The position numbers and the translations under genes are program-made. Shown here piece after piece: positions 1 through 61,271 of a stretch of DNA of 61,271 bases; within the stretch, counting starts at the first letter, position 1; each line of letters starts with the position of its first letter. A model generated the notes under the pieces. It was not told the DNA's origin. It saw only the letters and a list, made by a program, of their open reading frames with translations, and ran no database searches. This DNA comes from Candidatus Phelpsiimicrobium noxiivivens. Lineage in GTDB: Bacteria; Omnitrophota; Gorgyraeia; Velamenicoccales; Velamenicoccaceae. The stretch lies in contig MNVR01000026.1 of NCBI GenBank assembly GCA_001873995.1, forward strand, positions 1-61,271, in the 5' to 3' direction.

Positions 1-143
1 ATAAGTATAAATGTTATATTTTATGGCACCTCGTAAAGAGGCTTCTTTTAGAATATAGGTGGAAGATTTTGAAAACTAACAAGATAGTCCTTTTCAAGGA
101 TACGTCGGGTTAGATTTTTTTATCGGGATGCGGTAGATTTCAT

Positions 144-169
144 AAGGCATCGTGTCGATGCCTTTTTTA
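144..169 (+). terminator. Rho-independent terminator of an unseen upstream transcript
   Basis: A perfect 9-bp stem (AAGGCATCG / CGATGCCTT) with a three-base loop is followed by a T-rich run. It closes whatever is transcribed in the first 140 bases. That stretch has no convincing reading frame and could be the 3' part of a small RNA, which I do not recognise. The rRNA operon leader begins after it. Confidence 0.7.
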
Positions 170-266
170 TTTGGTCTTAAGGGTCAATAATCAAAAGATT
201 TATAAAAGTGATTACACAGGCTTGCTTAGTGTAATTGAGTTGATGACCGGTGTAATCATTTTTACC

Positions 267-280
267 GTTCTTTGATAAAT
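267..280 (+). promoter_or_regulatory. boxA-like antitermination site before 16S
   Basis: GTTCTTTGATAAAT resembles the bacterial boxA core (CTCTTTAACAA) bound by NusB-NusE in rRNA leaders. A matching copy sits before 23S at 2515-2529, as in E. coli rRNA operons. A weak promoter (TTAAGG, 18 nt, TATAAA at 201-206) lies upstream, but I am not confident in it. Confidence 0.55.
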
Positions 281-285
281 AGCCA
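275..285 (+). other. 16S processing stem, 5' arm
   Basis: ATAAATAGCCA is perfectly complementary to TGGCTATTTAT at 1985-1995. The two arms flank the 16S gene and could form the helix cut by RNase III to release pre-16S RNA. The 5' arm overlaps the end of the boxA-like site. Confidence 0.5.
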
Positions 286-294
286 TGATATATT

Positions 295-1881
<1,587 letters not shown>

Positions 1882-1984
1882 TTTTTTCTTCACGGTAAAA
1901 ATAGAGAACCTCTCAAAATACATTTGAGAGGGCAATACAATGGTTGGGTCGCGAGCTAGTCAAATAAGACCCAACGCTCCGAAG

Positions 1985-1995
1985 TGGCTATTTAT
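1985..1995 (+). other. 16S processing stem, 3' arm
   Basis: TGGCTATTTAT pairs with 275-285 across the 16S gene. It lies about 107 nt after the mature 3' end, in the internal transcribed spacer. Confidence 0.5.
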
Positions 1996-2006
1996 AAATT
2001 TAGAGG

Positions 2007-2115
2007 CGCAGATAGCACACCTGCCTGCCGGTAGGCAGGAATAAAAATGCACACCTGCCTGCCATAGGCAGGGATTACACGGAAAAGATGTGTTTGGGTC
2101 TGTGTTATCTGTGCG
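2007..2115 (+). repeat. Word-repeat hairpin in the 16S-tRNA spacer
   Basis: This fills most of the roughly 300-nt gap between 16S and tRNA-Ile. The outer arms CGCAGATAGCACA and TGTGTTATCTGTGCG are near-complementary. Inside are two copies of a palindromic CCTGCCTGCC...GGCAGG unit. The same GC palindrome type recurs inside argJ at 28754-28777. It behaves like an intergenic repeat rather than a gene. Confidence 0.6.
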
Positions 2116-2182
2116 AGTTTTTATTGATCTAGCTCTATGGGTTCAAGCATATTGAAGCATCTGTGACTTCAAATACAATTTT

Positions 2183-2258
2183 GGGCCCATAGCTCAGCTG
2201 GTAGAGCACCGTGCTGATAACGCGGGGGTAAGTGGTTCAAGTCCACTTGGGCCCACCA
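2183..2258 (+). tRNA. ileT: tRNA-Ile (anticodon GAT)
   Basis: The cloverleaf folds cleanly. The acceptor GGGCCCA pairs with TGGGCCC, the D-arm has AGCTCAGCTGGTAGAGC, the anticodon loop CTGATAA gives GAT, and the T-arm carries GGTTCAAGTCC. The 3' CCA is encoded. It sits in the 16S-23S spacer together with tRNA-Ala, the usual bacterial arrangement. Confidence 0.97.
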
Positions 2259-2270
2259 GTTTCAGTAATC

Positions 2271-2343
2271 GGGGCAGTAGCTCAGCTGGGAGAGCGCGTG
2301 CTTTGCAAGCATGAGGTCGGCGGTTCGATCCCGCTCTGCTCCA
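2271..2343 (+). tRNA. alaT: tRNA-Ala (anticodon TGC)
   Basis: The cloverleaf matches canonical tRNA-Ala. The acceptor GGGGCAG pairs with CTGCTCC, including the G3-U70 identity pair, and the anticodon loop TTTGCAA gives TGC. The gene stops at the discriminator A and continues TGT, so CCA must be added after transcription, unlike the tRNA-Ile twelve bases upstream. Confidence 0.97.
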
Positions 2344-2514
2344 TGTTTATTTTTCCGACAAGGAAAAATAAAAATGTACTGAAGCGAGCATAAAACCGCG
2401 ACAAGCGGTTTAGCGAGCGGGAGTTCACGAGACGCCATCACCTTAAAGTATTTTTGACAACTGATCTTTTCTAACGACATAGATTTTGTTTCGCGCCTAG
2501 TTGCGCGATTCTAT

Positions 2515-2529
2515 GTTCTTTGACAATTT
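2515..2529 (+). promoter_or_regulatory. boxA-like antitermination site before 23S
   Basis: GTTCTTTGACAATTT closely matches the E. coli spacer boxA (GCTCTTTAACAATTT). It partly overlaps the 5' arm of the 23S processing stem. The 2344-2514 stretch before it holds no recognisable gene. Confidence 0.65.
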
Positions 2530-2543
2530 CTGTAAAGTTTTTT
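2521..2543 (+). other. 23S processing stem, 5' arm
   Basis: This 23-nt arm starting TGACAATTTCTG is perfectly complementary to 6460-6482, beyond the 23S 3' end. A perfect 23-bp helix around a complete 23S gene is the expected RNase III processing stalk. Confidence 0.85.
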
Positions 2544-4638
2544 CGGAAAAGTGCCCTCCTGTTAAAAGGGGGACCAAAAAGCCGAGGAAATTCTCTCAAA
2601 CATGATCAATGGCCAATTTTTGGTCAAGCTACAAAGAGTCTATGAGGAATGACTTGGTCAATTAAGGCGAAGAAGGACGTGGTAAGCGGCGATACGCCCG
2701 GAGGAGCTGCAAACAAGCTTTGATTCCGGGATGTCCGAATGGGGCAACCCATCCCGAGTAATGTTGGGATATCCCGTATTAAATTAAATAGGTGCGGGAA
2801 GCGAAACCGGGGGAAGTGAAACATCTCAGTACCCTGAGGAAGAGAAACCGAAAGGTATTCCCTTAGTAGCGGCGAGCGAAGCGGGAAGAGCCTAAATTTC
2901 GATGACGCAATAGCCTGTGCGCGTTGTCATCGGAACGTTGTGGGACTGTTTAGATACCTGTACAGAGGCATCGGGAAGTAAAAAAATCTCTATTCAGCAG
3001 AAAGATTTGGAAAAGTCTGCCAAAGAAGGTGAAAGCCCGGTATGCGAAAAATAGAGATCTTCCTTGAACGGTATCCCGAGTACTACGGAGCACGCGAAAT
3101 TCCGTAGGAATCCGCCCTGACCACAGGGCAAGGCTAAATACTCTAATTGGACCGATAGTGCACAAGTACCGTGAGGGAAAGTTGAAAAGAACCCCAGTGA
3201 GGGGAGTGAAATAGAACCTGAATTCATAGACTTACAAGCGGTCGGAGCCCTATGTCACGCGCAAGCGTGGAACGGGTGACGGCGTGCCTTTTGCATAATG
3301 AACCGGCGAGTTATACAGATAAGCAAGCTTAATCCTCTTTAGGGGAGGAGGCGTAGGGAAACCGAGTCTGAATAGGGCGATTAGTTTGTCTGTATAGACC
3401 CGAAGCTGAGTGATCTACCCATGACCAGTGCGAAGTGTACCGAAAGGTACATGGAGGTACGAACCCATGAATGTTGAAAAATTCCGGGATGAGTTGTGGG
3501 TCGGAGTGAAAGGCTAATCAAACTCAGGAATTGCTGGTTCTCCTCGAAACGTCTTTAGGGACGGCCTTGAGTAAATGAGCGATGAGTGTAGAGTGCTGAA
3601 TGGGCTAGGGACCCCACCAGGTTGCCAAACCCAACCAAACTCCGAAAATCATCGTTTCTTATCTCGGGAGACAGACAGTGCGGGCTAAGCTGCATTGTCA
3701 AAAGGGAGACAGCCCAGACCGCCAGTTAAGGTCCCAAAGGATAGGCTAAGTGGTAAAGGATGTGGGGTAACATAGACAACCAGGATGTTGGCTCAGAGGC
3801 AGCCATCATTTAAAGAGTGCGTAACAGCTCACTGGTCGAGTTATTCTGCGCCTAAGATAATCGGGGCTCAAGCCTATTACCGAAACTGCGGATTTACCCC
3901 GCCTTAGGGCGGGGCAAGTGGTAGAGGAGCGTACTGTTGTAGGTTGAAGGTGGACCGAGAGGACCACTCGACGAAGCAGTAGTGATTATGTCGGTATGAG
4001 TAGCGCAAATCACGGCGAGAAACCGTGACGCCGAAAGTCTAAGGTTTCCTGGGGAAGGTTAATCCGCCCAGGGTGAGTCGATCCTAAGCCGAGGCTGTTG
4101 AACGCGTAGGCGATGGATATCCGGTTAATATCCCGGAACTGGTCAAAGGCGCTATTACTTTGATGTTGACGCAGGAGGTTGGGGTCAGCGGACTGTTGGA
4201 TGTGTCCGTCTAAGCCTGTAGTTTTATCCGCAAGGGTAAGATGAGGGGTGAATGCGAAGCCGATCTACGGAAAGGCTGAAGTGATCTTAGGCCACACTGT
4301 CGAGAAAATTCATCAAAGGAGCCTTTGTCCAATCGTACCGCAATCCGACACAGGTAGACTTCCATAATATGGTAAGGCGATCGAGAGAACCCTCGTTAAG
4401 GAACTCGGCAATCTAGCCTCGTAAGTTCGCAAGAAGAGGTGCCCTAATGTGTGTAGCCCATACGGGTGAAGCATGATAGGGTTTCAATGAAGTGGCTCTG
4501 GTGACTGTTTAGCAAAAACCAAGCACTCTGCTAACTCGAAAGAGGACGTATAGGGTGTGACACCTGCCCGGTGCTGGAAGGTTAAGGAGAGAGGTTAGCC
4601 CGTCGTAAGGCGAGTCGAAGCTTCGAACCGAAGCCCCA

Positions 4639-4688
<50 letters not shown>

Positions 4689-5346
4689 GGGGTAAGTTCC
4701 CACGCGCACGAATGGTGTAACAACTGGAGCGCTGTCTCAACGAGGGACTCGGCGAAATTGTGGTGACAGTGAAGACGCTGTCTACCCGCACTTGGACGAA
4801 AAGACCCCGGAACCTTTACTCTACTCTGGTATTGAATTTTGATCCGATATGTGTAGGATAGGTGGGAGACTTTGAAGCCTGGGCGCTAGCTCGGGCAGAG
4901 TCGTCGGTGAAATACCACCCTTATTTTATTAAGATTCTAACCCCTTGCCGTGAATCCGGCAGGGGAACAGTGCCAGACGGGGAGTTTGACTGGGGCGGTT
5001 TCCTCCTAAAAGATAACGGCGGAGCCCAATGCTAACCTCAAGACGGTCGGCAATCGTCTGTCGAGTGTAAAGGCATATGGTTGGTTAACTGTGATCCCGA
5101 CAGGGAGAACAGGTGCGAAAGCAGGGCTTAATGATCCGGTACTTGTTTGTGGGAATGGTATCGCTCAACGAATAAAAGGTACTCTGGGGATAACAGGCTT
5201 ATCGCGCTCGAGAGTTCATATCGACAGCGCGGTTTGGCACCTCGATGTCGGCTCATCCTATCCTGGGGCTGGAGAAGGTCCCAAGGGTCCGGCTGTTCGC
5301 CGGTTAAAAGGGTACGTGAGTTGGGTTCAGAACGTCGTGAGACAGT

Positions 5347-6090
5347 AAGACCATTGCTGTCTATAAACTTGGCTAAATGCTGGAAAATCTGAGTATATCA
5401 TATTACTATTTGATGTTTCTGTCCTTATATTGCGAGATGGATAGAGAGATCGGAAGTGAAAAGATATGATTGCAGACAATCAGCAGGAAAGACCAGGAGA
5501 ATCACTATCGTTCTATATCGCGGGTTTTGTTGATGGAGAGGGTAGTTTTCATGTAGCGGTTCAGAAAAGCGAAAATGTGAGGCTTGGTTGGCAAGTGATA
5601 CCTGAGTTTCATGTGTCGCAGAATCATGAACGGACTGTTACACTAGAGATTATCCGTAAAGTTTTAGATTGCGGCTATATAAAGCCTAATCATAAAACTA
5701 GAGAAAACGATCGAACAGATGTTTTGGTTGTTCGTAATCATCAAGACCTCAAAGATAAAGTAATCCCATTTTTTAGACGGTATAAATTATTATCCTCTAA
5801 AAATGGTGATTTTGAGAAATTTGCTGTGATAGTTGAATTTATGGATCAAGGCAAGCATCTTGAAACGTCAGGTTTAAAAAATATCCTGAAGATCGCTTTT
5901 TCAATGAATGGTAACGGCAGATATGGAAAATTATTGTTTAATGATATTGTGAGTTCTTTGGTTTCCTCAGAGACTATACGCCAGGCTTCGAGAAAAATAT
6001 CGGAGAAGATATAGTCCGAACTGCATAGCGATATGCAGAGCTCAACAGAAATGTTTGAGCCTTTCGTAATATGCGGAAGTAACAAAATTG
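5347..6090 (+). other. Group I intron in 23S rRNA (I-CreI/L2593 site)
   Basis: The 5' exon ends in T (GAGACAGT) and the intron ends in G, as group I splicing requires. The internal guide GCTGTC (5356-5361) pairs with exon GACAGT, giving a G-U wobble exactly at the splice site (P1). An S-element AAGATATAGTCC lies at 6006-6017 with its R partner AGACTATA near 5971, forming P7. A P9 hairpin (6021-6038) and another stem (6040-6060) follow. GACC in the P1 loop could pair with exon GGTC (P10). The site is the one used by the Chlamydomonas chloroplast LSU intron encoding I-CreI. Confidence 0.92.
5466..6014 (+). CDS. LAGLIDADG homing endonuclease, I-CreI-like, intron-encoded
   Basis: A 182-residue protein with a single LAGLIDADG motif, FYIAGFVDGEG at residues 17-26. 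One motif implies a homodimer, as in I-CreI (163 aa). E25 stands where I-CreI has catalytic D20. Proteins of this family cut intronless 23S genes at the exon junction and drive intron homing. The intron sits at the I-CreI target, and the joined exons resemble the I-CreI recognition site, so specificity is probably shared. The start ATG follows a GGAAGTGAAAAG stretch that could be a weak ribosome site. The 3' end of the frame runs through the catalytic core: the stop TAG is part of the P7 S-element. Activity is inferred, not shown. Confidence 0.92.
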   Translation: MIADNQQERPGESLSFYIAGFVDGEGSFHVAVQKSENVRLGWQVIPEFHVSQNHERTVTLEIIRKVLDCGYIKPNHKTRENDRTDVLVVRNHQDLKDKVIPFFRRYKLLSSKNGDFEKFAVIVEFMDQGKHLETSGLKNILKIAFSMNGNGRYGKLLFNDIVSSLVSSETIRQASRKISEKI

Positions 6091-6459
6091 TCGGTCTCTA
6101 TCCAGTGTGGGCGTTAGGAAGTTTGAAGGGAGTTGTCCTTAGTACGAGAGGACCAGGACAAACGAACCTCTGGTGTTCCAGCTGTCCTGCCAAGGGCAAA
6201 GGCTGGGTAGTCATGTTCGGAAGAGATAAGCGCTGAAGGCATATAAGCGCCAAGCTCGCCTTAAGAATAGACTTCCCTCTTGTAGCAATACAAGAATAGA
6301 CACCCGGAAGACTACCGGGTTGATAGGTCCTAAGTGTAAGACCCGTAAGGGTTTCAGCTTAAAGGATACTAATTGTCAATCGGCTTGACCGCTAATTTGT
6401 CATTAAAATTTATTGTGACAGATTGGCTTAAAGAGAGATCCATCGGCTTACTTATCCAA

Positions 6460-6482
6460 AAAAAACTTTACAGAAATTGTCA
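6460..6482 (+). other. 23S processing stem, 3' arm
   Basis: Perfect 23-nt complement of 2521-2543. It lies about 70 nt past the 23S 3' end and about 110 nt before 5S, so RNase III cleavage would separate 23S from 5S. Confidence 0.85.
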
Positions 6483-6591
6483 GTTATATTTTTAAGTGCA
6501 TGATTTATCCAGCGTTGTGCTAGATTAAATGCTAATGCAGACAACGCTGGATCAAATTTTTGCTTAATAAAACATTATTGTGCAAAAATTT

Positions 6592-6705
6592 GAGGTGCCT
6601 ATACTGAGGAGGAAACACCCGTTCCCATTCCGAATACGGTAGTTAAGCTCCTCGAGGTCAATGGTACTTGGCTCGCAAGGGCCTGGGAGAGTAGAACGGC
6701 GCCTC
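6592..6705 (+). rRNA. rrf: 5S ribosomal RNA
   Basis: Helix I is GAGGTGCC (6592-6599) with GGCGCCTC (6698-6705), with one G-U pair. The interior has the conserved CACCCGTTCCCATTCCGAA block and GCCTGGGAGAGTAG. Length is about 114 nt. It is the last gene of the operon and is followed by a terminator. Confidence 0.95.
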
Positions 6706-6715
6706 TTTAAATTTA

Positions 6716-6755
6716 CCCCCACATCGAAGATCAAATTATCGGTGTGGGGTTTTTG
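6716..6755 (+). terminator. Terminator of the rRNA operon
   Basis: CCCCACATCG and CGGTGTGGGG form a stem of about 10 bp with one G-U pair, followed by TTTTTG. It is ten bases after 5S and before the pilin promoter. Confidence 0.85.
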
Positions 6756-6765
6756 TTTATATATG

Positions 6766-6794
6766 TTGAAATATTGCTTAGGTTAGGATAAAAT
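6766..6794 (+). promoter_or_regulatory. Predicted sigma-70 promoter for the pilin genes
   Basis: TTGAAA, 17 nt, TAAAAT. Only 11 nt separate the -10 box from the ATG at 6806 and no Shine-Dalgarno sequence is present, so the message would have a leader of a few bases or none. Confidence 0.5.
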
Positions 6795-6805
6795 CTTAAT
6801 AAGCT

Positions 6806-7231
6806 ATGAAAAACACAAAAGGGTTTACTCTAATAGAGGTCATTGTCGTTGTTATTATATTAGGCATACTTGCGTCTATTGCTGGTGTGCAGTATACAAA
6901 GGTCATTGAGAAAAGCAGGTGGGTTGAAGCAAGGGAGGTTTTCTTAAAGGCTCAGGCAGGCTATGACAGGCTTAAAATGGATGGTGAGGAAGGAACATTG
7001 AAACAAGCAAATTTCTGGACAAAATTGGGCATGAGCGATCCTAACAATCTGCCATGCGCAAGAAGGAAGTTTTTATATGCTCCTGTTGCTTCTCATACTA
7101 ATAGGATCCAGGCTTGCAGATATCTGAATGCTTGCCAACCGTCTTTCGCCAACTGTTGGGTATTGGTCCTTGATCCTCCAAGCGGCAAGACCCCTGAAAT
7201 CATTCGCAAAGGGAGTGCGCCATCTTTCTAA
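6806..7231 (+). CDS. Type IV pilin-like / pseudopilin protein
   Basis: A 141-residue prepilin. The leader is short, the cleavage motif is G6|FTLIEV with Glu at +5, and a hydrophobic helix (about residues 7-28) would anchor it before assembly. The remainder has four cysteines and no domain I can name. Such proteins are cut by prepilin peptidase and built into type IV pili or type II secretion pseudopili. The stop overlaps the start of the next pilin gene (TAATG), so the two are translationally coupled. Pilus assembly genes lie at the far right of the window. Whether it is a major or minor pilin cannot be told. Confidence 0.85.
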   Translation: MKNTKGFTLIEVIVVVIILGILASIAGVQYTKVIEKSRWVEAREVFLKAQAGYDRLKMDGEEGTLKQANFWTKLGMSDPNNLPCARRKFLYAPVASHTNRIQACRYLNACQPSFANCWVLVLDPPSGKTPEIIRKGSAPSF

Positions 7232-7674
7232 TGAATATTTTACGTAGGAAAAGCTTTACTCTTATTGAAATCATGGTGGTTGTGATTATTTTGGGTATTT
7301 TGGTTTCTTTGGTTATACCCAGCTATATACAACAGAAAAAAAAGACAGAATATAAATCCGCTCTTGCCCAGGTTAAGGTAATTGCTGCCGCGGAAAAAGA
7401 TTATTTTTTAACTCAAAAGTCTTATGTCACCACGGCAAATACTACTGCTACAAACTCTATCTTGGGTATCAAAATAGCAGATCTTGTTTCTACAGACAGT
7501 TTGGGAAATGATGTTTATACATACTTTAAGGATTATCGTGTCAATAAAATAACGGGCTCGCCGGCCACTTTTAATATAACCGTTTTCAGCGGAACCGCTT
7601 CAAATAATGCCCTCTATACATTTGATTCTGACGGCAATCGTATTGCCTGCTCAGGCACTGATTGCCTGCCGTGA
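7231..7674 (+). CDS. Type IV pilin-like / pseudopilin protein, second copy
   Basis: A 147-residue prepilin with the N-terminal motif RRKSFTLIEIM and a hydrophobic helix to about residue 31. Glu is at +5. The residue before the cut is Ser8, where nearly all class III prepilins have Gly. The C-terminus holds a cysteine pair (CSGTDC) just before the end, like the disulfide-bonded D-region of many pilins. It overlaps the upstream pilin by one base and ends in GTGA, which supplies the GTG start of recG. Confidence 0.83.
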   Translation: MNILRRKSFTLIEIMVVVIILGILVSLVIPSYIQQKKKTEYKSALAQVKVIAAAEKDYFLTQKSYVTTANTTATNSILGIKIADLVSTDSLGNDVYTYFKDYRVNKITGSPATFNITVFSGTASNNALYTFDSDGNRIACSGTDCLP

Positions 7675-9764
7675 CCTCAATACAATACTTTAAAGGGATA
7701 GGCCCTAAAAGAGCGAAATTGCTTGCCGATGCCGGCATCCGCAATGTTGAGGACGCTTTTTATTATTTTCCGCGCCGTTATCAGGATCGGACTCGCCTTT
7801 CTTTTATAACAGAGCTTGAGATCGGATCTATTGCTACGATAAAAGTAGAAGTCATTTCTGTTAATGCCAGGCGCGGTTTTAGGAAAGGTGGTTTTAATTT
7901 ATTTGAGATCTCTGCTGGCGATGAGACGGGCCGTATTTTCGCGGTTTGGTTTAATCAACCTTACTTAAAGGATTATTTTAAACCCGGTAAAAAAGTTATT
8001 TTATATGGCAAGGTTGAATTGTATAAAGATAGGATACAATTGTCCAATCCTGAGTTTGAATTTATTGATGAGGGTGATATATGCGTGGGATTTGGCAAAA
8101 TAGTACCGGTATATCCTTTACCTAAAGGTTTTTCACAGCGAGGCATAAGAAAGATCATATCGTCTGTCCTGGATAAATACCTGGTTTCTGTTACTGAGAT
8201 ACTTCCTTTTGATATACGTTCTCGCCATAACATGGACAATATCGCAAAAAGCCTGCGAAATATACACTTTCCAGAAAGCGATGATGCAAGGCTTGCGGCC
8301 TATAAGAGACTTTCGTTTGAAGAGTTTTTTATTTATCAGATACCGCTTATCTTGCGCAAGCTCAAACGCAGAGATAAGAAAGGCACTGCTTTTAAGATCA
8401 ACGAAGAACTCCTGAACTTGTTTATCCAAAGCCTGCCTTTTACCTTGACCCGGTCTCAGATTGAGGTTTTAGCCCAGATAAAGGCTGATATGCAGGCGCC
8501 GCGCCCAATGCAAAGATTGTTACAGGGTGACGTAGGTTCAGGAAAGACGGTCGTTGCCACGATAGCGGCTCTTGTGGCTGCCAGTAACGCCTCGCAGGCT
8601 GCTTTTATGGCTCCTACGGAGATACTTGCCAACCAGCATTATGAAAATTTAAAATCGCAAATTTTAAATTTTAGCGTTAAAATCCAGGACTCAAGCCCTA
8701 AAAAAAATATAGAGATCGGCCTGCTTACAAGTAGCCTGAAGGATAAAGAAAGGCGTAAGATATTAAAAGACGTCAAGGAAGGGCTGATAGATATTGTTGT
8801 CGGCACGCACGCTTTGATCCAGGAGGGCGTAGTGTTTAAAAAGCTCGGGCTTATCATTATGGATGAACAGCATAAGTTCGGGGTTTCCCAAAGAGCGCTC
8901 TTGCCAAAGAAAGGTATCAATCCCGATGTGCTTATAATGACAGCGACACCCATACCCAGGACATTATCAATGACTCTTTTCGGGGATTTGGATATATCAA
9001 CTATACGCGAACTTCCACAGGGTAGGAAAAAGATCCAGACACTTCTTTATGACCTGGGAAGGCGGTATGAGGCTTACGAGTTTTTAAGGTCTCACGTTAT
9101 GTCAGGGAGGCAGGCGTATATTATTTATCCTTTAATTGAAGAGAGCCAGACGCTTATGCTGGCTTCTGCTAAACGGATGCATAAGGAGTTTAGCCAGGAT
9201 ATTTTTAAGGAATTTAAGGTCGGATTGGTGCATGGTAAACTTAAGAGAGAAGAGCAGGATAAAGTGATGGCTAAGTTCAGGAATGGCGCGCTTGATATAC
9301 TTGTGGCTACGGCTATTCTGGAAGTAGGCATTGATGTGCCAAATGCAACCATTATGTTGATAGAACATGCCGAGAGATTTGGCCTTTCTCAATTGCATCA
9401 GATGAGGGGCCGTATCGGCCGCGGTACATATGAATCTTTTTGCCTTCTTGTGGCTCTGCCTAAGACCGAGCAGGCTCAATCAAGAGTAGATGTTCTGCAG
9501 TCTTGCAGTGATGGTTTCCAGATCGCTGAAGAAGACTTAAAGTTACGCGGGCCGGGTGAGTTTTTCGGAGAGCGCCAGCACGGTTTGACCGAACTAAAAA
9601 TAGCCAATCCTTTAAAGCAGTTCCATCTCTTGAAGTCCAGCCGCGAGGAAGCTGTAAAACTTTTGAACGACGACCCGAAATTGGAAAAACGGCAGAACGC
9701 GGAGATCAAGAAGCAGTTGTATAAGAGATTTCCTGGGTTTGAGCGGTTCATTATGGTAGGGTAA
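7671..9764 (+). CDS. recG: ATP-dependent DNA helicase RecG
   Basis: About 698 residues, close to the usual 690. RecG reverses stalled replication forks and branch-migrates Holliday junctions. The N-terminal wedge/OB region is followed by the helicase core: Walker A GDVGSGKT at about 286, DEQH at about 398, TATPIPRT, and motif VI with QMRGRIGRG at about 577. I prefer the GTG start at 7671, overlapping the pilin stop as GTGA; a TTG at 7662 in the same frame is possible but weaker. The N-terminal extension found in some RecGs is absent. The stop codon abuts a large palindrome. Confidence 0.96.
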   Translation: MTSIQYFKGIGPKRAKLLADAGIRNVEDAFYYFPRRYQDRTRLSFITELEIGSIATIKVEVISVNARRGFRKGGFNLFEISAGDETGRIFAVWFNQPYLKDYFKPGKKVILYGKVELYKDRIQLSNPEFEFIDEGDICVGFGKIVPVYPLPKGFSQRGIRKIISSVLDKYLVSVTEILPFDIRSRHNMDNIAKSLRNIHFPESDDARLAAYKRLSFEEFFIYQIPLILRKLKRRDKKGTAFKINEELLNLFIQSLPFTLTRSQIEVLAQIKADMQAPRPMQRLLQGDVGSGKTVVATIAALVAASNASQAAFMAPTEILANQHYENLKSQILNFSVKIQDSSPKKNIEIGLLTSSLKDKERRKILKDVKEGLIDIVVGTHALIQEGVVFKKLGLIIMDEQHKFGVSQRALLPKKGINPDVLIMTATPIPRTLSMTLFGDLDISTIRELPQGRKKIQTLLYDLGRRYEAYEFLRSHVMSGRQAYIIYPLIEESQTLMLASAKRMHKEFSQDIFKEFKVGLVHGKLKREEQDKVMAKFRNGALDILVATAILEVGIDVPNATIMLIEHAERFGLSQLHQMRGRIGRGTYESFCLLVALPKTEQAQSRVDVLQSCSDGFQIAEEDLKLRGPGEFFGERQHGLTELKIANPLKQFHLLKSSREEAVKLLNDDPKLEKRQNAEIKKQLYKRFPGFERFIMVG

Positions 9765-9934
9765 GTGGCAAGGCAAGACTCTGTTCGCAAACGAAGTTTT
9801 TTGCCGTCTGCTAAGGCTTGCATTTTTGCTGTTACGCGACAAAGTACGCGTCGCTACAGCAAAAATGCAATTCCTCGCAGACATTTGCCAAAAAACTTCT
9901 GATTGTTTGTTGAATAGAGTCTTGCCTTGCCACT
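9764..9934 (+). repeat. 171-nt imperfect palindrome after recG
   Basis: The ends are an 18-bp perfect inverted repeat (AGTGGCAAGGCAAGACTC and its complement). Further in are GAAGTTTTTTG/CAAAAAACTTC, GTCTGC/GCAGAC and GCATTTTTGCTGT/ACAGCAAAAATGC, separated by small internal loops. It would fold into one long hairpin. A degraded copy of the left half lies at 10833-10893. The remainder to 10126 holds no gene. Confidence 0.75.
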
Positions 9935-10126
9935 AACATGGATGGGTGGATTAGTTAGTGAGTTACAAGTCGGGCGAGTTCTACGAGACGCACTACACAA
10001 TACGCAAACTTGTTCTTTTTAACTGGGCCGCTGGGGTTCCAGGGTTTTGGGCACTGGGGCACAGCTAAGCACTAGATATAACTTTTTATGATGATAGTTT
10101 ATTCATAAAAGTAAGACATTTATTAT

Positions 10127-10155
10127 TTGACTTACTATTTGTATAATGTTATACT
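10127..10155 (+). promoter_or_regulatory. Predicted sigma-70 promoter of the toxin-antitoxin operon
   Basis: TTGACT, 17 nt, TATACT, in an AT-rich stretch. The start codon follows at 10180 after a purine-rich ribosome site GAAAGGGGG. AbrB/MazE-type antitoxins usually repress their own promoter, so the site may be autoregulated; no operator was identified. Confidence 0.7.
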
Positions 10156-10179
10156 TTTTTTGAAAGGGGGAAGAATAAA

Positions 10180-10416
10180 ATGACAACGACTACTGTTACG
10201 ACAAAAGGTCAGATAGTCATTCCTTCCAAGATCCGTAAAAGGCTGCACATTAAAAAAGGAACCAGGCTTTTCATTGAAGAAAAAGATGATACGCTTGTTT
10301 TAAGAGCTGTAACGTCGGGGTATTTTGAAAAGATGGCTGGTATTTTAGGCACAAAGGGGAAGCTGTCAAAGGAACTGATCGAGGAACGCCGCTGGGACAA
10401 GGAAAGAAAGGCCTGA
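10180..10416 (+). CDS. AbrB/MazE/SpoVT-family antitoxin
   Basis: A 78-residue protein. The first 45 residues form a swapped-hairpin AbrB fold (TTVTTKGQIVIPSKIRKRL), which binds DNA as a dimer. The charged C-terminal tail (ELIEERRWDKERKA) fits the toxin-binding segment of VapB-type antitoxins. It has its own strong promoter and lies two bases upstream of a PIN-domain gene, so it is very likely the antitoxin of that pair. It sits in a repeat-rich island between recG and rsmD. Confidence 0.88.
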   Translation: MTTTTVTTKGQIVIPSKIRKRLHIKKGTRLFIEEKDDTLVLRAVTSGYFEKMAGILGTKGKLSKELIEERRWDKERKA

Positions 10417-10418
10417 TA

Positions 10419-10817
10419 ATGATAAAAGTACTTGATGCTCACGGCCTATTAGTTTTTTTGGAAAAAGAGGCGGGGTTTGAGAAGATCGAGGAGGCCTTTG
10501 TTGAGGCGGCCAAAAAGGATATCCCTCTTTTGATGGCATCTGTCAATTATGGCGAGGTTTATTATATTGTTTTGCGTGAGTGCGGCGCAAAGAAGGCAAG
10601 CGGGATCGAAGATCTCATAAAAACACTACCTATAGAAATTGTAAATGTGGATATATTATTGGCCCGGGAAGCGGGCCGCCTGAAAGCCGGCTATAAAATG
10701 TTTTATGCTGATTGCTTTGCCGCAGCACTTGCGAAGCTCCGTAAGGCCGAGGTTTTAACAGGGGATAAGGAGTTTAAGGCAATAGAACATAAAGTGAAGA
10801 TCGCGTGGATAAGATGA
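10419..10817 (+). CDS. vapC: PIN-domain toxin (VapC-like ribonuclease)
   Basis: A 132-residue PIN protein. The four acidic metal-site residues appear intact: D6 (KVLDAH), E46 (NYGEV), D98 (YADCFAA) and D116 (TGDKEF). VapC toxins are Mg-dependent RNases that usually cut tRNA or 23S rRNA; the substrate here is unknown. It follows the AbrB-type antitoxin at two bases and should be co-transcribed with it. Intact active-site residues suggest a live toxin rather than a remnant. Confidence 0.88.
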   Translation: MIKVLDAHGLLVFLEKEAGFEKIEEAFVEAAKKDIPLLMASVNYGEVYYIVLRECGAKKASGIEDLIKTLPIEIVNVDILLAREAGRLKAGYKMFYADCFAAALAKLRKAEVLTGDKEFKAIEHKVKIAWIR

Positions 10818-10832
10818 CAGGCTTTATAGAAG

Positions 10833-10893
10833 GTAAGTGGCAAAGCAGCATGCCTGTTCGCACACGGTATTTTTTGCCGTTGACTGTGGTTTA
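10833..10893 (+). repeat. Degraded half-copy of the recG-adjacent palindrome
   Basis: GTAAGTGGCAA, CTGTTCGCA and TTTTTTGCCGT occur in the same order and spacing as in the left arm at 9761-9815. The right arm is missing. It directly follows the PIN gene, so copies of this element bracket the toxin-antitoxin pair. Confidence 0.55.
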
Positions 10894-11026
10894 GGGTAAT
10901 CTCATAAAAGAGCCCGTGAGGAAAATGGTGTTAGAATTCCCTAATTGTTAATTGAATATGTTGTTAGGGATAAATTATGAGTTCTTACATTGATTTCGAT
11001 ACGTGACACATCTAGGTTGGAATGGG

Positions 11027-11163
11027 TTGGTTTGGGTTGTTGCAGGCCGTTTTGAGGCCGAGCGGGCATGGTGTCCCGCCTTTTGGCGGGACGAGCGAGG
11101 CCGAAAACAGAGCGCAGGCGAGCCGCTGGGCGAGACAAGCGTGCCTGCGACAAGACAAACCAA
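11027..11163 (+). repeat. 137-nt GC-rich palindrome
   Basis: Arms beginning TTGGTTTG and ending CAAACCAA pair over about 21 bp with three mismatches. An inner perfect hairpin GTCCCGCC/GGCGGGAC lies at 11073-11092. This accounts for most of the 387-nt gap between the PIN gene and the next gene. Its GC content is clearly above that of the flanking DNA. No coding sequence is supported here. Confidence 0.65.
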
Positions 11164-11204
11164 GCCAGGACATGCATCCCGATGTTTTTTGTAAGGAGGG
11201 GAAA

Positions 11205-11480
11205 ATGTTAGACGAGAACGTGGAGATAAAGGATAATGAGCCTTTGCCGGTTAGCGTTTCGCTGAAGGTTTTGCGCTATAAGACGATCAAGAAAAATAAC
11301 GCGCTGGGATGGTGGTCGGCGGTTGTATTGCTGGAAGATCATGATAAGAAACAAGTTTGTTTTTATCGCTGGCGCAGGAAAAATAATGTGTGGAAAAGGG
11401 ATAAAAAATTAGTATTCCATTCGGGTAAAGAATGGTCTATCATAAGGGACACAGTTGAGGGTTTTATAAAGGAGCTGTAA
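11205..11480 (+). CDS. Hypothetical protein, 91 aa
   Basis: Not recognised. The ATG at 11205 follows a good ribosome site (AAGGAGGGG), which rules out the longer in-frame start at 11022 inside the palindrome. The product is basic and rich in Lys, Arg and Trp (GWWSAV, WRRKNNVWKRDKK), has no signal or membrane segment, and looks like a small soluble, possibly nucleic-acid-binding, protein. It lies in the accessory island downstream of the toxin gene. Confidence 0.6.
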   Translation: MLDENVEIKDNEPLPVSVSLKVLRYKTIKKNNALGWWSAVVLLEDHDKKQVCFYRWRRKNNVWKRDKKLVFHSGKEWSIIRDTVEGFIKEL

Positions 11481-11575
11481 AACTATCACCATAAACACAC
11501 GGCGCTTAATGGTATTGGGCCCATCCTTTCTGGATTGCGCCGGTGTTGTGCCGTTGCACAAAAAAGGAGAATGAA

Positions 11576-11755
11576 ATGGAAAATGAGAACAAAGGTTGCA
11601 TAGTTGAGCGCGGAGAGTTTAAAGGGAAGCCAATCCTTATCTTAAAAAGGGATGAAGAAGATAAATATCCTTTTTCTTTTGGCATGACCAAGGCGAAGCT
11701 AATCGTGGAGAATATAGAGGAAATAAAGAAATTTGTCGCGGAAAACAGCAAATAA
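11576..11755 (+). CDS. Hypothetical protein, 59 aa
   Basis: Not recognised. ATG 11576 is chosen because AAAGGAG sits seven bases upstream; an earlier frame start at 11543 lacks such a site. The first half reads like a small beta sheet (GCIVERGEFKGKPILIL), the second like a charged helix (AKLIVENIEEIKKFVAENS). Codon use resembles the neighbours, so it is probably expressed. No membrane or signal segment is present. Confidence 0.6.
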   Translation: MENENKGCIVERGEFKGKPILILKRDEEDKYPFSFGMTKAKLIVENIEEIKKFVAENSK

Positions 11756-11775
11756 TAAATATTGAGTCCCACTGT

Positions 11776-11821
11776 CCCGAACAACTTGGAAACAGTTTCC
11801 CGAACAACTTGGAAACAGTTT
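11776..11821 (+). repeat. Perfect tandem duplication of 23 bp before rsmD
   Basis: Two identical adjacent 23-base units, each beginning CCCGAACAACTTGG and ending AACAGTTT, followed by CGGGTTTGACGGGTTTGAGG. It lies in the 91-bp gap before rsmD. With only two units and no spacer it is not a CRISPR. Confidence 0.85.
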
Positions 11822-11851
11822 CGGGTTTGACGGGTTTGAGGGGTTTTGACT

Positions 11852-12415
11852 ATGAGGATAATCGCTGGCAAATATAAGGGCCGAAGAATTGCGTTCCCTG
11901 AGCATATTCGTCCTACACAGGATAAGGTCAGGCAGGCGATATTTGATACTTTGGGTCAGGTATTTAATGGCAGGGTCATCTTGGATCTGTTTGCCGGCAG
12001 TGGAGCTTTTGGCATAGAGGCGCTTTCGCGAGGAGCAGAGAAGGTAGTATTTGTAGACATTGAGCGGAAGTGCAACTTATTGATAAAAAATAATTTGGAA
12101 GGCCCTGGGCTGGCGCTTGGGCATTGCCGGAAAGTTGAGATCTACCGGCAGGATGCCTTTCGCGCTATAGTTATAGCTGTCAAAAAGAAACGCAAGTTTG
12201 ACGTTATTTTCGCCGACCCACCGTATCACAAAGGTCTTGCAAAAAAACTCTTGAAAACCTCATGCCTGGGTGATATATTAACAACTCACGGTTTTCTTGT
12301 CGTGGAGCACGCAGCCACAGATGAGATCGATCTTGGATCTGGAGTGGCTGCGTTTGAGCTTTATAAGCAGGCAAACTACGGAAAGATCGCGGTTACGTTC
12401 TTAATGAAGAGGTGA
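11852..12415 (+). CDS. rsmD: 16S rRNA (guanine-966-N2)-methyltransferase
   Basis: A 187-residue SAM-dependent methyltransferase of the RsmD family. Motif I is LDLFAGSGAFGIEALSRGA (about 45-63) and the catalytic motif IV is DPPY (122-125). The N-terminal RIIAGKYKGR is typical. It methylates G966 of 16S rRNA in the small subunit. I use ATG 11852 rather than the upstream TTG. The stop is followed at once by coaD, the common rsmD-coaD pairing in bacteria. Confidence 0.95.
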   Translation: MRIIAGKYKGRRIAFPEHIRPTQDKVRQAIFDTLGQVFNGRVILDLFAGSGAFGIEALSRGAEKVVFVDIERKCNLLIKNNLEGPGLALGHCRKVEIYRQDAFRAIVIAVKKKRKFDVIFADPPYHKGLAKKLLKTSCLGDILTTHGFLVVEHAATDEIDLGSGVAAFELYKQANYGKIAVTFLMKR

Positions 12416-12418
12416 ACC

Positions 12419-12904
12419 ATTTGCCAAAGAGCAATATATCCAGGGACTTTTGACCCCGTGACAAACGGGCATATTGATGTAATTAAGCGCGCTGTTAAGC
12501 TTTTTTCAGAGGTGATTGTTGCTGTCGCGCCTAATCTCGAGAAAGCCCCATTGTTTACGGTTGAAGAGAGAGTCAGCTTGCTTAAAGAGTCTTTGGCTGA
12601 TATAGAAGGTGTTACTGTGGCGAGTTTTAAGGGCTTGGTCGTAGATTTCGCGCGGAAAAACAAGATCAATATTGTCATACGCGGCCTTAGGATGCTTTCT
12701 GATTTTGAGTATGAGTTTCAGATGGCGTTGACCAATCGGAAATTTGACGATTCTATAGAGACTGTTTTTCTTATGCCTTCGGAATCTTATAGCTATGTCT
12801 CTTCAAAATTACTTAAGGAAGCTGCCACATTAGGTGCCGATGTTTCATATTTTCTTCCGCCAAGTGTTGAGTCTGCGCTTAAGAAGAAGCTTGGCATTAA
12901 ATAG
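12419..12904 (+). CDS. coaD: Phosphopantetheine adenylyltransferase, apparent AUU start
   Basis: The protein makes dephospho-CoA from 4'-phosphopantetheine and ATP, the penultimate CoA step. The sequence RAIYPGTFDPVTNGHID (residues 4-20) includes the (T/H)xGH nucleotide-binding motif, and YSYVSSKLLKEAA matches the second signature. The only ATG/GTG/TTG codon in frame near the N-terminus is a GTG at 12458, inside the conserved motif. Starting at ATT 12419 gives 162 residues and aligns residue for residue with the E. coli N-terminus (MQKRAIYPG). A GAGG ribosome site lies six bases upstream, over the rsmD stop. Confidence 0.9.
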   Translation: MCQRAIYPGTFDPVTNGHIDVIKRAVKLFSEVIVAVAPNLEKAPLFTVEERVSLLKESLADIEGVTVASFKGLVVDFARKNKINIVIRGLRMLSDFEYEFQMALTNRKFDDSIETVFLMPSESYSYVSSKLLKEAATLGADVSYFLPPSVESALKKKLGIK

Positions 12905-12905
12905 C

Positions 12906-13319
12906 ATGAAAATAGATGTAGCACGGCTTTCTGAGGGCCGGGAGGTTGAGTTCTTCGAGGAGTGGGATCCGAAGATCTTTGATCTTGAAGCTCCTGGGAT
13001 AAGCTATGTTGGCCCATTAGCAGTTAGGGCTTATGTCAGCAAGGAAAGCGGCGTAGTTGGGGTTAGGGTAGTCCTGAAGGCTAATACGACATTAACATGC
13101 TCCAGATGTTTTAAGGAATTTTCGTCATTGTTGGACAAAACCTTGAAAATGATATATCCGTTGGATAAAGAGAGGAAAATATTTCCTGTAGATGGCAATA
13201 TCCGAGAAGAATTGATGTTGACTTATCCGCAGAAGATCCTGTGCCAAGAAGATTGCAAGGGTTTATGTATACGCTGCGGCGCGGATCTGAATGATGAGAA
13301 ATGCAGGTGCAAGGTGTGA
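12906..13319 (+). CDS. yceD: DUF177 / YceD family protein
   Basis: A 137-residue YceD-like protein. In plants and E. coli this family is linked to 23S rRNA and large-subunit accumulation, and the gene almost always precedes rpmF, as here. The C-terminal half carries a cysteine cluster (CQEDCKGLCIRCGADL, then CRC) that could bind zinc; an earlier CSRC lies at about residue 62. The ATG is two bases after the coaD stop. A two-hairpin repeat element separates it from rpmF. Confidence 0.88.
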   Translation: MKIDVARLSEGREVEFFEEWDPKIFDLEAPGISYVGPLAVRAYVSKESGVVGVRVVLKANTTLTCSRCFKEFSSLLDKTLKMIYPLDKERKIFPVDGNIREELMLTYPQKILCQEDCKGLCIRCGADLNDEKCRCKV

Positions 13320-13323
13320 GTAA

Positions 13324-13436
13324 TTCCTTGCGTAAACGCTTGTAAATTTTAAGCTACTACGCATAAAATTTACTGCGCACGTTGCGGAGTTAATTTTGCA
13401 AAGAAAAGAGATCTTTAATATTCAAAATTAAGGAGG
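13324..13436 (+). repeat. Two-hairpin element, copy A1 (before rpmF)
   Basis: Hairpin 1 has a long AT stem (GTAAATTTTA/TAAAATTTAC) framed by short GC helices with two-to-three-base internal loops. Hairpin 2 is TTAATTTTG (13390-13398) with CAAAATTAA (13423-13431), and inside it AAAG/CTTT. The rpmF ribosome site AAGGAGG directly follows the last stem. The 5' CCTT could instead pair with this ribosome site. See findings for the family. Confidence 0.75.
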
Positions 13437-13444
13437 TTAAAGAA

Positions 13445-13666
13445 ATGCCAAATCCAAGACATAGGCATTCAAAGGCTAGGGGTAGAAGAAGACGGACGCA
13501 TTGGAAGGTGACAGTATCGAATCTTATGGAGTGTCCGAAGTGCAAAGCTCCTAAAATGCCGCATAGGATATGCGGGGTTTGTGGTTTTTACAACGGTAAG
13601 CTTATTCTTGATCTTGAAGCTAAGAAGGCCAAGAAAGAAGAACGCAAGAAAAGGGGCAGGCAGTAA
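13445..13666 (+). CDS. rpmF: 50S ribosomal protein L32
   Basis: A 73-residue L32. The basic N-terminus MPNPRHRHSKARGRRRR is typical. A zinc ribbon is formed by C30-x2-C33 and C43-x2-C46, so this is the zinc-binding (C+) form. The tail is Lys/Arg-rich. A strong AAGGAGG ribosome site precedes the ATG and is part of a structured repeat. The order yceD-rpmF-plsX-fabH is classic. Confidence 0.97.
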   Translation: MPNPRHRHSKARGRRRRTHWKVTVSNLMECPKCKAPKMPHRICGVCGFYNGKLILDLEAKKAKKEERKKRGRQ

Positions 13667-13667
13667 A

Positions 13668-13787
13668 CCCCGTTAGAGATGACGATCATTAGCTATCGGG
13701 TGGAAGGCAATTTTAGGTAAGTGTGGTTCTTATCAAGGAATTTTTTGCTAATAGACGGCCGCATAAATGCGGCCTATCTCTAACGGA
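13668..13787 (+). repeat. Inverted-repeat element, copy B1 (before plsX)
   Basis: The ends CCCCGTTAGAGAT and ATCTCTAACGG are complementary over 11 bp, enclosing a GGCCGCATAAATGCGGCC hairpin near the right end. A similar unit lies in the opposite orientation before argC (27043-27158). It fills the rpmF-plsX gap up to eight bases before the plsX ATG. Confidence 0.6.
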
Positions 13788-13794
13788 GTAAAAT

Positions 13795-14799
13795 ATGGTT
13801 AGGGTTGTTGTTGATGCTATGGGTGGGGATTACGCGCCGAAAGCTGTCGTAGAGGGAGCGGTCAGCGCTATAAACAAATCTGACGTGTGCGTCTTCTTGA
13901 TCGGGCAGCATGATGTTGTTACCCGTGAATTGAGCCATTATAAATACGATACATCAAAGCTTGGGGTCGTCCATGCTGATGAAGTAGTTGAGATGAACGA
14001 GTCACCAGCAGTGGCAATACGCAAAAAGAGGAATTCATCTATTAATATAGGCATCCATTTGCTTAAGGACGGCAAAGCGGATGCTTTTTTTAGCGCCGGC
14101 AACACCGGAGGTGTTGTGTGTGCTGCAACACTTAAGCTTGGTTTGCTTGAAACCATCGAACGCCCGGGCATTGCCATAGTGATGCCGAATCTTAAGGGTG
14201 TATCGCTTATAATTGACGCGGGCGCCAACATTGACCCAAAGCCGCTTCATCTCGTACAATACGGTATCATGGGAAGCGCTTATTTTGAGCAGATCCTGGG
14301 TAAAAAAAATCCAAGCGTTGGCCTTCTGAACGTCGGAGAGGAAGAGTCAAAGGGCACGGATTTCGTAAAAGAGACATATCAGCTCCTTGAACAAAGCCCT
14401 ATTAATTTTATCGGCAACGTTGAAGGCAAGGATATATTTTCCGGCCGTTGCGACGTTATCGTTTGCGATGGTTTTGTGGGTAACGTGACTTTGAAGGTAG
14501 CAGAGAGCATGGCTGAGACAATCACATTTTTTTTAAAGCAGGAACTAATGTCTACAATATGGGGTAAATTGGGGTTCCTTCTTGCTAAACAGAGTTTTCG
14601 TAATTTTAAGAAAAAGATAGATTATTCCGAATATGGCGGCGCGCCGCTTTTAGGCGTAGATGGTATAGTGATCATAGGCCACGGACGCTCTTCTGCCAAG
14701 GCTGTGATGAACGCCATACGTTTTGCCAAGGAAGAAGTAGAGCGTAATATCAATCAGAATATCTTAGAGCGCACCAGAAAGGCCTTGGTAAAGGCTTAA
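13795..14799 (+). CDS. plsX: Phosphate acyltransferase PlsX
   Basis: A 334-residue PlsX, the normal length. It converts acyl-ACP to acyl-phosphate for phosphatidic-acid synthesis at the membrane. The N-terminal VVVDAMGGDYAPKAVVEGA and internal FSAGNTGGVV and GFVGNVTLKVAE are family signatures. It starts the fatty-acid block plsX-fabH-fabD-fabG-acpP-fabF and lies four bases before fabH, so the two are co-translated. Confidence 0.97.
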   Translation: MVRVVVDAMGGDYAPKAVVEGAVSAINKSDVCVFLIGQHDVVTRELSHYKYDTSKLGVVHADEVVEMNESPAVAIRKKRNSSINIGIHLLKDGKADAFFSAGNTGGVVCAATLKLGLLETIERPGIAIVMPNLKGVSLIIDAGANIDPKPLHLVQYGIMGSAYFEQILGKKNPSVGLLNVGEEESKGTDFVKETYQLLEQSPINFIGNVEGKDIFSGRCDVIVCDGFVGNVTLKVAESMAETITFFLKQELMSTIWGKLGFLLAKQSFRNFKKKIDYSEYGGAPLLGVDGIVIIGHGRSSAKAVMNAIRFAKEEVERNINQNILERTRKALVKA

Positions 14800-14803
14800 G
14801 TTT

Positions 14804-15802
14804 ATGAATAAAAGAAAAAAGAATATCGGCATCATAGGGCTTGGCAGGTATTTACCTAAAAAAATACTGACAAATAAAGACCTGGAGGGTATGGTTGATA
14901 CGAGCGATGAGTGGATAACCACTCGCACGGGTATTAAAGAGCGCCGCATCGCCGCTTCGGATGAACCCACTAGTATCCTCGCTTGTAATGCCGCCAAAGA
15001 GGCTCTTAAAAACGCTAAGGTAAAACCTGAGGACTTGGAATTGATCATTATTGCCACAATCACACCCGATATGCCTTTCCCGGCTACTTCATGCATAGTA
15101 CAGAATTTGTTGGGAGCAAAAAATGCCGCTTGTTTTGATGTGAGCGCCGCGTGCGCCGGGTTTATATATGGAATAGTTATTGCCAAACAGTTCTTAGCTG
15201 GCGGTGTATATAAGAATGCTCTTGTGATAGGAGCTGAAAAGTTATCCGGCGTGACTGATTGGGGGGATAGGAATACCTGTGTTTTATTCGGAGATGGCGC
15301 GGGAGCAGCGGTTTTGGCCCCGGTTGCCAACGGCGGCGTACTCAGCAGTTATTTGGGCAGTGATGGATCGCTGGCTGAGCTTTTGATGATGCCAGGAGGC
15401 GGCAGTAGAAATCCGGCGAGCAAAGAGACATTGGCTAATAAACTTCACTTTATAAAGATGAGGGGTAACGAGGTATTTAAACTGGCGGTCAAGATCATGT
15501 CTGACGCCGCATGCAAGGTTTTAAAAGAATGTAAATTTACAGTTGACGATATTGATTGTTTTATACCACATCAGGCTAATAAAAGGATCCTTGACGCAGT
15601 TGCGCGCAAGATGCGCCTGCCTTCAGAAAAGATATATTTCAATGTATCCAGCTATGGGAACATGTCTTCTGCTTCAACGGCTGTCGCGCTTTGTGAAGCT
15701 TACGATTCAGGAAGGATCAAAGAAGGCGGTATCGTTGTCCTTGACGCTTTTGGCGCGGGCCTTGTTTGGGGCTCTTGCGTCATCCAGTGGCAGAAAAATT
15801 AG
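14804..15802 (+). CDS. fabH: 3-oxoacyl-ACP synthase III
   Basis: A 332-residue KAS III, which starts fatty-acid chains by condensing acetyl-CoA (or a branched starter) with malonyl-ACP. The catalytic triad is complete: C117 (DVSAACAGF), H256 (PHQANKR) and N286 (SYGNMSS). The dimer-loop signature RTGIKERRIA is at 41-50. Starter preference cannot be read from sequence alone. A degenerate CTCCAG/CTGGGG repeat hairpin separates it from fabD. Confidence 0.97.
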   Translation: MNKRKKNIGIIGLGRYLPKKILTNKDLEGMVDTSDEWITTRTGIKERRIAASDEPTSILACNAAKEALKNAKVKPEDLELIIIATITPDMPFPATSCIVQNLLGAKNAACFDVSAACAGFIYGIVIAKQFLAGGVYKNALVIGAEKLSGVTDWGDRNTCVLFGDGAGAAVLAPVANGGVLSSYLGSDGSLAELLMMPGGGSRNPASKETLANKLHFIKMRGNEVFKLAVKIMSDAACKVLKECKFTVDDIDCFIPHQANKRILDAVARKMRLPSEKIYFNVSSYGNMSSASTAVALCEAYDSGRIKEGGIVVLDAFGAGLVWGSCVIQWQKN

Positions 15803-15805
15803 TGC

Positions 15806-15890
15806 TCCAGCGTTCCAGAGCTCCAGTCTCCCACTTTTAAGATTTCACTGGGGTTCTGGGGACTGGTGACTGGGGTTCTGTGGAACTAAA
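15806..15890 (+). repeat. Word-repeat hairpin between fabH and fabD
   Basis: Left arm GCGTTCCAGAGCTCCAGTC, right arm GACTGGGGTTCTGTGGAAC. The arms are made of degenerate seven-to-eight-base words (CTCCAG, CTGGGGTT, ACTGGTG) and pair imperfectly. No gene is present. Confidence 0.65.
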
Positions 15891-15895
15891 CTGAT

Positions 15896-16807
15896 ATGAA
15901 AATCGCGTTTTTATTCCCCGGCCAGGGCGCGCAATACGCCGGGATGGGGAAAGATTTATACGAAAATTCACCTCATGCTAAACAGGTTTTTGATGAGGCG
16001 GATAAGACGCTTGGATTTTCTTTAAGCCGTCTTTGTTTTGGAGGGCCTTTCGAGGAGCTTACAAAAACAGATAATTGTCAGCCTGCTGTTTTAACCGCAA
16101 GCGTAGCTGCGCTCGCAGTCTTGAAAGATATCCATCCTGATCTATCATGTGATTACGTAGCCGGCCTTAGCTTGGGTGAATATTCAGCGCTCGTTGCCGC
16201 GGGTATCATAAATTTTAAAGACGCTGTTTATCTTGTAAGGCAGCGTGGCAAGTTTATGGAAGAGGCTGCGCGTAAAAATCCCGGTAAGATGAGCTGTGTG
16301 CTTGGGTTGGATGCCGCGGTTGTAAAGGAAATTTGCGACAGCGCAGGCGCGGAAGTAGCAAATTTGAATTGCCCGGGACAGATCATTGTTTCAGGGACGA
16401 GCGCTTGTTTGGAAACAGTCGCCTCAATCGCTGCTCAGAGAGGCGCCAAACGCGTCATACCTTTAGACGTCAGCGGCGCTTTTCATTGTTCGCTTATGAA
16501 AGATGCCGCAATAAAATTGAAAAATGAAATAGATAAAATTGATTTTAAGCCCGCGGAATGCCCTTTAATATCAAATGTAGAGCCATCAGGGCAAGTAAAT
16601 CCTAAAGTGATCAGGCAAAATCTTATAAAACAGGTGGATTCCGCTACGTACTGGGAGTCTTCTATGCGGTATCTTATTGGAATGGGAGTCGGGTTATATT
16701 ATGAGATAGGCCCGGGTACTGTCCTTAAGGGGTTGATGAAAAAGATCGATATTAATGTGAAAGTCATTTCAGCAGGCAAGTGGCTGGAAATACAAGGGCT
16801 TAATTGA
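15896..16807 (+). CDS. fabD: Malonyl-CoA:ACP transacylase
   Basis: A 303-residue FabD that loads malonyl onto acyl carrier protein. FLFPGQGAQYAGMGKDL at the N-terminus, nucleophile S92 in GLSLGE, R117 for the malonyl carboxylate, and H197 (GAFHCSLM) complete the active site. GLSLGE instead of GHSLGE is a known variant. It precedes fabG with an intervening two-hairpin element (copy A2). Confidence 0.97.
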   Translation: MKIAFLFPGQGAQYAGMGKDLYENSPHAKQVFDEADKTLGFSLSRLCFGGPFEELTKTDNCQPAVLTASVAALAVLKDIHPDLSCDYVAGLSLGEYSALVAAGIINFKDAVYLVRQRGKFMEEAARKNPGKMSCVLGLDAAVVKEICDSAGAEVANLNCPGQIIVSGTSACLETVASIAAQRGAKRVIPLDVSGAFHCSLMKDAAIKLKNEIDKIDFKPAECPLISNVEPSGQVNPKVIRQNLIKQVDSATYWESSMRYLIGMGVGLYYEIGPGTVLKGLMKKIDINVKVISAGKWLEIQGLN

Positions 16808-16817
16808 AAAAACTTGG

Positions 16818-16928
16818 CCCCTTGCCTAAACACTTGTAAATTTAAGCTATTACGCTTAAATTTACTGCGCAGGCTTCGGGATTGCCATTGTAGGGAAAAG
16901 TTACCTATAATATGCAATGTTAAGGAGG
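16818..16928 (+). repeat. Two-hairpin element, copy A2 (before fabG)
   Basis: Hairpin 1 has a perfect 12-bp stem GTAAATTTAAGC/GCTTAAATTTAC, framed by CCC/GGG and GCCT/AGGC helices. Hairpin 2 has CATTG (16886-16890) with CAATG (16915-16919) and inner TAGG/CCTA. It ends in TTAAGGAGG, the ribosome site of fabG. Confidence 0.75.
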
Positions 16929-16932
16929 CAGC

Positions 16933-17673
16933 ATGAAACTTGAAGGTAAGGTGACTTTAGTGACTGGAGGCGCAAGAGGCATAGGCCGCGAGATAGCTCT
17001 TATGTTCGCCAAGGAAGGCTCTGATGTTGTGATATGCGACGTGAACAAAGAGGTTGCTTCGCAAACCCAAAAAGAAATCGAATCTTTGGGCCGCCGTTCG
17101 ATGAGTTTTGAGACGGATGTCACTGTCCTTAAACAGGTTGAAGAAATGATGAATTTAGTGCTTGACAATTTTAAACATCTTGATATATTAGTTAACAATG
17201 CTGGCATAACTCGTGACAATTTGTTGCTGCGGATGAGCGAGGACGATTGGGACAAGGTCCTTGCTGTGAATTTAAAGGGAGTTTTTAACTGCACCAAGGC
17301 CGCGGCAAAGTTCATGATAAAGCAGAGGTGCGGCAAGATAGTAAATATAGCATCGATCATTGGTATCATGGGGAATGCAGGCCAGGCTAATTACGCAGCA
17401 TCCAAGGGCGGCATCATAAGTTTCACGAAATCTATAGCCAGAGAATTAGCCTCTCGCAATGTCAACGTGAACGCAGTCGCGCCTGGTTTTATCCAGACTG
17501 CCATGACGGATAAGTTGACAGAAGAGTTGCGTAGCAAGATGCTGGCTAACATTCCTTTAAATAGATTAGGGGCGCCGCAAGACGTGGCCCGGACGTGTTT
17601 ATTCTTGGCGTTAAACGATTCCGGCTACATCACGGGTCAGACTATAGTGGTGGATGGCGGAATGAGCATGTAA
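16933..17673 (+). CDS. fabG: 3-oxoacyl-ACP reductase
   Basis: A 246-residue classical short-chain dehydrogenase, the NADPH-dependent beta-ketoacyl-ACP reductase of fatty-acid elongation. TGGARGIGRE (11-20) is the cofactor glycine motif, NNAG follows at 88-91, and S141, Y154 and K158 make up the catalytic set. Context between fabD and acpP secures the assignment over other short-chain reductases. A strong GGAGG site precedes ATG 16933. Confidence 0.96.
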   Translation: MKLEGKVTLVTGGARGIGREIALMFAKEGSDVVICDVNKEVASQTQKEIESLGRRSMSFETDVTVLKQVEEMMNLVLDNFKHLDILVNNAGITRDNLLLRMSEDDWDKVLAVNLKGVFNCTKAAAKFMIKQRCGKIVNIASIIGIMGNAGQANYAASKGGIISFTKSIARELASRNVNVNAVAPGFIQTAMTDKLTEELRSKMLANIPLNRLGAPQDVARTCLFLALNDSGYITGQTIVVDGGMSM

Positions 17674-17686
17674 GGAGAGGAAGCTG

Positions 17687-17791
17687 TCCCTTGCCTAAAC
17701 GCTTCGAAAATTTTCTTGCGATAATTTTCGAGCAGGCTGCGGGATTAAGTTTGTAGGGAAAAGAAACCTATTATAGACAAACTTAAGGAGG
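17687..17791 (+). repeat. Two-hairpin element, copy A3 (before acpP)
   Basis: Hairpin 1 stem CGAAAATT/AATTTTCG differs in sequence from other copies but keeps the pairing and the GCCT/AGGC and CCC/GGG frame. Hairpin 2 TTAAGTTTG (17745-17753) pairs with CAAACTTAA (17778-17786), with inner TAGG/CCTA. TTAAGGAGG at the end is the acpP ribosome site. Confidence 0.78.
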
Positions 17792-17797
17792 AATATA

Positions 17798-18040
17798 ATG
17801 ACAGACGCAGTAAACAGAGTGAAATCAATCATAGCAGAACAGTTGGGCGTTAAGCCTGAAGAGGTTACGCCAGAAGCTTCTTTTGTTGAGGACTTAGGAG
17901 CTGATTCTCTTGATACCGTGGAATTGGTCATGGCTCTTGAGGAGGAGTTTGGAATTGAGATCCCGGACGAAGATGCTGAAAAAATGACGACTGTGGGTGA
18001 TGCTGTTAAATACATAGAAGAAAAGATTGCAAAAAAGTAA
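17798..18040 (+). CDS. acpP: Acyl carrier protein
   Basis: An 80-residue acidic four-helix carrier. S37 in [16 protein letters not shown] takes the 4'-phosphopantetheine arm, whose precursor pathway includes the coaD and panC genes of this window. It carries growing acyl chains for FabH, FabG and FabF. A strong AAGGAGG lies seven bases before the ATG. A hairpin terminator follows the gene. Confidence 0.98.
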
Positions 18041-18084
18041 CCCAGTAGTTTTTTGGTTTTTTAAAATAAGCTATCAGTAATCCC

Positions 18085-18112
18085 ATACCCCGATCCACGT
18101 CGGGGTATTTTA
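18085..18112 (+). terminator. Hairpin terminator after acpP
   Basis: ATACCCCG (18085-18092) pairs with CGGGGTAT (18101-18108) and is followed by TTTTA. The T-run is short, so it may attenuate rather than stop transcription into fabF. A second hairpin AGGCGG/CCGCCT follows. Confidence 0.6.
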
Positions 18113-18178
18113 CATCAGGCGGCTTTATACCGCCTTGGTTGTATGCCGCTGAATGTGCTTTGCGCATGGGGCCTTAAT

Positions 18179-19426
18179 ATGACATCAAAACGTAGAGTTG
18201 TTGTAACGGGTTTAGGCGCTATAACGCCTATAGGGAATAATTGCCAGGAGCTCTGGAAAGGATTAGAGTCCGGAAAAAGTGGTATTGATAAGATCACTTA
18301 TTTTGACGCGTCTTTATTTGACGCGCGGATCGCCGGCCAGATCAAGGATTTCAAACCTGAAATTTTTATGTCAAAAAAAGATGCCAGGCATACTGAACAA
18401 TTTGTGCATTACGCTATGGCTGCCGCTTGTGAGGCCGTTACGGATTCTGGCGCCAAGTTAGGCCGCCTTGACCTGACGCGTTGCGGTGTTTTGATAGGTT
18501 CCGGTATAGGCAGCTTGCGCGTCATTGAAGAGCAGCATAAGGTCCTTTTAGAGAGAGGGCCTTCAAAACTCTCGCCTTTCCTTATACCAATGCTTATCGT
18601 TAATGAGGCCTCTGGCCATGTTTCTATGCTTTTCGGTTTTAAGGGCCCGAATTCCTGTGTTGCGACGGCTTGCGCTACCGGAAATCACGCGATCGGAGAC
18701 GCGGCTCGCATTATTAAGTATGGCGATGCTGATATGATGATAGCCGGAGGCACGGAAGGGGCTGTTACACCAATGGGCATAGGCGGTTTTTGCGCTTTGA
18801 AGAGCCTATCTTGCCGCAATGATGAGCCGCAGAAGGCATCGCGTCCTTTTGACAAAGAACGTGACGGTTTTGTAATGGGCGAAGGCGCAGGTGTTGTTAT
18901 TTTAGAAGAGATGAAGCATGCCAAAAAAAGAGGCGCAAAAATTTACTGTGAATTGGCAGGGTATGGTATGTCAGGAGACGCTTATCATATCACGGCACCC
19001 GATCCTTCGGGAGAGGGATGTGTCCGGGCAATAATTGCTACGTTGAAAGATGCGGGGTTAAAACCGCAGGACATAGATTATATTAACGCGCATGGCACAT
19101 CTACTGTTTTGAACGATAGAATAGAAACTCTCGCCATAAAAAAAGTTTTTGGCAATTATGCCCATAAGGTAGCTATCAGTTCTACAAAGTCCATGACCGG
19201 CCACCTTTTGGGAGCTGCCGGAGGCGTTGAGTTTATCGCTTGTTGTTTAGCCATGAAACATCACGTAGTTCCGCCTACCATTAATCTGGATTACAAAGAC
19301 CCTGAATGTGACCTCGATTATACTCCTCATAAAGCCCGTGGGCATAAGATAAGGGCAGCCATATCAAATGCGCTTGGATTTGGCGGGCATAACGCTACGA
19401 TCGCGGTTAAAGAATTTAAAGAATAA
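18179..19426 (+). CDS. fabF: 3-oxoacyl-ACP synthase II
   Basis: A KAS II of 415 residues from ATG 18179; an in-frame ATG at 18143 would add twelve residues with no homology support. It elongates acyl-ACP with malonyl-ACP. The Cys-His-His triad is C165 (VATACATG), H305 (NAHGTST) and H342 (MTGHLLGAAGG), matching the family spacing. It closes the fatty-acid block; fabZ and an enoyl reductase are not in the window. Confidence 0.97.
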   Translation: MTSKRRVVVTGLGAITPIGNNCQELWKGLESGKSGIDKITYFDASLFDARIAGQIKDFKPEIFMSKKDARHTEQFVHYAMAAACEAVTDSGAKLGRLDLTRCGVLIGSGIGSLRVIEEQHKVLLERGPSKLSPFLIPMLIVNEASGHVSMLFGFKGPNSCVATACATGNHAIGDAARIIKYGDADMMIAGGTEGAVTPMGIGGFCALKSLSCRNDEPQKASRPFDKERDGFVMGEGAGVVILEEMKHAKKRGAKIYCELAGYGMSGDAYHITAPDPSGEGCVRAIIATLKDAGLKPQDIDYINAHGTSTVLNDRIETLAIKKVFGNYAHKVAISSTKSMTGHLLGAAGGVEFIACCLAMKHHVVPPTINLDYKDPECDLDYTPHKARGHKIRAAISNALGFGGHNATIAVKEFKE

Positions 19427-19438
19427 TTCTTTCGTTTT

Positions 19439-20752
19439 ATGGAACAGACAATCACTCAAAAAATACTGGCATCGCATTGCGGCAAAAAGTTTGTCAGCTC
19501 AGGAGAGTTTATCTGGGCCGAAGTGGATCTTACGCTTGGTAATGATATTACCGCACCGATAGCAATAGATGAATTTGAAAAATTAGGTTTGGCTAAAGTT
19601 TTTGACCGTAAAAAAATAGCTCTTATCCCGGACCATTTTACTCCAGCAAAGGATATTAAAAGCGCCCAGCAGGCAAAGAAGTTGAGAGAATTCGCGGCAA
19701 AGTATAGAATAGAGCATTATTATGAAGTCGGTCGCATGGGCATTGAGCACGCGTTATTACCGCAAATGGGATTAGTCAAGGCGGGTGACCTGGTCATTGG
19801 GGCCGATTCTCACACCTGTACTTATGGCGCTTTAGGCGCTTTTTCAACGGGTGTTGGCTCTACGGACCTGGCGGCTGCCTGGGCAACAGGCCATATATGG
19901 TTGAGAGTGCCTGAGACGATAAAATTTGTATATAGCGGAAAGCTTCCAAAATGGGTAGGTGGTAAGGATGTCATTCTTTATACCATAGGTGATATCGGCG
20001 TTGAAGGAGCGAATTATCGCGCCATGGAATTTTCAGGAGAAGCTATTAGAGGGCTTTCCATGGATGATAGATTATCCATGTGTAATATGGCTATTGAAGC
20101 AGGAGGCAAGTCAGGTATTGTTGAGCCTGATGATGTGACTATGGAATATGCCACCAGTCACCAGCCATCAGCCACCAGTAAAGAAAAAAATAAAGAAAAA
20201 CAAAAGGCGTGGCATGAATTAAAGTCTGACGGAGACGCATCCTATGCGCGCATCAAAGAATATGACGTGACAAAGTGGGAACCCGTTGTTGCCTGCCCGC
20301 ATCTGCCTAGCAATGTTAAGCCTGTCAGTAAAGTGGGTTCCGTCAAAGTGGACCAGGTAGTTATCGGTTCTTGCACTAACGGCCGCATTTCTGATTTGAG
20401 GATAACCGCGAAAATATTAAAAGGCAAGAAAGTAGCCCCCCATGTGAGGTTGATCATTATCCCGGCTACACAGGAGATATATCTTCAGGCAGCTAAAGAG
20501 GGATTATTTGAGATCTTTATTAAAGCCGGGGGTGTTGTGTCAACACCTACGTGCGGGCCGTGTTTAGGAGGCCACATGGGTATTTTAGCGGAAGGTGAGG
20601 CATGCCTGGCCACTACAAACAGGAATTTTATGGGCCGTATGGGGCATAAGGATAGTTTAGTTTTTTTGTCTAGCCCGGCGGTTGCAGCCGCAAGCGCAAT
20701 TACCGGATATATTACGCATCCGGATAAAGTCATGGGAAGCACCCCACACTAA
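19439..20752 (+). CDS. leuC: 3-isopropylmalate dehydratase large subunit
   Basis: A 437-residue aconitase-family subunit. The [4Fe-4S] ligands are C312 (GSCTNGR), C372 and C375 ([10 protein letters not shown]). With LeuD it isomerises 2-isopropylmalate to 3-isopropylmalate. It belongs to the shorter LeuC/HacA type common in archaea and thermophiles, so homoaconitase activity is possible; the leuD-leuB neighbours favour leucine. Residues about 239-253 (start [11 protein letters not shown]) are an in-frame low-complexity insertion encoded by a CACCAG word repeat. A CCCCACAC/GTGTGGGG hairpin overlaps the stop codon. Confidence 0.9.
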
Positions 20753-20795
20753 CGTGTGGGGAATTTTACACGCGTGAGCGTGTAGATGAGATCAT

Positions 20796-21293
20796 ATGGT
20801 TATCAAAGGAAGAGCGCATAAATTCGGTAATGATGTAAACACCGATGATATTATTTCAGCGCGGTATTTGAATACTACTGACCCTAAGGAATTAGGGGCC
20901 TGCTGTATGGAAATATTAGATCGTGATTTTTCAAAGAAAGTAAAACCCGGGGATATTATCGTCGCAGGCAATAATTTCGGTTGCGGTTCATCGCGCGAAC
21001 ACGCGCCTATCTCTATAAAAGGCTGCGGTGTTTCGCTTGTTATAGCAAAAAGCTTCGCCAGGATATTTTATAGGAATTCTATTAATATTGGCCTGCCGAT
21101 CATTGAATCCGTCAATACCGATGGCATAAGCTCGCAGGATGAGCTTGAAGTTGATTTGACCCACGGCGAGATCAAGAATTTGACTACAGGCAAAGTTTAT
21201 CACGCTACGCCATTCGCTGGGTTTGTTTCTTCCATTATAGAAAAGGGCGGGCTTATGAATTGGATAAAAACAACAGAGAGGAAGAATATTTAA
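20796..21293 (+). CDS. leuD: 3-isopropylmalate dehydratase small subunit
   Basis: A 165-residue swivel-domain subunit, normal for the short LeuD type. NTDDIISARYL and NNFGCGSSREHAP are family signatures; the latter forms part of the substrate pocket. It pairs with LeuC upstream. The stop is one base before the leuB start codon, so the order leuC-leuD-leuB supplies the middle and last oxidative steps of leucine synthesis. leuA is not in this window. Confidence 0.95.
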   Translation: MVIKGRAHKFGNDVNTDDIISARYLNTTDPKELGACCMEILDRDFSKKVKPGDIIVAGNNFGCGSSREHAPISIKGCGVSLVIAKSFARIFYRNSINIGLPIIESVNTDGISSQDELEVDLTHGEIKNLTTGKVYHATPFAGFVSSIIEKGGLMNWIKTTERKNI

Positions 21294-21294
21294 A

Positions 21295-22359
21295 ATGAGC
21301 AAAACTAAAATTTATAAGATAGCGGTGATCGGCGGGGATGGAACAGGCCCGGAAGTGATACGTGAAGGTTTAAAGGTGATGGAGGCTACCAGCAAAAAAT
21401 TTGGTTTTAATTATGAGGCAAGGGAATTTGATTTTAGCGGCAAGAGGTATCTTAAAACCGGAAAACTTGTTGAGGATAAAGATATTGAGGAGTTAAAGAC
21501 ATATGACGCTATTTATTTGGGCGCGGTAGGTGATCCGGGTGTAAAACCTGGGATAATGGAAGCAGGAGTATTGCTAAAATTAAGATTTGCTCTTGATCAG
21601 TATATTAATTTACGGCCTGTGAAGTTATACAATTCAATGTTTTGTCCTTTAAAGGACAAAAAACCGGAAGATATTGATTTCGTAGTTGTGCGAGAGAATA
21701 GTGAAGGTTTATATCTGGGGATGGGCGATTTTAAAAATAAAGGCACAAAAGACGAGATTGCCACTCAGGTCTCGTATAATACGCGCAAAGGTGTTGAGCG
21801 TTGTATCCGCTATGCTTTTGAACTGACTCGTAGCAGGAATAAAAGAAAGGCCTTGATGCTTTGCGGAAAGACCAATGTTTTGACATTTGCCTGGGATCTT
21901 TGGCAGAGGACATTTTCTGAGGTAGCAAAGGAATATTCGGACATCAAGACTGAATACGCCCACGTTGACGCGACTACGATGTGGTTTGTTAAAAATCCGG
22001 AGTGGTTTGATGTTATTGTGACGGATAATATGTTTGGAGATATTATAACGGACTTAGGCGCGATGATCCAGGGAGGCATGGGTATAGCCGCGGGCGGCAA
22101 CATAAATCCGGAAGGTGTGTCCATGTTTGAGCCTATAGGCGGTTCGGCTCCTAAGTATACGGGTAAGAATGTAATAAATCCTTTGGCTGCTATATGCGCC
22201 GTAGGCATGTTGCTCGAAAATATTGGAGAGAAAAAGGCCGCGAACGCTATTGAGGATGCTGTTATCAGGATCGTGCAGACTAAATTGAAGTCTCTGGCGG
22301 CTGGGAAAATGGGTTATACGACTACCGAGGTAGGTGATCTGGTGGTTGATGATCTATAG
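21295..22359 (+). CDS. leuB: 3-isopropylmalate dehydrogenase
   Basis: A 354-residue beta-decarboxylating dehydrogenase. GGDGTGPEV at the N-terminus, LRPVKLY, VVVRENSEGLY, the metal-binding segment VTDNMFGDIITDLGA and the C-terminal GSAPKYTGKNVINP nucleotide loop are all present. It oxidises 3-isopropylmalate to 2-ketoisocaproate with NAD. Isocitrate, homoisocitrate and tartrate dehydrogenases are close relatives; the operon with leuC-leuD decides for LeuB. Confidence 0.9.
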   Translation: MSKTKIYKIAVIGGDGTGPEVIREGLKVMEATSKKFGFNYEAREFDFSGKRYLKTGKLVEDKDIEELKTYDAIYLGAVGDPGVKPGIMEAGVLLKLRFALDQYINLRPVKLYNSMFCPLKDKKPEDIDFVVVRENSEGLYLGMGDFKNKGTKDEIATQVSYNTRKGVERCIRYAFELTRSRNKRKALMLCGKTNVLTFAWDLWQRTFSEVAKEYSDIKTEYAHVDATTMWFVKNPEWFDVIVTDNMFGDIITDLGAMIQGGMGIAAGGNINPEGVSMFEPIGGSAPKYTGKNVINPLAAICAVGMLLENIGEKKAANAIEDAVIRIVQTKLKSLAAGKMGYTTTEVGDLVVDDL

Positions 22360-22398
22360 TTAGCGGGTTCGCGAGTAAGCGAGTTGACGAGTTGAAAA
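22360..22398 (+). repeat. Short GCGAGTT word repeat before asd
   Basis: The gap holds a run of GCGAGTAAGCGAGTTGACGAGTT-like words, each seven to eight bases. The same words fill the gap before folK (40855-40880). No other function is visible. Confidence 0.5.
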
Positions 22399-22409
22399 GT
22401 GAGAAAAAG

Positions 22410-23477
22410 ATGAAGAAAAAAAGTAAATACAATGTTGCTGTTGTAGGCGTAGGCGTTGTCGGCATAGAGATGCTACGAGTCTTAAAAGAGAGAAATTTCC
22501 CTATTGGCGGCCTTAAGGTATTGGCACGCAGCAGCCGTGATATTTTTGTGAACGGCATTAATTATCATGTTGACGCGATAACCCCAGAAGCCTTTGAAGG
22601 CGTAGACATAGCTCTTTTCGCTGGCACAGAAGGTGAAAAAGGCGCTGCCGTTACTTATGCGGCCGAGGCTGTCAAAAGAGGGGCTATAGTTATTGATAAC
22701 GGCGCTGATTTTCGTATGGAACATGACGTTCCGCTTGTCGTGCCTGAGGTTAATCCTAAAGACGTAAAAAAGGCAAAAAAGAGGGGCATAATAGCTAATC
22801 CGAATTGTTCAACCATTCAGATGGTTGTGGCTTTGAATCCAATTCATAAAATGTCAAGGATAAAAAGGGTAATCGTTTCTACTTATCAGGCTGCTTCAGG
22901 CGCAGGCAGCAAGGCGGTGGATGAGCTTTTTAGTCAGACGAATGAGATAAGTTCCAGAAGGCAGAAGCCGGAAGACGGAAGTCAGAAAAATTTGTCATCT
23001 GTCCTCTGTTCTTTGCCATCTGAAAGGGTGTTGCCTCAGCAGATAGCATTTAATGTTTTTCCTCATATAGGCGGTTTCGCGAAAGACGACTTTACCTCGG
23101 AAGAGTGGAAGATGGTTAATGAGACCCGCAAAATAATGCATTCTGAAAAGATCTTAGTTTCAGCGACTACTGCGCGTGTGCCGGTAAAAACCGGGCATAG
23201 TGAGTCGATCTATATTGAAACGAAAAAACCTTTGGATATAAATGAGGTTAAGAAAGTCCTGTCATTGTCTCCAGGCATCAAGGTGGTTGATGACGTCAAG
23301 AATTCAGTTTATCCATTGCCGATAGGCGCGGAGGGTAAGGATGATGTGTTTGTGGGGCGCATCCGAAAAGACCCTTATAATGAAAAAGGTCTGTGGCTTT
23401 GGGTGGTAGCCGATAATCTGCGTAAAGGTGCCGCGACCAATGCTGTGCAGATAGCGGAATTATTGGTAAGTAAATAG
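22410..23477 (+). CDS. asd: Aspartate-semialdehyde dehydrogenase
   Basis: About 355 residues from ATG 22410 (an upstream TTG at 22392 is weaker). It makes aspartate semialdehyde for lysine, threonine and methionine, and feeds DapA in the lysine block. The catalytic Cys is in ANPNCSTIQ, with TYQAASGAG and the C-terminal catalytic His segment ARVPVKTGHSE. Residues about 181-207, rich in Arg/Gln/Ser, replace a variable loop with sequence encoded by a GGAAGACGG/CATCTGTCC inverted word repeat (22951-23030). Flanking motifs are intact, so activity is likely kept. Confidence 0.94.
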   Translation: MKKKSKYNVAVVGVGVVGIEMLRVLKERNFPIGGLKVLARSSRDIFVNGINYHVDAITPEAFEGVDIALFAGTEGEKGAAVTYAAEAVKRGAIVIDNGADFRMEHDVPLVVPEVNPKDVKKAKKRGIIANPNCSTIQMVVALNPIHKMSRIKRVIVSTYQAASGAGSKAVDELFSQTNEISSRRQKPEDGSQKNLSSVLCSLPSERVLPQQIAFNVFPHIGGFAKDDFTSEEWKMVNETRKIMHSEKILVSATTARVPVKTGHSESIYIETKKPLDINEVKKVLSLSPGIKVVDDVKNSVYPLPIGAEGKDDVFVGRIRKDPYNEKGLWLWVVADNLRKGAATNAVQIAELLVSK

Positions 23478-23545
23478 GACTAACCCCCGCAATGACGTGT
23501 GGGGAGAGTACGTTCTTGCCCCATACTTGCGTATGGGGTATTTTT

Positions 23546-24331
23546 ATGAATATGCGGAATATTAAACTAACTATAGCGTACGAAGGGACGAACTATCGCG
23601 GCTGGCAGTCACAGGGCGATCGTCATTCAAATACTGTCCAACAGGCCATAGAAGAGGCCCTCCGGAAAATTCTTATTAAGAAGCCGCGTCTTATAGGCTC
23701 CGGCAGAACTGATGCTGGAGTCCATGCTCTTGCTCAGGTAGCTAATTTTAAAACGGACGATCCGATCAGGCTTGATAAGTTGAAAGCCGCGTTAAACGGA
23801 CTTTTGCCTAAAGATATAGCAGTATTAAGGGTTACGGACGCTCCTTTGGATTTTCATGCCCGTTTTGATGTTTTGTCCAAGACTTACATCTACTGTATAC
23901 TTCCCTTAAATATTAAGACAGTGTTTATTTCTCCATGGGCCTGGCGTGTCAGGCACCCTTTGGATATTTTTATGATGCGCAGAGAAGCAAAGGCGCTTTT
24001 AGGAAGGCATGATTTCAGGTCTTTTCAGGCTTCAGATAGGGTAAAGAGGCATTCAGTCGTGACTCTCAAACGCGTAGAGATAAAGAAAGTAAAGGATCAG
24101 AAAGGCTTTCCTTTTTTAAAGGGTATTGAATTTATTACGATCGAATTAGAGGCAAGCGGTTTTTTGCGTAACATGGCGCGCAATATCGCCGGGACTCTGG
24201 TTGACATTGGCCGGGGGAAGTTCAAAAAAGGTGAACTTGCTAAGATCCTAAAGAAGAGGGATAGGAAGTCTGCCGGATTTTGCGCGCCTCCTTGGGGGCT
24301 TTACCTGGTGGATGTCGTCTATGGAAAGTAA
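23546..24331 (+). CDS. truA: tRNA pseudouridine(38-40) synthase
   Basis: A 261-residue TruA. Catalytic D56 lies in GSGRTDAGVHAL. It isomerises uridines 38-40 in the anticodon arm of many tRNAs. ATG 23546 (or 23552) is preferred over an upstream frame start at 23492, since that would translate a hairpin. A CCCCATAC/GTATGGGG hairpin plus TATTTTT ends right at the start codon, so initiation is unusual and has no Shine-Dalgarno. Confidence 0.93.
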   Translation: MNMRNIKLTIAYEGTNYRGWQSQGDRHSNTVQQAIEEALRKILIKKPRLIGSGRTDAGVHALAQVANFKTDDPIRLDKLKAALNGLLPKDIAVLRVTDAPLDFHARFDVLSKTYIYCILPLNIKTVFISPWAWRVRHPLDIFMMRREAKALLGRHDFRSFQASDRVKRHSVVTLKRVEIKKVKDQKGFPFLKGIEFITIELEASGFLRNMARNIAGTLVDIGRGKFKKGELAKILKKRDRKSAGFCAPPWGLYLVDVVYGK

Positions 24332-24368
24332 TAGTCGTCAGGATCGTGTATAGCGAAAGCTTTTGATC

Positions 24369-25961
24369 ATGTTATCTATCCGCTCGGCATTCGTGAAAAG
24401 TTTTCCGAATGATCAAGATCTTAATATTAGATCAGGCTGGGATATTTTTTCATATCTGATCTTTGCGGTTGTTATTATCCTGCAGATATCAAACTGGCAT
24501 AAACTGCCGCTTTTTTTAGATTGCTATTATCACCTTTCTGTAATGAGGGGTTTTGCTGACGCCGGAGGTTGGGTAGGCGTGTCATTTTGGGATTATGCCC
24601 CTTTTGGCAGGCCGCATCTTTATCCGCCGCTATTCCATATCTTGGAATTGATAGTGTTCAAATGTGGGGCGAGCCCTATCTTGGTAGCTAAGATATTTGA
24701 TCTTGCTATTTATCCGTTGTTCCTTTTATGTTTATGGTCCGTCATCAGAAGCATTTATTCTAAAGAGACGGCGTTTTTCAGCCTGCTTTTGTCTGTTTCT
24801 TCTTATCCGCTTTACCTGTCCCTTGTGAATAATATACCGTTCACTATTGCTCTTATCTTTGGGTTTTCTTCGTTTTATTTTATAAAAAGAAAGAGAATAC
24901 TAAGCGCTATTTTGATGCTTGCGTTGTCTTTGTATACGCACAGTTTAATGTCGTTTTTAATGGTATTAACAATTATGCTTTATGGATTTTTTTTACGTGA
25001 TGATAGAAAGTCCTGTCTTTGGGTGATCTTTTGGGCAATACTAATGGCTTCGCCGCTTATCTTTCATCAGCTAAAATATGTGGCATTCATACATCCATTG
25101 AGGGTAATGGAGTTTTATTACGCTCAGATAAATCCCTGCCTTTATGCGTTGGCTATTTTGGGGCTGGTAATAGCGCTCAAGAAAAAAGGGGAGTATCTCT
25201 TTTTTGTGGCCCTAGGTATAGTTATGTGTGTTTTACTTTTTACTAATCGCGATAGATTTTTTTCAGGGCACGGCCTTGTCCCTGTTATTTTTTTAGCGGC
25301 ATTATGCCTGGAACGATTTTTTATGGAATTTTCAGGCAAGGATAATATTCGTATATTGTTTTTGTTCTGGGTGATTGTAATAGGCGTTTTTTTTGTGGTA
25401 ACTCCGCTTGTGGTCATTTCACCTTATAATGAATCGCCCACCATTTTTTATAATTCTTGGGTAGTGCCTGCTGACTATACGAAACAAGGTATCTACGCTG
25501 AAAAGGGCGGCACATTTTATTATCCCAAGCTGATAGGAGAAGCCGTACGCGCAGTTGAACAAAATTCTGACAAGGATGATATTATCTTCTCAAACTATAA
25601 TTATGGCGGCGGCATCATTTCCGTTCTTGCTCACAGAGCCACTTCAAAAGCTATGCTGTTGGAGGTCTTGCCTTTTAAAGAAGTTGACGCTATTGAGGCA
25701 GCGCGTTTTGTGCTTTGGTATAAAGATCCTGCCGGGATATTTCCCTTAGGATTAGCGGACGTAATAAGGAGCTATAACCTTAAAAAAGTAGCCGAAACTG
25801 AATTGGTCTATCTGTACGTGAATGAAATCAGCACTTTTAAGAAAAAAGTGGTCCCAGCCCGCGTGCCTTTTGGCTTCTGCGTTCTTATACTGATGTGTAT
25901 AGTTATTGCTTTTGTTTTTGAGAAGATTGCGATCATAACTGCGACAGAAGTTAAAAAATAA
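24369..25961 (+). CDS. Polytopic membrane protein, glycosyltransferase-C-like
   Basis: About 530 residues with roughly 10-12 hydrophobic segments between residue 27 and 340, and a last one near the C-terminus. An early loop FLDCYYHLSVMRGFADAGG and a large region after about residue 345 resemble the layout of GT-C lipid-linked sugar transferases, where an acidic residue in the first loop is catalytic. I see no diagnostic signature, so the enzyme class is only suggested. It is not obviously linked to its neighbours. Its stop lies two bases before the rplM promoter. Confidence 0.7.
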   Translation: MLSIRSAFVKSFPNDQDLNIRSGWDIFSYLIFAVVIILQISNWHKLPLFLDCYYHLSVMRGFADAGGWVGVSFWDYAPFGRPHLYPPLFHILELIVFKCGASPILVAKIFDLAIYPLFLLCLWSVIRSIYSKETAFFSLLLSVSSYPLYLSLVNNIPFTIALIFGFSSFYFIKRKRILSAILMLALSLYTHSLMSFLMVLTIMLYGFFLRDDRKSCLWVIFWAILMASPLIFHQLKYVAFIHPLRVMEFYYAQINPCLYALAILGLVIALKKKGEYLFFVALGIVMCVLLFTNRDRFFSGHGLVPVIFLAALCLERFFMEFSGKDNIRILFLFWVIVIGVFFVVTPLVVISPYNESPTIFYNSWVVPADYTKQGIYAEKGGTFYYPKLIGEAVRAVEQNSDKDDIIFSNYNYGGGIISVLAHRATSKAMLLEVLPFKEVDAIEAARFVLWYKDPAGIFPLGLADVIRSYNLKKVAETELVYLYVNEISTFKKKVVPARVPFGFCVLILMCIVIAFVFEKIAIITATEVKK

Positions 25962-25962
25962 G

Positions 25963-25991
25963 TTGACACGAGCTTGAGGATATGTTATATT
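25963..25991 (+). promoter_or_regulatory. Consensus sigma-70 promoter for rplM-rpsI
   Basis: TTGACA, 17 nt, TATATT. Only nine bases separate the -10 box from the rplM ATG at 26001, placing the likely start site within a few bases of the start codon. No ribosome site exists between them, so the mRNA is predicted to be leaderless. Confidence 0.8.
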
Positions 25992-26000
25992 TTACGCCTT

Positions 26001-26438
26001 ATGAAAACTTTCATAGCAACTAAGAAGAATACGGACGCAGCCAAGAAGGATTGGTTTCTCGCAGACGCTAAGGGTAAGATATTGGGCCGCTTAGCAGCCA
26101 AGATAGCCACAGTAATCCGCGGCAAGCATAAAGCGACCTATACGCCTAATTTTGACGCGGGAGACCGCGTGGTCGTTATAAATGCCGATAAGATAAAGGT
26201 AACGGGAAATAAGCTTAAAGAGAAGATGTATATGAAGTATTCCGGGTATCCGGGTGGCTTAAAAAAGACTTCTTTTGAGGTGATGCTCAATACAAAGCCC
26301 ACGGAGGTTTTAAAAACTGCGGTGCGTAAGATGTTGCCTGCCAATCCATTATCGCGAGATATGATCAAGAAACTTTATATTTTCGCGGGTGAATCGCATC
26401 CGTATAAAAAAATAGTATTTAAGAAACTAGAGGCCTAA
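26001..26438 (+). CDS. rplM: 50S ribosomal protein L13
   Basis: A 145-residue L13, standard length. [28 protein letters not shown] at 30-57 and GESHPYKK near the C-terminus are family features. It is an early assembly protein of the large subunit. An in-frame TTG at 25974 would lie inside the promoter and is rejected. rpsI follows after two bases in the universal rplM-rpsI pair. Confidence 0.97.
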
Positions 26439-26440
26439 AG

Positions 26441-26836
<396 letters not shown>

Positions 26837-26880
26837 GGATGAGCTTATTTAGTATATAGTATATAGAATATAGCAAATAG

Positions 26881-26908
26881 AACCGCCGAGTTTCCTCGGC
26901 GGTTTTTT
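26881..26908 (+). terminator. Terminator of rplM-rpsI
   Basis: CCGCCGAG (26883-26890) and CTCGGCGG (26895-26902) form a perfect 8-bp stem with a four-base loop and six T's. Before it lies an AGTATATAGTATATAGAATATAG word run (26852-26880). The gap from 26909 to 27042 shows a second weak hairpin-plus-T feature near 26960-26995 and no gene. Confidence 0.9.
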
Positions 26909-27042
26909 ACTGTAGAAGACAGTATACCGGCCCATCCGATTGGGCAGGGTGTAACATTCTCGCCGAAATACCTTGACGAGAGCGGTTTTTTATTTTAACA
27001 TAGTGGGACGATAAAATATTGCATTCTCGGCGGTAAACTTTG

Positions 27043-27158
27043 TCAGAGATAGGCCGCCTTTACGCGGCCGTATACTTTAGTGAATTTTGCAATAGAGGAT
27101 GTGCTTTTGTTAAGGTCGGGATCCGCGTGCTGAGCAATAGTCGTTATTTCTATCGGGG
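27043..27158 (+). repeat. Inverted-repeat element, copy B2 (before argC)
   Basis: Begins with CAGAGATAGGCCGCCTTTACGC, i.e. the reverse of the right end of copy B1 before plsX, and ends GTTATTTCTATCGGGG. Both copies are followed by GTAAAAT and then a gene start. The element lies in the gap before argC, 21 bases from the ATG. Confidence 0.55.
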
Positions 27159-27179
27159 TAAAATAAAGGAGTTTAAGAT

Positions 27180-28202
27180 ATGCTAAAGGTTGGCATTATA
27201 GGAGCCAGAGGTTATGCAGGTGAGGAACTCATCGGATTGCTATTAAAGCATCCTGATGCGCGGCTGACATATCTTGCCGCGACGCTGGATAAGGCTATGC
27301 CGATAGACGAGGTATTTCCATCTTTAAAGGGCCTTACAGGCCTTAAATGCGAGAATTTTTCTTACGCAAGAGTTTCAGAAAAGTGCGATCTTTTGTTTTT
27401 GGCGCTGCCTCATACAGTTTCTATGGAAGTCGTGCCTAAATTGGTTAAAATGGGCAAGATGATCATAGATCTGAGCGCGGATTATAGGCTAAAGAATTTT
27501 GGGGTATATAAGCAATGGTATCATAAGACGCACAAAGACAAAAAAAATCTGAAAAAATTTGTTTATGGCCTGCCTGAACTATACCGAGAGTCGATCAGGA
27601 AGTCGTCTCTCGTTGCAAATCCCGGATGCTATCCTACCGCGTCAATCTTAGGGATAGTGCCAGCGCTTGTTTCAGGCTTGGCTGACCCGGATAGTATTAT
27701 TATTGATGCCAAGTCAGGCGTATCCGGGGCTGGCAAGAAAACGACTCTGGATTTTTCTTTTTGTGAACTTAACGGGAATTTTAAAGGTTATAAATTTAAC
27801 ATTCATCAGCATTCTCCGGAGATCGATCAGGAGCTATCCAAAGTATCTTCATCTAAGGTCAATGTCGTATTTTGTCCGCATCTTATGCCTGTAAAGCGCG
27901 GGATCTACGCGACGATCTATATCCGTATTAAAGACCATGTTGCAGCCGATAAGATAGAGAATATTTATAAAAAATTCTACAAACTTGAGCCTTTTGTCAG
28001 GGTCAGAGCCTCATGCAGGCTTCCTGAGCTGAAGGATGTTGTTGGGACTAATTTTTGCGATATAGGGCTTGTTTATGATGAGGCGCGAAAGCTTCTTATT
28101 GTGGCTTGCGTTATTGACAATCTTATCAAGGGCGCGTCGGGCCAGGCTGTGCAAAATATGAATATTATGTGTGGTTTTAGTGAAAGGACAGCTCTACTAT
28201 GA
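27180..28202 (+). CDS. argC: N-acetyl-gamma-glutamyl-phosphate reductase
   Basis: A 340-residue ArgC. GARGYAGEEL (8-17) binds NADPH, and catalytic C150 sits in NPGCYPTA. It reduces N-acetylglutamyl phosphate, the third arginine step. AAAGGAG lies upstream of the ATG. The stop overlaps the argJ start (ATGA), opening a seven-gene block argC-J-B-D-F-G-H that holds the pathway from glutamate to arginine, with ArgJ recycling the acetyl group. Confidence 0.97.
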   Translation: MLKVGIIGARGYAGEELIGLLLKHPDARLTYLAATLDKAMPIDEVFPSLKGLTGLKCENFSYARVSEKCDLLFLALPHTVSMEVVPKLVKMGKMIIDLSADYRLKNFGVYKQWYHKTHKDKKNLKKFVYGLPELYRESIRKSSLVANPGCYPTASILGIVPALVSGLADPDSIIIDAKSGVSGAGKKTTLDFSFCELNGNFKGYKFNIHQHSPEIDQELSKVSSSKVNVVFCPHLMPVKRGIYATIYIRIKDHVAADKIENIYKKFYKLEPFVRVRASCRLPELKDVVGTNFCDIGLVYDEARKLLIVACVIDNLIKGASGQAVQNMNIMCGFSERTALL

Positions 28203-29413
28203 GCTTGCAGTTTAATTCTGGTATTCTCCCTATTGGATTTAAGGCCTGTGGTATTGCGGCAAAAATAAAAAAAAGTGGCAAAAAAGACCTGGCGCTTTTT
28301 TATTCTTCGCGGCCATGTGCCGCGGCTGGCCTGTTCACATCTAATTGCATTAAGGCCGCGCCCCTTGAGATCAGCCTGCGGCATCTAAAGAACAGGAGTC
28401 TTAAGGCTGTCATTGTTAACAGCGGTAATGCCAATTGTATGACCGGTCGACAGGGTTTGTTTGACGCCATAGTTACAACACAGCTTGTTGCCCGGAGCTT
28501 GAAAATAGACCCGGGGCAAGTCTTGGTATCTTCTACAGGTATCATCGGAAAACCTCTTCCTATGGAGAAAATAAAGGCAGCGGTTCCAATTTTGGCCAAG
28601 AAGCTTTCTATCAAAGGGTTATCCGATGCCGCTTCCGCTATTTTGACAACGGATACTTTTCAAAAACAGGTTACAAAGATAATACAGATAGGCTCGAGAA
28701 GAGTGGTCATTTCAGGTGTCGCTAAGGGCGCGGGCATGATAGCGCCCCAAATGAAGGCCTGCCCGGCAGGCAGGCCTGCTACTATGCTCGCTTATATTTT
28801 TACGGATGCCACTGTGACAAAGCATGTTTTAAAGAAAGCGCTTAAAGACGCGGTTGATGTTTCTTTTAATGCTATTACTATAGATGGCTGTATGAGCACT
28901 AACGACACCGTTGTTGCCATGGCTAATGGCGCATCCGATAGCGCGCCTATTAAAAATAACACTGCCGGTGAGATTACTTTTTGTCTTGCCCTTAAAGAAG
29001 TCTGCCTGGCATTGGCTAAGATGATCGTGCATGACGCTGAGGGAGCTACCAAGTTCATTGAGATAAGGGTCAAGGGAGCGGTTACATATCTTTCCGCGAA
29101 ACATCTTGCTTTTAGCGTAGCCAATTCCAATCTTTTTAAGTGCGCGATGTTCGGCTCTGACCCTAATTGGGGCAGGATCGCAGCTGCGTTAGGCTCTATT
29201 CCATCGGCATTAAAAGCCGAAAAGCTGGACATTGATATGAATAAAAAGCCTGTTTTCAGGAATGGTAAACCCGTCCCCATTAAAAATAATAATTTTTTAC
29301 GTGGCAGTAACGTGTTGGTAGATATTGATCTGCATGCAGGAAGAGCAAAGGCTTGCGTTTATACATCGGATCTATCTTACGGGTATGTGAGAATTAACGC
29401 GGATTATAATTAA
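28199..29413 (+). CDS. argJ: Ornithine acetyltransferase ArgJ with an insertion at its self-cleavage site
   Basis: A 404-residue ArgJ, which moves the acetyl group from N-acetylornithine to glutamate. The proenzyme cleaves itself at an Ala-Thr bond and the new N-terminal Thr is the nucleophile. Family sequence reads GMI-x-PNM-ATML; here it reads KGAGMIAPQM, then eight extra residues KACPAGRP (186-193), then ATML with T195. The insertion is encoded by a 24-base palindrome-rich unit at 28754-28777 related to the repeats in the rRNA spacer. The rest of the protein looks intact (TIDGCMSTNDT, GSDPNWGRIAAA). No argA or argE is nearby, so function is probably retained. Confidence 0.93.
   Translation: MSLQFNSGILPIGFKACGIAAKIKKSGKKDLALFYSSRPCAAAGLFTSNCIKAAPLEISLRHLKNRSLKAVIVNSGNANCMTGRQGLFDAIVTTQLVARSLKIDPGQVLVSSTGIIGKPLPMEKIKAAVPILAKKLSIKGLSDAASAILTTDTFQKQVTKIIQIGSRRVVISGVAKGAGMIAPQMKACPAGRPATMLAYIFTDATVTKHVLKKALKDAVDVSFNAITIDGCMSTNDTVVAMANGASDSAPIKNNTAGEITFCLALKEVCLALAKMIVHDAEGATKFIEIRVKGAVTYLSAKHLAFSVANSNLFKCAMFGSDPNWGRIAAALGSIPSALKAEKLDIDMNKKPVFRNGKPVPIKNNNFLRGSNVLVDIDLHAGRAKACVYTSDLSYGYVRINADYN
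28754..28777 (+). repeat. 24-nt GC palindrome inserted in argJ
   Basis: An AAGGCCTGCC...GGCCT unit, a multiple of three, lies exactly between the codons for the conserved Met and Ala-Thr of the ArgJ cleavage motif. It resembles the CCTGCCTGCC...GGCAGG units at 2019-2073. Confidence 0.7.
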
Positions 29414-29515
29414 AGAACAGTAATAGGTAAATAGTAAAAAGTAATCGATGATCCAGGTCATTTTTAATAAATCAAATTACTAATTACAGTTTACGAATTA
29501 CTAGTCACGAAAACG
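29414..29515 (+). repeat. GTAAT-word hairpin between argJ and argB
   Basis: The left part has AGTAATAGGTAAATAGTAAAA words. The right part has ATTACTAATTACAG and ACGAATTACTAGTCACG, roughly complementary to it. This is one of several such hairpins in the arginine-lysine region. A GGAAGTG ribosome site for argB follows. Confidence 0.55.
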
Positions 29516-29531
29516 TAAAGGAAGTGTAAGC

Positions 29532-30392
29532 ATGGATGAAGCTATAAAAAAGGCTGAAGTTTTAATAGAAGCGCTCCCTTATATAAGAGAGTTTCGCAAG
29601 AAAGTTTTTGTTATTAAGTATGGCGGAAGTATTTTAAGTGAAGACTCTATCCGTAAGGGTGTTCTGGAAGACCTGGTTTTTTTAAGTTTCATGGGTATAA
29701 AGACGGTCCTCGTTCATGGAGGCGGGCCTAATATTTCAGAGAAGTTAAAGAAGCTTGGTAAAAAGACGGAATTTGTGGACGGCATGAGGGTAACTGATTC
29801 TCAAACGCTGCTTGTGGTTGAAGAAGAACTTAATGAATTGAATAAATTGCTTGTTAATGATATAAAAAAAATAGGAGGCCAGGCAGTCGGCCTTAGCGGT
29901 AAAGACCATGGCATCATTAGATCAAAGAAGCTGAACGGCCAGCCGGATCTGGGATTTGTTGGAGTCGTTGCTCAAGTTAATAAAGAATTGATAGAAAAAG
30001 AATTGAAAGCAAGCTCTATAGTCGTGATATCGCCTATGGGTGTTGATGATGAAAGAATAGTCTATAATATTAACGCGGATGAGGCCGCGTCGCATATCGC
30101 GGCGGTTTTTGAAGCAGAGAAGTTCGTTTTGTTGACGAATGTGCGGGGTGTTATGAGAGACCCTGAGAACAACGAATCACTTATAGGCAGTTTACGCGTA
30201 GACGACATAAATACGCTCATAGATCAGAATGTGATCCAGTCTGGGATGATACCTAAGGTGAATGCCTGTCTTGACGCTTTAAAGGGGAATGTTAAAAAGA
30301 CCCATATTATAGACGCGCGCATTCCTCACGCGCTCTTGCTTGAGATCTTTACTGATCAGGGCGTTGGAACGGAGATAGTGAATAATTTTTAG
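29532..30392 (+). CDS. argB: Acetylglutamate kinase
   Basis: A 286-residue amino-acid kinase that phosphorylates N-acetylglutamate. VIKYGGSIL near 28-36, VLVHGGGPNIS, and the C-terminal NINADEAASHIA and GMIPKVNACLDAL motifs are present. The extra N-terminal helix before the first strand (residues 1-25) is the feature of the hexameric, arginine-inhibited form, so feedback control by arginine is likely. This is an inference from length and layout. Confidence 0.96.
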   Translation: MDEAIKKAEVLIEALPYIREFRKKVFVIKYGGSILSEDSIRKGVLEDLVFLSFMGIKTVLVHGGGPNISEKLKKLGKKTEFVDGMRVTDSQTLLVVEEELNELNKLLVNDIKKIGGQAVGLSGKDHGIIRSKKLNGQPDLGFVGVVAQVNKELIEKELKASSIVVISPMGVDDERIVYNINADEAASHIAAVFEAEKFVLLTNVRGVMRDPENNESLIGSLRVDDINTLIDQNVIQSGMIPKVNACLDALKGNVKKTHIIDARIPHALLLEIFTDQGVGTEIVNNF

Positions 30393-30480
30393 TAATTCGT
30401 AATCAGTAATCCGTAATTTAAAGGCGGCAGTTTTTAATAATTACCAGTTACTATTTACGGTTTACTAGTTACGAGAATTA
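30393..30480 (+). repeat. GTAAT-word hairpin between argB and argD
   Basis: TAATTCGTAATCAGTAATCCG on the left and TTACCAGTTACTATTTACGG on the right are built from GTAAT words of opposite sense and can pair imperfectly. Confidence 0.6.
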
Positions 30481-30483
30481 AAC

Positions 30484-31689
30484 ATGACTAAGCAAGATAT
30501 TTTTGAAGCTTACGAAAAGTATATCATGCCGACGTATACGAAGATGCCTTATATCTTCGTTAAAGGCAAAGGCAGTAAGCTTTATGATATAGACGGCAAA
30601 GAATACCTGGATTTTTTTCCGGGGTGGGGAGTAGGCAATGTCGGCCATTGTCATCCTGCGGTGATGTGCGCGGTACGGGATCAGGTGGCAAAGCTTATTC
30701 ATTTGCCTAATAACTATTACCATCCGGCTCAGGCTAAACTAGCTGCTGAGATAATCCGCCTGTCTTTTCCTGGAAAGGTATTTTTCTCTAATTCGGGAGC
30801 TGAGGCGAATGAGGCGGCTATAAAGCTTGCGCGGGCATTTGGTTCAAAGGATACGCCCCAGCCACGGTATGAGATCATTACTTTTGACAATGCGTTCCAT
30901 GGACGGACTTTGGCTACTATAACAGCTACTGGCCAAAAAAAGTACAGCCGGGGTTTTGAACCGTTGGTGGAAGGATTTAAGACCAATATGGCTTTGAATG
31001 ATCTTAGCTCTTTAGAGAAAGCGATCACGCGAAATTCTGTTGCTATACTTATGGAGGTCGTCCAAGGCGAAGGCGGCATAAATGTAGCTGACGTTGATTT
31101 TATGCGTAAGGTAAGAAAGTTATGCGATGAACGCAAGATGTTATTGATCATTGATGAGGTACAGACTGGTGTGGGCCGGACGGCCAAGATGTTCGGATTC
31201 CAGCATTACGGTATCACACCCGATATCATTACGCTTGCTAAATCATTAGGCGGAGGCCTGCCTATAGGGTGTATGGTCGCTAAAACTGATATAGCTGATA
31301 TTTTACAGCCAGGTATGCATGCGTCTACATTCGGAGGCAGCCCTATAGTCTGTAAGGCTGCTTTAGGCGTATTGAAGGCGATAGTAAAAGAAAAAATGCT
31401 AAGCAACGCGTCTAAGATGTCGCCGTATATTTTCGAGAAGCTGGATGTTCTAAAGAATAAATATAAAGTGATAAGGTCGGTCCGCGGGTTGGGGCTTATG
31501 ATAGGTATTGAGCTTGATATTAAAGGAAAAGAAGTGGTGGAGCTTTGCCTAAAGCGCGGGCTATTGATCAATTGCACGCACGATACGGTCCTGCGGCTTA
31601 TGCCGGCGTTGAACGTGACTAAGCGGCAGATAGACGCGGCGATAAGAATACTAGATAAAGTTTTGGAGGATATCGACGATGCCAGTTAA
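30484..31689 (+). CDS. argD: Acetylornithine aminotransferase
   Basis: A 401-residue class III PLP aminotransferase. K253 in TLAKSLGGGLPIG binds PLP; SNSGAEANEAAIKLAR (102-117) and IIDEVQTGVGRT (222-233) are family signatures. It converts N-acetylglutamate semialdehyde to N-acetylornithine. Some ArgD enzymes also act on N-succinyl-diaminopimelate, but that step is not needed here because DapL is encoded. The end overlaps argF by 11 bases. Confidence 0.95.
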   Translation: MTKQDIFEAYEKYIMPTYTKMPYIFVKGKGSKLYDIDGKEYLDFFPGWGVGNVGHCHPAVMCAVRDQVAKLIHLPNNYYHPAQAKLAAEIIRLSFPGKVFFSNSGAEANEAAIKLARAFGSKDTPQPRYEIITFDNAFHGRTLATITATGQKKYSRGFEPLVEGFKTNMALNDLSSLEKAITRNSVAILMEVVQGEGGINVADVDFMRKVRKLCDERKMLLIIDEVQTGVGRTAKMFGFQHYGITPDIITLAKSLGGGLPIGCMVAKTDIADILQPGMHASTFGGSPIVCKAALGVLKAIVKEKMLSNASKMSPYIFEKLDVLKNKYKVIRSVRGLGLMIGIELDIKGKEVVELCLKRGLLINCTHDTVLRLMPALNVTKRQIDAAIRILDKVLEDIDDAS

Positions 31690-32596
31690 AAAGGATTTTA
31701 TTTCGGTCTCGGATCTTTCTTCTGAAGATATCAATGGGATCTTCAAAAAGACAGATGAACTAAAAAAAAGCAAATTTCAGGATAGTTTAAAAAATAAGGC
31801 TGTAGGCCTTATTTTTCAGAAACCGTCTTTGAGGACACGCGTCTCTTTTCAGGTAGGTGTGTGGCAATTGGGCGGCCAGTGTATGTCTTTGTCTCCAGCT
31901 GAAGTAAACATAGGCGTCCGTGAGACCATTAAAGACGCTGCTTTGACGTTATCGCGTTATCTTGATCTTATCGTGGCCCGCGTTTTCAAGCACAGGGAAG
32001 TAGAAGAACTGGCCCAGTATTCGTTGGTGCCTGTTATTAATGGGTTAAGCGATCTTTTTCATCCATGCCAAGCGTTAGCTGATATTTTTACGCTAAAAGA
32101 AAAACGCGGCGAACTTAAAGGCCTGACGTTAAGTTATATAGGTGATGGTAATAACGTATGTAATTCATTGCTGCAGATAACGAGTATCCTTGGCATCAAT
32201 ATGAAGGTGGCATCGCCTAAAGGCTTCGCGCCTGATATGGATATTTTACATCTATCGCAGGTCCAGGCAGCAAAGACAGGGGCGCGGATCTTAGTAACGC
32301 TTGATCCAAGAGAAGCGGCAAGCAACACAGATGTTCTGTATACCGATGTCTGGGCCAGCATGGGCCAGGAGAAGGATGCGGCCAGACGGGCGAAGATATT
32401 TAAGAAATATCAGATCAATAAAGATCTGGTAGCTTTAGCTAAAAAGAATGTGTTGATCATGCATTGTTTGCCGGCGCACAGAGGCATGGAGATATCAGAT
32501 GATGTGTTGGATAGCTCTAACTCAGTCGTTTTTGATGAGGCGGAGAACCGGCTGCATGTGCAAAAGGCGATCATGCTGAAATTAATCGGAAAATGA
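31679..32596 (+). CDS. argF: Ornithine carbamoyltransferase
   Basis: A 305-residue transcarbamylase. The carbamoyl-phosphate site reads S50-L-R-T-R (usual STRTR, here with Leu), HPCQ is at 128-131 and HCLPAHRG near 262-269 carries the catalytic Cys. It forms citrulline from ornithine. Acetylornithine and putrescine transcarbamylases are relatives; with argJ present, ornithine is the natural substrate. Confidence 0.94.
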   Translation: MPVKKDFISVSDLSSEDINGIFKKTDELKKSKFQDSLKNKAVGLIFQKPSLRTRVSFQVGVWQLGGQCMSLSPAEVNIGVRETIKDAALTLSRYLDLIVARVFKHREVEELAQYSLVPVINGLSDLFHPCQALADIFTLKEKRGELKGLTLSYIGDGNNVCNSLLQITSILGINMKVASPKGFAPDMDILHLSQVQAAKTGARILVTLDPREAASNTDVLYTDVWASMGQEKDAARRAKIFKKYQINKDLVALAKKNVLIMHCLPAHRGMEISDDVLDSSNSVVFDEAENRLHVQKAIMLKLIGK

Positions 32597-32698
32597 TTAC
32601 ACCTGGCCCCTAAAGGAATTGGGCCAGTGTTCGCCCAGTGGCGAAAATTGCGCAGATGTTTCGCTAAATAATATATTAAGGTGCTCAAGGAGGTTATC

Positions 32699-33880
32699 GT
32701 GAAGAAAGTTGTATTAGCTTATTCAGGCGGCTTGGATACTTCCTGCGCCATCAAATGGCTTAAAGATAAGGGTTATGAAGTCATCGCTTATATCGGCGAT
32801 GTAGGCCAGGGTGAAGATTTCGCGCAGGTTGAAAAAAGGGCCTTAAAGACGGGTGCTAAAAAGGTCTATGTCGGTGATCTAAAACAGGAATTTATCGCGG
32901 ATTATATTATTCCTACGCTGCAGGCTAACGCGGCTTATGAAGATAAATATCTTCTGGCTACGGCGTTAACCAGGCCGCTCATCGCCCGGCATTTAGTAGA
33001 AGTGGCTCATAGGGAAAAGGCTCACGCGATAGGCCATGGCTGTACAGGCAAGGGTAACGATCAGGTGCGTTTTGAAGTGACGGCCAATATTCTGGACCCA
33101 AAGCTTGAAATTGTGGCGCCTGTCCGGGAGTGGGAGTTTAGATCAAGGGAAGATGAGGTAGATTACGCTAAGCGTAATAATATTCCTTTGAATGTCACTA
33201 AGAAAAAAGTTTACAGTATAGATAAGAATCTATGGGGCATAAGTATTGAATGCGGCGTATTGGAAGACCCGGATCATGAGCCTACAAAGGATGCTTATCA
33301 GATGACAGTAGCGCCTGAGGACGCGCCTTCAAAACCTACTTATATTGTAATAGGGTTTGATAAGGGTATTCCGGTTTCGATCAATGGAAAAAATATGGAA
33401 GTGTCTGCTCTCATCCGGCAATTGCATGAAGCCGGTGGTAAAAACGGCGTAGGCCGAGTGGATATGGTTGAGAATAGGTTGGTCGGTATCAAGTCGCGCG
33501 AGATATATGAATTTCCAGCGGCGACGTGCCTTTATACGGCTCATAGGGATCTGGAGAGTTTAGTATTAGACAGAGAGTTACTTCATTTTAAGCAGTCTAT
33601 GGAACAAAAATACGCAGAGATAGTCTATTACGGTTTATGGTTCTCTGAGTTAAAAAGAGCCTTAGATGCTTTTATCAAGGAGACTCAAAAGAACGTAACA
33701 GGGGCAGTGCGCCTAAAACTCTACAAAGGTAATTGTATCGTGGTGGGGAGAAGGTCTCCGAAGTCTTTATATAAGGAGTCTTTGGCAACATATACCCAGA
33801 AGGATAAATTTGACCAGAAGCTTGCTGAAGGTTTTATACGGCTTTGGGGATTGCCATATAGCGTAAATCGTGATTCGTAA
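32699..33880 (+). CDS. argG: Argininosuccinate synthase
   Basis: A 393-residue ArgG. VLAYSGGLDTSCAIKWL is the ATP pyrophosphatase P-loop, followed by GHGCTGKGNDQVRFE. It joins citrulline and aspartate. The GTG at 32699 is chosen since AAGGAGG lies just upstream at 32687-32693; the longer frame from GTG 32681 would translate that ribosome site. The gap before it holds stable hairpins (CTGGCCC/GGGCCAG and TTCGCC/GGCGAA). Confidence 0.96.
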   Translation: MKKVVLAYSGGLDTSCAIKWLKDKGYEVIAYIGDVGQGEDFAQVEKRALKTGAKKVYVGDLKQEFIADYIIPTLQANAAYEDKYLLATALTRPLIARHLVEVAHREKAHAIGHGCTGKGNDQVRFEVTANILDPKLEIVAPVREWEFRSREDEVDYAKRNNIPLNVTKKKVYSIDKNLWGISIECGVLEDPDHEPTKDAYQMTVAPEDAPSKPTYIVIGFDKGIPVSINGKNMEVSALIRQLHEAGGKNGVGRVDMVENRLVGIKSREIYEFPAATCLYTAHRDLESLVLDRELLHFKQSMEQKYAEIVYYGLWFSELKRALDAFIKETQKNVTGAVRLKLYKGNCIVVGRRSPKSLYKESLATYTQKDKFDQKLAEGFIRLWGLPYSVNRDS

Positions 33881-33930
33881 ATCGTAAAGGCACAATTACC
33901 AATTACGGATTACGATTTACTGATTACGGA
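33881..33930 (+). repeat. GTAAAT-word hairpin between argG and argH
   Basis: ATCGTGATTCGTAAATCGTAA on the left is roughly complementary to TTACGATTTACTGATTACG on the right, with a short loop. The right arm runs directly into the argH ribosome site GGAGG. Confidence 0.65.
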
Positions 33931-33936
33931 GGAAAT

Positions 33937-35292
33937 ATGAGCAAAAAATTGTGGGGTGGCAGGTTCGCTAAAAAGACGCATCCGCTTCTTGAAAAGTTTG
34001 GTTCATCTATAGCGATGGATCACCGTTTGGCTGAGTGTGATCTCATTGGGTCTTTTTTGCACATTCATGTATTGTATGGAGCCAAGCTTATTTCAAAAGC
34101 TGATCTTTCAGCGCTTAAGACTGGGATCAAGTCTTTGCTTTCAGACGTACAAAAAGGTGTATTTAAATATGACGCGTCCAGCGAAGATATCCATACGTGC
34201 CTACAGAACGCGCTTGAACAAAAGTTGGGTAAAGTGGTTGATAAATTGCAGACTGCCCGTTCAAGAAATGACCAGGTTGTTTTTGACACAAAGGCTTATT
34301 GTATGCAGGAAGCCCTCGCACTGCATAGAACGCTTTTAGAGCTTAACAAAAGTTTAAAAATGCTTAGAGAGCGATATTTGTCCTTAGTCATTCCTGGTTA
34401 TACGCACATGCAGCACGCGCAGCCAGTTTATTTTAAGGATCATCTGGGAGCGTATGAAGCCATGTTTATTGAAGACGCGGCTCGGCTTGAGTGCTTTGCG
34501 GGCCGGCTTGAGCTGACTCTGGGTTCAGGCGCTTTGGCCGGAACACCTATAGCGGCCTCTATCTATAAGTCAGAGATAAAAAAGGCTTTGAAGGAATTAA
34601 AATTAGACGACGCTGTTTTTGAGGTGCTGCCTCCTAAGAACAGCCTGGTTACTGTGGCTGACCGCGATTTTGTAATTGAGCTTATTTCGGTTTTGGCTAT
34701 AGTAGGTATGCATATTTCACGCCTTGCGGAGGATCTTATTCTTTGGTCAACAAAGGAGTTTGATTTTATAGAGATAGGCGATGAATTTTGTACAGGTAGT
34801 TCACTCATGCCGCAGAAGAAAAATCCCGATTCTTTAGAATTGATGCGGGGCGCGAGTGGCATCTTATATGGGAATCTTGTAGCCGTCTTGGTTACGATGA
34901 AGGGGTTGCCACTATCGTATAATAGGGATATGCAGTGGGATAAGCAGCCGCTTTTTTCTTCGCTTGATATAGCAAGGTATGAAGTCAATATACTCTGTCA
35001 ACTTTTGCGGTCCATAAAGATAAAGAAGATAAGCGTGGACAGGCAGCTTCAGGATGAATCGCTTTATGCCACAGATCTGGCGTATTACCTTGTAACTCAA
35101 GGCGTGTCGTTTAAGGTGGCGCATGAAAGTGTTGGTAAGCTTATACGGTTCTCTTTATCGATGAATAAAAAGATAAAATTTATGAGCGATGGTGAATTGA
35201 AAAAGTTTTCTCCAAGCTTTGATAAAGAAGAAGTATTGAAGATATTGGATCCTGTTTTTTCAGTTTCTTCCAAAAAGTCGGTAAGAAGATAG
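33937..35292 (+). CDS. argH: Argininosuccinate lyase
   Basis: A 451-residue fumarase/aspartase-superfamily lyase. WGGRF near the N-terminus, SRNDQV, TPGYTHMQHAQP-like segment (IPGYTHMQHAQPV) and the mobile catalytic loop GSSLMPQKKNPD are present. It releases arginine and fumarate, completing the pathway. GGAGG six bases before the ATG is the ribosome site. Confidence 0.97.
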   Translation: MSKKLWGGRFAKKTHPLLEKFGSSIAMDHRLAECDLIGSFLHIHVLYGAKLISKADLSALKTGIKSLLSDVQKGVFKYDASSEDIHTCLQNALEQKLGKVVDKLQTARSRNDQVVFDTKAYCMQEALALHRTLLELNKSLKMLRERYLSLVIPGYTHMQHAQPVYFKDHLGAYEAMFIEDAARLECFAGRLELTLGSGALAGTPIAASIYKSEIKKALKELKLDDAVFEVLPPKNSLVTVADRDFVIELISVLAIVGMHISRLAEDLILWSTKEFDFIEIGDEFCTGSSLMPQKKNPDSLELMRGASGILYGNLVAVLVTMKGLPLSYNRDMQWDKQPLFSSLDIARYEVNILCQLLRSIKIKKISVDRQLQDESLYATDLAYYLVTQGVSFKVAHESVGKLIRFSLSMNKKIKFMSDGELKKFSPSFDKEEVLKILDPVFSVSSKKSVRR

Positions 35293-35352
35293 GTATTCTT
35301 CGCTGCTAAAACATTGGCGGATTTTGCTAGATAAGACATTAAGGAGCTCAAC

Positions 35353-36621
35353 ATGCACGATTTCAAATACCGGAATAATGAGCTTTATTGTGAAAGTGTG
35401 CGTATTGAGGATGTGGCTTTAAAGTTTTCAACGCCTTTGTATATCTACAGTCATAAAACTCTTATAGGCCGCTACCTTAAATTAAAGAGAGCGTTCGCCT
35501 CCATTGATCCTTTGATCTGTTTTTCCGTTAAATCAAGCTCTAATCTTTCATTATTAAAAGCTTTGGCAGATAAAGGTGCTGGGCTGGATATTGTGTCAGG
35601 AGGGGAGCTATATCGCGCTCAAAAGATAAAAGCTAACCCGAAAACAATAGTTTACGCGAGCGTAGGCAAGACGAGGGAAGAGATAGAGGCGGCCATAAGA
35701 TATGGCATTCTTTTTTTCAACGTTGAATCGCTTCAGGAACTTGGTTTGATAAGCGAGGCAGCGAGCGTTTTAAAAAAAGACGTGCGCGTATGCGTGCGCA
35801 TTAATCCTAATGTAGACCCCCACACGCACCGTTATATCACGACAGGTACGATGGAGACCAAATTCGGGGTTGATTTTGATACCGCGCGCATAATCTTTTT
35901 AAATAAGGAAAATTTCAAAAGGGTCCACATCCTAGGTTTGCACGTTCACATTGGATCTCAGATAACGCAAGTAGCTCCTTTTCTGGCAGCATTGCGCAGG
36001 GTAATCGATCTTATTAATGCGTTAAAAAAGATGGGTATTCGTCTGGAGTGGCTAAACATAGGGGGCGGGCTCGGGATCATTTATAAGGAAGAAAATCCTC
36101 AGACTGCTGAGCAATTTGCTTCGCGCATCGTGCCTTTGTTGAAGAAGACGGGGTTAAAGATCATTTTAGAGCCTGGCCGTTTTATTGTAGGCCCAGCAGG
36201 TATTTTGGTGACTCGTGTCATTTACGTTAAAGACTCGTCCTTAAAAAGATTTGTAGTGGTAGATGCTGGGATGAATGATCTGATAAGGCCTTCTTTATAT
36301 GGTGCTTATCATGAAATACTACCTGTAAAAAGGACGGAATACGGAAGGCGGAATACGGAATACGGGAAAAAATCAGATGTTGTGGGGCCGATATGCGAAA
36401 GTGGGGATTTTTTGGCTAAAGATAGAGACCTGCCAATTTTAGCACCTGGTACATTTTTAGCTTGTATGGGAGCGGGGGCATATGGTTTTTCAATGTCGTC
36501 TAATTATAATTCAAGGCGCAAGGCAGCGGAAGTTTTGGTCTCGGGCAAAAAATTTTATTTGATCCGTGAACGTGAAAAATTGAGCGACCTCGTACGGCAC
36601 GAGAAGGTTGTTAAGCTATAG
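35353..36621 (+). CDS. lysA: Diaminopimelate decarboxylase
   Basis: A 422-residue fold-III PLP enzyme that makes lysine from meso-diaminopimelate. FSVKSSSNLSLLK contains the PLP Lys; HVHIGSQI, the glycine loop GGGLGI, EPGRFIVG and CESGDF follow in order. Residues about 327-340 (start RTEYGRRNTEYG) are an in-frame insertion encoded by tandem GGAATACGG words at 36331-36370, just before DVVGPICESGD. The catalytic cysteine segment is untouched, so function is likely. It opens the lysine block lysA-dapF-dapA-dapB-dapL. Confidence 0.95.
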   Translation: MHDFKYRNNELYCESVRIEDVALKFSTPLYIYSHKTLIGRYLKLKRAFASIDPLICFSVKSSSNLSLLKALADKGAGLDIVSGGELYRAQKIKANPKTIVYASVGKTREEIEAAIRYGILFFNVESLQELGLISEAASVLKKDVRVCVRINPNVDPHTHRYITTGTMETKFGVDFDTARIIFLNKENFKRVHILGLHVHIGSQITQVAPFLAALRRVIDLINALKKMGIRLEWLNIGGGLGIIYKEENPQTAEQFASRIVPLLKKTGLKIILEPGRFIVGPAGILVTRVIYVKDSSLKRFVVVDAGMNDLIRPSLYGAYHEILPVKRTEYGRRNTEYGKKSDVVGPICESGDFLAKDRDLPILAPGTFLACMGAGAYGFSMSSNYNSRRKAAEVLVSGKKFYLIREREKLSDLVRHEKVVKL

Positions 36622-36653
36622 TCCGTTGTCCGAGGCCTCGGTAAGGAAGTGGA

Positions 36654-37487
36654 ATGACGAATATCAAATTCACAAAAATGCATGGTTCTGGGAACGATTT
36701 TGTAGTGATAGACAGCCGCAAGCCGCAAGCCGCAAGCCGCAAGTTTATTATAAAAATATGCGAACGTAAATATGGCATAGGCGCGGATGGTGTTTTGTTT
36801 TTGGAAAAAAGTAACAAGGCGGATATTCGTATGAGGATCTTTAACGCGGATGCCTCAGAGGCAGAGATGTGCGGTAATGGCGCCAGATGCGCGGCTCTTT
36901 TGACGAGCGCGAAACGTAAAGGCCAGAGCACAAAATTAAAAATAGAGACAAAGGCAGGGATATTAGAAGCTTTTGTTAAAGGAGAGGTAGTCAAGCTGAA
37001 AATGACTGATCCTCTTGACGTAAAATTAGGTATGAAGATACACGCGAGAGGGCAAGAATGGAATGCTGATTATATTAATACCGGTGTGCCTCACGCTGTT
37101 ATTAAGGTAGCAGACTTATCCAGGGTTAATGTCAAGGCAATGGGCCGGGCCATCCGTAGCCATGAGATCTTTGGGCCCGCGGGAACGAACGTTGATTTTA
37201 TAAAAGTTATTGGTAAAGATCATGTTTTAGTGAGGACCTACGAGCGTGGAGTTGAAGATGAGACATTGGCTTGCGGCACAGGTGCTGTTGCTTCTGCGAT
37301 AGCAGCGGTATTGGCCTCCGGAGGCGGATCCATGGATAGGCTCGGAGTTTCACATAAGGTTTTCGTAAAAACTAAAAGCGGTGAAATGCTGACTGTTTAT
37401 TTCAAGGCGTCAAAGAAGAAGATAGAGGATGTTTGGCTTGAGGGAAAAGCCGAAATTGTGTTCACAGGGGAATGGCTCCTTGCCTAA
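36654..37487 (+). CDS. dapF: Diaminopimelate epimerase
   Basis: A 277-residue epimerase converting LL- to meso-diaminopimelate with two cysteines as acid and base: C73 (EMCGNGARC) and C207 (LACGTGAVAS). Residues 21-30 are an insertion from four tandem GCCGCAA words (36715-36742), placed after the VVID strand. The last residues LLA and the stop codon come from the first bases of a two-hairpin element (copy A4), which appears to have landed on the gene's end. Confidence 0.96.
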   Translation: MTNIKFTKMHGSGNDFVVIDSRKPQAASRKFIIKICERKYGIGADGVLFLEKSNKADIRMRIFNADASEAEMCGNGARCAALLTSAKRKGQSTKLKIETKAGILEAFVKGEVVKLKMTDPLDVKLGMKIHARGQEWNADYINTGVPHAVIKVADLSRVNVKAMGRAIRSHEIFGPAGTNVDFIKVIGKDHVLVRTYERGVEDETLACGTGAVASAIAAVLASGGGSMDRLGVSHKVFVKTKSGEMLTVYFKASKKKIEDVWLEGKAEIVFTGEWLLA

Positions 37488-37597
37488 CCACTTGGTAATT
37501 TTCATCGCCCGGCATACCCGGGCATGAAAATTATCTGCGTAGGCTTCGGAGTTAACTTTGTAAAGTAAAAAAACCTAAAATAGGCAAAATTAAGGGG
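37477..37597 (+). repeat. Two-hairpin element, copy A4 (dapF end to dapA)
   Basis: CTCC/GGAG and GCCT/AGGC frame a TAATTTTCAT/ATGAAAATTA stem with an inner GCCCGG/CCGGGC hairpin. Hairpin 2: TTAACTTTG (37552-37560) with CAAAATTAA (37585-37593), one mismatch. It ends in TTAAGGGG, the ribosome site of dapA. Confidence 0.75.
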
Positions 37598-37603
37598 AAA
37601 ATC

Positions 37604-38485
37604 ATGTTTAAAGGGTCTATTGTAGCGATAGTGACGCCTTTCAATAAAAAGGGCGACGTTGATGAAGGCACATTAACAAAATTAGTAGAGTTCCATATTA
37701 AAAATGGTACCGACGCTATAGTGCCGTGCGGCACGACCGGTGAATCGGCGACGCTAAATTACGAGGAGCATGAACGCGCGATTGAGATCTGTATCAAGGC
37801 TTCAGGCAAAAGGGTGCCTATTATAGCCGGTACAGGTTCTAATTCTACACAGGAAGCGATCGAGATGAGCCTGAAAGCAAAAAAGGCCGGAGCTGACGGG
37901 CTTCTTTTGGTATCGCCGTATTACAATAGGCCAACGCAAAAAGGGCTATATCTTCATTTTAAGGCTATTGCCGATAAAGTAGGCCTGCCTATCATTCTTT
38001 ATAATATTTTTTCACGCACAGGCGTTAATATTGAGCCTGAGACTATAGCGAGATTATCTGCTGATTGTAAAAATATAGTTGCCGTGAAAGAAGCGAGCGG
38101 TTCTCTGGATCAGATGTCGCGCATAATAGCGCTCTGCGGGAAAAAAATTACTATGCTTTCAGGTGACGATTCTTTGATTTTACCGATCATGGCCATAGGT
38201 GGTGAAGGTATCATTTCAGTTGTGGCTAATATTATACCAAAAGATGTTAAAGCAATGGTAATGGCGTTTAATGAGGGTGATATTAATTCAGCCCGTCGTA
38301 TGCATTATAAGATGCTGCCCCTTATTAAAGCGATGTTCATTGAAACTAACCCTATACCCGTGAAAACAGCTATGGGTTTGATGGGCCTTTGCGAACCGTC
38401 ATTGAGGCTTCCGATGTGCGAGATAGCTCCTGAGAATTTAACAAAGCTAAAAACTGCCTTGAAAGAGTACGGGCTTTTGAAATAA
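37604..38485 (+). CDS. dapA: 4-hydroxy-tetrahydrodipicolinate synthase
   Basis: A 293-residue TIM-barrel aldolase. K162 (VKEASG) forms the pyruvate Schiff base; Y133 and T44-T45 (CGTTGES) complete the active site. It condenses pyruvate with aspartate semialdehyde, the product of Asd at 22.4 kb, and commits flux to lysine and peptidoglycan. No lysine riboswitch was seen upstream; a two-hairpin element occupies that gap instead. Confidence 0.97.
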   Translation: MFKGSIVAIVTPFNKKGDVDEGTLTKLVEFHIKNGTDAIVPCGTTGESATLNYEEHERAIEICIKASGKRVPIIAGTGSNSTQEAIEMSLKAKKAGADGLLLVSPYYNRPTQKGLYLHFKAIADKVGLPIILYNIFSRTGVNIEPETIARLSADCKNIVAVKEASGSLDQMSRIIALCGKKITMLSGDDSLILPIMAIGGEGIISVVANIIPKDVKAMVMAFNEGDINSARRMHYKMLPLIKAMFIETNPIPVKTAMGLMGLCEPSLRLPMCEIAPENLTKLKTALKEYGLLK

Positions 38486-38530
38486 CGTAAATCGTAATCG
38501 GTAATTCGTAATTGGTAATTTAAAAGAGGC
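38486..38530 (+). repeat. GTAAT-word repeat, left arm before the four-helix-bundle gene
   Basis: CGTAATCGGTAATTCGTAATTGG words run in one sense only. The complementary arm is at 38912-38940, on the other side of the broken gene. Confidence 0.6.
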
Positions 38531-38534
38531 AAAA

Positions 38535-38912
38535 TTGTTGAAGGAAAAAGAGATAAAATCATTTGAAGATTTAGAAACTTGGCAAATTGCGCGCGGCTTT
38601 GTTTCGGAGATCTATAAAATCACGAAAGTTTTTCCAAAAGATTAATTGTATGGCATTGTGAGCCAATTACGTCGTGCAGCATTATTAATTACTTCGAATA
38701 TCGCAGAAGGATTCAGCAGGTATCATTTTAATGATAAAGTGCGTTTTTACTATATGAGCCGTGGATCAATCAGCGAAGTTAAGAATTGTTTGATTTTGGC
38801 GAAGGATTTAGAGTATATGCAGATCCAAGAAGCAAAGACTTTAATAGATGAGGCAGATAGAGTTTTAAAATTGATCAACGGACTGATTCGTTCTGTTGAA
38901 AAGCAGAAGTGA
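38535..38912 (+). pseudogene. Four-helix-bundle (23S intervening-sequence type) protein with an in-frame stop
   Basis: The reading frame starts at TTG 38535 or 38538 and encodes KSFEDLETWQIARGF...VFPKD, then TAA at 38643, then LYGIVSQLRRAALLITSNIAEGF to the end at 38912 in the same frame. Intact family members usually read FPKxELYGLVSQLRRAA, so a GAA to TAA change explains the stop. The family (S23/four-helix-bundle, related to Avd) is common in intervening sequences and repeat-flanked cargo; its role is unclear. It interrupts the lysine operon between dapA and dapB and is flanked by inverted word repeats. Confidence 0.85.
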
Positions 38913-38940
38913 TTACGAATTACTGATTACCAATTACGGA
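38912..38940 (+). repeat. GTAAT-word repeat, right arm after the four-helix-bundle gene
   Basis: ATTACGAATTACTGATTACC is complementary in word sense to 38486-38530. Together the arms look like one intergenic hairpin with the gene placed in its loop. Confidence 0.6.
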
Positions 38941-38954
38941 TTATGGAGTTTATT

Positions 38955-39686
38955 ATGATCAGACTAGGCGTTAGCGGCGCGTTGGGTAAAATGGGCGCAA
39001 GGGTCTTGTCTTTGGCTTCACAGGACAAAGATTTTAGGGTTATTTTAGCTCTGGAACGTTTAAGCCATCCGCAGATAGGTGAGAAAATAGCCGGCGCAGA
39101 AGTTGTCTGTGACCGCGAGATGATCAAGGATATTGATTGCCTTGTTGATTTTACCGCGCCAGAGGCAGCCCTTATTAATATAGAATATTGCCTTAAGTTC
39201 AAAAAAGCTATTGTCGTAGGTACAACAGGTTTTCTACAAGAACAAAAAGACCGTATTGACGCGGCTTCAAAAAAAATACCGATCGTTCTTTCGCCCAATA
39301 TGTCTATCGGAGTCAATCTTCTTTTTCAACTTGTACGCGATACAGCAGTCCGGCTTCCATCAGACTATAAAATAAATATTACGGAAGCGCATCATAGCCA
39401 TAAGAAAGACGCGCCTTCAGGCACGGCTAAATTCTTAGCCCAGATCGTGAAGGAAGAGCGTATTGAGGCAGACGTGGATATTAAATCCATACGCGAGGGT
39501 GAGATCGTAGGTGACCATGAGGTAGTTTTTGACAGTCCATGGGATACTATCAAACTTTCTCATTCGGCGAAGACCAGGGATATATTTGCTAAAGGCGCTT
39601 TGGAAGCTGCAAGATTTTTAGTGAAAAAAAAGAGCGGGATCTATTGTATGGAAGATGTGCTTAAAAAAGGAAAAAATGGAGATTAA
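38955..39686 (+). CDS. dapB: 4-hydroxy-tetrahydrodipicolinate reductase
   Basis: A 243-residue DapB. GVSGALGKMGARV binds the pyridine nucleotide, VVGTTGF and the catalytic ITEAHHSHKKDAPSGTA segment are clear. ATG 38955 is preferred over 38943 because GGAG sits seven bases upstream. It reduces the DapA product to tetrahydrodipicolinate. Its end overlaps dapL by 11 bases. Confidence 0.96.
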   Translation: MIRLGVSGALGKMGARVLSLASQDKDFRVILALERLSHPQIGEKIAGAEVVCDREMIKDIDCLVDFTAPEAALINIEYCLKFKKAIVVGTTGFLQEQKDRIDAASKKIPIVLSPNMSIGVNLLFQLVRDTAVRLPSDYKINITEAHHSHKKDAPSGTAKFLAQIVKEERIEADVDIKSIREGEIVGDHEVVFDSPWDTIKLSHSAKTRDIFAKGALEAARFLVKKKSGIYCMEDVLKKGKNGD

Positions 39687-40854
39687 AATCTCAAAAAAGC
39701 TCGAAAGCCTGCCGCCTTATCTGTTCGCTCAGATAGATGCTGCCAAGAGGAAGGCAAGACAGGAAGGCAGAAATATCATTGACTTAGGGGTAGGCGATCC
39801 GGATATTCCGACACCGCCATTTGTAATAGATAAGTTATACGAGGCAGCAAAGGATCCAAAGAACCACCGCTACGCGCTTGACCAGGGGTGCCCTGAGTTA
39901 AGGCAGGCAATAGTTGATTGGTATAAACAGAGATTTAATGTTGGCCTGGACCCGGAAAAAGAGGTACTTCCTTTGATAGGTTCAAAAGAAGGTATCGCGC
40001 ATTTGCCTGTCGCTCTTATTGACAAGGGAGATGTGGTGTTTGTGCCTGACCCTGGTTATCCACCCTACAGTAACGCGACTATCCTGGCAGAAGGAAAACC
40101 TCAGAGTATGGCGCTTCGGCAAAGCAACGCGTTTTTGCCTGATCTGGACAGGATCTCTGAAAAAGTCGCCGAAAAGGCAAGGCTTATGTTCCTGAATTTT
40201 CCAAATAATCCTACTGCCGCGACTGCTGATAAAGGGTTCTTTGAAAAGGCTGTCGCTTTCGCGTCTAAATTTAACGTTGTTGTAGCCCACGATGCCGCGT
40301 ATTCTGAGATCGCCTTTGACGGTTATAAACCGGCGAGTTTTCTTGAGGTTCCGGGCGCGAAAGATGTCGGAGTTGAATTCCATTCTTTATCAAAGACTTT
40401 TAATATGACGGGCTGGAGAATAGGCTGGGTATGCGGGAATAGCACGGTCGTGTCAGCCTTGGCAAAAGTTAAATCAAACATTGATTCTGGTATTTTTCAG
40501 GCTATTCAAATAGCAGGCATAACCGCGTTGAAAGAGGGCGCATCCGTAATTGAGCAGAACAATAAAATTTACGCGGAGCGTCTCCAGGCCTTTGTTGAAG
40601 GCCTTAATTCCTTAGGCTGGAAGGTTGATAAACCCAAAGCTTCTTTTTACGTTTGGGCTAAGTTGCCCAGAAAAGCTAAATCATCCATTGAATTCTGTCA
40701 GATACTGTTAGACAGGGCTAATATTGTCGCGACTCCCGGTGTCGGGTTCGGTAAATACGGCGAAGGATACGCGCGTTTCGCTATGACAGTTGATAAAGAA
40801 AAGCTGAAAGAAGCCGTTGAGCGCATGAAAGTTTATCTCGTTGACCAGTTTTAG
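39676..40854 (+). CDS. dapL: LL-diaminopimelate aminotransferase
   Basis: A 392-residue class I PLP aminotransferase. K240 in SLSKTFNMTGWRIGW binds PLP; GVGDPDIPTP near 38-47 and FPNNPTAA at 175-182 are typical. DapL converts tetrahydrodipicolinate directly to LL-diaminopimelate, bypassing the acyl steps of DapD, ArgD/DapC and DapE. Overlap with dapB and position between dapB and the rest of the lysine block support DapL over a general aspartate aminotransferase. This route is known from plants, chlamydiae and other PVC bacteria. Confidence 0.9.
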   Translation: MEIKISKKLESLPPYLFAQIDAAKRKARQEGRNIIDLGVGDPDIPTPPFVIDKLYEAAKDPKNHRYALDQGCPELRQAIVDWYKQRFNVGLDPEKEVLPLIGSKEGIAHLPVALIDKGDVVFVPDPGYPPYSNATILAEGKPQSMALRQSNAFLPDLDRISEKVAEKARLMFLNFPNNPTAATADKGFFEKAVAFASKFNVVVAHDAAYSEIAFDGYKPASFLEVPGAKDVGVEFHSLSKTFNMTGWRIGWVCGNSTVVSALAKVKSNIDSGIFQAIQIAGITALKEGASVIEQNNKIYAERLQAFVEGLNSLGWKVDKPKASFYVWAKLPRKAKSSIEFCQILLDRANIVATPGVGFGKYGEGYARFAMTVDKEKLKEAVERMKVYLVDQF

Positions 40855-40885
40855 CGAGTTGGCGAGTAAGCGAGTCGCGAGTTAA
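40855..40885 (+). repeat. GCGAGTT word repeat before folK
   Basis: The gap is made of CGAGTTGGCGAGTAAGCGAGT-type words, the same as before asd at 22360-22398. Confidence 0.5.
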
Positions 40886-40891
40886 AACAAA

Positions 40892-41395
40892 ATGATTTGT
40901 TATATAGGTATAGGTTCTAATCTAGGCGACAGGTTAGGATATATTAAAAAAGCCATTGCTCTTTTAAAGAAAATTCCTGGTGTACGCGTAGTCAAGGTTT
41001 CTTTGATCTATGAGACAGAGCCAAAAGGCGGCCCCGAAGGACAGAGCGATTATTTTAATCTTGTGTTAGAGGCAGAGTCTCAATTATCGCCACGCATCCT
41101 GCTTGCAGAGCTAAAGACTATTGAAAAAAGTTTAGGCCGTAAGGTGAATGCAGCGCGGTGGGGGGCAAGAGAGATTGATCTAGATATTCTTTTATATGGT
41201 GGCCAAATTGTGCATGAAGCAGGCATAGAAGTGCCTCATCCGTTGATGCATGAAAGATTTTTTGTATTAAAGCCTTTGAATGACCTAGCACCTGGCTTAA
41301 AACATCCGTTAAGCGGCATGAAAGTCTCAGAAATGCTTTTGTCTTTAAAAAAGCGCGGCCGTTGGAGGAGAGCAAATGAAGAGATTATACCGTAA
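40892..41395 (+). CDS. folK: 6-hydroxymethyl-7,8-dihydropterin pyrophosphokinase
   Basis: A 167-residue HPPK of the folate pathway. IGIGSNLGDRLGYIKKA at the N-terminus, ETEPKGGPEGQSDYFNLVLEA and the metal-binding REIDLDILLYGG are diagnostic. It transfers pyrophosphate from ATP to the pterin. The 3' end overlaps the start of pspC by 20 bases. Other folate genes are not in the window. Confidence 0.96.
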   Translation: MICYIGIGSNLGDRLGYIKKAIALLKKIPGVRVVKVSLIYETEPKGGPEGQSDYFNLVLEAESQLSPRILLAELKTIEKSLGRKVNAARWGAREIDLDILLYGGQIVHEAGIEVPHPLMHERFFVLKPLNDLAPGLKHPLSGMKVSEMLLSLKKRGRWRRANEEIIP

Positions 41396-41575
41396 GGCCG
41401 ATTCAAAGAAAATAGCCGGAGTTTGTTCAGGCCTGGGGGAATATTTTAACGTGGACCCAACATTGGTCAGGATCATATTTTTACTGGTGACTTTTTTTGG
41501 GGATTCGGCGTCTTAGTTTATTTGATATGTTGGATGGCTATGCCTTCCAAAGATGAAATAGGCATAAAAGAGTAG
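41376..41575 (+). pseudogene. pspC: PspC-domain membrane protein, frameshifted
   Basis: From ATG 41376, with a strong GGAGGAG site, the frame encodes KRLYRKADSKKIAGVCSGLGEYFNVDPTLVRIIF, a classic PspC domain, then meets TAG at 41515. Moving to the -1 frame at C-TTTTTTT-GGGG (41491-41502) restores the expected GFGVLVYLICWMAMPSKDE and runs to TAG at 41575. Either one base is missing (mutation or sequencing error in the homopolymer) or the T-TTT-TTT slip site is used for programmed -1 frameshifting. Confidence 0.82.
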
Positions 41576-41587
41576 GATCGGCCCTTT

Positions 41588-42439
41588 GTGAAAATAGTAA
41601 AAAATGTAAGTATTCTAGCGAAAGCAGTAAGCCGCTTAAAACGCAATGGCAGCCGCATTGGCTTTGTGCCTACCATGGGTTATCTGCATGAAGGGCACAT
41701 TTCTCTTGTGCGCCGCGCGAGAAAAGAAAATGAAATTGTAATAGTAAGTATCTTTGTAAATCCCGCCCAGTTCGGCCCCAATGAGGACCTCCAAAAGTAT
41801 CCTAGAGATCTAAAGAAAGATCTGCGTCTTTTAAGAGGGCTTTGCGATATCGTTTTTATCCCTTCAGTTAAGGAGATGTATCCTGGGAGTTCTTGTACCT
41901 TTGTTGAAGTCAGGGGAACAAGCGATATCCTGTGCGGAAGCACAAGAAAAGGGCATTTTGAAGGGGTAACTACCGTTGTTTCTAAGTTGTTCAATATTGT
42001 TAGGCCAGATCGCGCGTATTTCGGCCGGAAGGACGCTCAGCAGGCTGTGATAATAAAAAAGATGGTCCGTGACTTGAATTTTCCTGTAAAGGTATCCGTC
42101 ATGCCTATTGTGCGCGAGAAAGACGGCCTTGCTATGAGCTCGCGCAATGTTTATTTTTCGGCCCAGGAACGCGGCGATGCTGTTGTCTTGTTCCAGGCTT
42201 TAAGATCAGCCCAACAATTAGTCAAACACGGGACAAAAGACTCTGCCAAGATAAAAGGTATTTTGGCGGATTTTATAGGCCGAACAGCGTCAGCCAGGAT
42301 TGATTATATTGAAATTGTAGAACCTGATACACTTGAATTGATCAGAGTCATTAAGAAACAGGCGCTGTTACTTTTGGCAGTCTATATCGGCAAAACACGA
42401 CTGATTGATAATATGATGTTAAAGATCCGTAATCGGTAA
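41588..42439 (+). CDS. panC: Pantothenate synthetase
   Basis: A 283-residue PanC that ligates pantoate and beta-alanine. VPTMGYLHEGHISLVRRA carries the HxGH nucleotide motif, FVNPAQFGPNEDLQKYPR and the KMSK-like loop MSSRNVYFS are clear. The start is GTG 41588. It feeds CoA and ACP synthesis together with coaD, elsewhere in the window. panB and panD are not present here. Confidence 0.96.
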   Translation: MKIVKNVSILAKAVSRLKRNGSRIGFVPTMGYLHEGHISLVRRARKENEIVIVSIFVNPAQFGPNEDLQKYPRDLKKDLRLLRGLCDIVFIPSVKEMYPGSSCTFVEVRGTSDILCGSTRKGHFEGVTTVVSKLFNIVRPDRAYFGRKDAQQAVIIKKMVRDLNFPVKVSVMPIVREKDGLAMSSRNVYFSAQERGDAVVLFQALRSAQQLVKHGTKDSAKIKGILADFIGRTASARIDYIEIVEPDTLELIRVIKKQALLLLAVYIGKTRLIDNMMLKIRNR

Positions 42440-42492
42440 TCGGTGAATGGTAATTCGTAATTACGATTTTCTGATTACGAATTACTAGTTAC
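42440..42492 (+). repeat. GTAAT-word hairpin between panC and nadX
   Basis: GTAATCGGTGAATGGTAATTCG on the left pairs imperfectly with GATTACGAATTACTAGTTACG on the right. Same family as the repeats in the arginine-lysine region. Confidence 0.6.
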
Positions 42493-42497
42493 GTTTT

Positions 42498-43328
42498 ATG
42501 AGTTATCTTGATGATAAAATGAAAAATCTAAAAATAGGCATTGTAGGCTGTGGCGCGATAGGCACGAGCCTTGCCTTATTGATAGACAAAAGGCTAAGCA
42601 ATGCTAAAGTCATATCTTTATGTGACATAGATAGCGTAAAGTCTTTGGCTTTAAAAAAGAAACTTGGGGCAGGAAAGGTTTGTTCTTTGCAGCAAGTTAT
42701 TAAGACTAGTGATCTGGTGGTAGAGGCTTCCTCGGCAAAGGTATCTTTTGAAATAGCCAGGCAGGTACTTCTCGGCCGCAAGGATGTTCTTATCATGAGC
42801 ATAGGAGGCGTGTTAGGCCGCGAAAAAGAGCTTTTTGACAAAGCTAAAAAAAATAAGGCCAGGATATATTTTCCGAGCGGCGCTATATGCGGTTTGGATG
42901 GGCTGAAAGCGCTTATACCTGCGGGGATAGATGAGATCACCCTGAGGACCATGAAACCTCCCCGTGCTTTGGAGGGGGCGGATTATATTGTTAAGAATAA
43001 GATAGACTTAAGCCGGATCAAAAAGGATAAGGTGATATTTAGCGGTGATGCTTATGCGGCTGTTAAGGCATTCCCGCAGAATATCAATGTCGTGGCTCTT
43101 TTAAGTATCGCTGCTTGCGGCCAGGTTGTTCCTAAGGTGGAGATCATAGCGTCTCCAGGATTAAAAAGGAATATACATACTATTGATGTAAGGTCAAAGG
43201 CAGCGCGTCTTTTGATCAGGTGTGAAAATGTGCCTAGCCCGGATAACCCTAAGACGAGTTACCTGGCCGTGCTTTCGGCATTTTTGGTTATTTCCGGCAT
43301 CTCGGATGTTGTCAGCATCGGTTCTTAA
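42498..43328 (+). CDS. nadX: L-aspartate dehydrogenase NadX
   Basis: A 276-residue NAD(P)-dependent enzyme that makes iminoaspartate for NAD synthesis. The Rossmann motif is GIVGCGAIGTSLA, followed by SGAICGLDGLKA and the C-terminal signature NVPSPDNPKTSYLAVLSA. NadX replaces the oxygen-dependent L-aspartate oxidase NadB, in keeping with an anaerobic life. The start may be ATG 42498 or 42519; the family usually begins close to the second. nadA and nadC are not in the window. Confidence 0.9.
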   Translation: MSYLDDKMKNLKIGIVGCGAIGTSLALLIDKRLSNAKVISLCDIDSVKSLALKKKLGAGKVCSLQQVIKTSDLVVEASSAKVSFEIARQVLLGRKDVLIMSIGGVLGREKELFDKAKKNKARIYFPSGAICGLDGLKALIPAGIDEITLRTMKPPRALEGADYIVKNKIDLSRIKKDKVIFSGDAYAAVKAFPQNINVVALLSIAACGQVVPKVEIIASPGLKRNIHTIDVRSKAARLLIRCENVPSPDNPKTSYLAVLSAFLVISGISDVVSIGS

Positions 43329-43370
43329 CGTCAGTTGTCATAATTTAAAAAGGAAGGGGGGTGATTTTAG

Positions 43371-43616
43371 ATGGCTCAGAAAGTTGCTAAAGTAGGAGTG
43401 AAGAGGCAGAAAGGGTTTCTTTACTTCATTGATAAGCACGGCGATGTCTCTTGCGCGGTTATGGCCAGAGGCAAGAAGAAGGGCGGAAAGCCTAAGAAGG
43501 TCGCTAAGGTCGGCATAGACAAGAAAGATGGTTACCTCTATTTTCTTGACAAGCAGGGTGATATTTCATGCGCGAAGCTCGTCCGCGGCGGAAAGAAGAA
43601 AAAAGGCAAAAAGTAG
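43371..43616 (+). CDS. Small basic protein of two tandem repeats
   Basis: Not assigned to a named family. The 81 residues are two copies of a unit of about 38: KVAKVGVKRQKGFLYFIDK and KVAKVGIDKKDGYLYFLDK, each continuing GDVSCA or GDISCA and a Lys/Gly-rich tail. Each unit reads as a small beta hairpin with one conserved Cys. High lysine content suggests nucleic-acid or ribosome binding. A very strong GGAAGGGGGG-type site precedes the ATG, hinting at high expression. Confidence 0.75.
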   Translation: MAQKVAKVGVKRQKGFLYFIDKHGDVSCAVMARGKKKGGKPKKVAKVGIDKKDGYLYFLDKQGDISCAKLVRGGKKKKGKK

Positions 43617-43629
43617 AAGTGTTAATATA

Positions 43630-43679
43630 ACCCCCGCTGTTTCGTTTTGCTAGAGATAGCGGAACAAAGCAGCGGGGGT
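43630..43679 (+). repeat. 50-nt hairpin after the two-repeat protein
   Basis: ACCCCCGCTG pairs perfectly with CAGCGGGGGT, with TTTCGTT and AACAAAG continuing the stem. The loop has TAGAGATAGCGG, a word shared with the B elements. No T-run follows on the + strand, so it is not a classical terminator here. Confidence 0.6.
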
Positions 43680-43701
43680 CAAAAAATACGACTCGGCATC
43701 C

Positions 43702-45621
43702 ATGGATTTATTTATAAATAAATATCTGACTCTGAAACGAGCTGAAGTCCTTTTATGGGTTTTTATCAGTATCTACGTCAGCTGTTTTTCCGTCATTTCA
43801 TTTTTGAAATTCAATTCTTTTGCTTACGGAGATTATGATCTTGCCTATTTTGATCAGATCGTTTGGAATATCTGCCATGGGTCCCTATATAGCTCTATTT
43901 TAGGGATGGTTTTTCTGGGAGTCCATGTGCAGACGATCTGGTTTGTCATTGCCCCTATTTATTTTGTGTTACCTCATCCCATGACGTTGCTGATCCTCCA
44001 AAGCCTGGCTTTGGGAGTGGCTGCTTATCCGCTATATTTGCTGACTAAGCAGATCCTTGGCCATAAATGGGGGTTACTTGTTTCTTTTATGTATCTTGTT
44101 TATCCTGCCGTGGGCTATATTAATATTTTTGAACTTCATTCAACGGCTTTTTTGCCGTTTTTTATGTTCAGTATGATTTATTTTTTTCATAAGAAAAGAT
44201 TTACGTTGTTCATGTTCTTTCTTTTTCTTGCTGTTTTTTGCCAGGAAAACATCGCTCTGGCGGCTTTAAGTATGGGATTTTATGCCGCCTGCAAACGTCG
44301 AGGCTTAAAATGGGTGCTCGTGCCTGTCTTCGCGGTTGGTATATATTTTTTTGTGTGCCTTAAGATCGTCATGCCTTATTTTAATAATGACACGATTCAA
44401 TTCAGTGCTCTTTATAACCATCTTGGGAATTCTCCTTTTCAAATAATCGCGAATATATGTAAACATCCTCTGTTAACCGCTCAGTTCATGATTGTTCCGC
44501 ACAAAAGTATTTATTTGATGAAGCTCTTTGGGCCTCTTTCTTTTATTTCTTTGTTTTCGCCTTTATGGTTATTGGCAGCATTTCCTTTGTTTGCGCAGCA
44601 TCTTCTATCAAGCCGAGTAACTCAGGTAATGATCAATTTTCATTATACGGCTGAGGTTATTCCATTTATTTTTGTTGCTTTTGTTTTTGGAATAAAGAAT
44701 TTCCTGAGATTTAAGTTGATTAATCAATATCGATTTTACTTTGGAATATTTCTGCTTCTTGTATTGTTATTGTTTACTTATGTTCTCGGCCCACACTTTC
44801 GTTTGCCTGGGATGGCAACTTCGGATTTCAGAAAAAATGACAGTGATCGCCTGAAGGAGGCTTTCTTAAAAAAGATACCTCCCGCCGCGCCGGTTGTGGC
44901 TACTTTTGAGTTTCTTTCTCGCTTGACTCATCGGCACGAACTTTATTCTTTCCATCATCATTATACGGGGTATTATACCTTGTCTAGTCGTCCTTACCGC
45001 CTTCCCGATACGGTCCGTTATGCTTTGTTGGATTTTAATGATAGGTTGACATTCGGTAGTTTTTATTCGCCGCAGGGGTATAAGAATACTCAGGAGTTGC
45101 TTAGTCGTGGGAAGTGGGGTGTCGTGGATGTAGAAGATTCCACAGTCTTATTTCGTAAGGATGCGCAGGATACGATACCTCTGTATAAAGTTCTTTTGTT
45201 AGAGCCTAATCCGAGCCATATGGCGTCTGCCGTTGTTGACAAACAGATCAAATTTTTAGGTTTTGATCTCAATGAAAGAACGGCGCAGTCCCTGCAAATG
45301 ACATTTTATTGGGAATCTTTACAAGAGACGTCGAGTGATTTAAATGTTTTTATTGATTTTATTGATGAGAATGGCAGAGTTGTTTATCAGGTTTTAAGGC
45401 CCATTTGTTATCGTATTTATCCCACGAATGCCTGGAAACCAGGACAATGGATGGCTGAGGAGATATATTTGTCGCTTCCGTCTTATCTTGCTCCGGGCCG
45501 CTATAGTTTAGAGATGGGTTTTTTCGACTGCAGGACGATGAAAGTGTATTTTGTTAATTCCCAGGATCCCCTGGGAAGGGTTTTCATAAGCGAGCTAGTA
45601 ATCAATGCTTACAAAAATTAA
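43702..45621 (+). CDS. DUF2079 polytopic membrane protein
   Basis: A 639-residue protein with about 11 membrane segments between residues 15 and 375 and a soluble C-terminal domain of about 260 residues. YDLAYFDQIVWN after the first segment and the ELHSTAFLPFFMFS segment are typical of DUF2079, thought to be GT-C-fold glycosyltransferases; substrate unknown. The late region reads like a beta-sandwich (LGFDLNERTAQSLQMTFYW), perhaps carbohydrate-binding. It overlaps the next gene by 17 bases and starts a five-gene envelope cluster. Confidence 0.8.
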   Translation: MDLFINKYLTLKRAEVLLWVFISIYVSCFSVISFLKFNSFAYGDYDLAYFDQIVWNICHGSLYSSILGMVFLGVHVQTIWFVIAPIYFVLPHPMTLLILQSLALGVAAYPLYLLTKQILGHKWGLLVSFMYLVYPAVGYINIFELHSTAFLPFFMFSMIYFFHKKRFTLFMFFLFLAVFCQENIALAALSMGFYAACKRRGLKWVLVPVFAVGIYFFVCLKIVMPYFNNDTIQFSALYNHLGNSPFQIIANICKHPLLTAQFMIVPHKSIYLMKLFGPLSFISLFSPLWLLAAFPLFAQHLLSSRVTQVMINFHYTAEVIPFIFVAFVFGIKNFLRFKLINQYRFYFGIFLLLVLLLFTYVLGPHFRLPGMATSDFRKNDSDRLKEAFLKKIPPAAPVVATFEFLSRLTHRHELYSFHHHYTGYYTLSSRPYRLPDTVRYALLDFNDRLTFGSFYSPQGYKNTQELLSRGKWGVVDVEDSTVLFRKDAQDTIPLYKVLLLEPNPSHMASAVVDKQIKFLGFDLNERTAQSLQMTFYWESLQETSSDLNVFIDFIDENGRVVYQVLRPICYRIYPTNAWKPGQWMAEEIYLSLPSYLAPGRYSLEMGFFDCRTMKVYFVNSQDPLGRVFISELVINAYKN

Positions 45622-47290
45622 CTGTAATCTTTGTGGTGCTGATAATTACGAGGTTTTGTTTAAGACCTATTCAGGCGATCTGTCTGTGGGGGCGGATTCT
45701 CTGGAGATGACTGATCGATCAATTAACATTCCCGTTCGTATTGTGCGATGTCGTAAGTGTGGCCTCGTATATACTAATCCCCGGCCGCCTTTTGATTGTC
45801 TTGCTTCGGATGACGTTACCTTGGAGAGCGGAAGTTATCTTGAAGAAGAGCGGGGGGCGAGGTTTGGGGCAAAAGCCATCTTGAAAAAACTTAAGGAGTT
45901 CAAGAAGGCGCAGGAAAAGCTACTTGCCATAGGATTTGGAGTAGGTTTTTTTATGGATGAGGCAAAGAGATCCGGATGGGAGGTTCATGGTGTTGAATTT
46001 TCAAAGCCGGTCGTTGCCTTTGCGAAAGAGAGATTTGGCCTTGAAAATTTGATTGAGGGGCCGTTCGAACATTCTATTTTTCCAGGGAACTATTTTGATT
46101 TTATACTACTAAAAGATATCGTAGATCATCTTGAAGATCCCAAAAAAGCGCTTATTGAGATCAGGCGCATTTTGAGGCCTTCCGGGGTGTTGTATCTTAA
46201 CACGCCTAATATTGACTCTACGATAAGCAGATTGCTGAAGGCGCGATGGTGGGGCATAAAGCATGCCCACATTTTTTATTTTACCCCTAGGACATTATCG
46301 AAAATGTTGGATGTGACGGGGTTTGTCCATATGGCCTCAAGGCCGTATGCGCGTGTCTATTCTGTAAAATACTGGTTGGAGAAGATGGAGTTTTACAATA
46401 GAGATCTGTTTAGAGTATTTTCTTTTCTAAAAAGAACGAAGATCGCTCTTAAGACTCTTAGGGTCAATCTTTGGGATAGGATCGAGGTATTTGCCAGGAA
46501 GAGCCGAAGATTGGAGTATTTGGAGGAAATGGAGTGCTTGAATGTCGCTGTTGAAAAAAAGAGGATGAAAGTTGTCGTTGTGTTGCCGGCTTATAACGCA
46601 GCCAGGACTTTGGGCCGAACAGTTGCCGATATCCCCAAGGATGTTGTTGACGAGATCATTCTTGTCGATGACCATAGCAGCGATGATACTGTTTTAGCGG
46701 CGCATAAACTAGGACTCAAAGTTTATGTCCATGAAAAGAATAGAGGATATGGAGCTAATCAGAAGACCTGCTATAAAAAGGCATTGGAGTTGGGCGCGGA
46801 TATCGCGGTTATGGTGCATCCTGATTATCAGTATGACCCTCGTGTTATACCTGAGCTTATTGAGCCGATCCTAAAAGGGCAGGCGGACGCAGTTTTCGGT
46901 TCGCGAATGATGAAGCGGGGAGCGCTCGAGGGTGGCATGCCTATATGGAAGCATAATGCTAATATTCTGTTGACAGCTTTAGAGAATGTGGCCCTGGGCA
47001 CATATTTAACTGAATACCATTCGGGTTTTCGTGCTTATAGCGCTAAGTATCTTAAGAGCGTGAGCTTTATGTTGGATTCCGACGGATTTATTTTTGATAC
47101 TGAGATCATCGTCCAAGGGTTGCTCAAAAATATGCGTATCGAGGAGGTACCCATACGCACTCGTTATTTTGATGAAGCCTCCATGATCAAATTTTGGCCG
47201 TCAGTTTGTTATGGTTTTGGAATCTTGTCGACATTGGCCAAGCATTGCCTTCATTATTACGGAGTGTGGCGTTTTAAACAGTTTTCATAA
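45605..47290 (+). CDS. Methyltransferase-glycosyltransferase (GT2) fusion protein
   Basis: 561 residues in two parts. Residues 1-300 are a SAM methyltransferase with an N-terminal zinc site (CNLCG and CRKCGLVYTNPRPP) and a SAM region LLAIGFGVGFFMDEAKRSG. Residues 320-561 are a GT2 enzyme of the dolichol-phosphate-mannose-synthase type: VVVLPAYNAARTLGRT, ILVDDHSSDDT, VMVHPDYQYDP and GSRMMKRGALEGGMP. Both activities would modify the same glycan or lipid carrier at the inner membrane. Overlap with the DUF2079 gene indicates coupling. The exact substrates cannot be told. Confidence 0.85.
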   Translation: MLTKINCNLCGADNYEVLFKTYSGDLSVGADSLEMTDRSINIPVRIVRCRKCGLVYTNPRPPFDCLASDDVTLESGSYLEEERGARFGAKAILKKLKEFKKAQEKLLAIGFGVGFFMDEAKRSGWEVHGVEFSKPVVAFAKERFGLENLIEGPFEHSIFPGNYFDFILLKDIVDHLEDPKKALIEIRRILRPSGVLYLNTPNIDSTISRLLKARWWGIKHAHIFYFTPRTLSKMLDVTGFVHMASRPYARVYSVKYWLEKMEFYNRDLFRVFSFLKRTKIALKTLRVNLWDRIEVFARKSRRLEYLEEMECLNVAVEKKRMKVVVVLPAYNAARTLGRTVADIPKDVVDEIILVDDHSSDDTVLAAHKLGLKVYVHEKNRGYGANQKTCYKKALELGADIAVMVHPDYQYDPRVIPELIEPILKGQADAVFGSRMMKRGALEGGMPIWKHNANILLTALENVALGTYLTEYHSGFRAYSAKYLKSVSFMLDSDGFIFDTEIIVQGLLKNMRIEEVPIRTRYFDEASMIKFWPSVCYGFGILSTLAKHCLHYYGVWRFKQFS

Positions 47291-47312
47291 CGGCTTTTTA
47301 TGAAAGGAATAA

Positions 47313-47960
47313 ATGAGTCCGACCGTAGATGGAAATAAATATTATTTCGAGTATTTGAAAAGGACAGATAGGTTCCCTCAGTCAGTCTACCATCGAGCAA
47401 AGCACCAAATGGTAAGAAAAATATTCGATGAGGCTAAGCCCGGGGCCAAAGTACTAGATGCGGCATGCGGTATCGGACAGATCAGCGCGCCGTATTGTCA
47501 AACTTACGAAATTATTGGCGTCGATGAGCAGTTGTCCGCGATTAAGTATTGTTCTCAGCATTTTAAAGGCCGCTATGTCCACGCAAGTCTGTATGATATT
47601 CCTTTTGGCAACGATGAATTTTCTCTTATCATTTTTCTTGACGCGATTGAACATTTTACGGATCCCGTTCGAGTGCTTCGTGAGTTGCATAGGGTATTAA
47701 AGCCTGGAGGCAAGATCCTCATTTGCACCGTGAATTATGCCAATCCGTTATGGTTTATCCTTGAAAACACGTGGCACAGATTTTTCGGCGGGAATTGCAA
47801 ATCTTATTTAAAAGATGTGCATCCTACGCGCTATACGCAGAAACTTCTGCGCCAACATTGTGAGGGCCTTTTTGAAGAGGAAGTTTTTGAAAAACGCATC
47901 CTTAAGATGGAACTTTTTATAATAGGTAAAAAAAGGCCTGCCAATGCTCTGCGAACATAA
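47313..47960 (+). CDS. Class I SAM-dependent methyltransferase
   Basis: A 215-residue Methyltransf_11-like protein. The SAM loop is VLDAACGIGQIS (about 47-58), the post-motif LDAIEHFTDPVRVLRELHRVL and GGKILICTVN follow. It resembles UbiE/Coq5-like enzymes, but the surrounding glycan genes make a sugar or lipid substrate more likely. The end overlaps the next methyltransferase gene by 17 bases. Confidence 0.8.
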   Translation: MSPTVDGNKYYFEYLKRTDRFPQSVYHRAKHQMVRKIFDEAKPGAKVLDAACGIGQISAPYCQTYEIIGVDEQLSAIKYCSQHFKGRYVHASLYDIPFGNDEFSLIIFLDAIEHFTDPVRVLRELHRVLKPGGKILICTVNYANPLWFILENTWHRFFGGNCKSYLKDVHPTRYTQKLLRQHCEGLFEEEVFEKRILKMELFIIGKKRPANALRT

Positions 47961-48855
47961 AAACTGTAAGGAATATTCAACGTTTGGTTCAGTTGTGCTC
48001 TATAGATGTAGCGACTGCGGTTTGGTTTTCGTAGACACCAAAGCTAAGGTTTCCGAACCCGCAGTTCTCTATGAGCAATATTATAAGAATGAGACAGGAG
48101 GGCGTTTTAATTGTGGCGTAGAGTATGTCATTAGGATGTTTCGTTTCTTCAGGGCACTGAAGATCTTTTCCATATTTCCAGCGGCTAAGAGTGTTTTAGA
48201 CATAGGCTCCGGCCGCGGTTTTATGCTTTATTATCTGAAAAAATTTTATGGCTATAATACTGCTGTTGGTATTCAGCCCTCCAAGCCAGCTTTAGATTTT
48301 TCAAGGAATAAACTGGGCCTTGAAGTCTACGACCATGATTTTCTTGATCTTGATTTTGACGGGCGAAAGTTTGATGTTATTTCAATGTGGCATGTGTTGG
48401 AGCATGTGGCTGAGCCGGAGCGTTATATAGAGAAGATCTCCCAATATCTTAATAGCAAAGGCAGGTTTGTTATAGAGGTGCCTAACCTTAATTCGTGGAC
48501 AGCGCGTTGGACTGGCCCTTATTGGCTTGGGTTGGATTTGAGGTACCATTTGTATTTTTTTTCACCTGTCACATTAATACCGTTGCTTGTAAAGCATGGT
48601 TTTAAGATAAGAAACGTTCATACGTTTTCTTTGGAATATTCGATTTTCATATCTACATCGAGCATTGTTAGCCGTCTGACGCGTACTGATCATTTCTTTT
48701 TTGAGTGGCTTCAGACAGGAAGATTCAGACCCTCGCTGTTTTGGCATATCGTTCTCTTTATTCTTATTTTCCCAGTTTGCCTTTTGGTTAATATCATGTT
48801 TTTCTTTTCAAAAATGGGAGAAGTCCTTCTGGTTGTAGCCGAAAAAGGATTGTAA
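47944..48855 (+). CDS. SAM-dependent methyltransferase with zinc-binding N-terminus
   Basis: 303 residues. An N-terminal Cys cluster (CEHKNC and CSDCGLVFVD) precedes a methyltransferase core with SVLDIGSGRGFMLYYLKK and MWHVLEHVAEPERYIEK, like the sugar C-methyltransferase and O-antigen families. A hydrophobic stretch near 270-292 could bind the membrane. It resembles the first half of the fusion protein upstream, so the two may share a duplicated origin. The stop abuts the next gene's ATG. Confidence 0.8.
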   Translation: MLCEHKNCKEYSTFGSVVLYRCSDCGLVFVDTKAKVSEPAVLYEQYYKNETGGRFNCGVEYVIRMFRFFRALKIFSIFPAAKSVLDIGSGRGFMLYYLKKFYGYNTAVGIQPSKPALDFSRNKLGLEVYDHDFLDLDFDGRKFDVISMWHVLEHVAEPERYIEKISQYLNSKGRFVIEVPNLNSWTARWTGPYWLGLDLRYHLYFFSPVTLIPLLVKHGFKIRNVHTFSLEYSIFISTSSIVSRLTRTDHFFFEWLQTGRFRPSLFWHIVLFILIFPVCLLVNIMFFFSKMGEVLLVVAEKGL

Positions 48856-50256
48856 ATGGCAAAGGTGCTTTTTTTTAACCCTCCCTCTAGGAAAAACGTT
48901 TATTTGAATACGAATGTGAGTGTTGGGGCTCCTAGCTATCCAAGCTTGACTCTCGCTACGCTGGCAAGTCACTTGGTCGCGGAACATGAGGTCAAGATCG
49001 TAGATCTTGACGTGTCGAGCGGCACCTCCAAGGAATTGCTTGAGGCTGTTAAAGATTTTCACGCTGATGTCGTTGCGGCATCAGCCAAGACGCACGATTA
49101 TTTTATTGTTCGTGATCTTATGATGGCCGTCAAGGAAAGGTATCCTAGCGTCTTGACGATTGTTGGTGGTGTTCATGTGACCGCTTGTCCTGATGAGGCA
49201 TCTGCTGCGCTGTGTTTCGATATCATAGTTGTTGGAGAGGGGGATACGGTTCTTTGGGAAATTTTATCAGCCAAGAACCTGGAAAATGTACCGGGTATAA
49301 TTATTAGGAAAGGCCAGGATAAGGATATTGTTCGTACGGCTCACAGGGGCCTTATAGACAACTTAGACGATTTGCCTTATCCTGCCTGGCATTTATTTGA
49401 TATTAAACAGTACAAAAATTCGAGATTATCCTCGCGTCGGAATCCGGTAGGGCACATTGAGACAAGCCGTGGGTGTTTGGCGCAATGCAATTTTTGCAGT
49501 AAGGTAATTTTTGGAAGTAAGCCGAGGGTTAAGTCTCCTAAAAGGGTTGTCGATGAAATGGCGTATATGCTCGACTCTGGTTTTAAAGAAATTCATGTGG
49601 CTGATGATAGCTTTACGCAGGATATCCAAAGGGCAAAAGAGGTATGCAGGGAGATCTTGAGGCGCGGTTTGAGATTTCCGTGGGCTTTGATCAGTGGCAT
49701 TCGCGTTAATATGGTTGATCTTGAATTTCTTTCTTTGGCTAAAAATGCGGGGTGTTGGCAGGTTGGATTTGGTTTAGAGACAGGAGACCAGGATGTATTG
49801 AACAGAATCAACAAGAAGATCACTCTTAAGGAAGCAGAGAATGCGATCCATCTTGCGAAAAAGGCAGGCCTGGATACATTCGGTTTTTTTATTTTTGCAT
49901 TAGCTGGAGAGACTGAGGTATCCATGGAACGCACCATTGCTTTTGCTAAACGCCTGCCTTTGGATACGGCAAAATTTGACATATGCATTCCTTATCCCGG
50001 CACGCGCTATTATAGTGAGCTCAAAGAGCAAGGCCGCATCAAGAGTTATGATTGGTCAAAATATGTCTGCCACCAAACAGAGTCGCCTTTGTTTGATCAT
50101 CCTAATATTCCATGGGATAAGATAGAGTTATGTTATAAAAGGGCGTTTCGTGAGTTTTATCTTAGACCTAGTTATTTTTTTCGTCGTTTTTGGAGAAGTT
50201 TGCGCAGGCATGATATTCTTTATGATATAAAATATTTTTTGAAAACTAAGTGGTAG
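48856..50256 (+). CDS. B12-binding radical SAM protein
   Basis: 466 residues. The N-terminal 160 residues form a cobalamin-binding domain ([29 protein letters not shown]), but without the usual DxHxxG. The radical SAM cluster is C207-x3-C211-x2-C214 ([12 protein letters not shown]), followed by the [15 protein letters not shown] motif. Relatives methylate or rearrange lipids, hopanoids or sugars. The start follows the previous stop with no gap. It closes the envelope cluster; substrate unknown. Confidence 0.88.
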
Positions 50257-50264
50257 ATAATATA

Positions 50265-53129
50265 ATGAGCAATTCTTCTTTGATCATAAAAGGCGCCCGC
50301 GAGCACAATCTAAAAAATATCTCTCTTGAGATACCGCGCAACAAGCTGGTCGTTATTACCGGCCTATCTGGATCGGGCAAGTCTTCTCTGGCTTTTGATA
50401 CTATCTATGCAGAAGGCCAGCGGCGCTATGTGGAGAGCTTATCAAGCTATGCCCGCCAGTTTTTAGAACAGCTTCAGAAACCTGACGTAGATTATATTGA
50501 AGGCCTGTCACCGACCATTTCTATAGAACAGAGGACAGCTGGTGGAAATCCGCGATCCACTGTAGGCACTCAGACAGAGATATATGATTACTTAAGGCTT
50601 TTGTTCGCGCGGATCGGTATTCCGCACTGCCCTAAGTGCGGACGCAAGGTTGAACGTCAGAGCGCGCAGGAGATAGTAGAAAAAGTAATGAAGTTAATGA
50701 AGGGCTCAAAAATAGAAGTTTTGGCGCCCTTGGTTCAGGGCCGCAAAGGTGAATACAGGAAGATACTTGGGCAGATGCAAAAAGAAGGATTTGTCAGGGC
50801 GCGTATAGATGGCAAGACATATGAGTTAAGCGAAGAATTCAGCCTGGATCGTTATAAAGTTCATCATATTGAGGCAGTTGTAGATAGGCTTATTGTTGAT
50901 ATTGGGGTAAAAGTACGTTTGACTGATTCTGTGGAGACGGCATTAAAATTCGGCAAAGGCGTGGTAATTATAAGTTACCAGTCACCAGTTACCAGTCACC
51001 AGTTTGAAGACATGGTCTTTAGCGAACTATACGTGTGCCCGGATTGTGGTATCAATATACCGGAGATAGAACCCAGGATATTTTCTTTCAATTCTCCCTA
51101 TGGCGCCTGCTCTATGTGCAAAGGCCTTGGCCTTAAGATGGAATTTGACATGGATCTTATTATTCCTGACAGAAGTAAGTCTATTTTGGAGGGCGCGCTT
51201 GAGCCGTGGAAGCGCGGAGGAAAGGGGTATCTGCTTTATTACCGCAGCTTATTGCGGGAATTGTCGGATCGCCTGAGTTTTGATCTGGCTGTGCCTTTTA
51301 AAAAATTAAAGAAAGAACACAGGCGCGCGATCATTTATGGCTGCGATGAGGAAATATGGGGCAGGAGGTTTGAAGGATTGGTCCCTCATTTAACAAGGCT
51401 TTTTGATCAGACAGACAGTATCTTTTTAAAAGAGGAGATCTCTAAATTTATGTCTCAGGCCCCATGCCCTGAGTGCCAGGGCTCTAGGCTTAAAAAAGAG
51501 AGTTTGGCTGTGACTATCAAAGATAAGTCCATCTGGGATGTGACGCGCCTGACTATTTTAAAGGCATATGATTTTTTTACTAATATACCATTGACCGAGA
51601 GCGAGAGGCTGATAGCGGCCCAAGCCTTAAAAGATGTAAAAGAGAAATTAAAGTTTTGTCAGAATGTGGGGCTTGGCTATCTGACATTAGATAGGAAGAG
51701 CCAGACACTGTCAGGGGGTGAGTTCCAGCGGATCCGTTTGGCTACTCAGGTAGGGTCAGGGCTCGTGGGCGTCTGTTATGTGCTGGATGAGCCAAGCATA
51801 GGCCTTCATGCTAAAGATAACGCCAAACTTCTCGCGACACTTGGATCTTTGCGGGATCTTGGGAACACGCTCTTGATCGTAGAGCACGATGAGGCTACTA
51901 TCCGCCATGCCGATCATGTCGTTGATCTGGGGCCTGGCGCTGGCAAATATGGCGGAGAGGTGCTTTTCAGCGGCACGGTCCAGGGACTGCTTAAATCCAA
52001 AAATTCTATAACTGCTAAATTTTTAAATGGCGATCTAGAGATAAAGGTCCCCGGAGAGCGGCGTGACTACCACTCCAAAAAGAATATGGAGCTTAAAGGC
52101 GCTACTACTCATAATCTAAAGAATATAAACGTAAAATTTCCGTTGGGCGTATTGATCTGTGTCAGTGGTGTATCAGGTTCAGGAAAGTCTACATTAATAG
52201 ATGAGACGCTATACAGGGCTTTATCGCGCGAATTATATCGCTCTAAAAATAAGCAGGGCGCTTATAAAGAGTTAACAGGAGCTGAATATATAGATAAAGT
52301 CATCGTAGTTGACCAGTCCCCTATAGGCAGGACGCCGCGCTCTAATCCTGCTACATACGCGGGTGTTTTTTCACATATCCGCGATATTTTTTCAAGGCTC
52401 CCTGAGGCGCGTTCCCGCGGCTATAGGCCCGGACGTTTTAGCTTTAACGTTAAGGGCGGCAGGTGCGAGGCGTGCGGTGGCGATGGTATCAAAAAGATCG
52501 AGATGCATTTTTTGCCTGATGTTTATATCAAATGCGAGGCCTGTGGCGGTGAGAGGTTTAATGAAGCTACGTTAGAGGTCCGATATAAGGGAAAGTCTAT
52601 CGCGGATGTACTTAAAATGTCTATTCAGGAGGCGTTATCTCTTTATGAAAATATTCCGAAAATAAAAGATATCTTACAGACCCTTTATGATGTAGGATTG
52701 GGGTATATCCAGTTGGGCCAGTCAGCTACGACATTATCCGGTGGTGAAGCCCAAAGGGTTAAGCTCGCCAGTGAATTGTGCAAACGTTCTACCGGTTCTA
52801 CGCTGTATATCCTTGATGAACCTACGACTGGGCTTCACTTCGCGGATGTAGAAAGGCTTTTGATCGTTCTTCAACGATTGGTTGACCTGGGCAATACGGT
52901 TTTAGTGGTTGAACATAACATGGATGTGATAAAATGCGCGGATTACTGTATTGATCTTGGGCCTGAGGGCGGCGATCAGGGCGGTTTCGTTGTCGCCTGC
53001 GGCAGTCCAGAGGAGATAGCAAAAAATGACCGGTCGTATACTGGGCAATATCTGCGTAAGATACTTAGCGTAGACAGAGGACGGAAGACAGATGGCAGAA
53101 GACAGAAGACAGAAAAACAAAGAAACTAA
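50265..53129 (+). CDS. uvrA: Excinuclease ABC subunit A
   Basis: About 954 residues, normal for UvrA. Two ABC ATPase modules: Walker [10 protein letters not shown] near 34 and GVSGSGKST near 635, each with an SGGE signature ([16 protein letters not shown]). Zinc modules CPDCG...CSMCKG and CEACG...CEACGG are present. It recognises DNA damage with UvrB. Residues about 236-246 (YQSPVTSHQ region) are an in-frame insertion from ACCAGTC word repeats (50971-51003), and the C-terminal tail ([17 protein letters not shown]) comes from AGAAGACAG words. ATG 50265 is preferred to GTG 50250. Confidence 0.97.
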
Positions 53130-55632
53130 AGAACTGGGTAAGGGAAGCGCAAAAGACAAGAAAAACAAACACATTTTGTTTTTTTGTTTTTCAGTTTTTC
53201 TATTTTTCAGTTTTTTTGTGGCTACATTAATGGCAGCGGATTTCGACAAGAAAGAAGAGGACGCTTTTTATGTGGCAGTGAAGGCCTATGAAGACGGTTT
53301 TTATGATGTTTCTTTGACTATGTTTGAGCGTTTTTTAAAAACGTATATTTCAAGCGATAAAAGATCTGAAGCGTTACTTTACACCGGGCAGTGCTATTTT
53401 TATCAGGAGAAATATCTTAAAGCGTTAGACCAATTTGAAACGCTTTTAAAGATGGAAGGCTCAGGTAGTATCAAAGATAAGATCTTGTTTTGGTTAGGCG
53501 AGGTCTATTCAAGGGGAAGAGATCATAAGCAGGCCGCTGAATTCTATAAACAATTGATAGACGGTTATAAGGGGTCTTCTTATTATTTAGCCGCGTATAA
53601 ATCTCTCGCGTTGGCGCAGATGAACGACGCTAAATTGCAGGAAGCCCAGGATACTTACCGTTTTATTTCTACTCAATTTAAGGATGAGATTGTTATTGAA
53701 GAAGCGCTTTTTGGTGTTTGCGAAGCTCTGTATAGGATGAGAGATCACGCTAATCTAAAGAAAGAATTATTGGTTTTTGTGTCAAAGTATCCGCGTTCTA
53801 AATTGCTTAATCGCGCGTATTTTTATCTAGGCGAAGCTAATTTTTATTTAGAGCTCTACGATGAGGCTATTACCGCTTACCGTAATTCGCAGAGTGGGTG
53901 CGCGGATGAAGAAATGAATTTGCTTTCTCAGATCGGTATGGGGTGGTCATATCTGCGAGTTAAAAGATTTCAAGAAGCCAAAGAGGTCTTTTCAAGATTT
54001 GAAGGTGAAAACCAGCCTTTGGGGGTTACGCTTGGCAGGGCCGTTTTAGAAAGCGGTTTGGGGTCTTTTGATGTGTCGCTTGAGCTTTTTGACAATGTTA
54101 TTGCCAAGGATAAAGAGGGTGGATATACGCCTCTTGCCTATTTCGGAAGGGCGGAGGCCTTATACAATCTTTCTCGTTTCCAGGATGCCATTATCGCCTA
54201 TAGGATATCTCTGGATAAGCTAAGGTCCGCGGTTGGCGGCTACGCGGATAGCAAGGAGCTCAGGGACAAGATCCACTATGGTTTAGCCTGGTCTTATCTA
54301 AAGGTTGGAGATTTCAGGTCGGCAGTGGACGAGTTTCAAAAGGTAGCTTCTTTATCAACTGACAAGATCTTCAAATTAAGCGCGTTATGCCAGATGGGTG
54401 ACGCGTATCAGGATGCCGGTGAATATAAAAAGGCGGTTGAGACATATCGCGCCTTCCTGGAGGATTATCCTGACAGTGTTTATAATGATTATGTCCAATA
54501 TCAGCTTGGAATGACTTGGCTAAAGACTGATAGCAGGGATTCAGCTATTCTTGCTTTTCGCAAACTTTTGAAAGACTACCCGGCTTCAAAATTAACGGAT
54601 GGCGCCTATTATTTCATAGGTGTAGCGTATTTTCAGAAAGGTGATTTCTCTGCCGCCGCGGAACAGCTGAAATATTTTTCAGATAATTTTAAAGATTCTT
54701 CTTATAGGCCGGAGGCTGTTTTTCTTTTAGGTGAAGCTTTCTTAAATCTTTCCAGATGGAAAGACGCTATAGATATTTTTTTGTATATCCTGAAAGGTTC
54801 TTTAGGTTCAGAGGCGTTACGCCAGAAAACAGAGTATGAGATCGCGAACGCTTACGCGCAAATGGGCAATGAACCCGAGGCCAACAAGAGGTTCGCTGAT
54901 TTTATCGCCCGTAATCCGGATTCCAACCTTTCCCCGGATATAATTTTTTGGCTGGGTGAATCTTATCTAGCGAAAAGAGACCACCTTTCAGCCAGAAAAT
55001 ATTTTGAGCGATTGATCAGGAATTATCCTCAGCATGAATTTATCGCGGATGCTTTTCTTGAAATGGGGGTCAGCTTTATGGAAGAAGGGGATCAGGATAG
55101 GGCCCTGATGAACTTCCAGCAGGCTAAAGATTACGGCAAAAAAGGGGCTTTGGCTAAGGCATATATTTTTATCGGAGATATTTATGTTATAAGGTCAGAT
55201 CTGGATAACGCTTTAAAAAATTATCAGGAGGCAGTTTCTATTGGTTATGGATTTGGGAAGACCGCTTGCGTTAAAACGGCGTCTGTTTATAGAAAGAGAA
55301 AACTTTATAAGCAAGCAGTTGAGTTTTTAGATAAGGCTTTGACAATTGAAGGCACGGAATCAAATGCCGAGATCCAGTTTAACTTAGCGGAGATCCTTGA
55401 GGAACAGGGCGCGGTTCAGGACGCTGTGGAAGCTTATTTAAAGGTATCTTATATTTATCCGGGACAGGATACATGGGTTGTAAAGGCCCTCTTACGCGTT
55501 GCCAGGGCCTATGAAAACAAGGAAAACTTGAACGAACTAAAGAATATATTGGAGAAGATAGCCGCCTATAACGTGCCTGAGGCTAAATATGCCAAAGAAA
55601 AACTCGCGGGGCTGCAACAGGGTCGGCAATAG
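53092..55632 (+). CDS. Exported tetratricopeptide-repeat protein
   Basis: 846 residues. After a charged tail encoded by AGAAGACAG words, residues about 27-46 form a hydrophobic signal or anchor (FFCFSVFLFFSFFVATLMAA). The remainder is almost wholly TPR-like helices with repeated motifs such as ALYTGQCYFYQEKYLKALDQFE and GDAYQDAGEYKKAVETYRAFL, about 18-20 units. It resembles periplasmic CpoB/YbgF or BamD-like scaffolds. The neighbour exbB-exbD-tonB genes suggest a partner in an energised outer-membrane system. The start overlaps uvrA by 38 bases. Confidence 0.85.
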   Translation: MAEDRRQKNKETKELGKGSAKDKKNKHILFFCFSVFLFFSFFVATLMAADFDKKEEDAFYVAVKAYEDGFYDVSLTMFERFLKTYISSDKRSEALLYTGQCYFYQEKYLKALDQFETLLKMEGSGSIKDKILFWLGEVYSRGRDHKQAAEFYKQLIDGYKGSSYYLAAYKSLALAQMNDAKLQEAQDTYRFISTQFKDEIVIEEALFGVCEALYRMRDHANLKKELLVFVSKYPRSKLLNRAYFYLGEANFYLELYDEAITAYRNSQSGCADEEMNLLSQIGMGWSYLRVKRFQEAKEVFSRFEGENQPLGVTLGRAVLESGLGSFDVSLELFDNVIAKDKEGGYTPLAYFGRAEALYNLSRFQDAIIAYRISLDKLRSAVGGYADSKELRDKIHYGLAWSYLKVGDFRSAVDEFQKVASLSTDKIFKLSALCQMGDAYQDAGEYKKAVETYRAFLEDYPDSVYNDYVQYQLGMTWLKTDSRDSAILAFRKLLKDYPASKLTDGAYYFIGVAYFQKGDFSAAAEQLKYFSDNFKDSSYRPEAVFLLGEAFLNLSRWKDAIDIFLYILKGSLGSEALRQKTEYEIANAYAQMGNEPEANKRFADFIARNPDSNLSPDIIFWLGESYLAKRDHLSARKYFERLIRNYPQHEFIADAFLEMGVSFMEEGDQDRALMNFQQAKDYGKKGALAKAYIFIGDIYVIRSDLDNALKNYQEAVSIGYGFGKTACVKTASVYRKRKLYKQAVEFLDKALTIEGTESNAEIQFNLAEILEEQGAVQDAVEAYLKVSYIYPGQDTWVVKALLRVARAYENKENLNELKNILEKIAAYNVPEAKYAKEKLAGLQQGRQ

Positions 55633-55633
55633 A

Positions 55634-55742
55634 CTCCTTGCTTAAACGCTTGTAAATTTTCAGTGCAGTCACTGAAAATTTCCTAAGCAAGCTGTGGAGT
55701 TAACTTTGTAAGGAATAAATACCTACAATATGCAAAGTCAAT
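55634..55742 (+). repeat. Two-hairpin element, copy A5 (before exbB)
   Basis: CTCC/GGAG and GCTT/AAGC frame a 12-bp perfect stem AAATTTTCAGTG/CACTGAAAATTT. GCTT/AAGC replaces GCCT/AGGC of other copies, a compensatory change. Hairpin 2 TTAACTTTG (55700-55708) pairs with CAAAGTCAA (55733-55741) with one mismatch. The start codon of exbB lies at the end of the last arm; no GGAGG is present in this copy. Confidence 0.75.
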
Positions 55743-56436
55743 GAAAGATAAAATACTAAAAGTAGCGCTTGTTATTTTGAGCATAGCGGCTTCCTATTTT
55801 ATTTTTATTAGCGTAGGCCTGTTCCATAAGGGCGGGCCTGTCATGGTGCCTATTATTCTGTCTTCTATTTTCGCTTTCGCTATTGTTGTTTCTAAGATGA
55901 GGCAATTCGCTAGATCCGCCGCGCCTGTTGAAAAGATCCTTACCGATATATTTGAAAGCATTGAAAGGCAGAGGATAAAAGAGGCTATTGATCTGTGCGA
56001 GCGGTCAAATACGCCTTTAGCCAGAGTTTTAAAAGAAGGTATTATGAAGTATGATAGCCCAAAAGATGAGATCAAGGAGTCTATGGAAAATTCTTTTCTT
56101 TATGAGGCGCCTATTTTAGAAGAAAATCTTTCTATGCTATCTGCTATCGTTCAGATAGCGCCTCTTTTGGGTTTTTTGGGTACGCTTATTGGTATGATGA
56201 AGATATTTTTTATCATTCAATCCAAAGGTATTTCTTTTACACCACTTGTGGGAGGAGATGTGGCGGCAGGTATATGGGAGGCCTTGATATGCGCTACATC
56301 TGGTTTTTTTGTTACGGTATCAGTTTTGATAGCTTATAATTATTTGATGGGCCGTCTTAAGTCGGCTCAAGAAGATTTGGAGAGGGGGGCCAGTGAACTT
56401 CTTATTTTTCTTATGGATAGGAGGATGCCAGCGTGA
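55741..56436 (+). CDS. exbB: MotA/TolQ/ExbB proton channel family protein
   Basis: 231 residues with three membrane segments (about 8-27, 33-50 and 137-205 region containing two) and a cytoplasmic middle loop. APLLGFLGTLIGMM and ALICATSGFFVTVSVLIAYNYL match the TolQ/ExbB pore helices, including the conserved threonines. It would work with the ExbD-like protein next door to energise TonB- or Tol-type work across the envelope. No ribosome site is apparent; the ATG lies in a hairpin arm. The end overlaps the next gene as GTGA. Confidence 0.93.
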   Translation: MKDKILKVALVILSIAASYFIFISVGLFHKGGPVMVPIILSSIFAFAIVVSKMRQFARSAAPVEKILTDIFESIERQRIKEAIDLCERSNTPLARVLKEGIMKYDSPKDEIKESMENSFLYEAPILEENLSMLSAIVQIAPLLGFLGTLIGMMKIFFIIQSKGISFTPLVGGDVAAGIWEALICATSGFFVTVSVLIAYNYLMGRLKSAQEDLERGASELLIFLMDRRMPA

Positions 56437-56831
56437 GATTCGCGAGGCCTCCTATCATTAGCAGTAATTTCAGGTTTGTTGCTCTTTTGGCGTTGTTCAA
56501 CTGTCTTTTAATACTTCTGGTATTTGTCATTTTTTTGCCGGTCTTTTCAAATCCCACAGGCCTTTCCGTAGTTTTGCCGCGGGCTATCACTAGTGAACCG
56601 CTGTCTCATAAAGATATCACAGTTATTCTTCTAAAAAATGATATGATCTATCTGGATTCAAAGAATGTTTCGCAGCAGGATCTGGCGCGTTTTGTCAAAG
56701 CATCGCAGGATAAGATGCGGCAAGTCTTGATCAAGGTAGACCGCAGAGCAAGCGTAGGGGCTTTGGTCAGAGTTTGGGATATTTTTAGGTCGGCGGGCGT
56801 TTTAAAAGTTAATATAGCAACTAATGAATGA
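56433..56831 (+). CDS. exbD: ExbD/TolR-family protein lacking the key Asp
   Basis: 132 residues: a short cytoplasmic tail, one membrane helix (about 15-37) and a periplasmic domain (VVLPRAITSE..ITVILLKNDMIYLD..LIKVDRRASVGALVRVWDIFRSAG). In ExbD and TolR the helix carries an essential Asp (D25/D23). The aligned position here is N23 (codon AAC at 56499-56501), in ALFNCLLILLVFVIF, and no other acidic residue lies in the helix. The start is GTG overlapping exbB. The rest of the fold is normal, so the family call is good but the mechanism is in question. Confidence 0.88.
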   Translation: MRFARPPIISSNFRFVALLALFNCLLILLVFVIFLPVFSNPTGLSVVLPRAITSEPLSHKDITVILLKNDMIYLDSKNVSQQDLARFVKASQDKMRQVLIKVDRRASVGALVRVWDIFRSAGVLKVNIATNE

Positions 56832-57477
56832 TAAAACCCCACATTATGATTTCCTTTCTTTTGGGCTTGCTGCTTCTTTGTTATCGCATATTTTATTGAT
56901 CTTTATTTTTGTACCGGTTTTGAGCAGCTCGGCATTTAAGGCTCCTGGGTCTTCCACATTTTTTTTAGGCGCGTTTCTAAAGGGTCAGGACCTATCAGTT
57001 GTGAAACAGGCTGGAAGCGCAGAGCCAAGCTCCAGGGGTAACATCTTTGTAAGCTATAAAACTTCACAGGCCCCATATTTTGTTAGATCTTTTCAACAGG
57101 TCTATAAACCCAAGGTGCCCATTAAGGGCTTGCCTTTAGCCATAGATGAGACAAAAGCGGCCCCGCGCAAGATTCTGTCTGGCGCGCCTTTAGGCCGTCA
57201 GATATCTTTTGGGTTTTCAGATTTTACCAGATATGTGGCTAACGTTGATTTTGCGGATTTGAAAAGAATGGCTTCGAGAGAAGATCTTTTTAGCGCGGTC
57301 GCGTTTAAGATAATCTTGTACAGGAATGGGGAGGTGAGGTCTATTAAAAAAACAATGGGTTGTGGGGACCCAATCCTGGATTTTTACGTTATGTTAAAAT
57401 TAAGGAACGCGCGTTTTCTGGCTGTCCCTGAAGAAGAAGGCGCTGAGGTGAATGTTAGATTCAAGATAAAGTTATGA
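56824..57477 (+). CDS. TonB-like energy transducer
   Basis: 217 residues. One membrane segment near 13-34, a linker with KPKVPIKGLP, and a C-terminal domain of about 85 residues (FKIILYRNGEVRSIKKTMGCGDPILDFYV...VRFKIKL) with the TonB fold pattern. It overlaps exbD by eight bases. Together with ExbB and ExbD it should transmit proton-motive force to the outer membrane; no receptor gene is seen. The Pro-rich spacer is short, so the periplasm-spanning reach is limited. Confidence 0.8.
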   Translation: MNDKTPHYDFLSFGLAASLLSHILLIFIFVPVLSSSAFKAPGSSTFFLGAFLKGQDLSVVKQAGSAEPSSRGNIFVSYKTSQAPYFVRSFQQVYKPKVPIKGLPLAIDETKAAPRKILSGAPLGRQISFGFSDFTRYVANVDFADLKRMASREDLFSAVAFKIILYRNGEVRSIKKTMGCGDPILDFYVMLKLRNARFLAVPEEEGAEVNVRFKIKL

Positions 57478-57701
57478 TTAAAATTGATTTTTCTATTCTT
57501 ATCTGTTATTATTTGTGTGGCCAGCTTATATTATTTTTGTTCTTTTGGTTGCATGACAAAAGATCAGTCGTTAGACAAAGGCCATTGAAGGATAACCAGA
57601 TCTGGCAATGTTCCACTTGTCTTTATGTGTATTTTAAATCAAAGGCTTCCAATATAAGCACGTGTCCAGTATGTGAAAGTTTTAATCAGAGGCAAAATTA
57701 A
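57474..57701 (+). CDS. Small membrane protein with a zinc ribbon
   Basis: 75 residues, not recognised. A membrane segment (about 7-25) is followed by a CxxC pair (C46-x2-C49) and a second (C64-x2-C67), a zinc-ribbon-like arrangement. It overlaps the TonB-like gene by four bases (ATGA), so it is part of the same operon. Confidence 0.65.
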   Translation: MIKIDFSILICYYLCGQLILFLFFWLHDKRSVVRQRPLKDNQIWQCSTCLYVYFKSKASNISTCPVCESFNQRQN

Positions 57702-57715
57702 GGAATAAAAACTTG

Positions 57716-57815
57716 TCCTGTCTCACAACACGTATCAAAATTCTTTTAGGATGATTTTGATACGTTCTACAGGATTAATTTTGTAGTGGAGTAAACCTGT
57801 TATAGGCAAAATTAA
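57716..57815 (+). repeat. Two-hairpin element, diverged copy A6
   Basis: Hairpin 1 is GTATCAAAAT/ATTTTGATAC framed by CCTG/CAGG. Hairpin 2 TTAATTTTG pairs with CAAAATTAA, as in copy A1. The outer frame differs from A1-A5, and no gene starts immediately after it (next ATG at 57875). Confidence 0.6.
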
Positions 57816-57874
57816 CACAAAAAGTGTAGGCTTTCCTAATTCCATATAAAGGAATGGCCTAAGGGGGATGAGAT

Positions 57875-58075
57875 ATGATCACTGAGATCGGTATTGCGGC
57901 TGGAGATATATGGCATTATCTTGACGCGCACGGTGAAGTGTTTTTTTCAGAGATGGTAAAACATATAGATAGATCAAGAGATCTGCTTTTTATGAGTATG
58001 GGTTGGCTTGCCAGGGAAGGCCATATTGTCCTTGTTAAAGTGGATGGTGATTATAGGATATCTCTGAGGAAATGA
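57875..58075 (+). CDS. DUF2582 winged-helix protein
   Basis: 66 residues (AAGDIWHYLDAHGEV, LLFMSMGWLAREGHIVLV), a compact winged-helix fold matching the DUF2582 family found mainly in Bacteroidetes and candidate phyla. It may bind DNA or mediate protein contacts; function unknown. A GGGGG site lies before the ATG. The stop overlaps the first copy of the 105-nt repeat unit. Confidence 0.8.
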   Translation: MITEIGIAAGDIWHYLDAHGEVFFSEMVKHIDRSRDLLFMSMGWLAREGHIVLVKVDGDYRISLRK

Positions 58076-58176
58076 AGCCCCCTGCGGCAAGCCGCAGGGT
58101 ATACTTAAAGTTTTTATACCCTACTTCAATCCCTACGTCTTATCCTTGTTCTTTAGTGTAGGGTATTTGGCGGAGG
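58071..58176 (+). repeat. 105-nt repeat unit, copy 1
   Basis: Begins ATGAAGCCCCCTGCGGCAAG at the stop codon of the upstream gene and ends in TTTGGCGGAGG. It contains an 8-bp hairpin CCCTGCGG/CCGCAGGG, then GGGTATA/TATACCC, then CCCTAC/GTAGGG. Two further copies are at 61075 and 61182. The GGAGG at its end serves the following gene. Confidence 0.85.
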
Positions 58177-58187
58177 CAATAAAGATC

Positions 58188-58535
58188 ATGACACGTAGAG
58201 CTCTTGCTCTTATAAATGTGCTTCTTTTTGTGATCATTTTTACAATTTTAGCTGGGATCATCCTGACCATTGTTTCTTCGCAGGTCCGCCTTATGGAAAC
58301 CTATATACGACGCGTCAAAGGATATTATGTAGCTGAATCAGGCGCCGTAGCTGCTTTTGATAGTCTTTCCAGAGCTGAAGCGATCACGAACCAAACCATA
58401 GATTGGGCATATGATACTGTAAACGGAAATCATCCCATATCCTGGAGAAAGACGTCATTCATAACCAGGGAAGATATTGGCGGTATCTATGGTAACCGCA
58501 TTAATTCTTCTTTCAATTATACATCAAGCTGGTAA
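58188..58535 (+). CDS. PilX-like pilus assembly protein
   Basis: 115 residues from ATG 58188, preceded by GGAGG. A basic start (MTRRALALINVL) leads into a long hydrophobic helix (about 6-29), followed by ETYIRRVKGYYVAESGAVAAF, a pattern typical of PilX/PilX_N minor pilins. The usual Gly before the cut and Glu at +5 are absent, so prepilin processing is uncertain. It is short compared with full PilX proteins and lies near the PilM/PilN/PilO genes. Confidence 0.65.
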   Translation: MTRRALALINVLLFVIIFTILAGIILTIVSSQVRLMETYIRRVKGYYVAESGAVAAFDSLSRAEAITNQTIDWAYDTVNGNHPISWRKTSFITREDIGGIYGNRINSSFNYTSSW

Positions 58536-58641
58536 TACTTCCTACACTCATAAATTCATAGACCAAGCGTAATAAAACCCATCCATTGGGTATCCTATAG
58601 ATATCAAAAGTAAGTATAAGTAAGTCTACGTAATATTTTTA

Positions 58642-58670
58642 TTGACAATGTAATAATATTATGTTTTAAT
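58642..58670 (+). promoter_or_regulatory. Predicted sigma-70 promoter before the HTH-pilM operon
   Basis: TTGACA, 17 nt, TTTAAT, within an AT-rich region. The next start codon is at 58727 with GGGAGAAG upstream. Confidence 0.6.
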
Positions 58671-58726
58671 TGATTTAAAGTAAAATAGAGCTTCGCGCAA
58701 AATATATCTTTGGGAGAAGTTTTGTT

Positions 58727-58909
58727 ATGTACAGCCTTATGGATCTAGAGGAATTGGCGGGTTATTTGCGGCTCAAAAAACAGACTATCTACAATTGGCT
58801 CCACGAGAGTAAGATATCCGGGATCAAGGTTGGCGGAGTCTGGCGTTTTGATAAGAAAGAAGTAGACAGGTGGCTTATGGCGAATTACAGAAGGGCTAAG
58901 GTGAGGTAG
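58727..58909 (+). CDS. Excisionase/MerR-type helix-turn-helix protein
   Basis: 60 residues with LEELAGYLRLKKQTIYNWLHESKISGIKVGGVWRF, the HTH_17 fold of excisionases and BldC-like regulators. The gene is four bases from pilM, so it may regulate the pilus operon in cis. No phage or integrase gene is near, so excisionase activity proper is unlikely. Confidence 0.85.
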   Translation: MYSLMDLEELAGYLRLKKQTIYNWLHESKISGIKVGGVWRFDKKEVDRWLMANYRRAKVR

Positions 58910-58913
58910 GGCT

Positions 58914-60542
58914 ATGCTGACCAATTTTTTTAAAAAGGATATAGCCGGATTTTTCTTTAGTTCTAAAGGTGTGGCTATAATACAGCAGGCCGCTGGAAAA
59001 ATAAAAAATCAATTGAGCGTGCCCTATTCTATAAAATCCGAGGAAACAGCGGGCATTTCTCCCGAAGATATATTTGAACTTTTTAAAAATAAAGAAACAG
59101 AAATGATAGCTTTTTTGCAAAAAGTGATCAGAGACAGCAGGATCGATACGTCAAGTGTCGTGGTGGCCCTTCCGCCAAAAGACCTTATAATCAGGTTTTT
59201 TGAAATGCCCAATATACCCAGGCCTGAGGTGTTTGCGGGTATTAATTTTGAAATGAAGAAATATATACCCTTTAAGATAGAAGAACTCGCCTATGATTTT
59301 CAGTATCGCGTAAAGCAAAAGGCGAATATTATTGAAGTTGTATTATGCGGCATCAAACAAGATCCAATTGATAAGTATATAGGATTGTTCAAGCAGCTTA
59401 ATTTAAACGTAGTAGCTTTTGAACCCGCGCTATTCAGTCTTTTCAGGCTGCTTGTTATCAAAAATAAGATATTGAGTACAAGGTCTTACGTTATTCTTGA
59501 GTTTGATCAACAAGAAGCTAATATCCTGATAGCGGAGAAGGGATTTCCTTATTTCACCAGGGATATAAAGATAATTTCCACGGCCGCTGCAGTGAAGGAG
59601 GAGGAAGGATTTGACGCTATCCTCTTTAGGCTTATCAACGAAGTGAGGGTATCGCTTGACTACTACAGAAGGCAGTTTATGAAAAGGGATATTGACGAGA
59701 TGATCGTCATATCCAATAAAAGTTATAGTTCATGGGTGGACAATTTTAGCAAAGAATTGGGGCTTAAGGTAAGTTTTGTAGCACTCAATGATCTCTTCAA
59801 AATAAAAGACGTCAGGGAGGAGATGCTATCAGATATAGCCAAGGCGTATGGAGCTGCTTTAAAGATAGAAAGGCCGTCTTTGGTGACGCTTAATCTTGGG
59901 AAAACCAAAGAAAAAGACGACAAATTAGCTTTGGCCGCGGCAGCGCCTTCGGGTGAAAATCTGCAGATATTGGTTACGGATTTTTTAAAACAGTCAAAGG
60001 TAGCTATTTTCAAAGGCCTTGCGGCAGGATTCGTGATATTTCTGGTTGCTTATGGCATGAGTTTCTCAAAGTTATACCCATTAGAAAAACAGCTTGTCAC
60101 AGTTTCTGTCAAACAATTGCCTTTTTTATCAGGCGTAGATCTTTCAAGCCTGGAAGGTATCCAGTCCAGCGAGAAGGCCTTCAATGAAAAACAGAGAGAT
60201 TTTAGTAAATTGGTAGGTAACAACGCGTTTTTTTATAAGAAAGTCCTATTGTTGTCCAGATTAATGCCTGCCGGCGTATGGCTGACCGGGCTGGATTATT
60301 CTGTCGATCCGCCTTCCTTAAGATTACATTGCTATTCTTATGATGTGGATCAGAAAACGAGGTCAGAAAATATAAATAAATTTATTTTGAATCTCAAGGG
60401 AAATATTGATTTTTCCAGAGATATGCCGTCAATAGAACTAAAGTCATACCGAGAGGTTAACGTTGGCAAGGCCTATTACATGCAGTTTGACGTAATTTGT
60501 GAAAATAAAAGCGAGAATACAGCGCCGGTAAGCGGAGTATAG
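58914..60542 (+). CDS. pilM: PilM-PilN-like fusion (GspL-like)
   Basis: 542 residues. The first 320 residues are a PilM-type actin-like ATPase: VVVALPPKDLIIRFFEMPN, AGINFEMKKYIPFKIEEL, FEPALFSLFRL. A single membrane helix (about 363-382) follows, then a periplasmic domain of about 150 residues like PilN (FYKKVLLLSRLMPAGVWLTGLDY). This arrangement equals GspL of type II secretion or a fused PilM-PilN. It forms the inner-membrane platform with PilO, encoded next. Confidence 0.85.
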   Translation: MLTNFFKKDIAGFFFSSKGVAIIQQAAGKIKNQLSVPYSIKSEETAGISPEDIFELFKNKETEMIAFLQKVIRDSRIDTSSVVVALPPKDLIIRFFEMPNIPRPEVFAGINFEMKKYIPFKIEELAYDFQYRVKQKANIIEVVLCGIKQDPIDKYIGLFKQLNLNVVAFEPALFSLFRLLVIKNKILSTRSYVILEFDQQEANILIAEKGFPYFTRDIKIISTAAAVKEEEGFDAILFRLINEVRVSLDYYRRQFMKRDIDEMIVISNKSYSSWVDNFSKELGLKVSFVALNDLFKIKDVREEMLSDIAKAYGAALKIERPSLVTLNLGKTKEKDDKLALAAAAPSGENLQILVTDFLKQSKVAIFKGLAAGFVIFLVAYGMSFSKLYPLEKQLVTVSVKQLPFLSGVDLSSLEGIQSSEKAFNEKQRDFSKLVGNNAFFYKKVLLLSRLMPAGVWLTGLDYSVDPPSLRLHCYSYDVDQKTRSENINKFILNLKGNIDFSRDMPSIELKSYREVNVGKAYYMQFDVICENKSENTAPVSGV

Positions 60543-60545
60543 TTA

Positions 60546-61079
60546 ATGATTGACGTAAACTATGCGGAATTAGTCCACAATAAGCGCGATCAGATCGTAA
60601 TCGTTGTCATTATCATTTTTTCAATTATTGTATCTAATCATTTTTATCAGCAGGAGATGTTGAAATACGATAAGGTGACTGATGGCATTAAGATGGAAGA
60701 AGAAAAAAGTGTTACGCTAAGCCGTATCGTGACCGTGAATGAAAAAATAAAAAAACTAAGTGTCAAGGGTTGGGATACTTCAGACACTAACCGGATCATT
60801 GAAAAGGTGTATAACATCGGGCTTGAATTGCAGGTTAAACTCAGGGATATTTCTCCCGGTGGAAAGAAAGATGAAAAAAACTATATATTGATACCTCTTG
60901 CTTTAAGCGGTGAGTCTACCTATGATAATTTTATTAAGTTTATAAAGATAATTGAAACTTACCAGATGCTTACCAGGGTAAGATCTGTATTACTTAGCCC
61001 TATAGGAGATAATCAACAGAAAGAATCCAACTTAGTGCTGAGAGTGGATATGGCTATTGAGGCTGTATACCTGAAATGA
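60546..61079 (+). CDS. pilO: PilO/GspM-like inner-membrane protein
   Basis: 177 residues: a membrane helix near 17-33, a coiled-coil segment (KYDKVTDGIKMEEEKSVTLSRIVTVNEKIKKL), then a small alpha/beta domain (IPLALSGESTYDNFIKFIKIIETYQMLTRVRSVLL) as in PilO/GspM. It would pair with the PilN-like domain upstream. The stop codon overlaps the second copy of the 105-nt repeat. Further pilus genes are expected past the window end. Confidence 0.82.
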   Translation: MIDVNYAELVHNKRDQIVIVVIIIFSIIVSNHFYQQEMLKYDKVTDGIKMEEEKSVTLSRIVTVNEKIKKLSVKGWDTSDTNRIIEKVYNIGLELQVKLRDISPGGKKDEKNYILIPLALSGESTYDNFIKFIKIIETYQMLTRVRSVLLSPIGDNQQKESNLVLRVDMAIEAVYLK

Positions 61080-61181
61080 AGCCCCCTGCGGCAAGCCGCA
61101 GGGTATACTTAAAGTTTTTATACTTTACTTCAATCCCTACGCCTCATCCTTGTAATTTATTATGGGGTATTTGGCGGAGGA
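61075..61181 (+). repeat. 105-nt repeat unit, copy 2
   Basis: Same order of hairpins as copy 1, with scattered changes (TACTTTAC for TACCCTAC, AATTTATTATGG for TTCTTTAGTGTA). It begins at the PilO stop codon and ends in GGCGGAGG, which leads directly into copy 3. Confidence 0.9.
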
Positions 61182-61271
61182 AATGAAGCCCCCTGCGGCA
61201 AGCCGCAGGGTATACATAAAGTTTTTATACCCTACTTCAATCCCTACGCCTCATCCTTGTTCTTTAGTGTA
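61182..61271 (+). repeat. 105-nt repeat unit, copy 3 (cut by the window end)
   Basis: Tandem with copy 2 at a 107-nt period. Its first 89 bases are nearly identical to copy 1. The last bases lie outside the window. Confidence 0.9.

Follow-up and report, generated by a model that had tools for sequence, protein, structure and literature searches.

The closest described systems are the Rickettsia palindromic elements (RPEs; Ogata et al. 2000) and their Wolbachia equivalents, likewise dispersed palindromes that lie in frame and are tolerated (reviewed in PMC2229807 and PMC10969869). One guanylate kinase of Rickettsia that bears an RPE retained activity, its substrate affinity being altered (PMC2229807). 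In Ntn hydrolases related to ArgJ, a flexible loop ahead of the nucleophile is unresolved in crystals; specifically, the C-terminal loop of the Taspase1 alpha chain lies right before the nucleophile, is not resolved and is freed by self-cleavage (PMC4790943).

The insert in argJ of Candidatus Phelpsiimicrobium noxiivivens is a new, very small form of protein-coding palindrome, recurring beside a self-cleavage bond. As with RPEs, copies occur elsewhere in the genome and the insertion is in frame in the interior of a conserved gene. However, RPEs are approximately 100-150 bp long and add tens of residues, whereas the ArgJ element measures 18-24 bp, outside the RPE size range. Moreover, the ArgJ palindromes are unrelated to RPEs in sequence, come from different phyla and have hit one linker beside the autocatalytic bond in four lineages. 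Compared with REP/RAYT systems, the likeness lies in short, GC-rich, chiefly intergenic palindromes present in dozens of copies and in three Y1_Tnp genes in the genome. The difference is that CCTGCC..GGCAGG flanks none of the three Y1_Tnp loci, all of which were inspected, and no mobilising enzyme was found adjoining these palindromes. A long loop, conserved within Taspase1, contrasts with the short ArgJ linker, which varies among lineages.

The window, that is, the whole stretch of 61,271 nt analysed (contig MNVR01000026.1), carries a complete arg operon (argC-J-B-D-F-G-H), as the sequence-only reading had claimed:

27180-28202, forward strand, argC (TIGR01850, 429 bits)
28199-29413, forward strand, argJ, an intact ORF of 404 aa for a bifunctional glutamate N-acetyltransferase/ornithine acetyltransferase (profiles, AlphaFold2 and solved folds)
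29532-30392, forward strand, argB (TIGR00761)
30484-31689, forward strand, argD (TIGR00707)
31679-32596, forward strand, argF (TIGR00658)
32681-33880, forward strand, argG (TIGR00032)
33937-35292, forward strand, argH (TIGR00838)

The argJ product matched the profiles NF003802 (466 bits, cut-off 351) and TIGR00120 (402 bits, cut-off 298) at full length. Its junction reads ...GAGMIAPQM-KACPAGRP-ATMLAYIF.... Because the beta chains in solved ArgJ structures begin at the residue aligned with Thr195, the self-cleavage bond was assigned to Ala194-Thr195; in Mycobacterium tuberculosis ArgJ, self-cleavage occurs at the equivalent Ala199-Thr200 (PMC5887547). All columns invariant among 30 relatives were kept in the window ArgJ. 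T195, T113-G114, K176-G177, E281-G282 and N400 were invariant in the alignment with relatives, and A194 was nearly so. The features around the junction, together with two related copies in the rRNA spacer, are as follows:

28754-28777, forward strand, the KACPAGRP segment, which in comparison with a typical ArgJ places eight residues between PQM and Ala194-Thr195
28755-28777, unstranded, the 23-bp hairpin AGGCCTGCC-CGGCA-GGCAGGCCT, with 9-nt arms (28755-28763 and 28769-28777) and a 5-nt loop
approximately 28757-28774, forward strand, the net 18-nt insertion (ACPAGR, six residues) relative to same-family ArgJs, from codon comparison with L004-L010, its ends not being unique
28778-28783, forward strand, the codons of Ala194 (28778-28780) and Thr195 (28781-28783), with the scissile bond at 28780/28781
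2020-2039 and 2054-2072, unstranded, two copies of the CCTGCC..GGCAGG family in the 16S-tRNA spacer

The argJ hairpin folded as RNA at -20.2 kcal/mol (z -2.6). In the window, the pattern CCTGCCN{0,12}GGCAGG gave five matches where 0.02 were expected. Genome-wide it gave 59 per strand, nested matches included, whereas the reversed-pattern control gave none; the same-family genomes contained 14-65 matches each. Shifted by two bases from the hairpin, the 23 nt at 28757-28779 were identical at 22 of 23 positions to an unlinked copy on contig C22, and the second-closest unlinked copy matched at 21 of 23. Both the palindromic insert beside the scissile bond and its kinship to the rRNA-spacer palindrome, proposed from the sequence alone, thus held. 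The two spacer copies (2016-2073) are near-tandem, 34 bp apart, each preceded by GCACA or CACA. The approximately 35 palindrome sites inspected were mostly intergenic, many of them within longer composite repeats, and argJ was the single clear insertion interior to a conserved protein. Matches in DnaA and a DUF523-like ORF, and perhaps those in HolB and an asparagine-synthase-like protein, appeared to be native codons and were not counted as insertions. Additionally, in two ORFs the GCAGGC palindrome encodes the C-terminal tail, as if the repeat had supplied the gene end: PACRQAGN in a transporter (L048:1501-1520) and GLPVRQAGS in an RsmA-like protein (L070:1501-1521).

The size of the insertion depends on the reference. 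Most ArgJs have PNM-ATML at the junction, and relative to these the window ArgJ is longer by the 24 nt, or eight residues, originally claimed. In its own family, the junction was [M/L]-K-[S/C/H/M/T]-ATM in seven of seven relatives (L004-L010), which suggests that two residues probably stood at the ancestral junction. Because same-family ArgJs already have K-x before Ala-Thr, the net insertion there is 18 nt, or six residues. No empty site was seen in the genus or in close relatives of the window species; the nearest ArgJs were 59-63% identical in protein sequence, a distance at which dS was saturated.

Relatives, which the sequence-only reading had named as a check, showed similar inserts at the same site in three other lineages, whereas all seven same-family members have only two residues there. 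In genus g166 (Omnitrophota), two genomes carry 24 nt each at the ArgJ junction (GYAEHSRS in G342 and VYTEHSRS in G393), whereas the congener G259 has an empty site (PDM-ATML), with ArgJ identities of 92-94%. The repeat CTGAGCNNAGTCGAAG was present in 11 copies in G342 against none for the control. In the tree, the empty G259 grouped with the filled G393 (98/91), so the history in g166 comprised either two gains or one gain followed by a clean loss or exchange. No relevant paper on the CTGAGC..GTCGAAG repeat was found in the published literature.

Two further cases came from scanning GTDB species genomes with a pattern that covered only the ArgJ junction. The Omnitrophota MAG L197, which groups with a different family (97/90), has VYPERSRG at the junction, and GTTTATCCCGAGCGTAGTCGAGGG on another of its contigs was identical to the junction repeat at 22 of 24 positions. 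L217 (Candidatus Margulisiibacteriota) has APSTGSGQ encoded by CCCTCGACAGGCTCGGGG; the same genome contains this repeat four more times, the control giving no match. Because of the scope of the scan, L197 and L217 speak for recurrence and not for preference over other sites. Meanwhile, g166 and L197 fall in different well-supported clades, both separate from the window's family. Taken with the window, the sequences point to at least four independent palindrome events at the same site.

In an alignment of 38 relatives, gathered by homology and not by the presence of an insert, the junction showed seven lengths of 0-16 residues and was non-zero in 16 of the 38. Only two regions varied by more than two residues, the junction and the loop after residue 349, and the frequency of argJ inserts outside the junction is known from these 38 sequences only. 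The GTDB scan returned at least 68 ArgJ-like matches with 5-15 junction residues, of which one was spurious and lay downstream, and those listed came from Lentisphaeria, Treponema, Endomicrobium, Omnitrophota, Verrucomicrobia and others. The 16-residue linker of G050 (L015) was considered as a dispersed-repeat insertion and rejected, its motif being no commoner than the control; it is a local 27-bp duplication (AGLRPAKKM-AGLRH). In a Desulfobacterales ArgJ (L228), CTGTAGATAATATCTACAG encodes an 11-residue linker and is an inverted repeat whose 9-bp arms overlap its centre.

An AlphaFold2 model was built from 36 sequences, all except that of the window taken from the junction scan. Its mean pLDDT was 92.2, with values below 50 only at residues 189-194, and the nearest solved folds were those of the Streptomyces ornithine acetyltransferase (1vz6/1vz8, TM up to 0.93) and also M. 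tuberculosis ArgJ. The window ArgJ is therefore predicted with confidence to adopt the ornithine-acetyltransferase fold, with disorder confined to 189-194. The filled g166 alleles gave dN/dS values of 0.13 (NG86) or 0.24 (YN00), so these insert-bearing alleles are under purifying selection. An insert next to the scissile bond had been expected to be harmful. That expectation found no support in the junction lengths of the 38 relatives, in the scan matches or in the modelled disorder confined to the insert. Sequence and model together suggest that the insertion is most likely harmless to the enzyme, and we infer that the window ArgJ would self-cleave and transfer acetyl groups normally.

We consider it very probable that a dispersed palindrome was inserted in frame into a tolerant linker between the ArgJ alpha and beta chains and that the enzyme still folds and cuts normally. 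A GC-rich, REP/MITE-like palindrome of 23-26 bp would have entered the linker just before the self-cleavage site. Lying between the future chains, the linker would be flexible and accommodate changes in length; the Ala-Thr bond and the catalytic core would fold and cut despite the insert, and after cleavage the added residues would form a slightly longer disordered tail of the alpha chain. The insert is of repeat origin and in frame, the site varies in length, and other repeats have inserted there in parallel; that the palindrome is selfish and its insertion tolerated is the best reading. The empty-site comparison within one genus, with parallels in two phyla, shows that very short selfish palindromes can lengthen a self-cleaving, essential enzyme at a predictable position. 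The cases also extend protein-coding palindromes beyond Rickettsiales, and they supply linkers of differing length and sequence next to an autocatalytic bond, a natural set on which the tolerance of Ntn self-cleavage can be tested directly.

Tolerance of insertions accounts for their location with no need of targeting; a role in targeting or regulation is possible for the palindrome at the linker. That the linker is a preferred and not just a permissive landing site for palindromes, or that the tails they add modulate how fast self-cleavage proceeds, is unlikely. If either proposal were true, unrelated repeats would be repeatedly captured beside the scissile bond.

Somewhat less likely still is that the insert blocks or slows self-cleavage, leaving ArgJ dead or partly so, and that an ArgE-like deacetylase substitutes. 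The absence of argE claimed earlier applied to the operon and not to the genome, in which contig C30 encodes one M20-family ArgE/DapE-like deacylase (239 bits, subfamily cut-off 217.6). In addition, the window contains:

39655-40854, LL-diaminopimelate aminotransferase (NF006756, above cut-off)

The presence of this enzyme suggests that DapE is not needed for lysine, so the C30 deacylase need not be DapE and a backup ArgE is possible. However, the deacylase scored 174 bits, below the acetylornithine-deacetylase equivalog cut-off of 298, the argJ ORF is open with all invariant residues retained, and similar inserts in relatives are maintained by purifying selection.

That the linker simply grew by slippage or a local duplication, its resemblance to the palindrome being coincidental, was judged very unlikely. 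Many ArgJs among the scan matches listed do have non-repeat junction linkers of 5-9 residues, and the G050 linker arose by local duplication; the 22/23 match to unlinked genomic copies and a palindrome family with no control matches argue against such an origin here. Least probable of all is misassembly of a hairpin repeat into argJ, for although the assembly is a draft (39 contigs, 91% complete), the insert preserves the frame and the same type of event recurs at the same codon boundary in three other independently assembled lineages.

Two other repeats of the same genome were also recorded. A different palindrome, AATGAGACAAATC...GATTTGTCTCATT, is present in several copies flanking a Y1_Tnp (RAYT-like) gene (L051:1001-2052; G000 contig C27), and the two look like a REP/RAYT pair. 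Within the window, LysA (lysA, 35353-36621) has KRTEYGRRNTEYGKK at 36337-36360, directly ahead of its VVGPICESGD motif; the segment is encoded by a short tandem repeat, two copies of GAATACGGAA 14 bp apart, and is possibly another in-frame repeat insertion.
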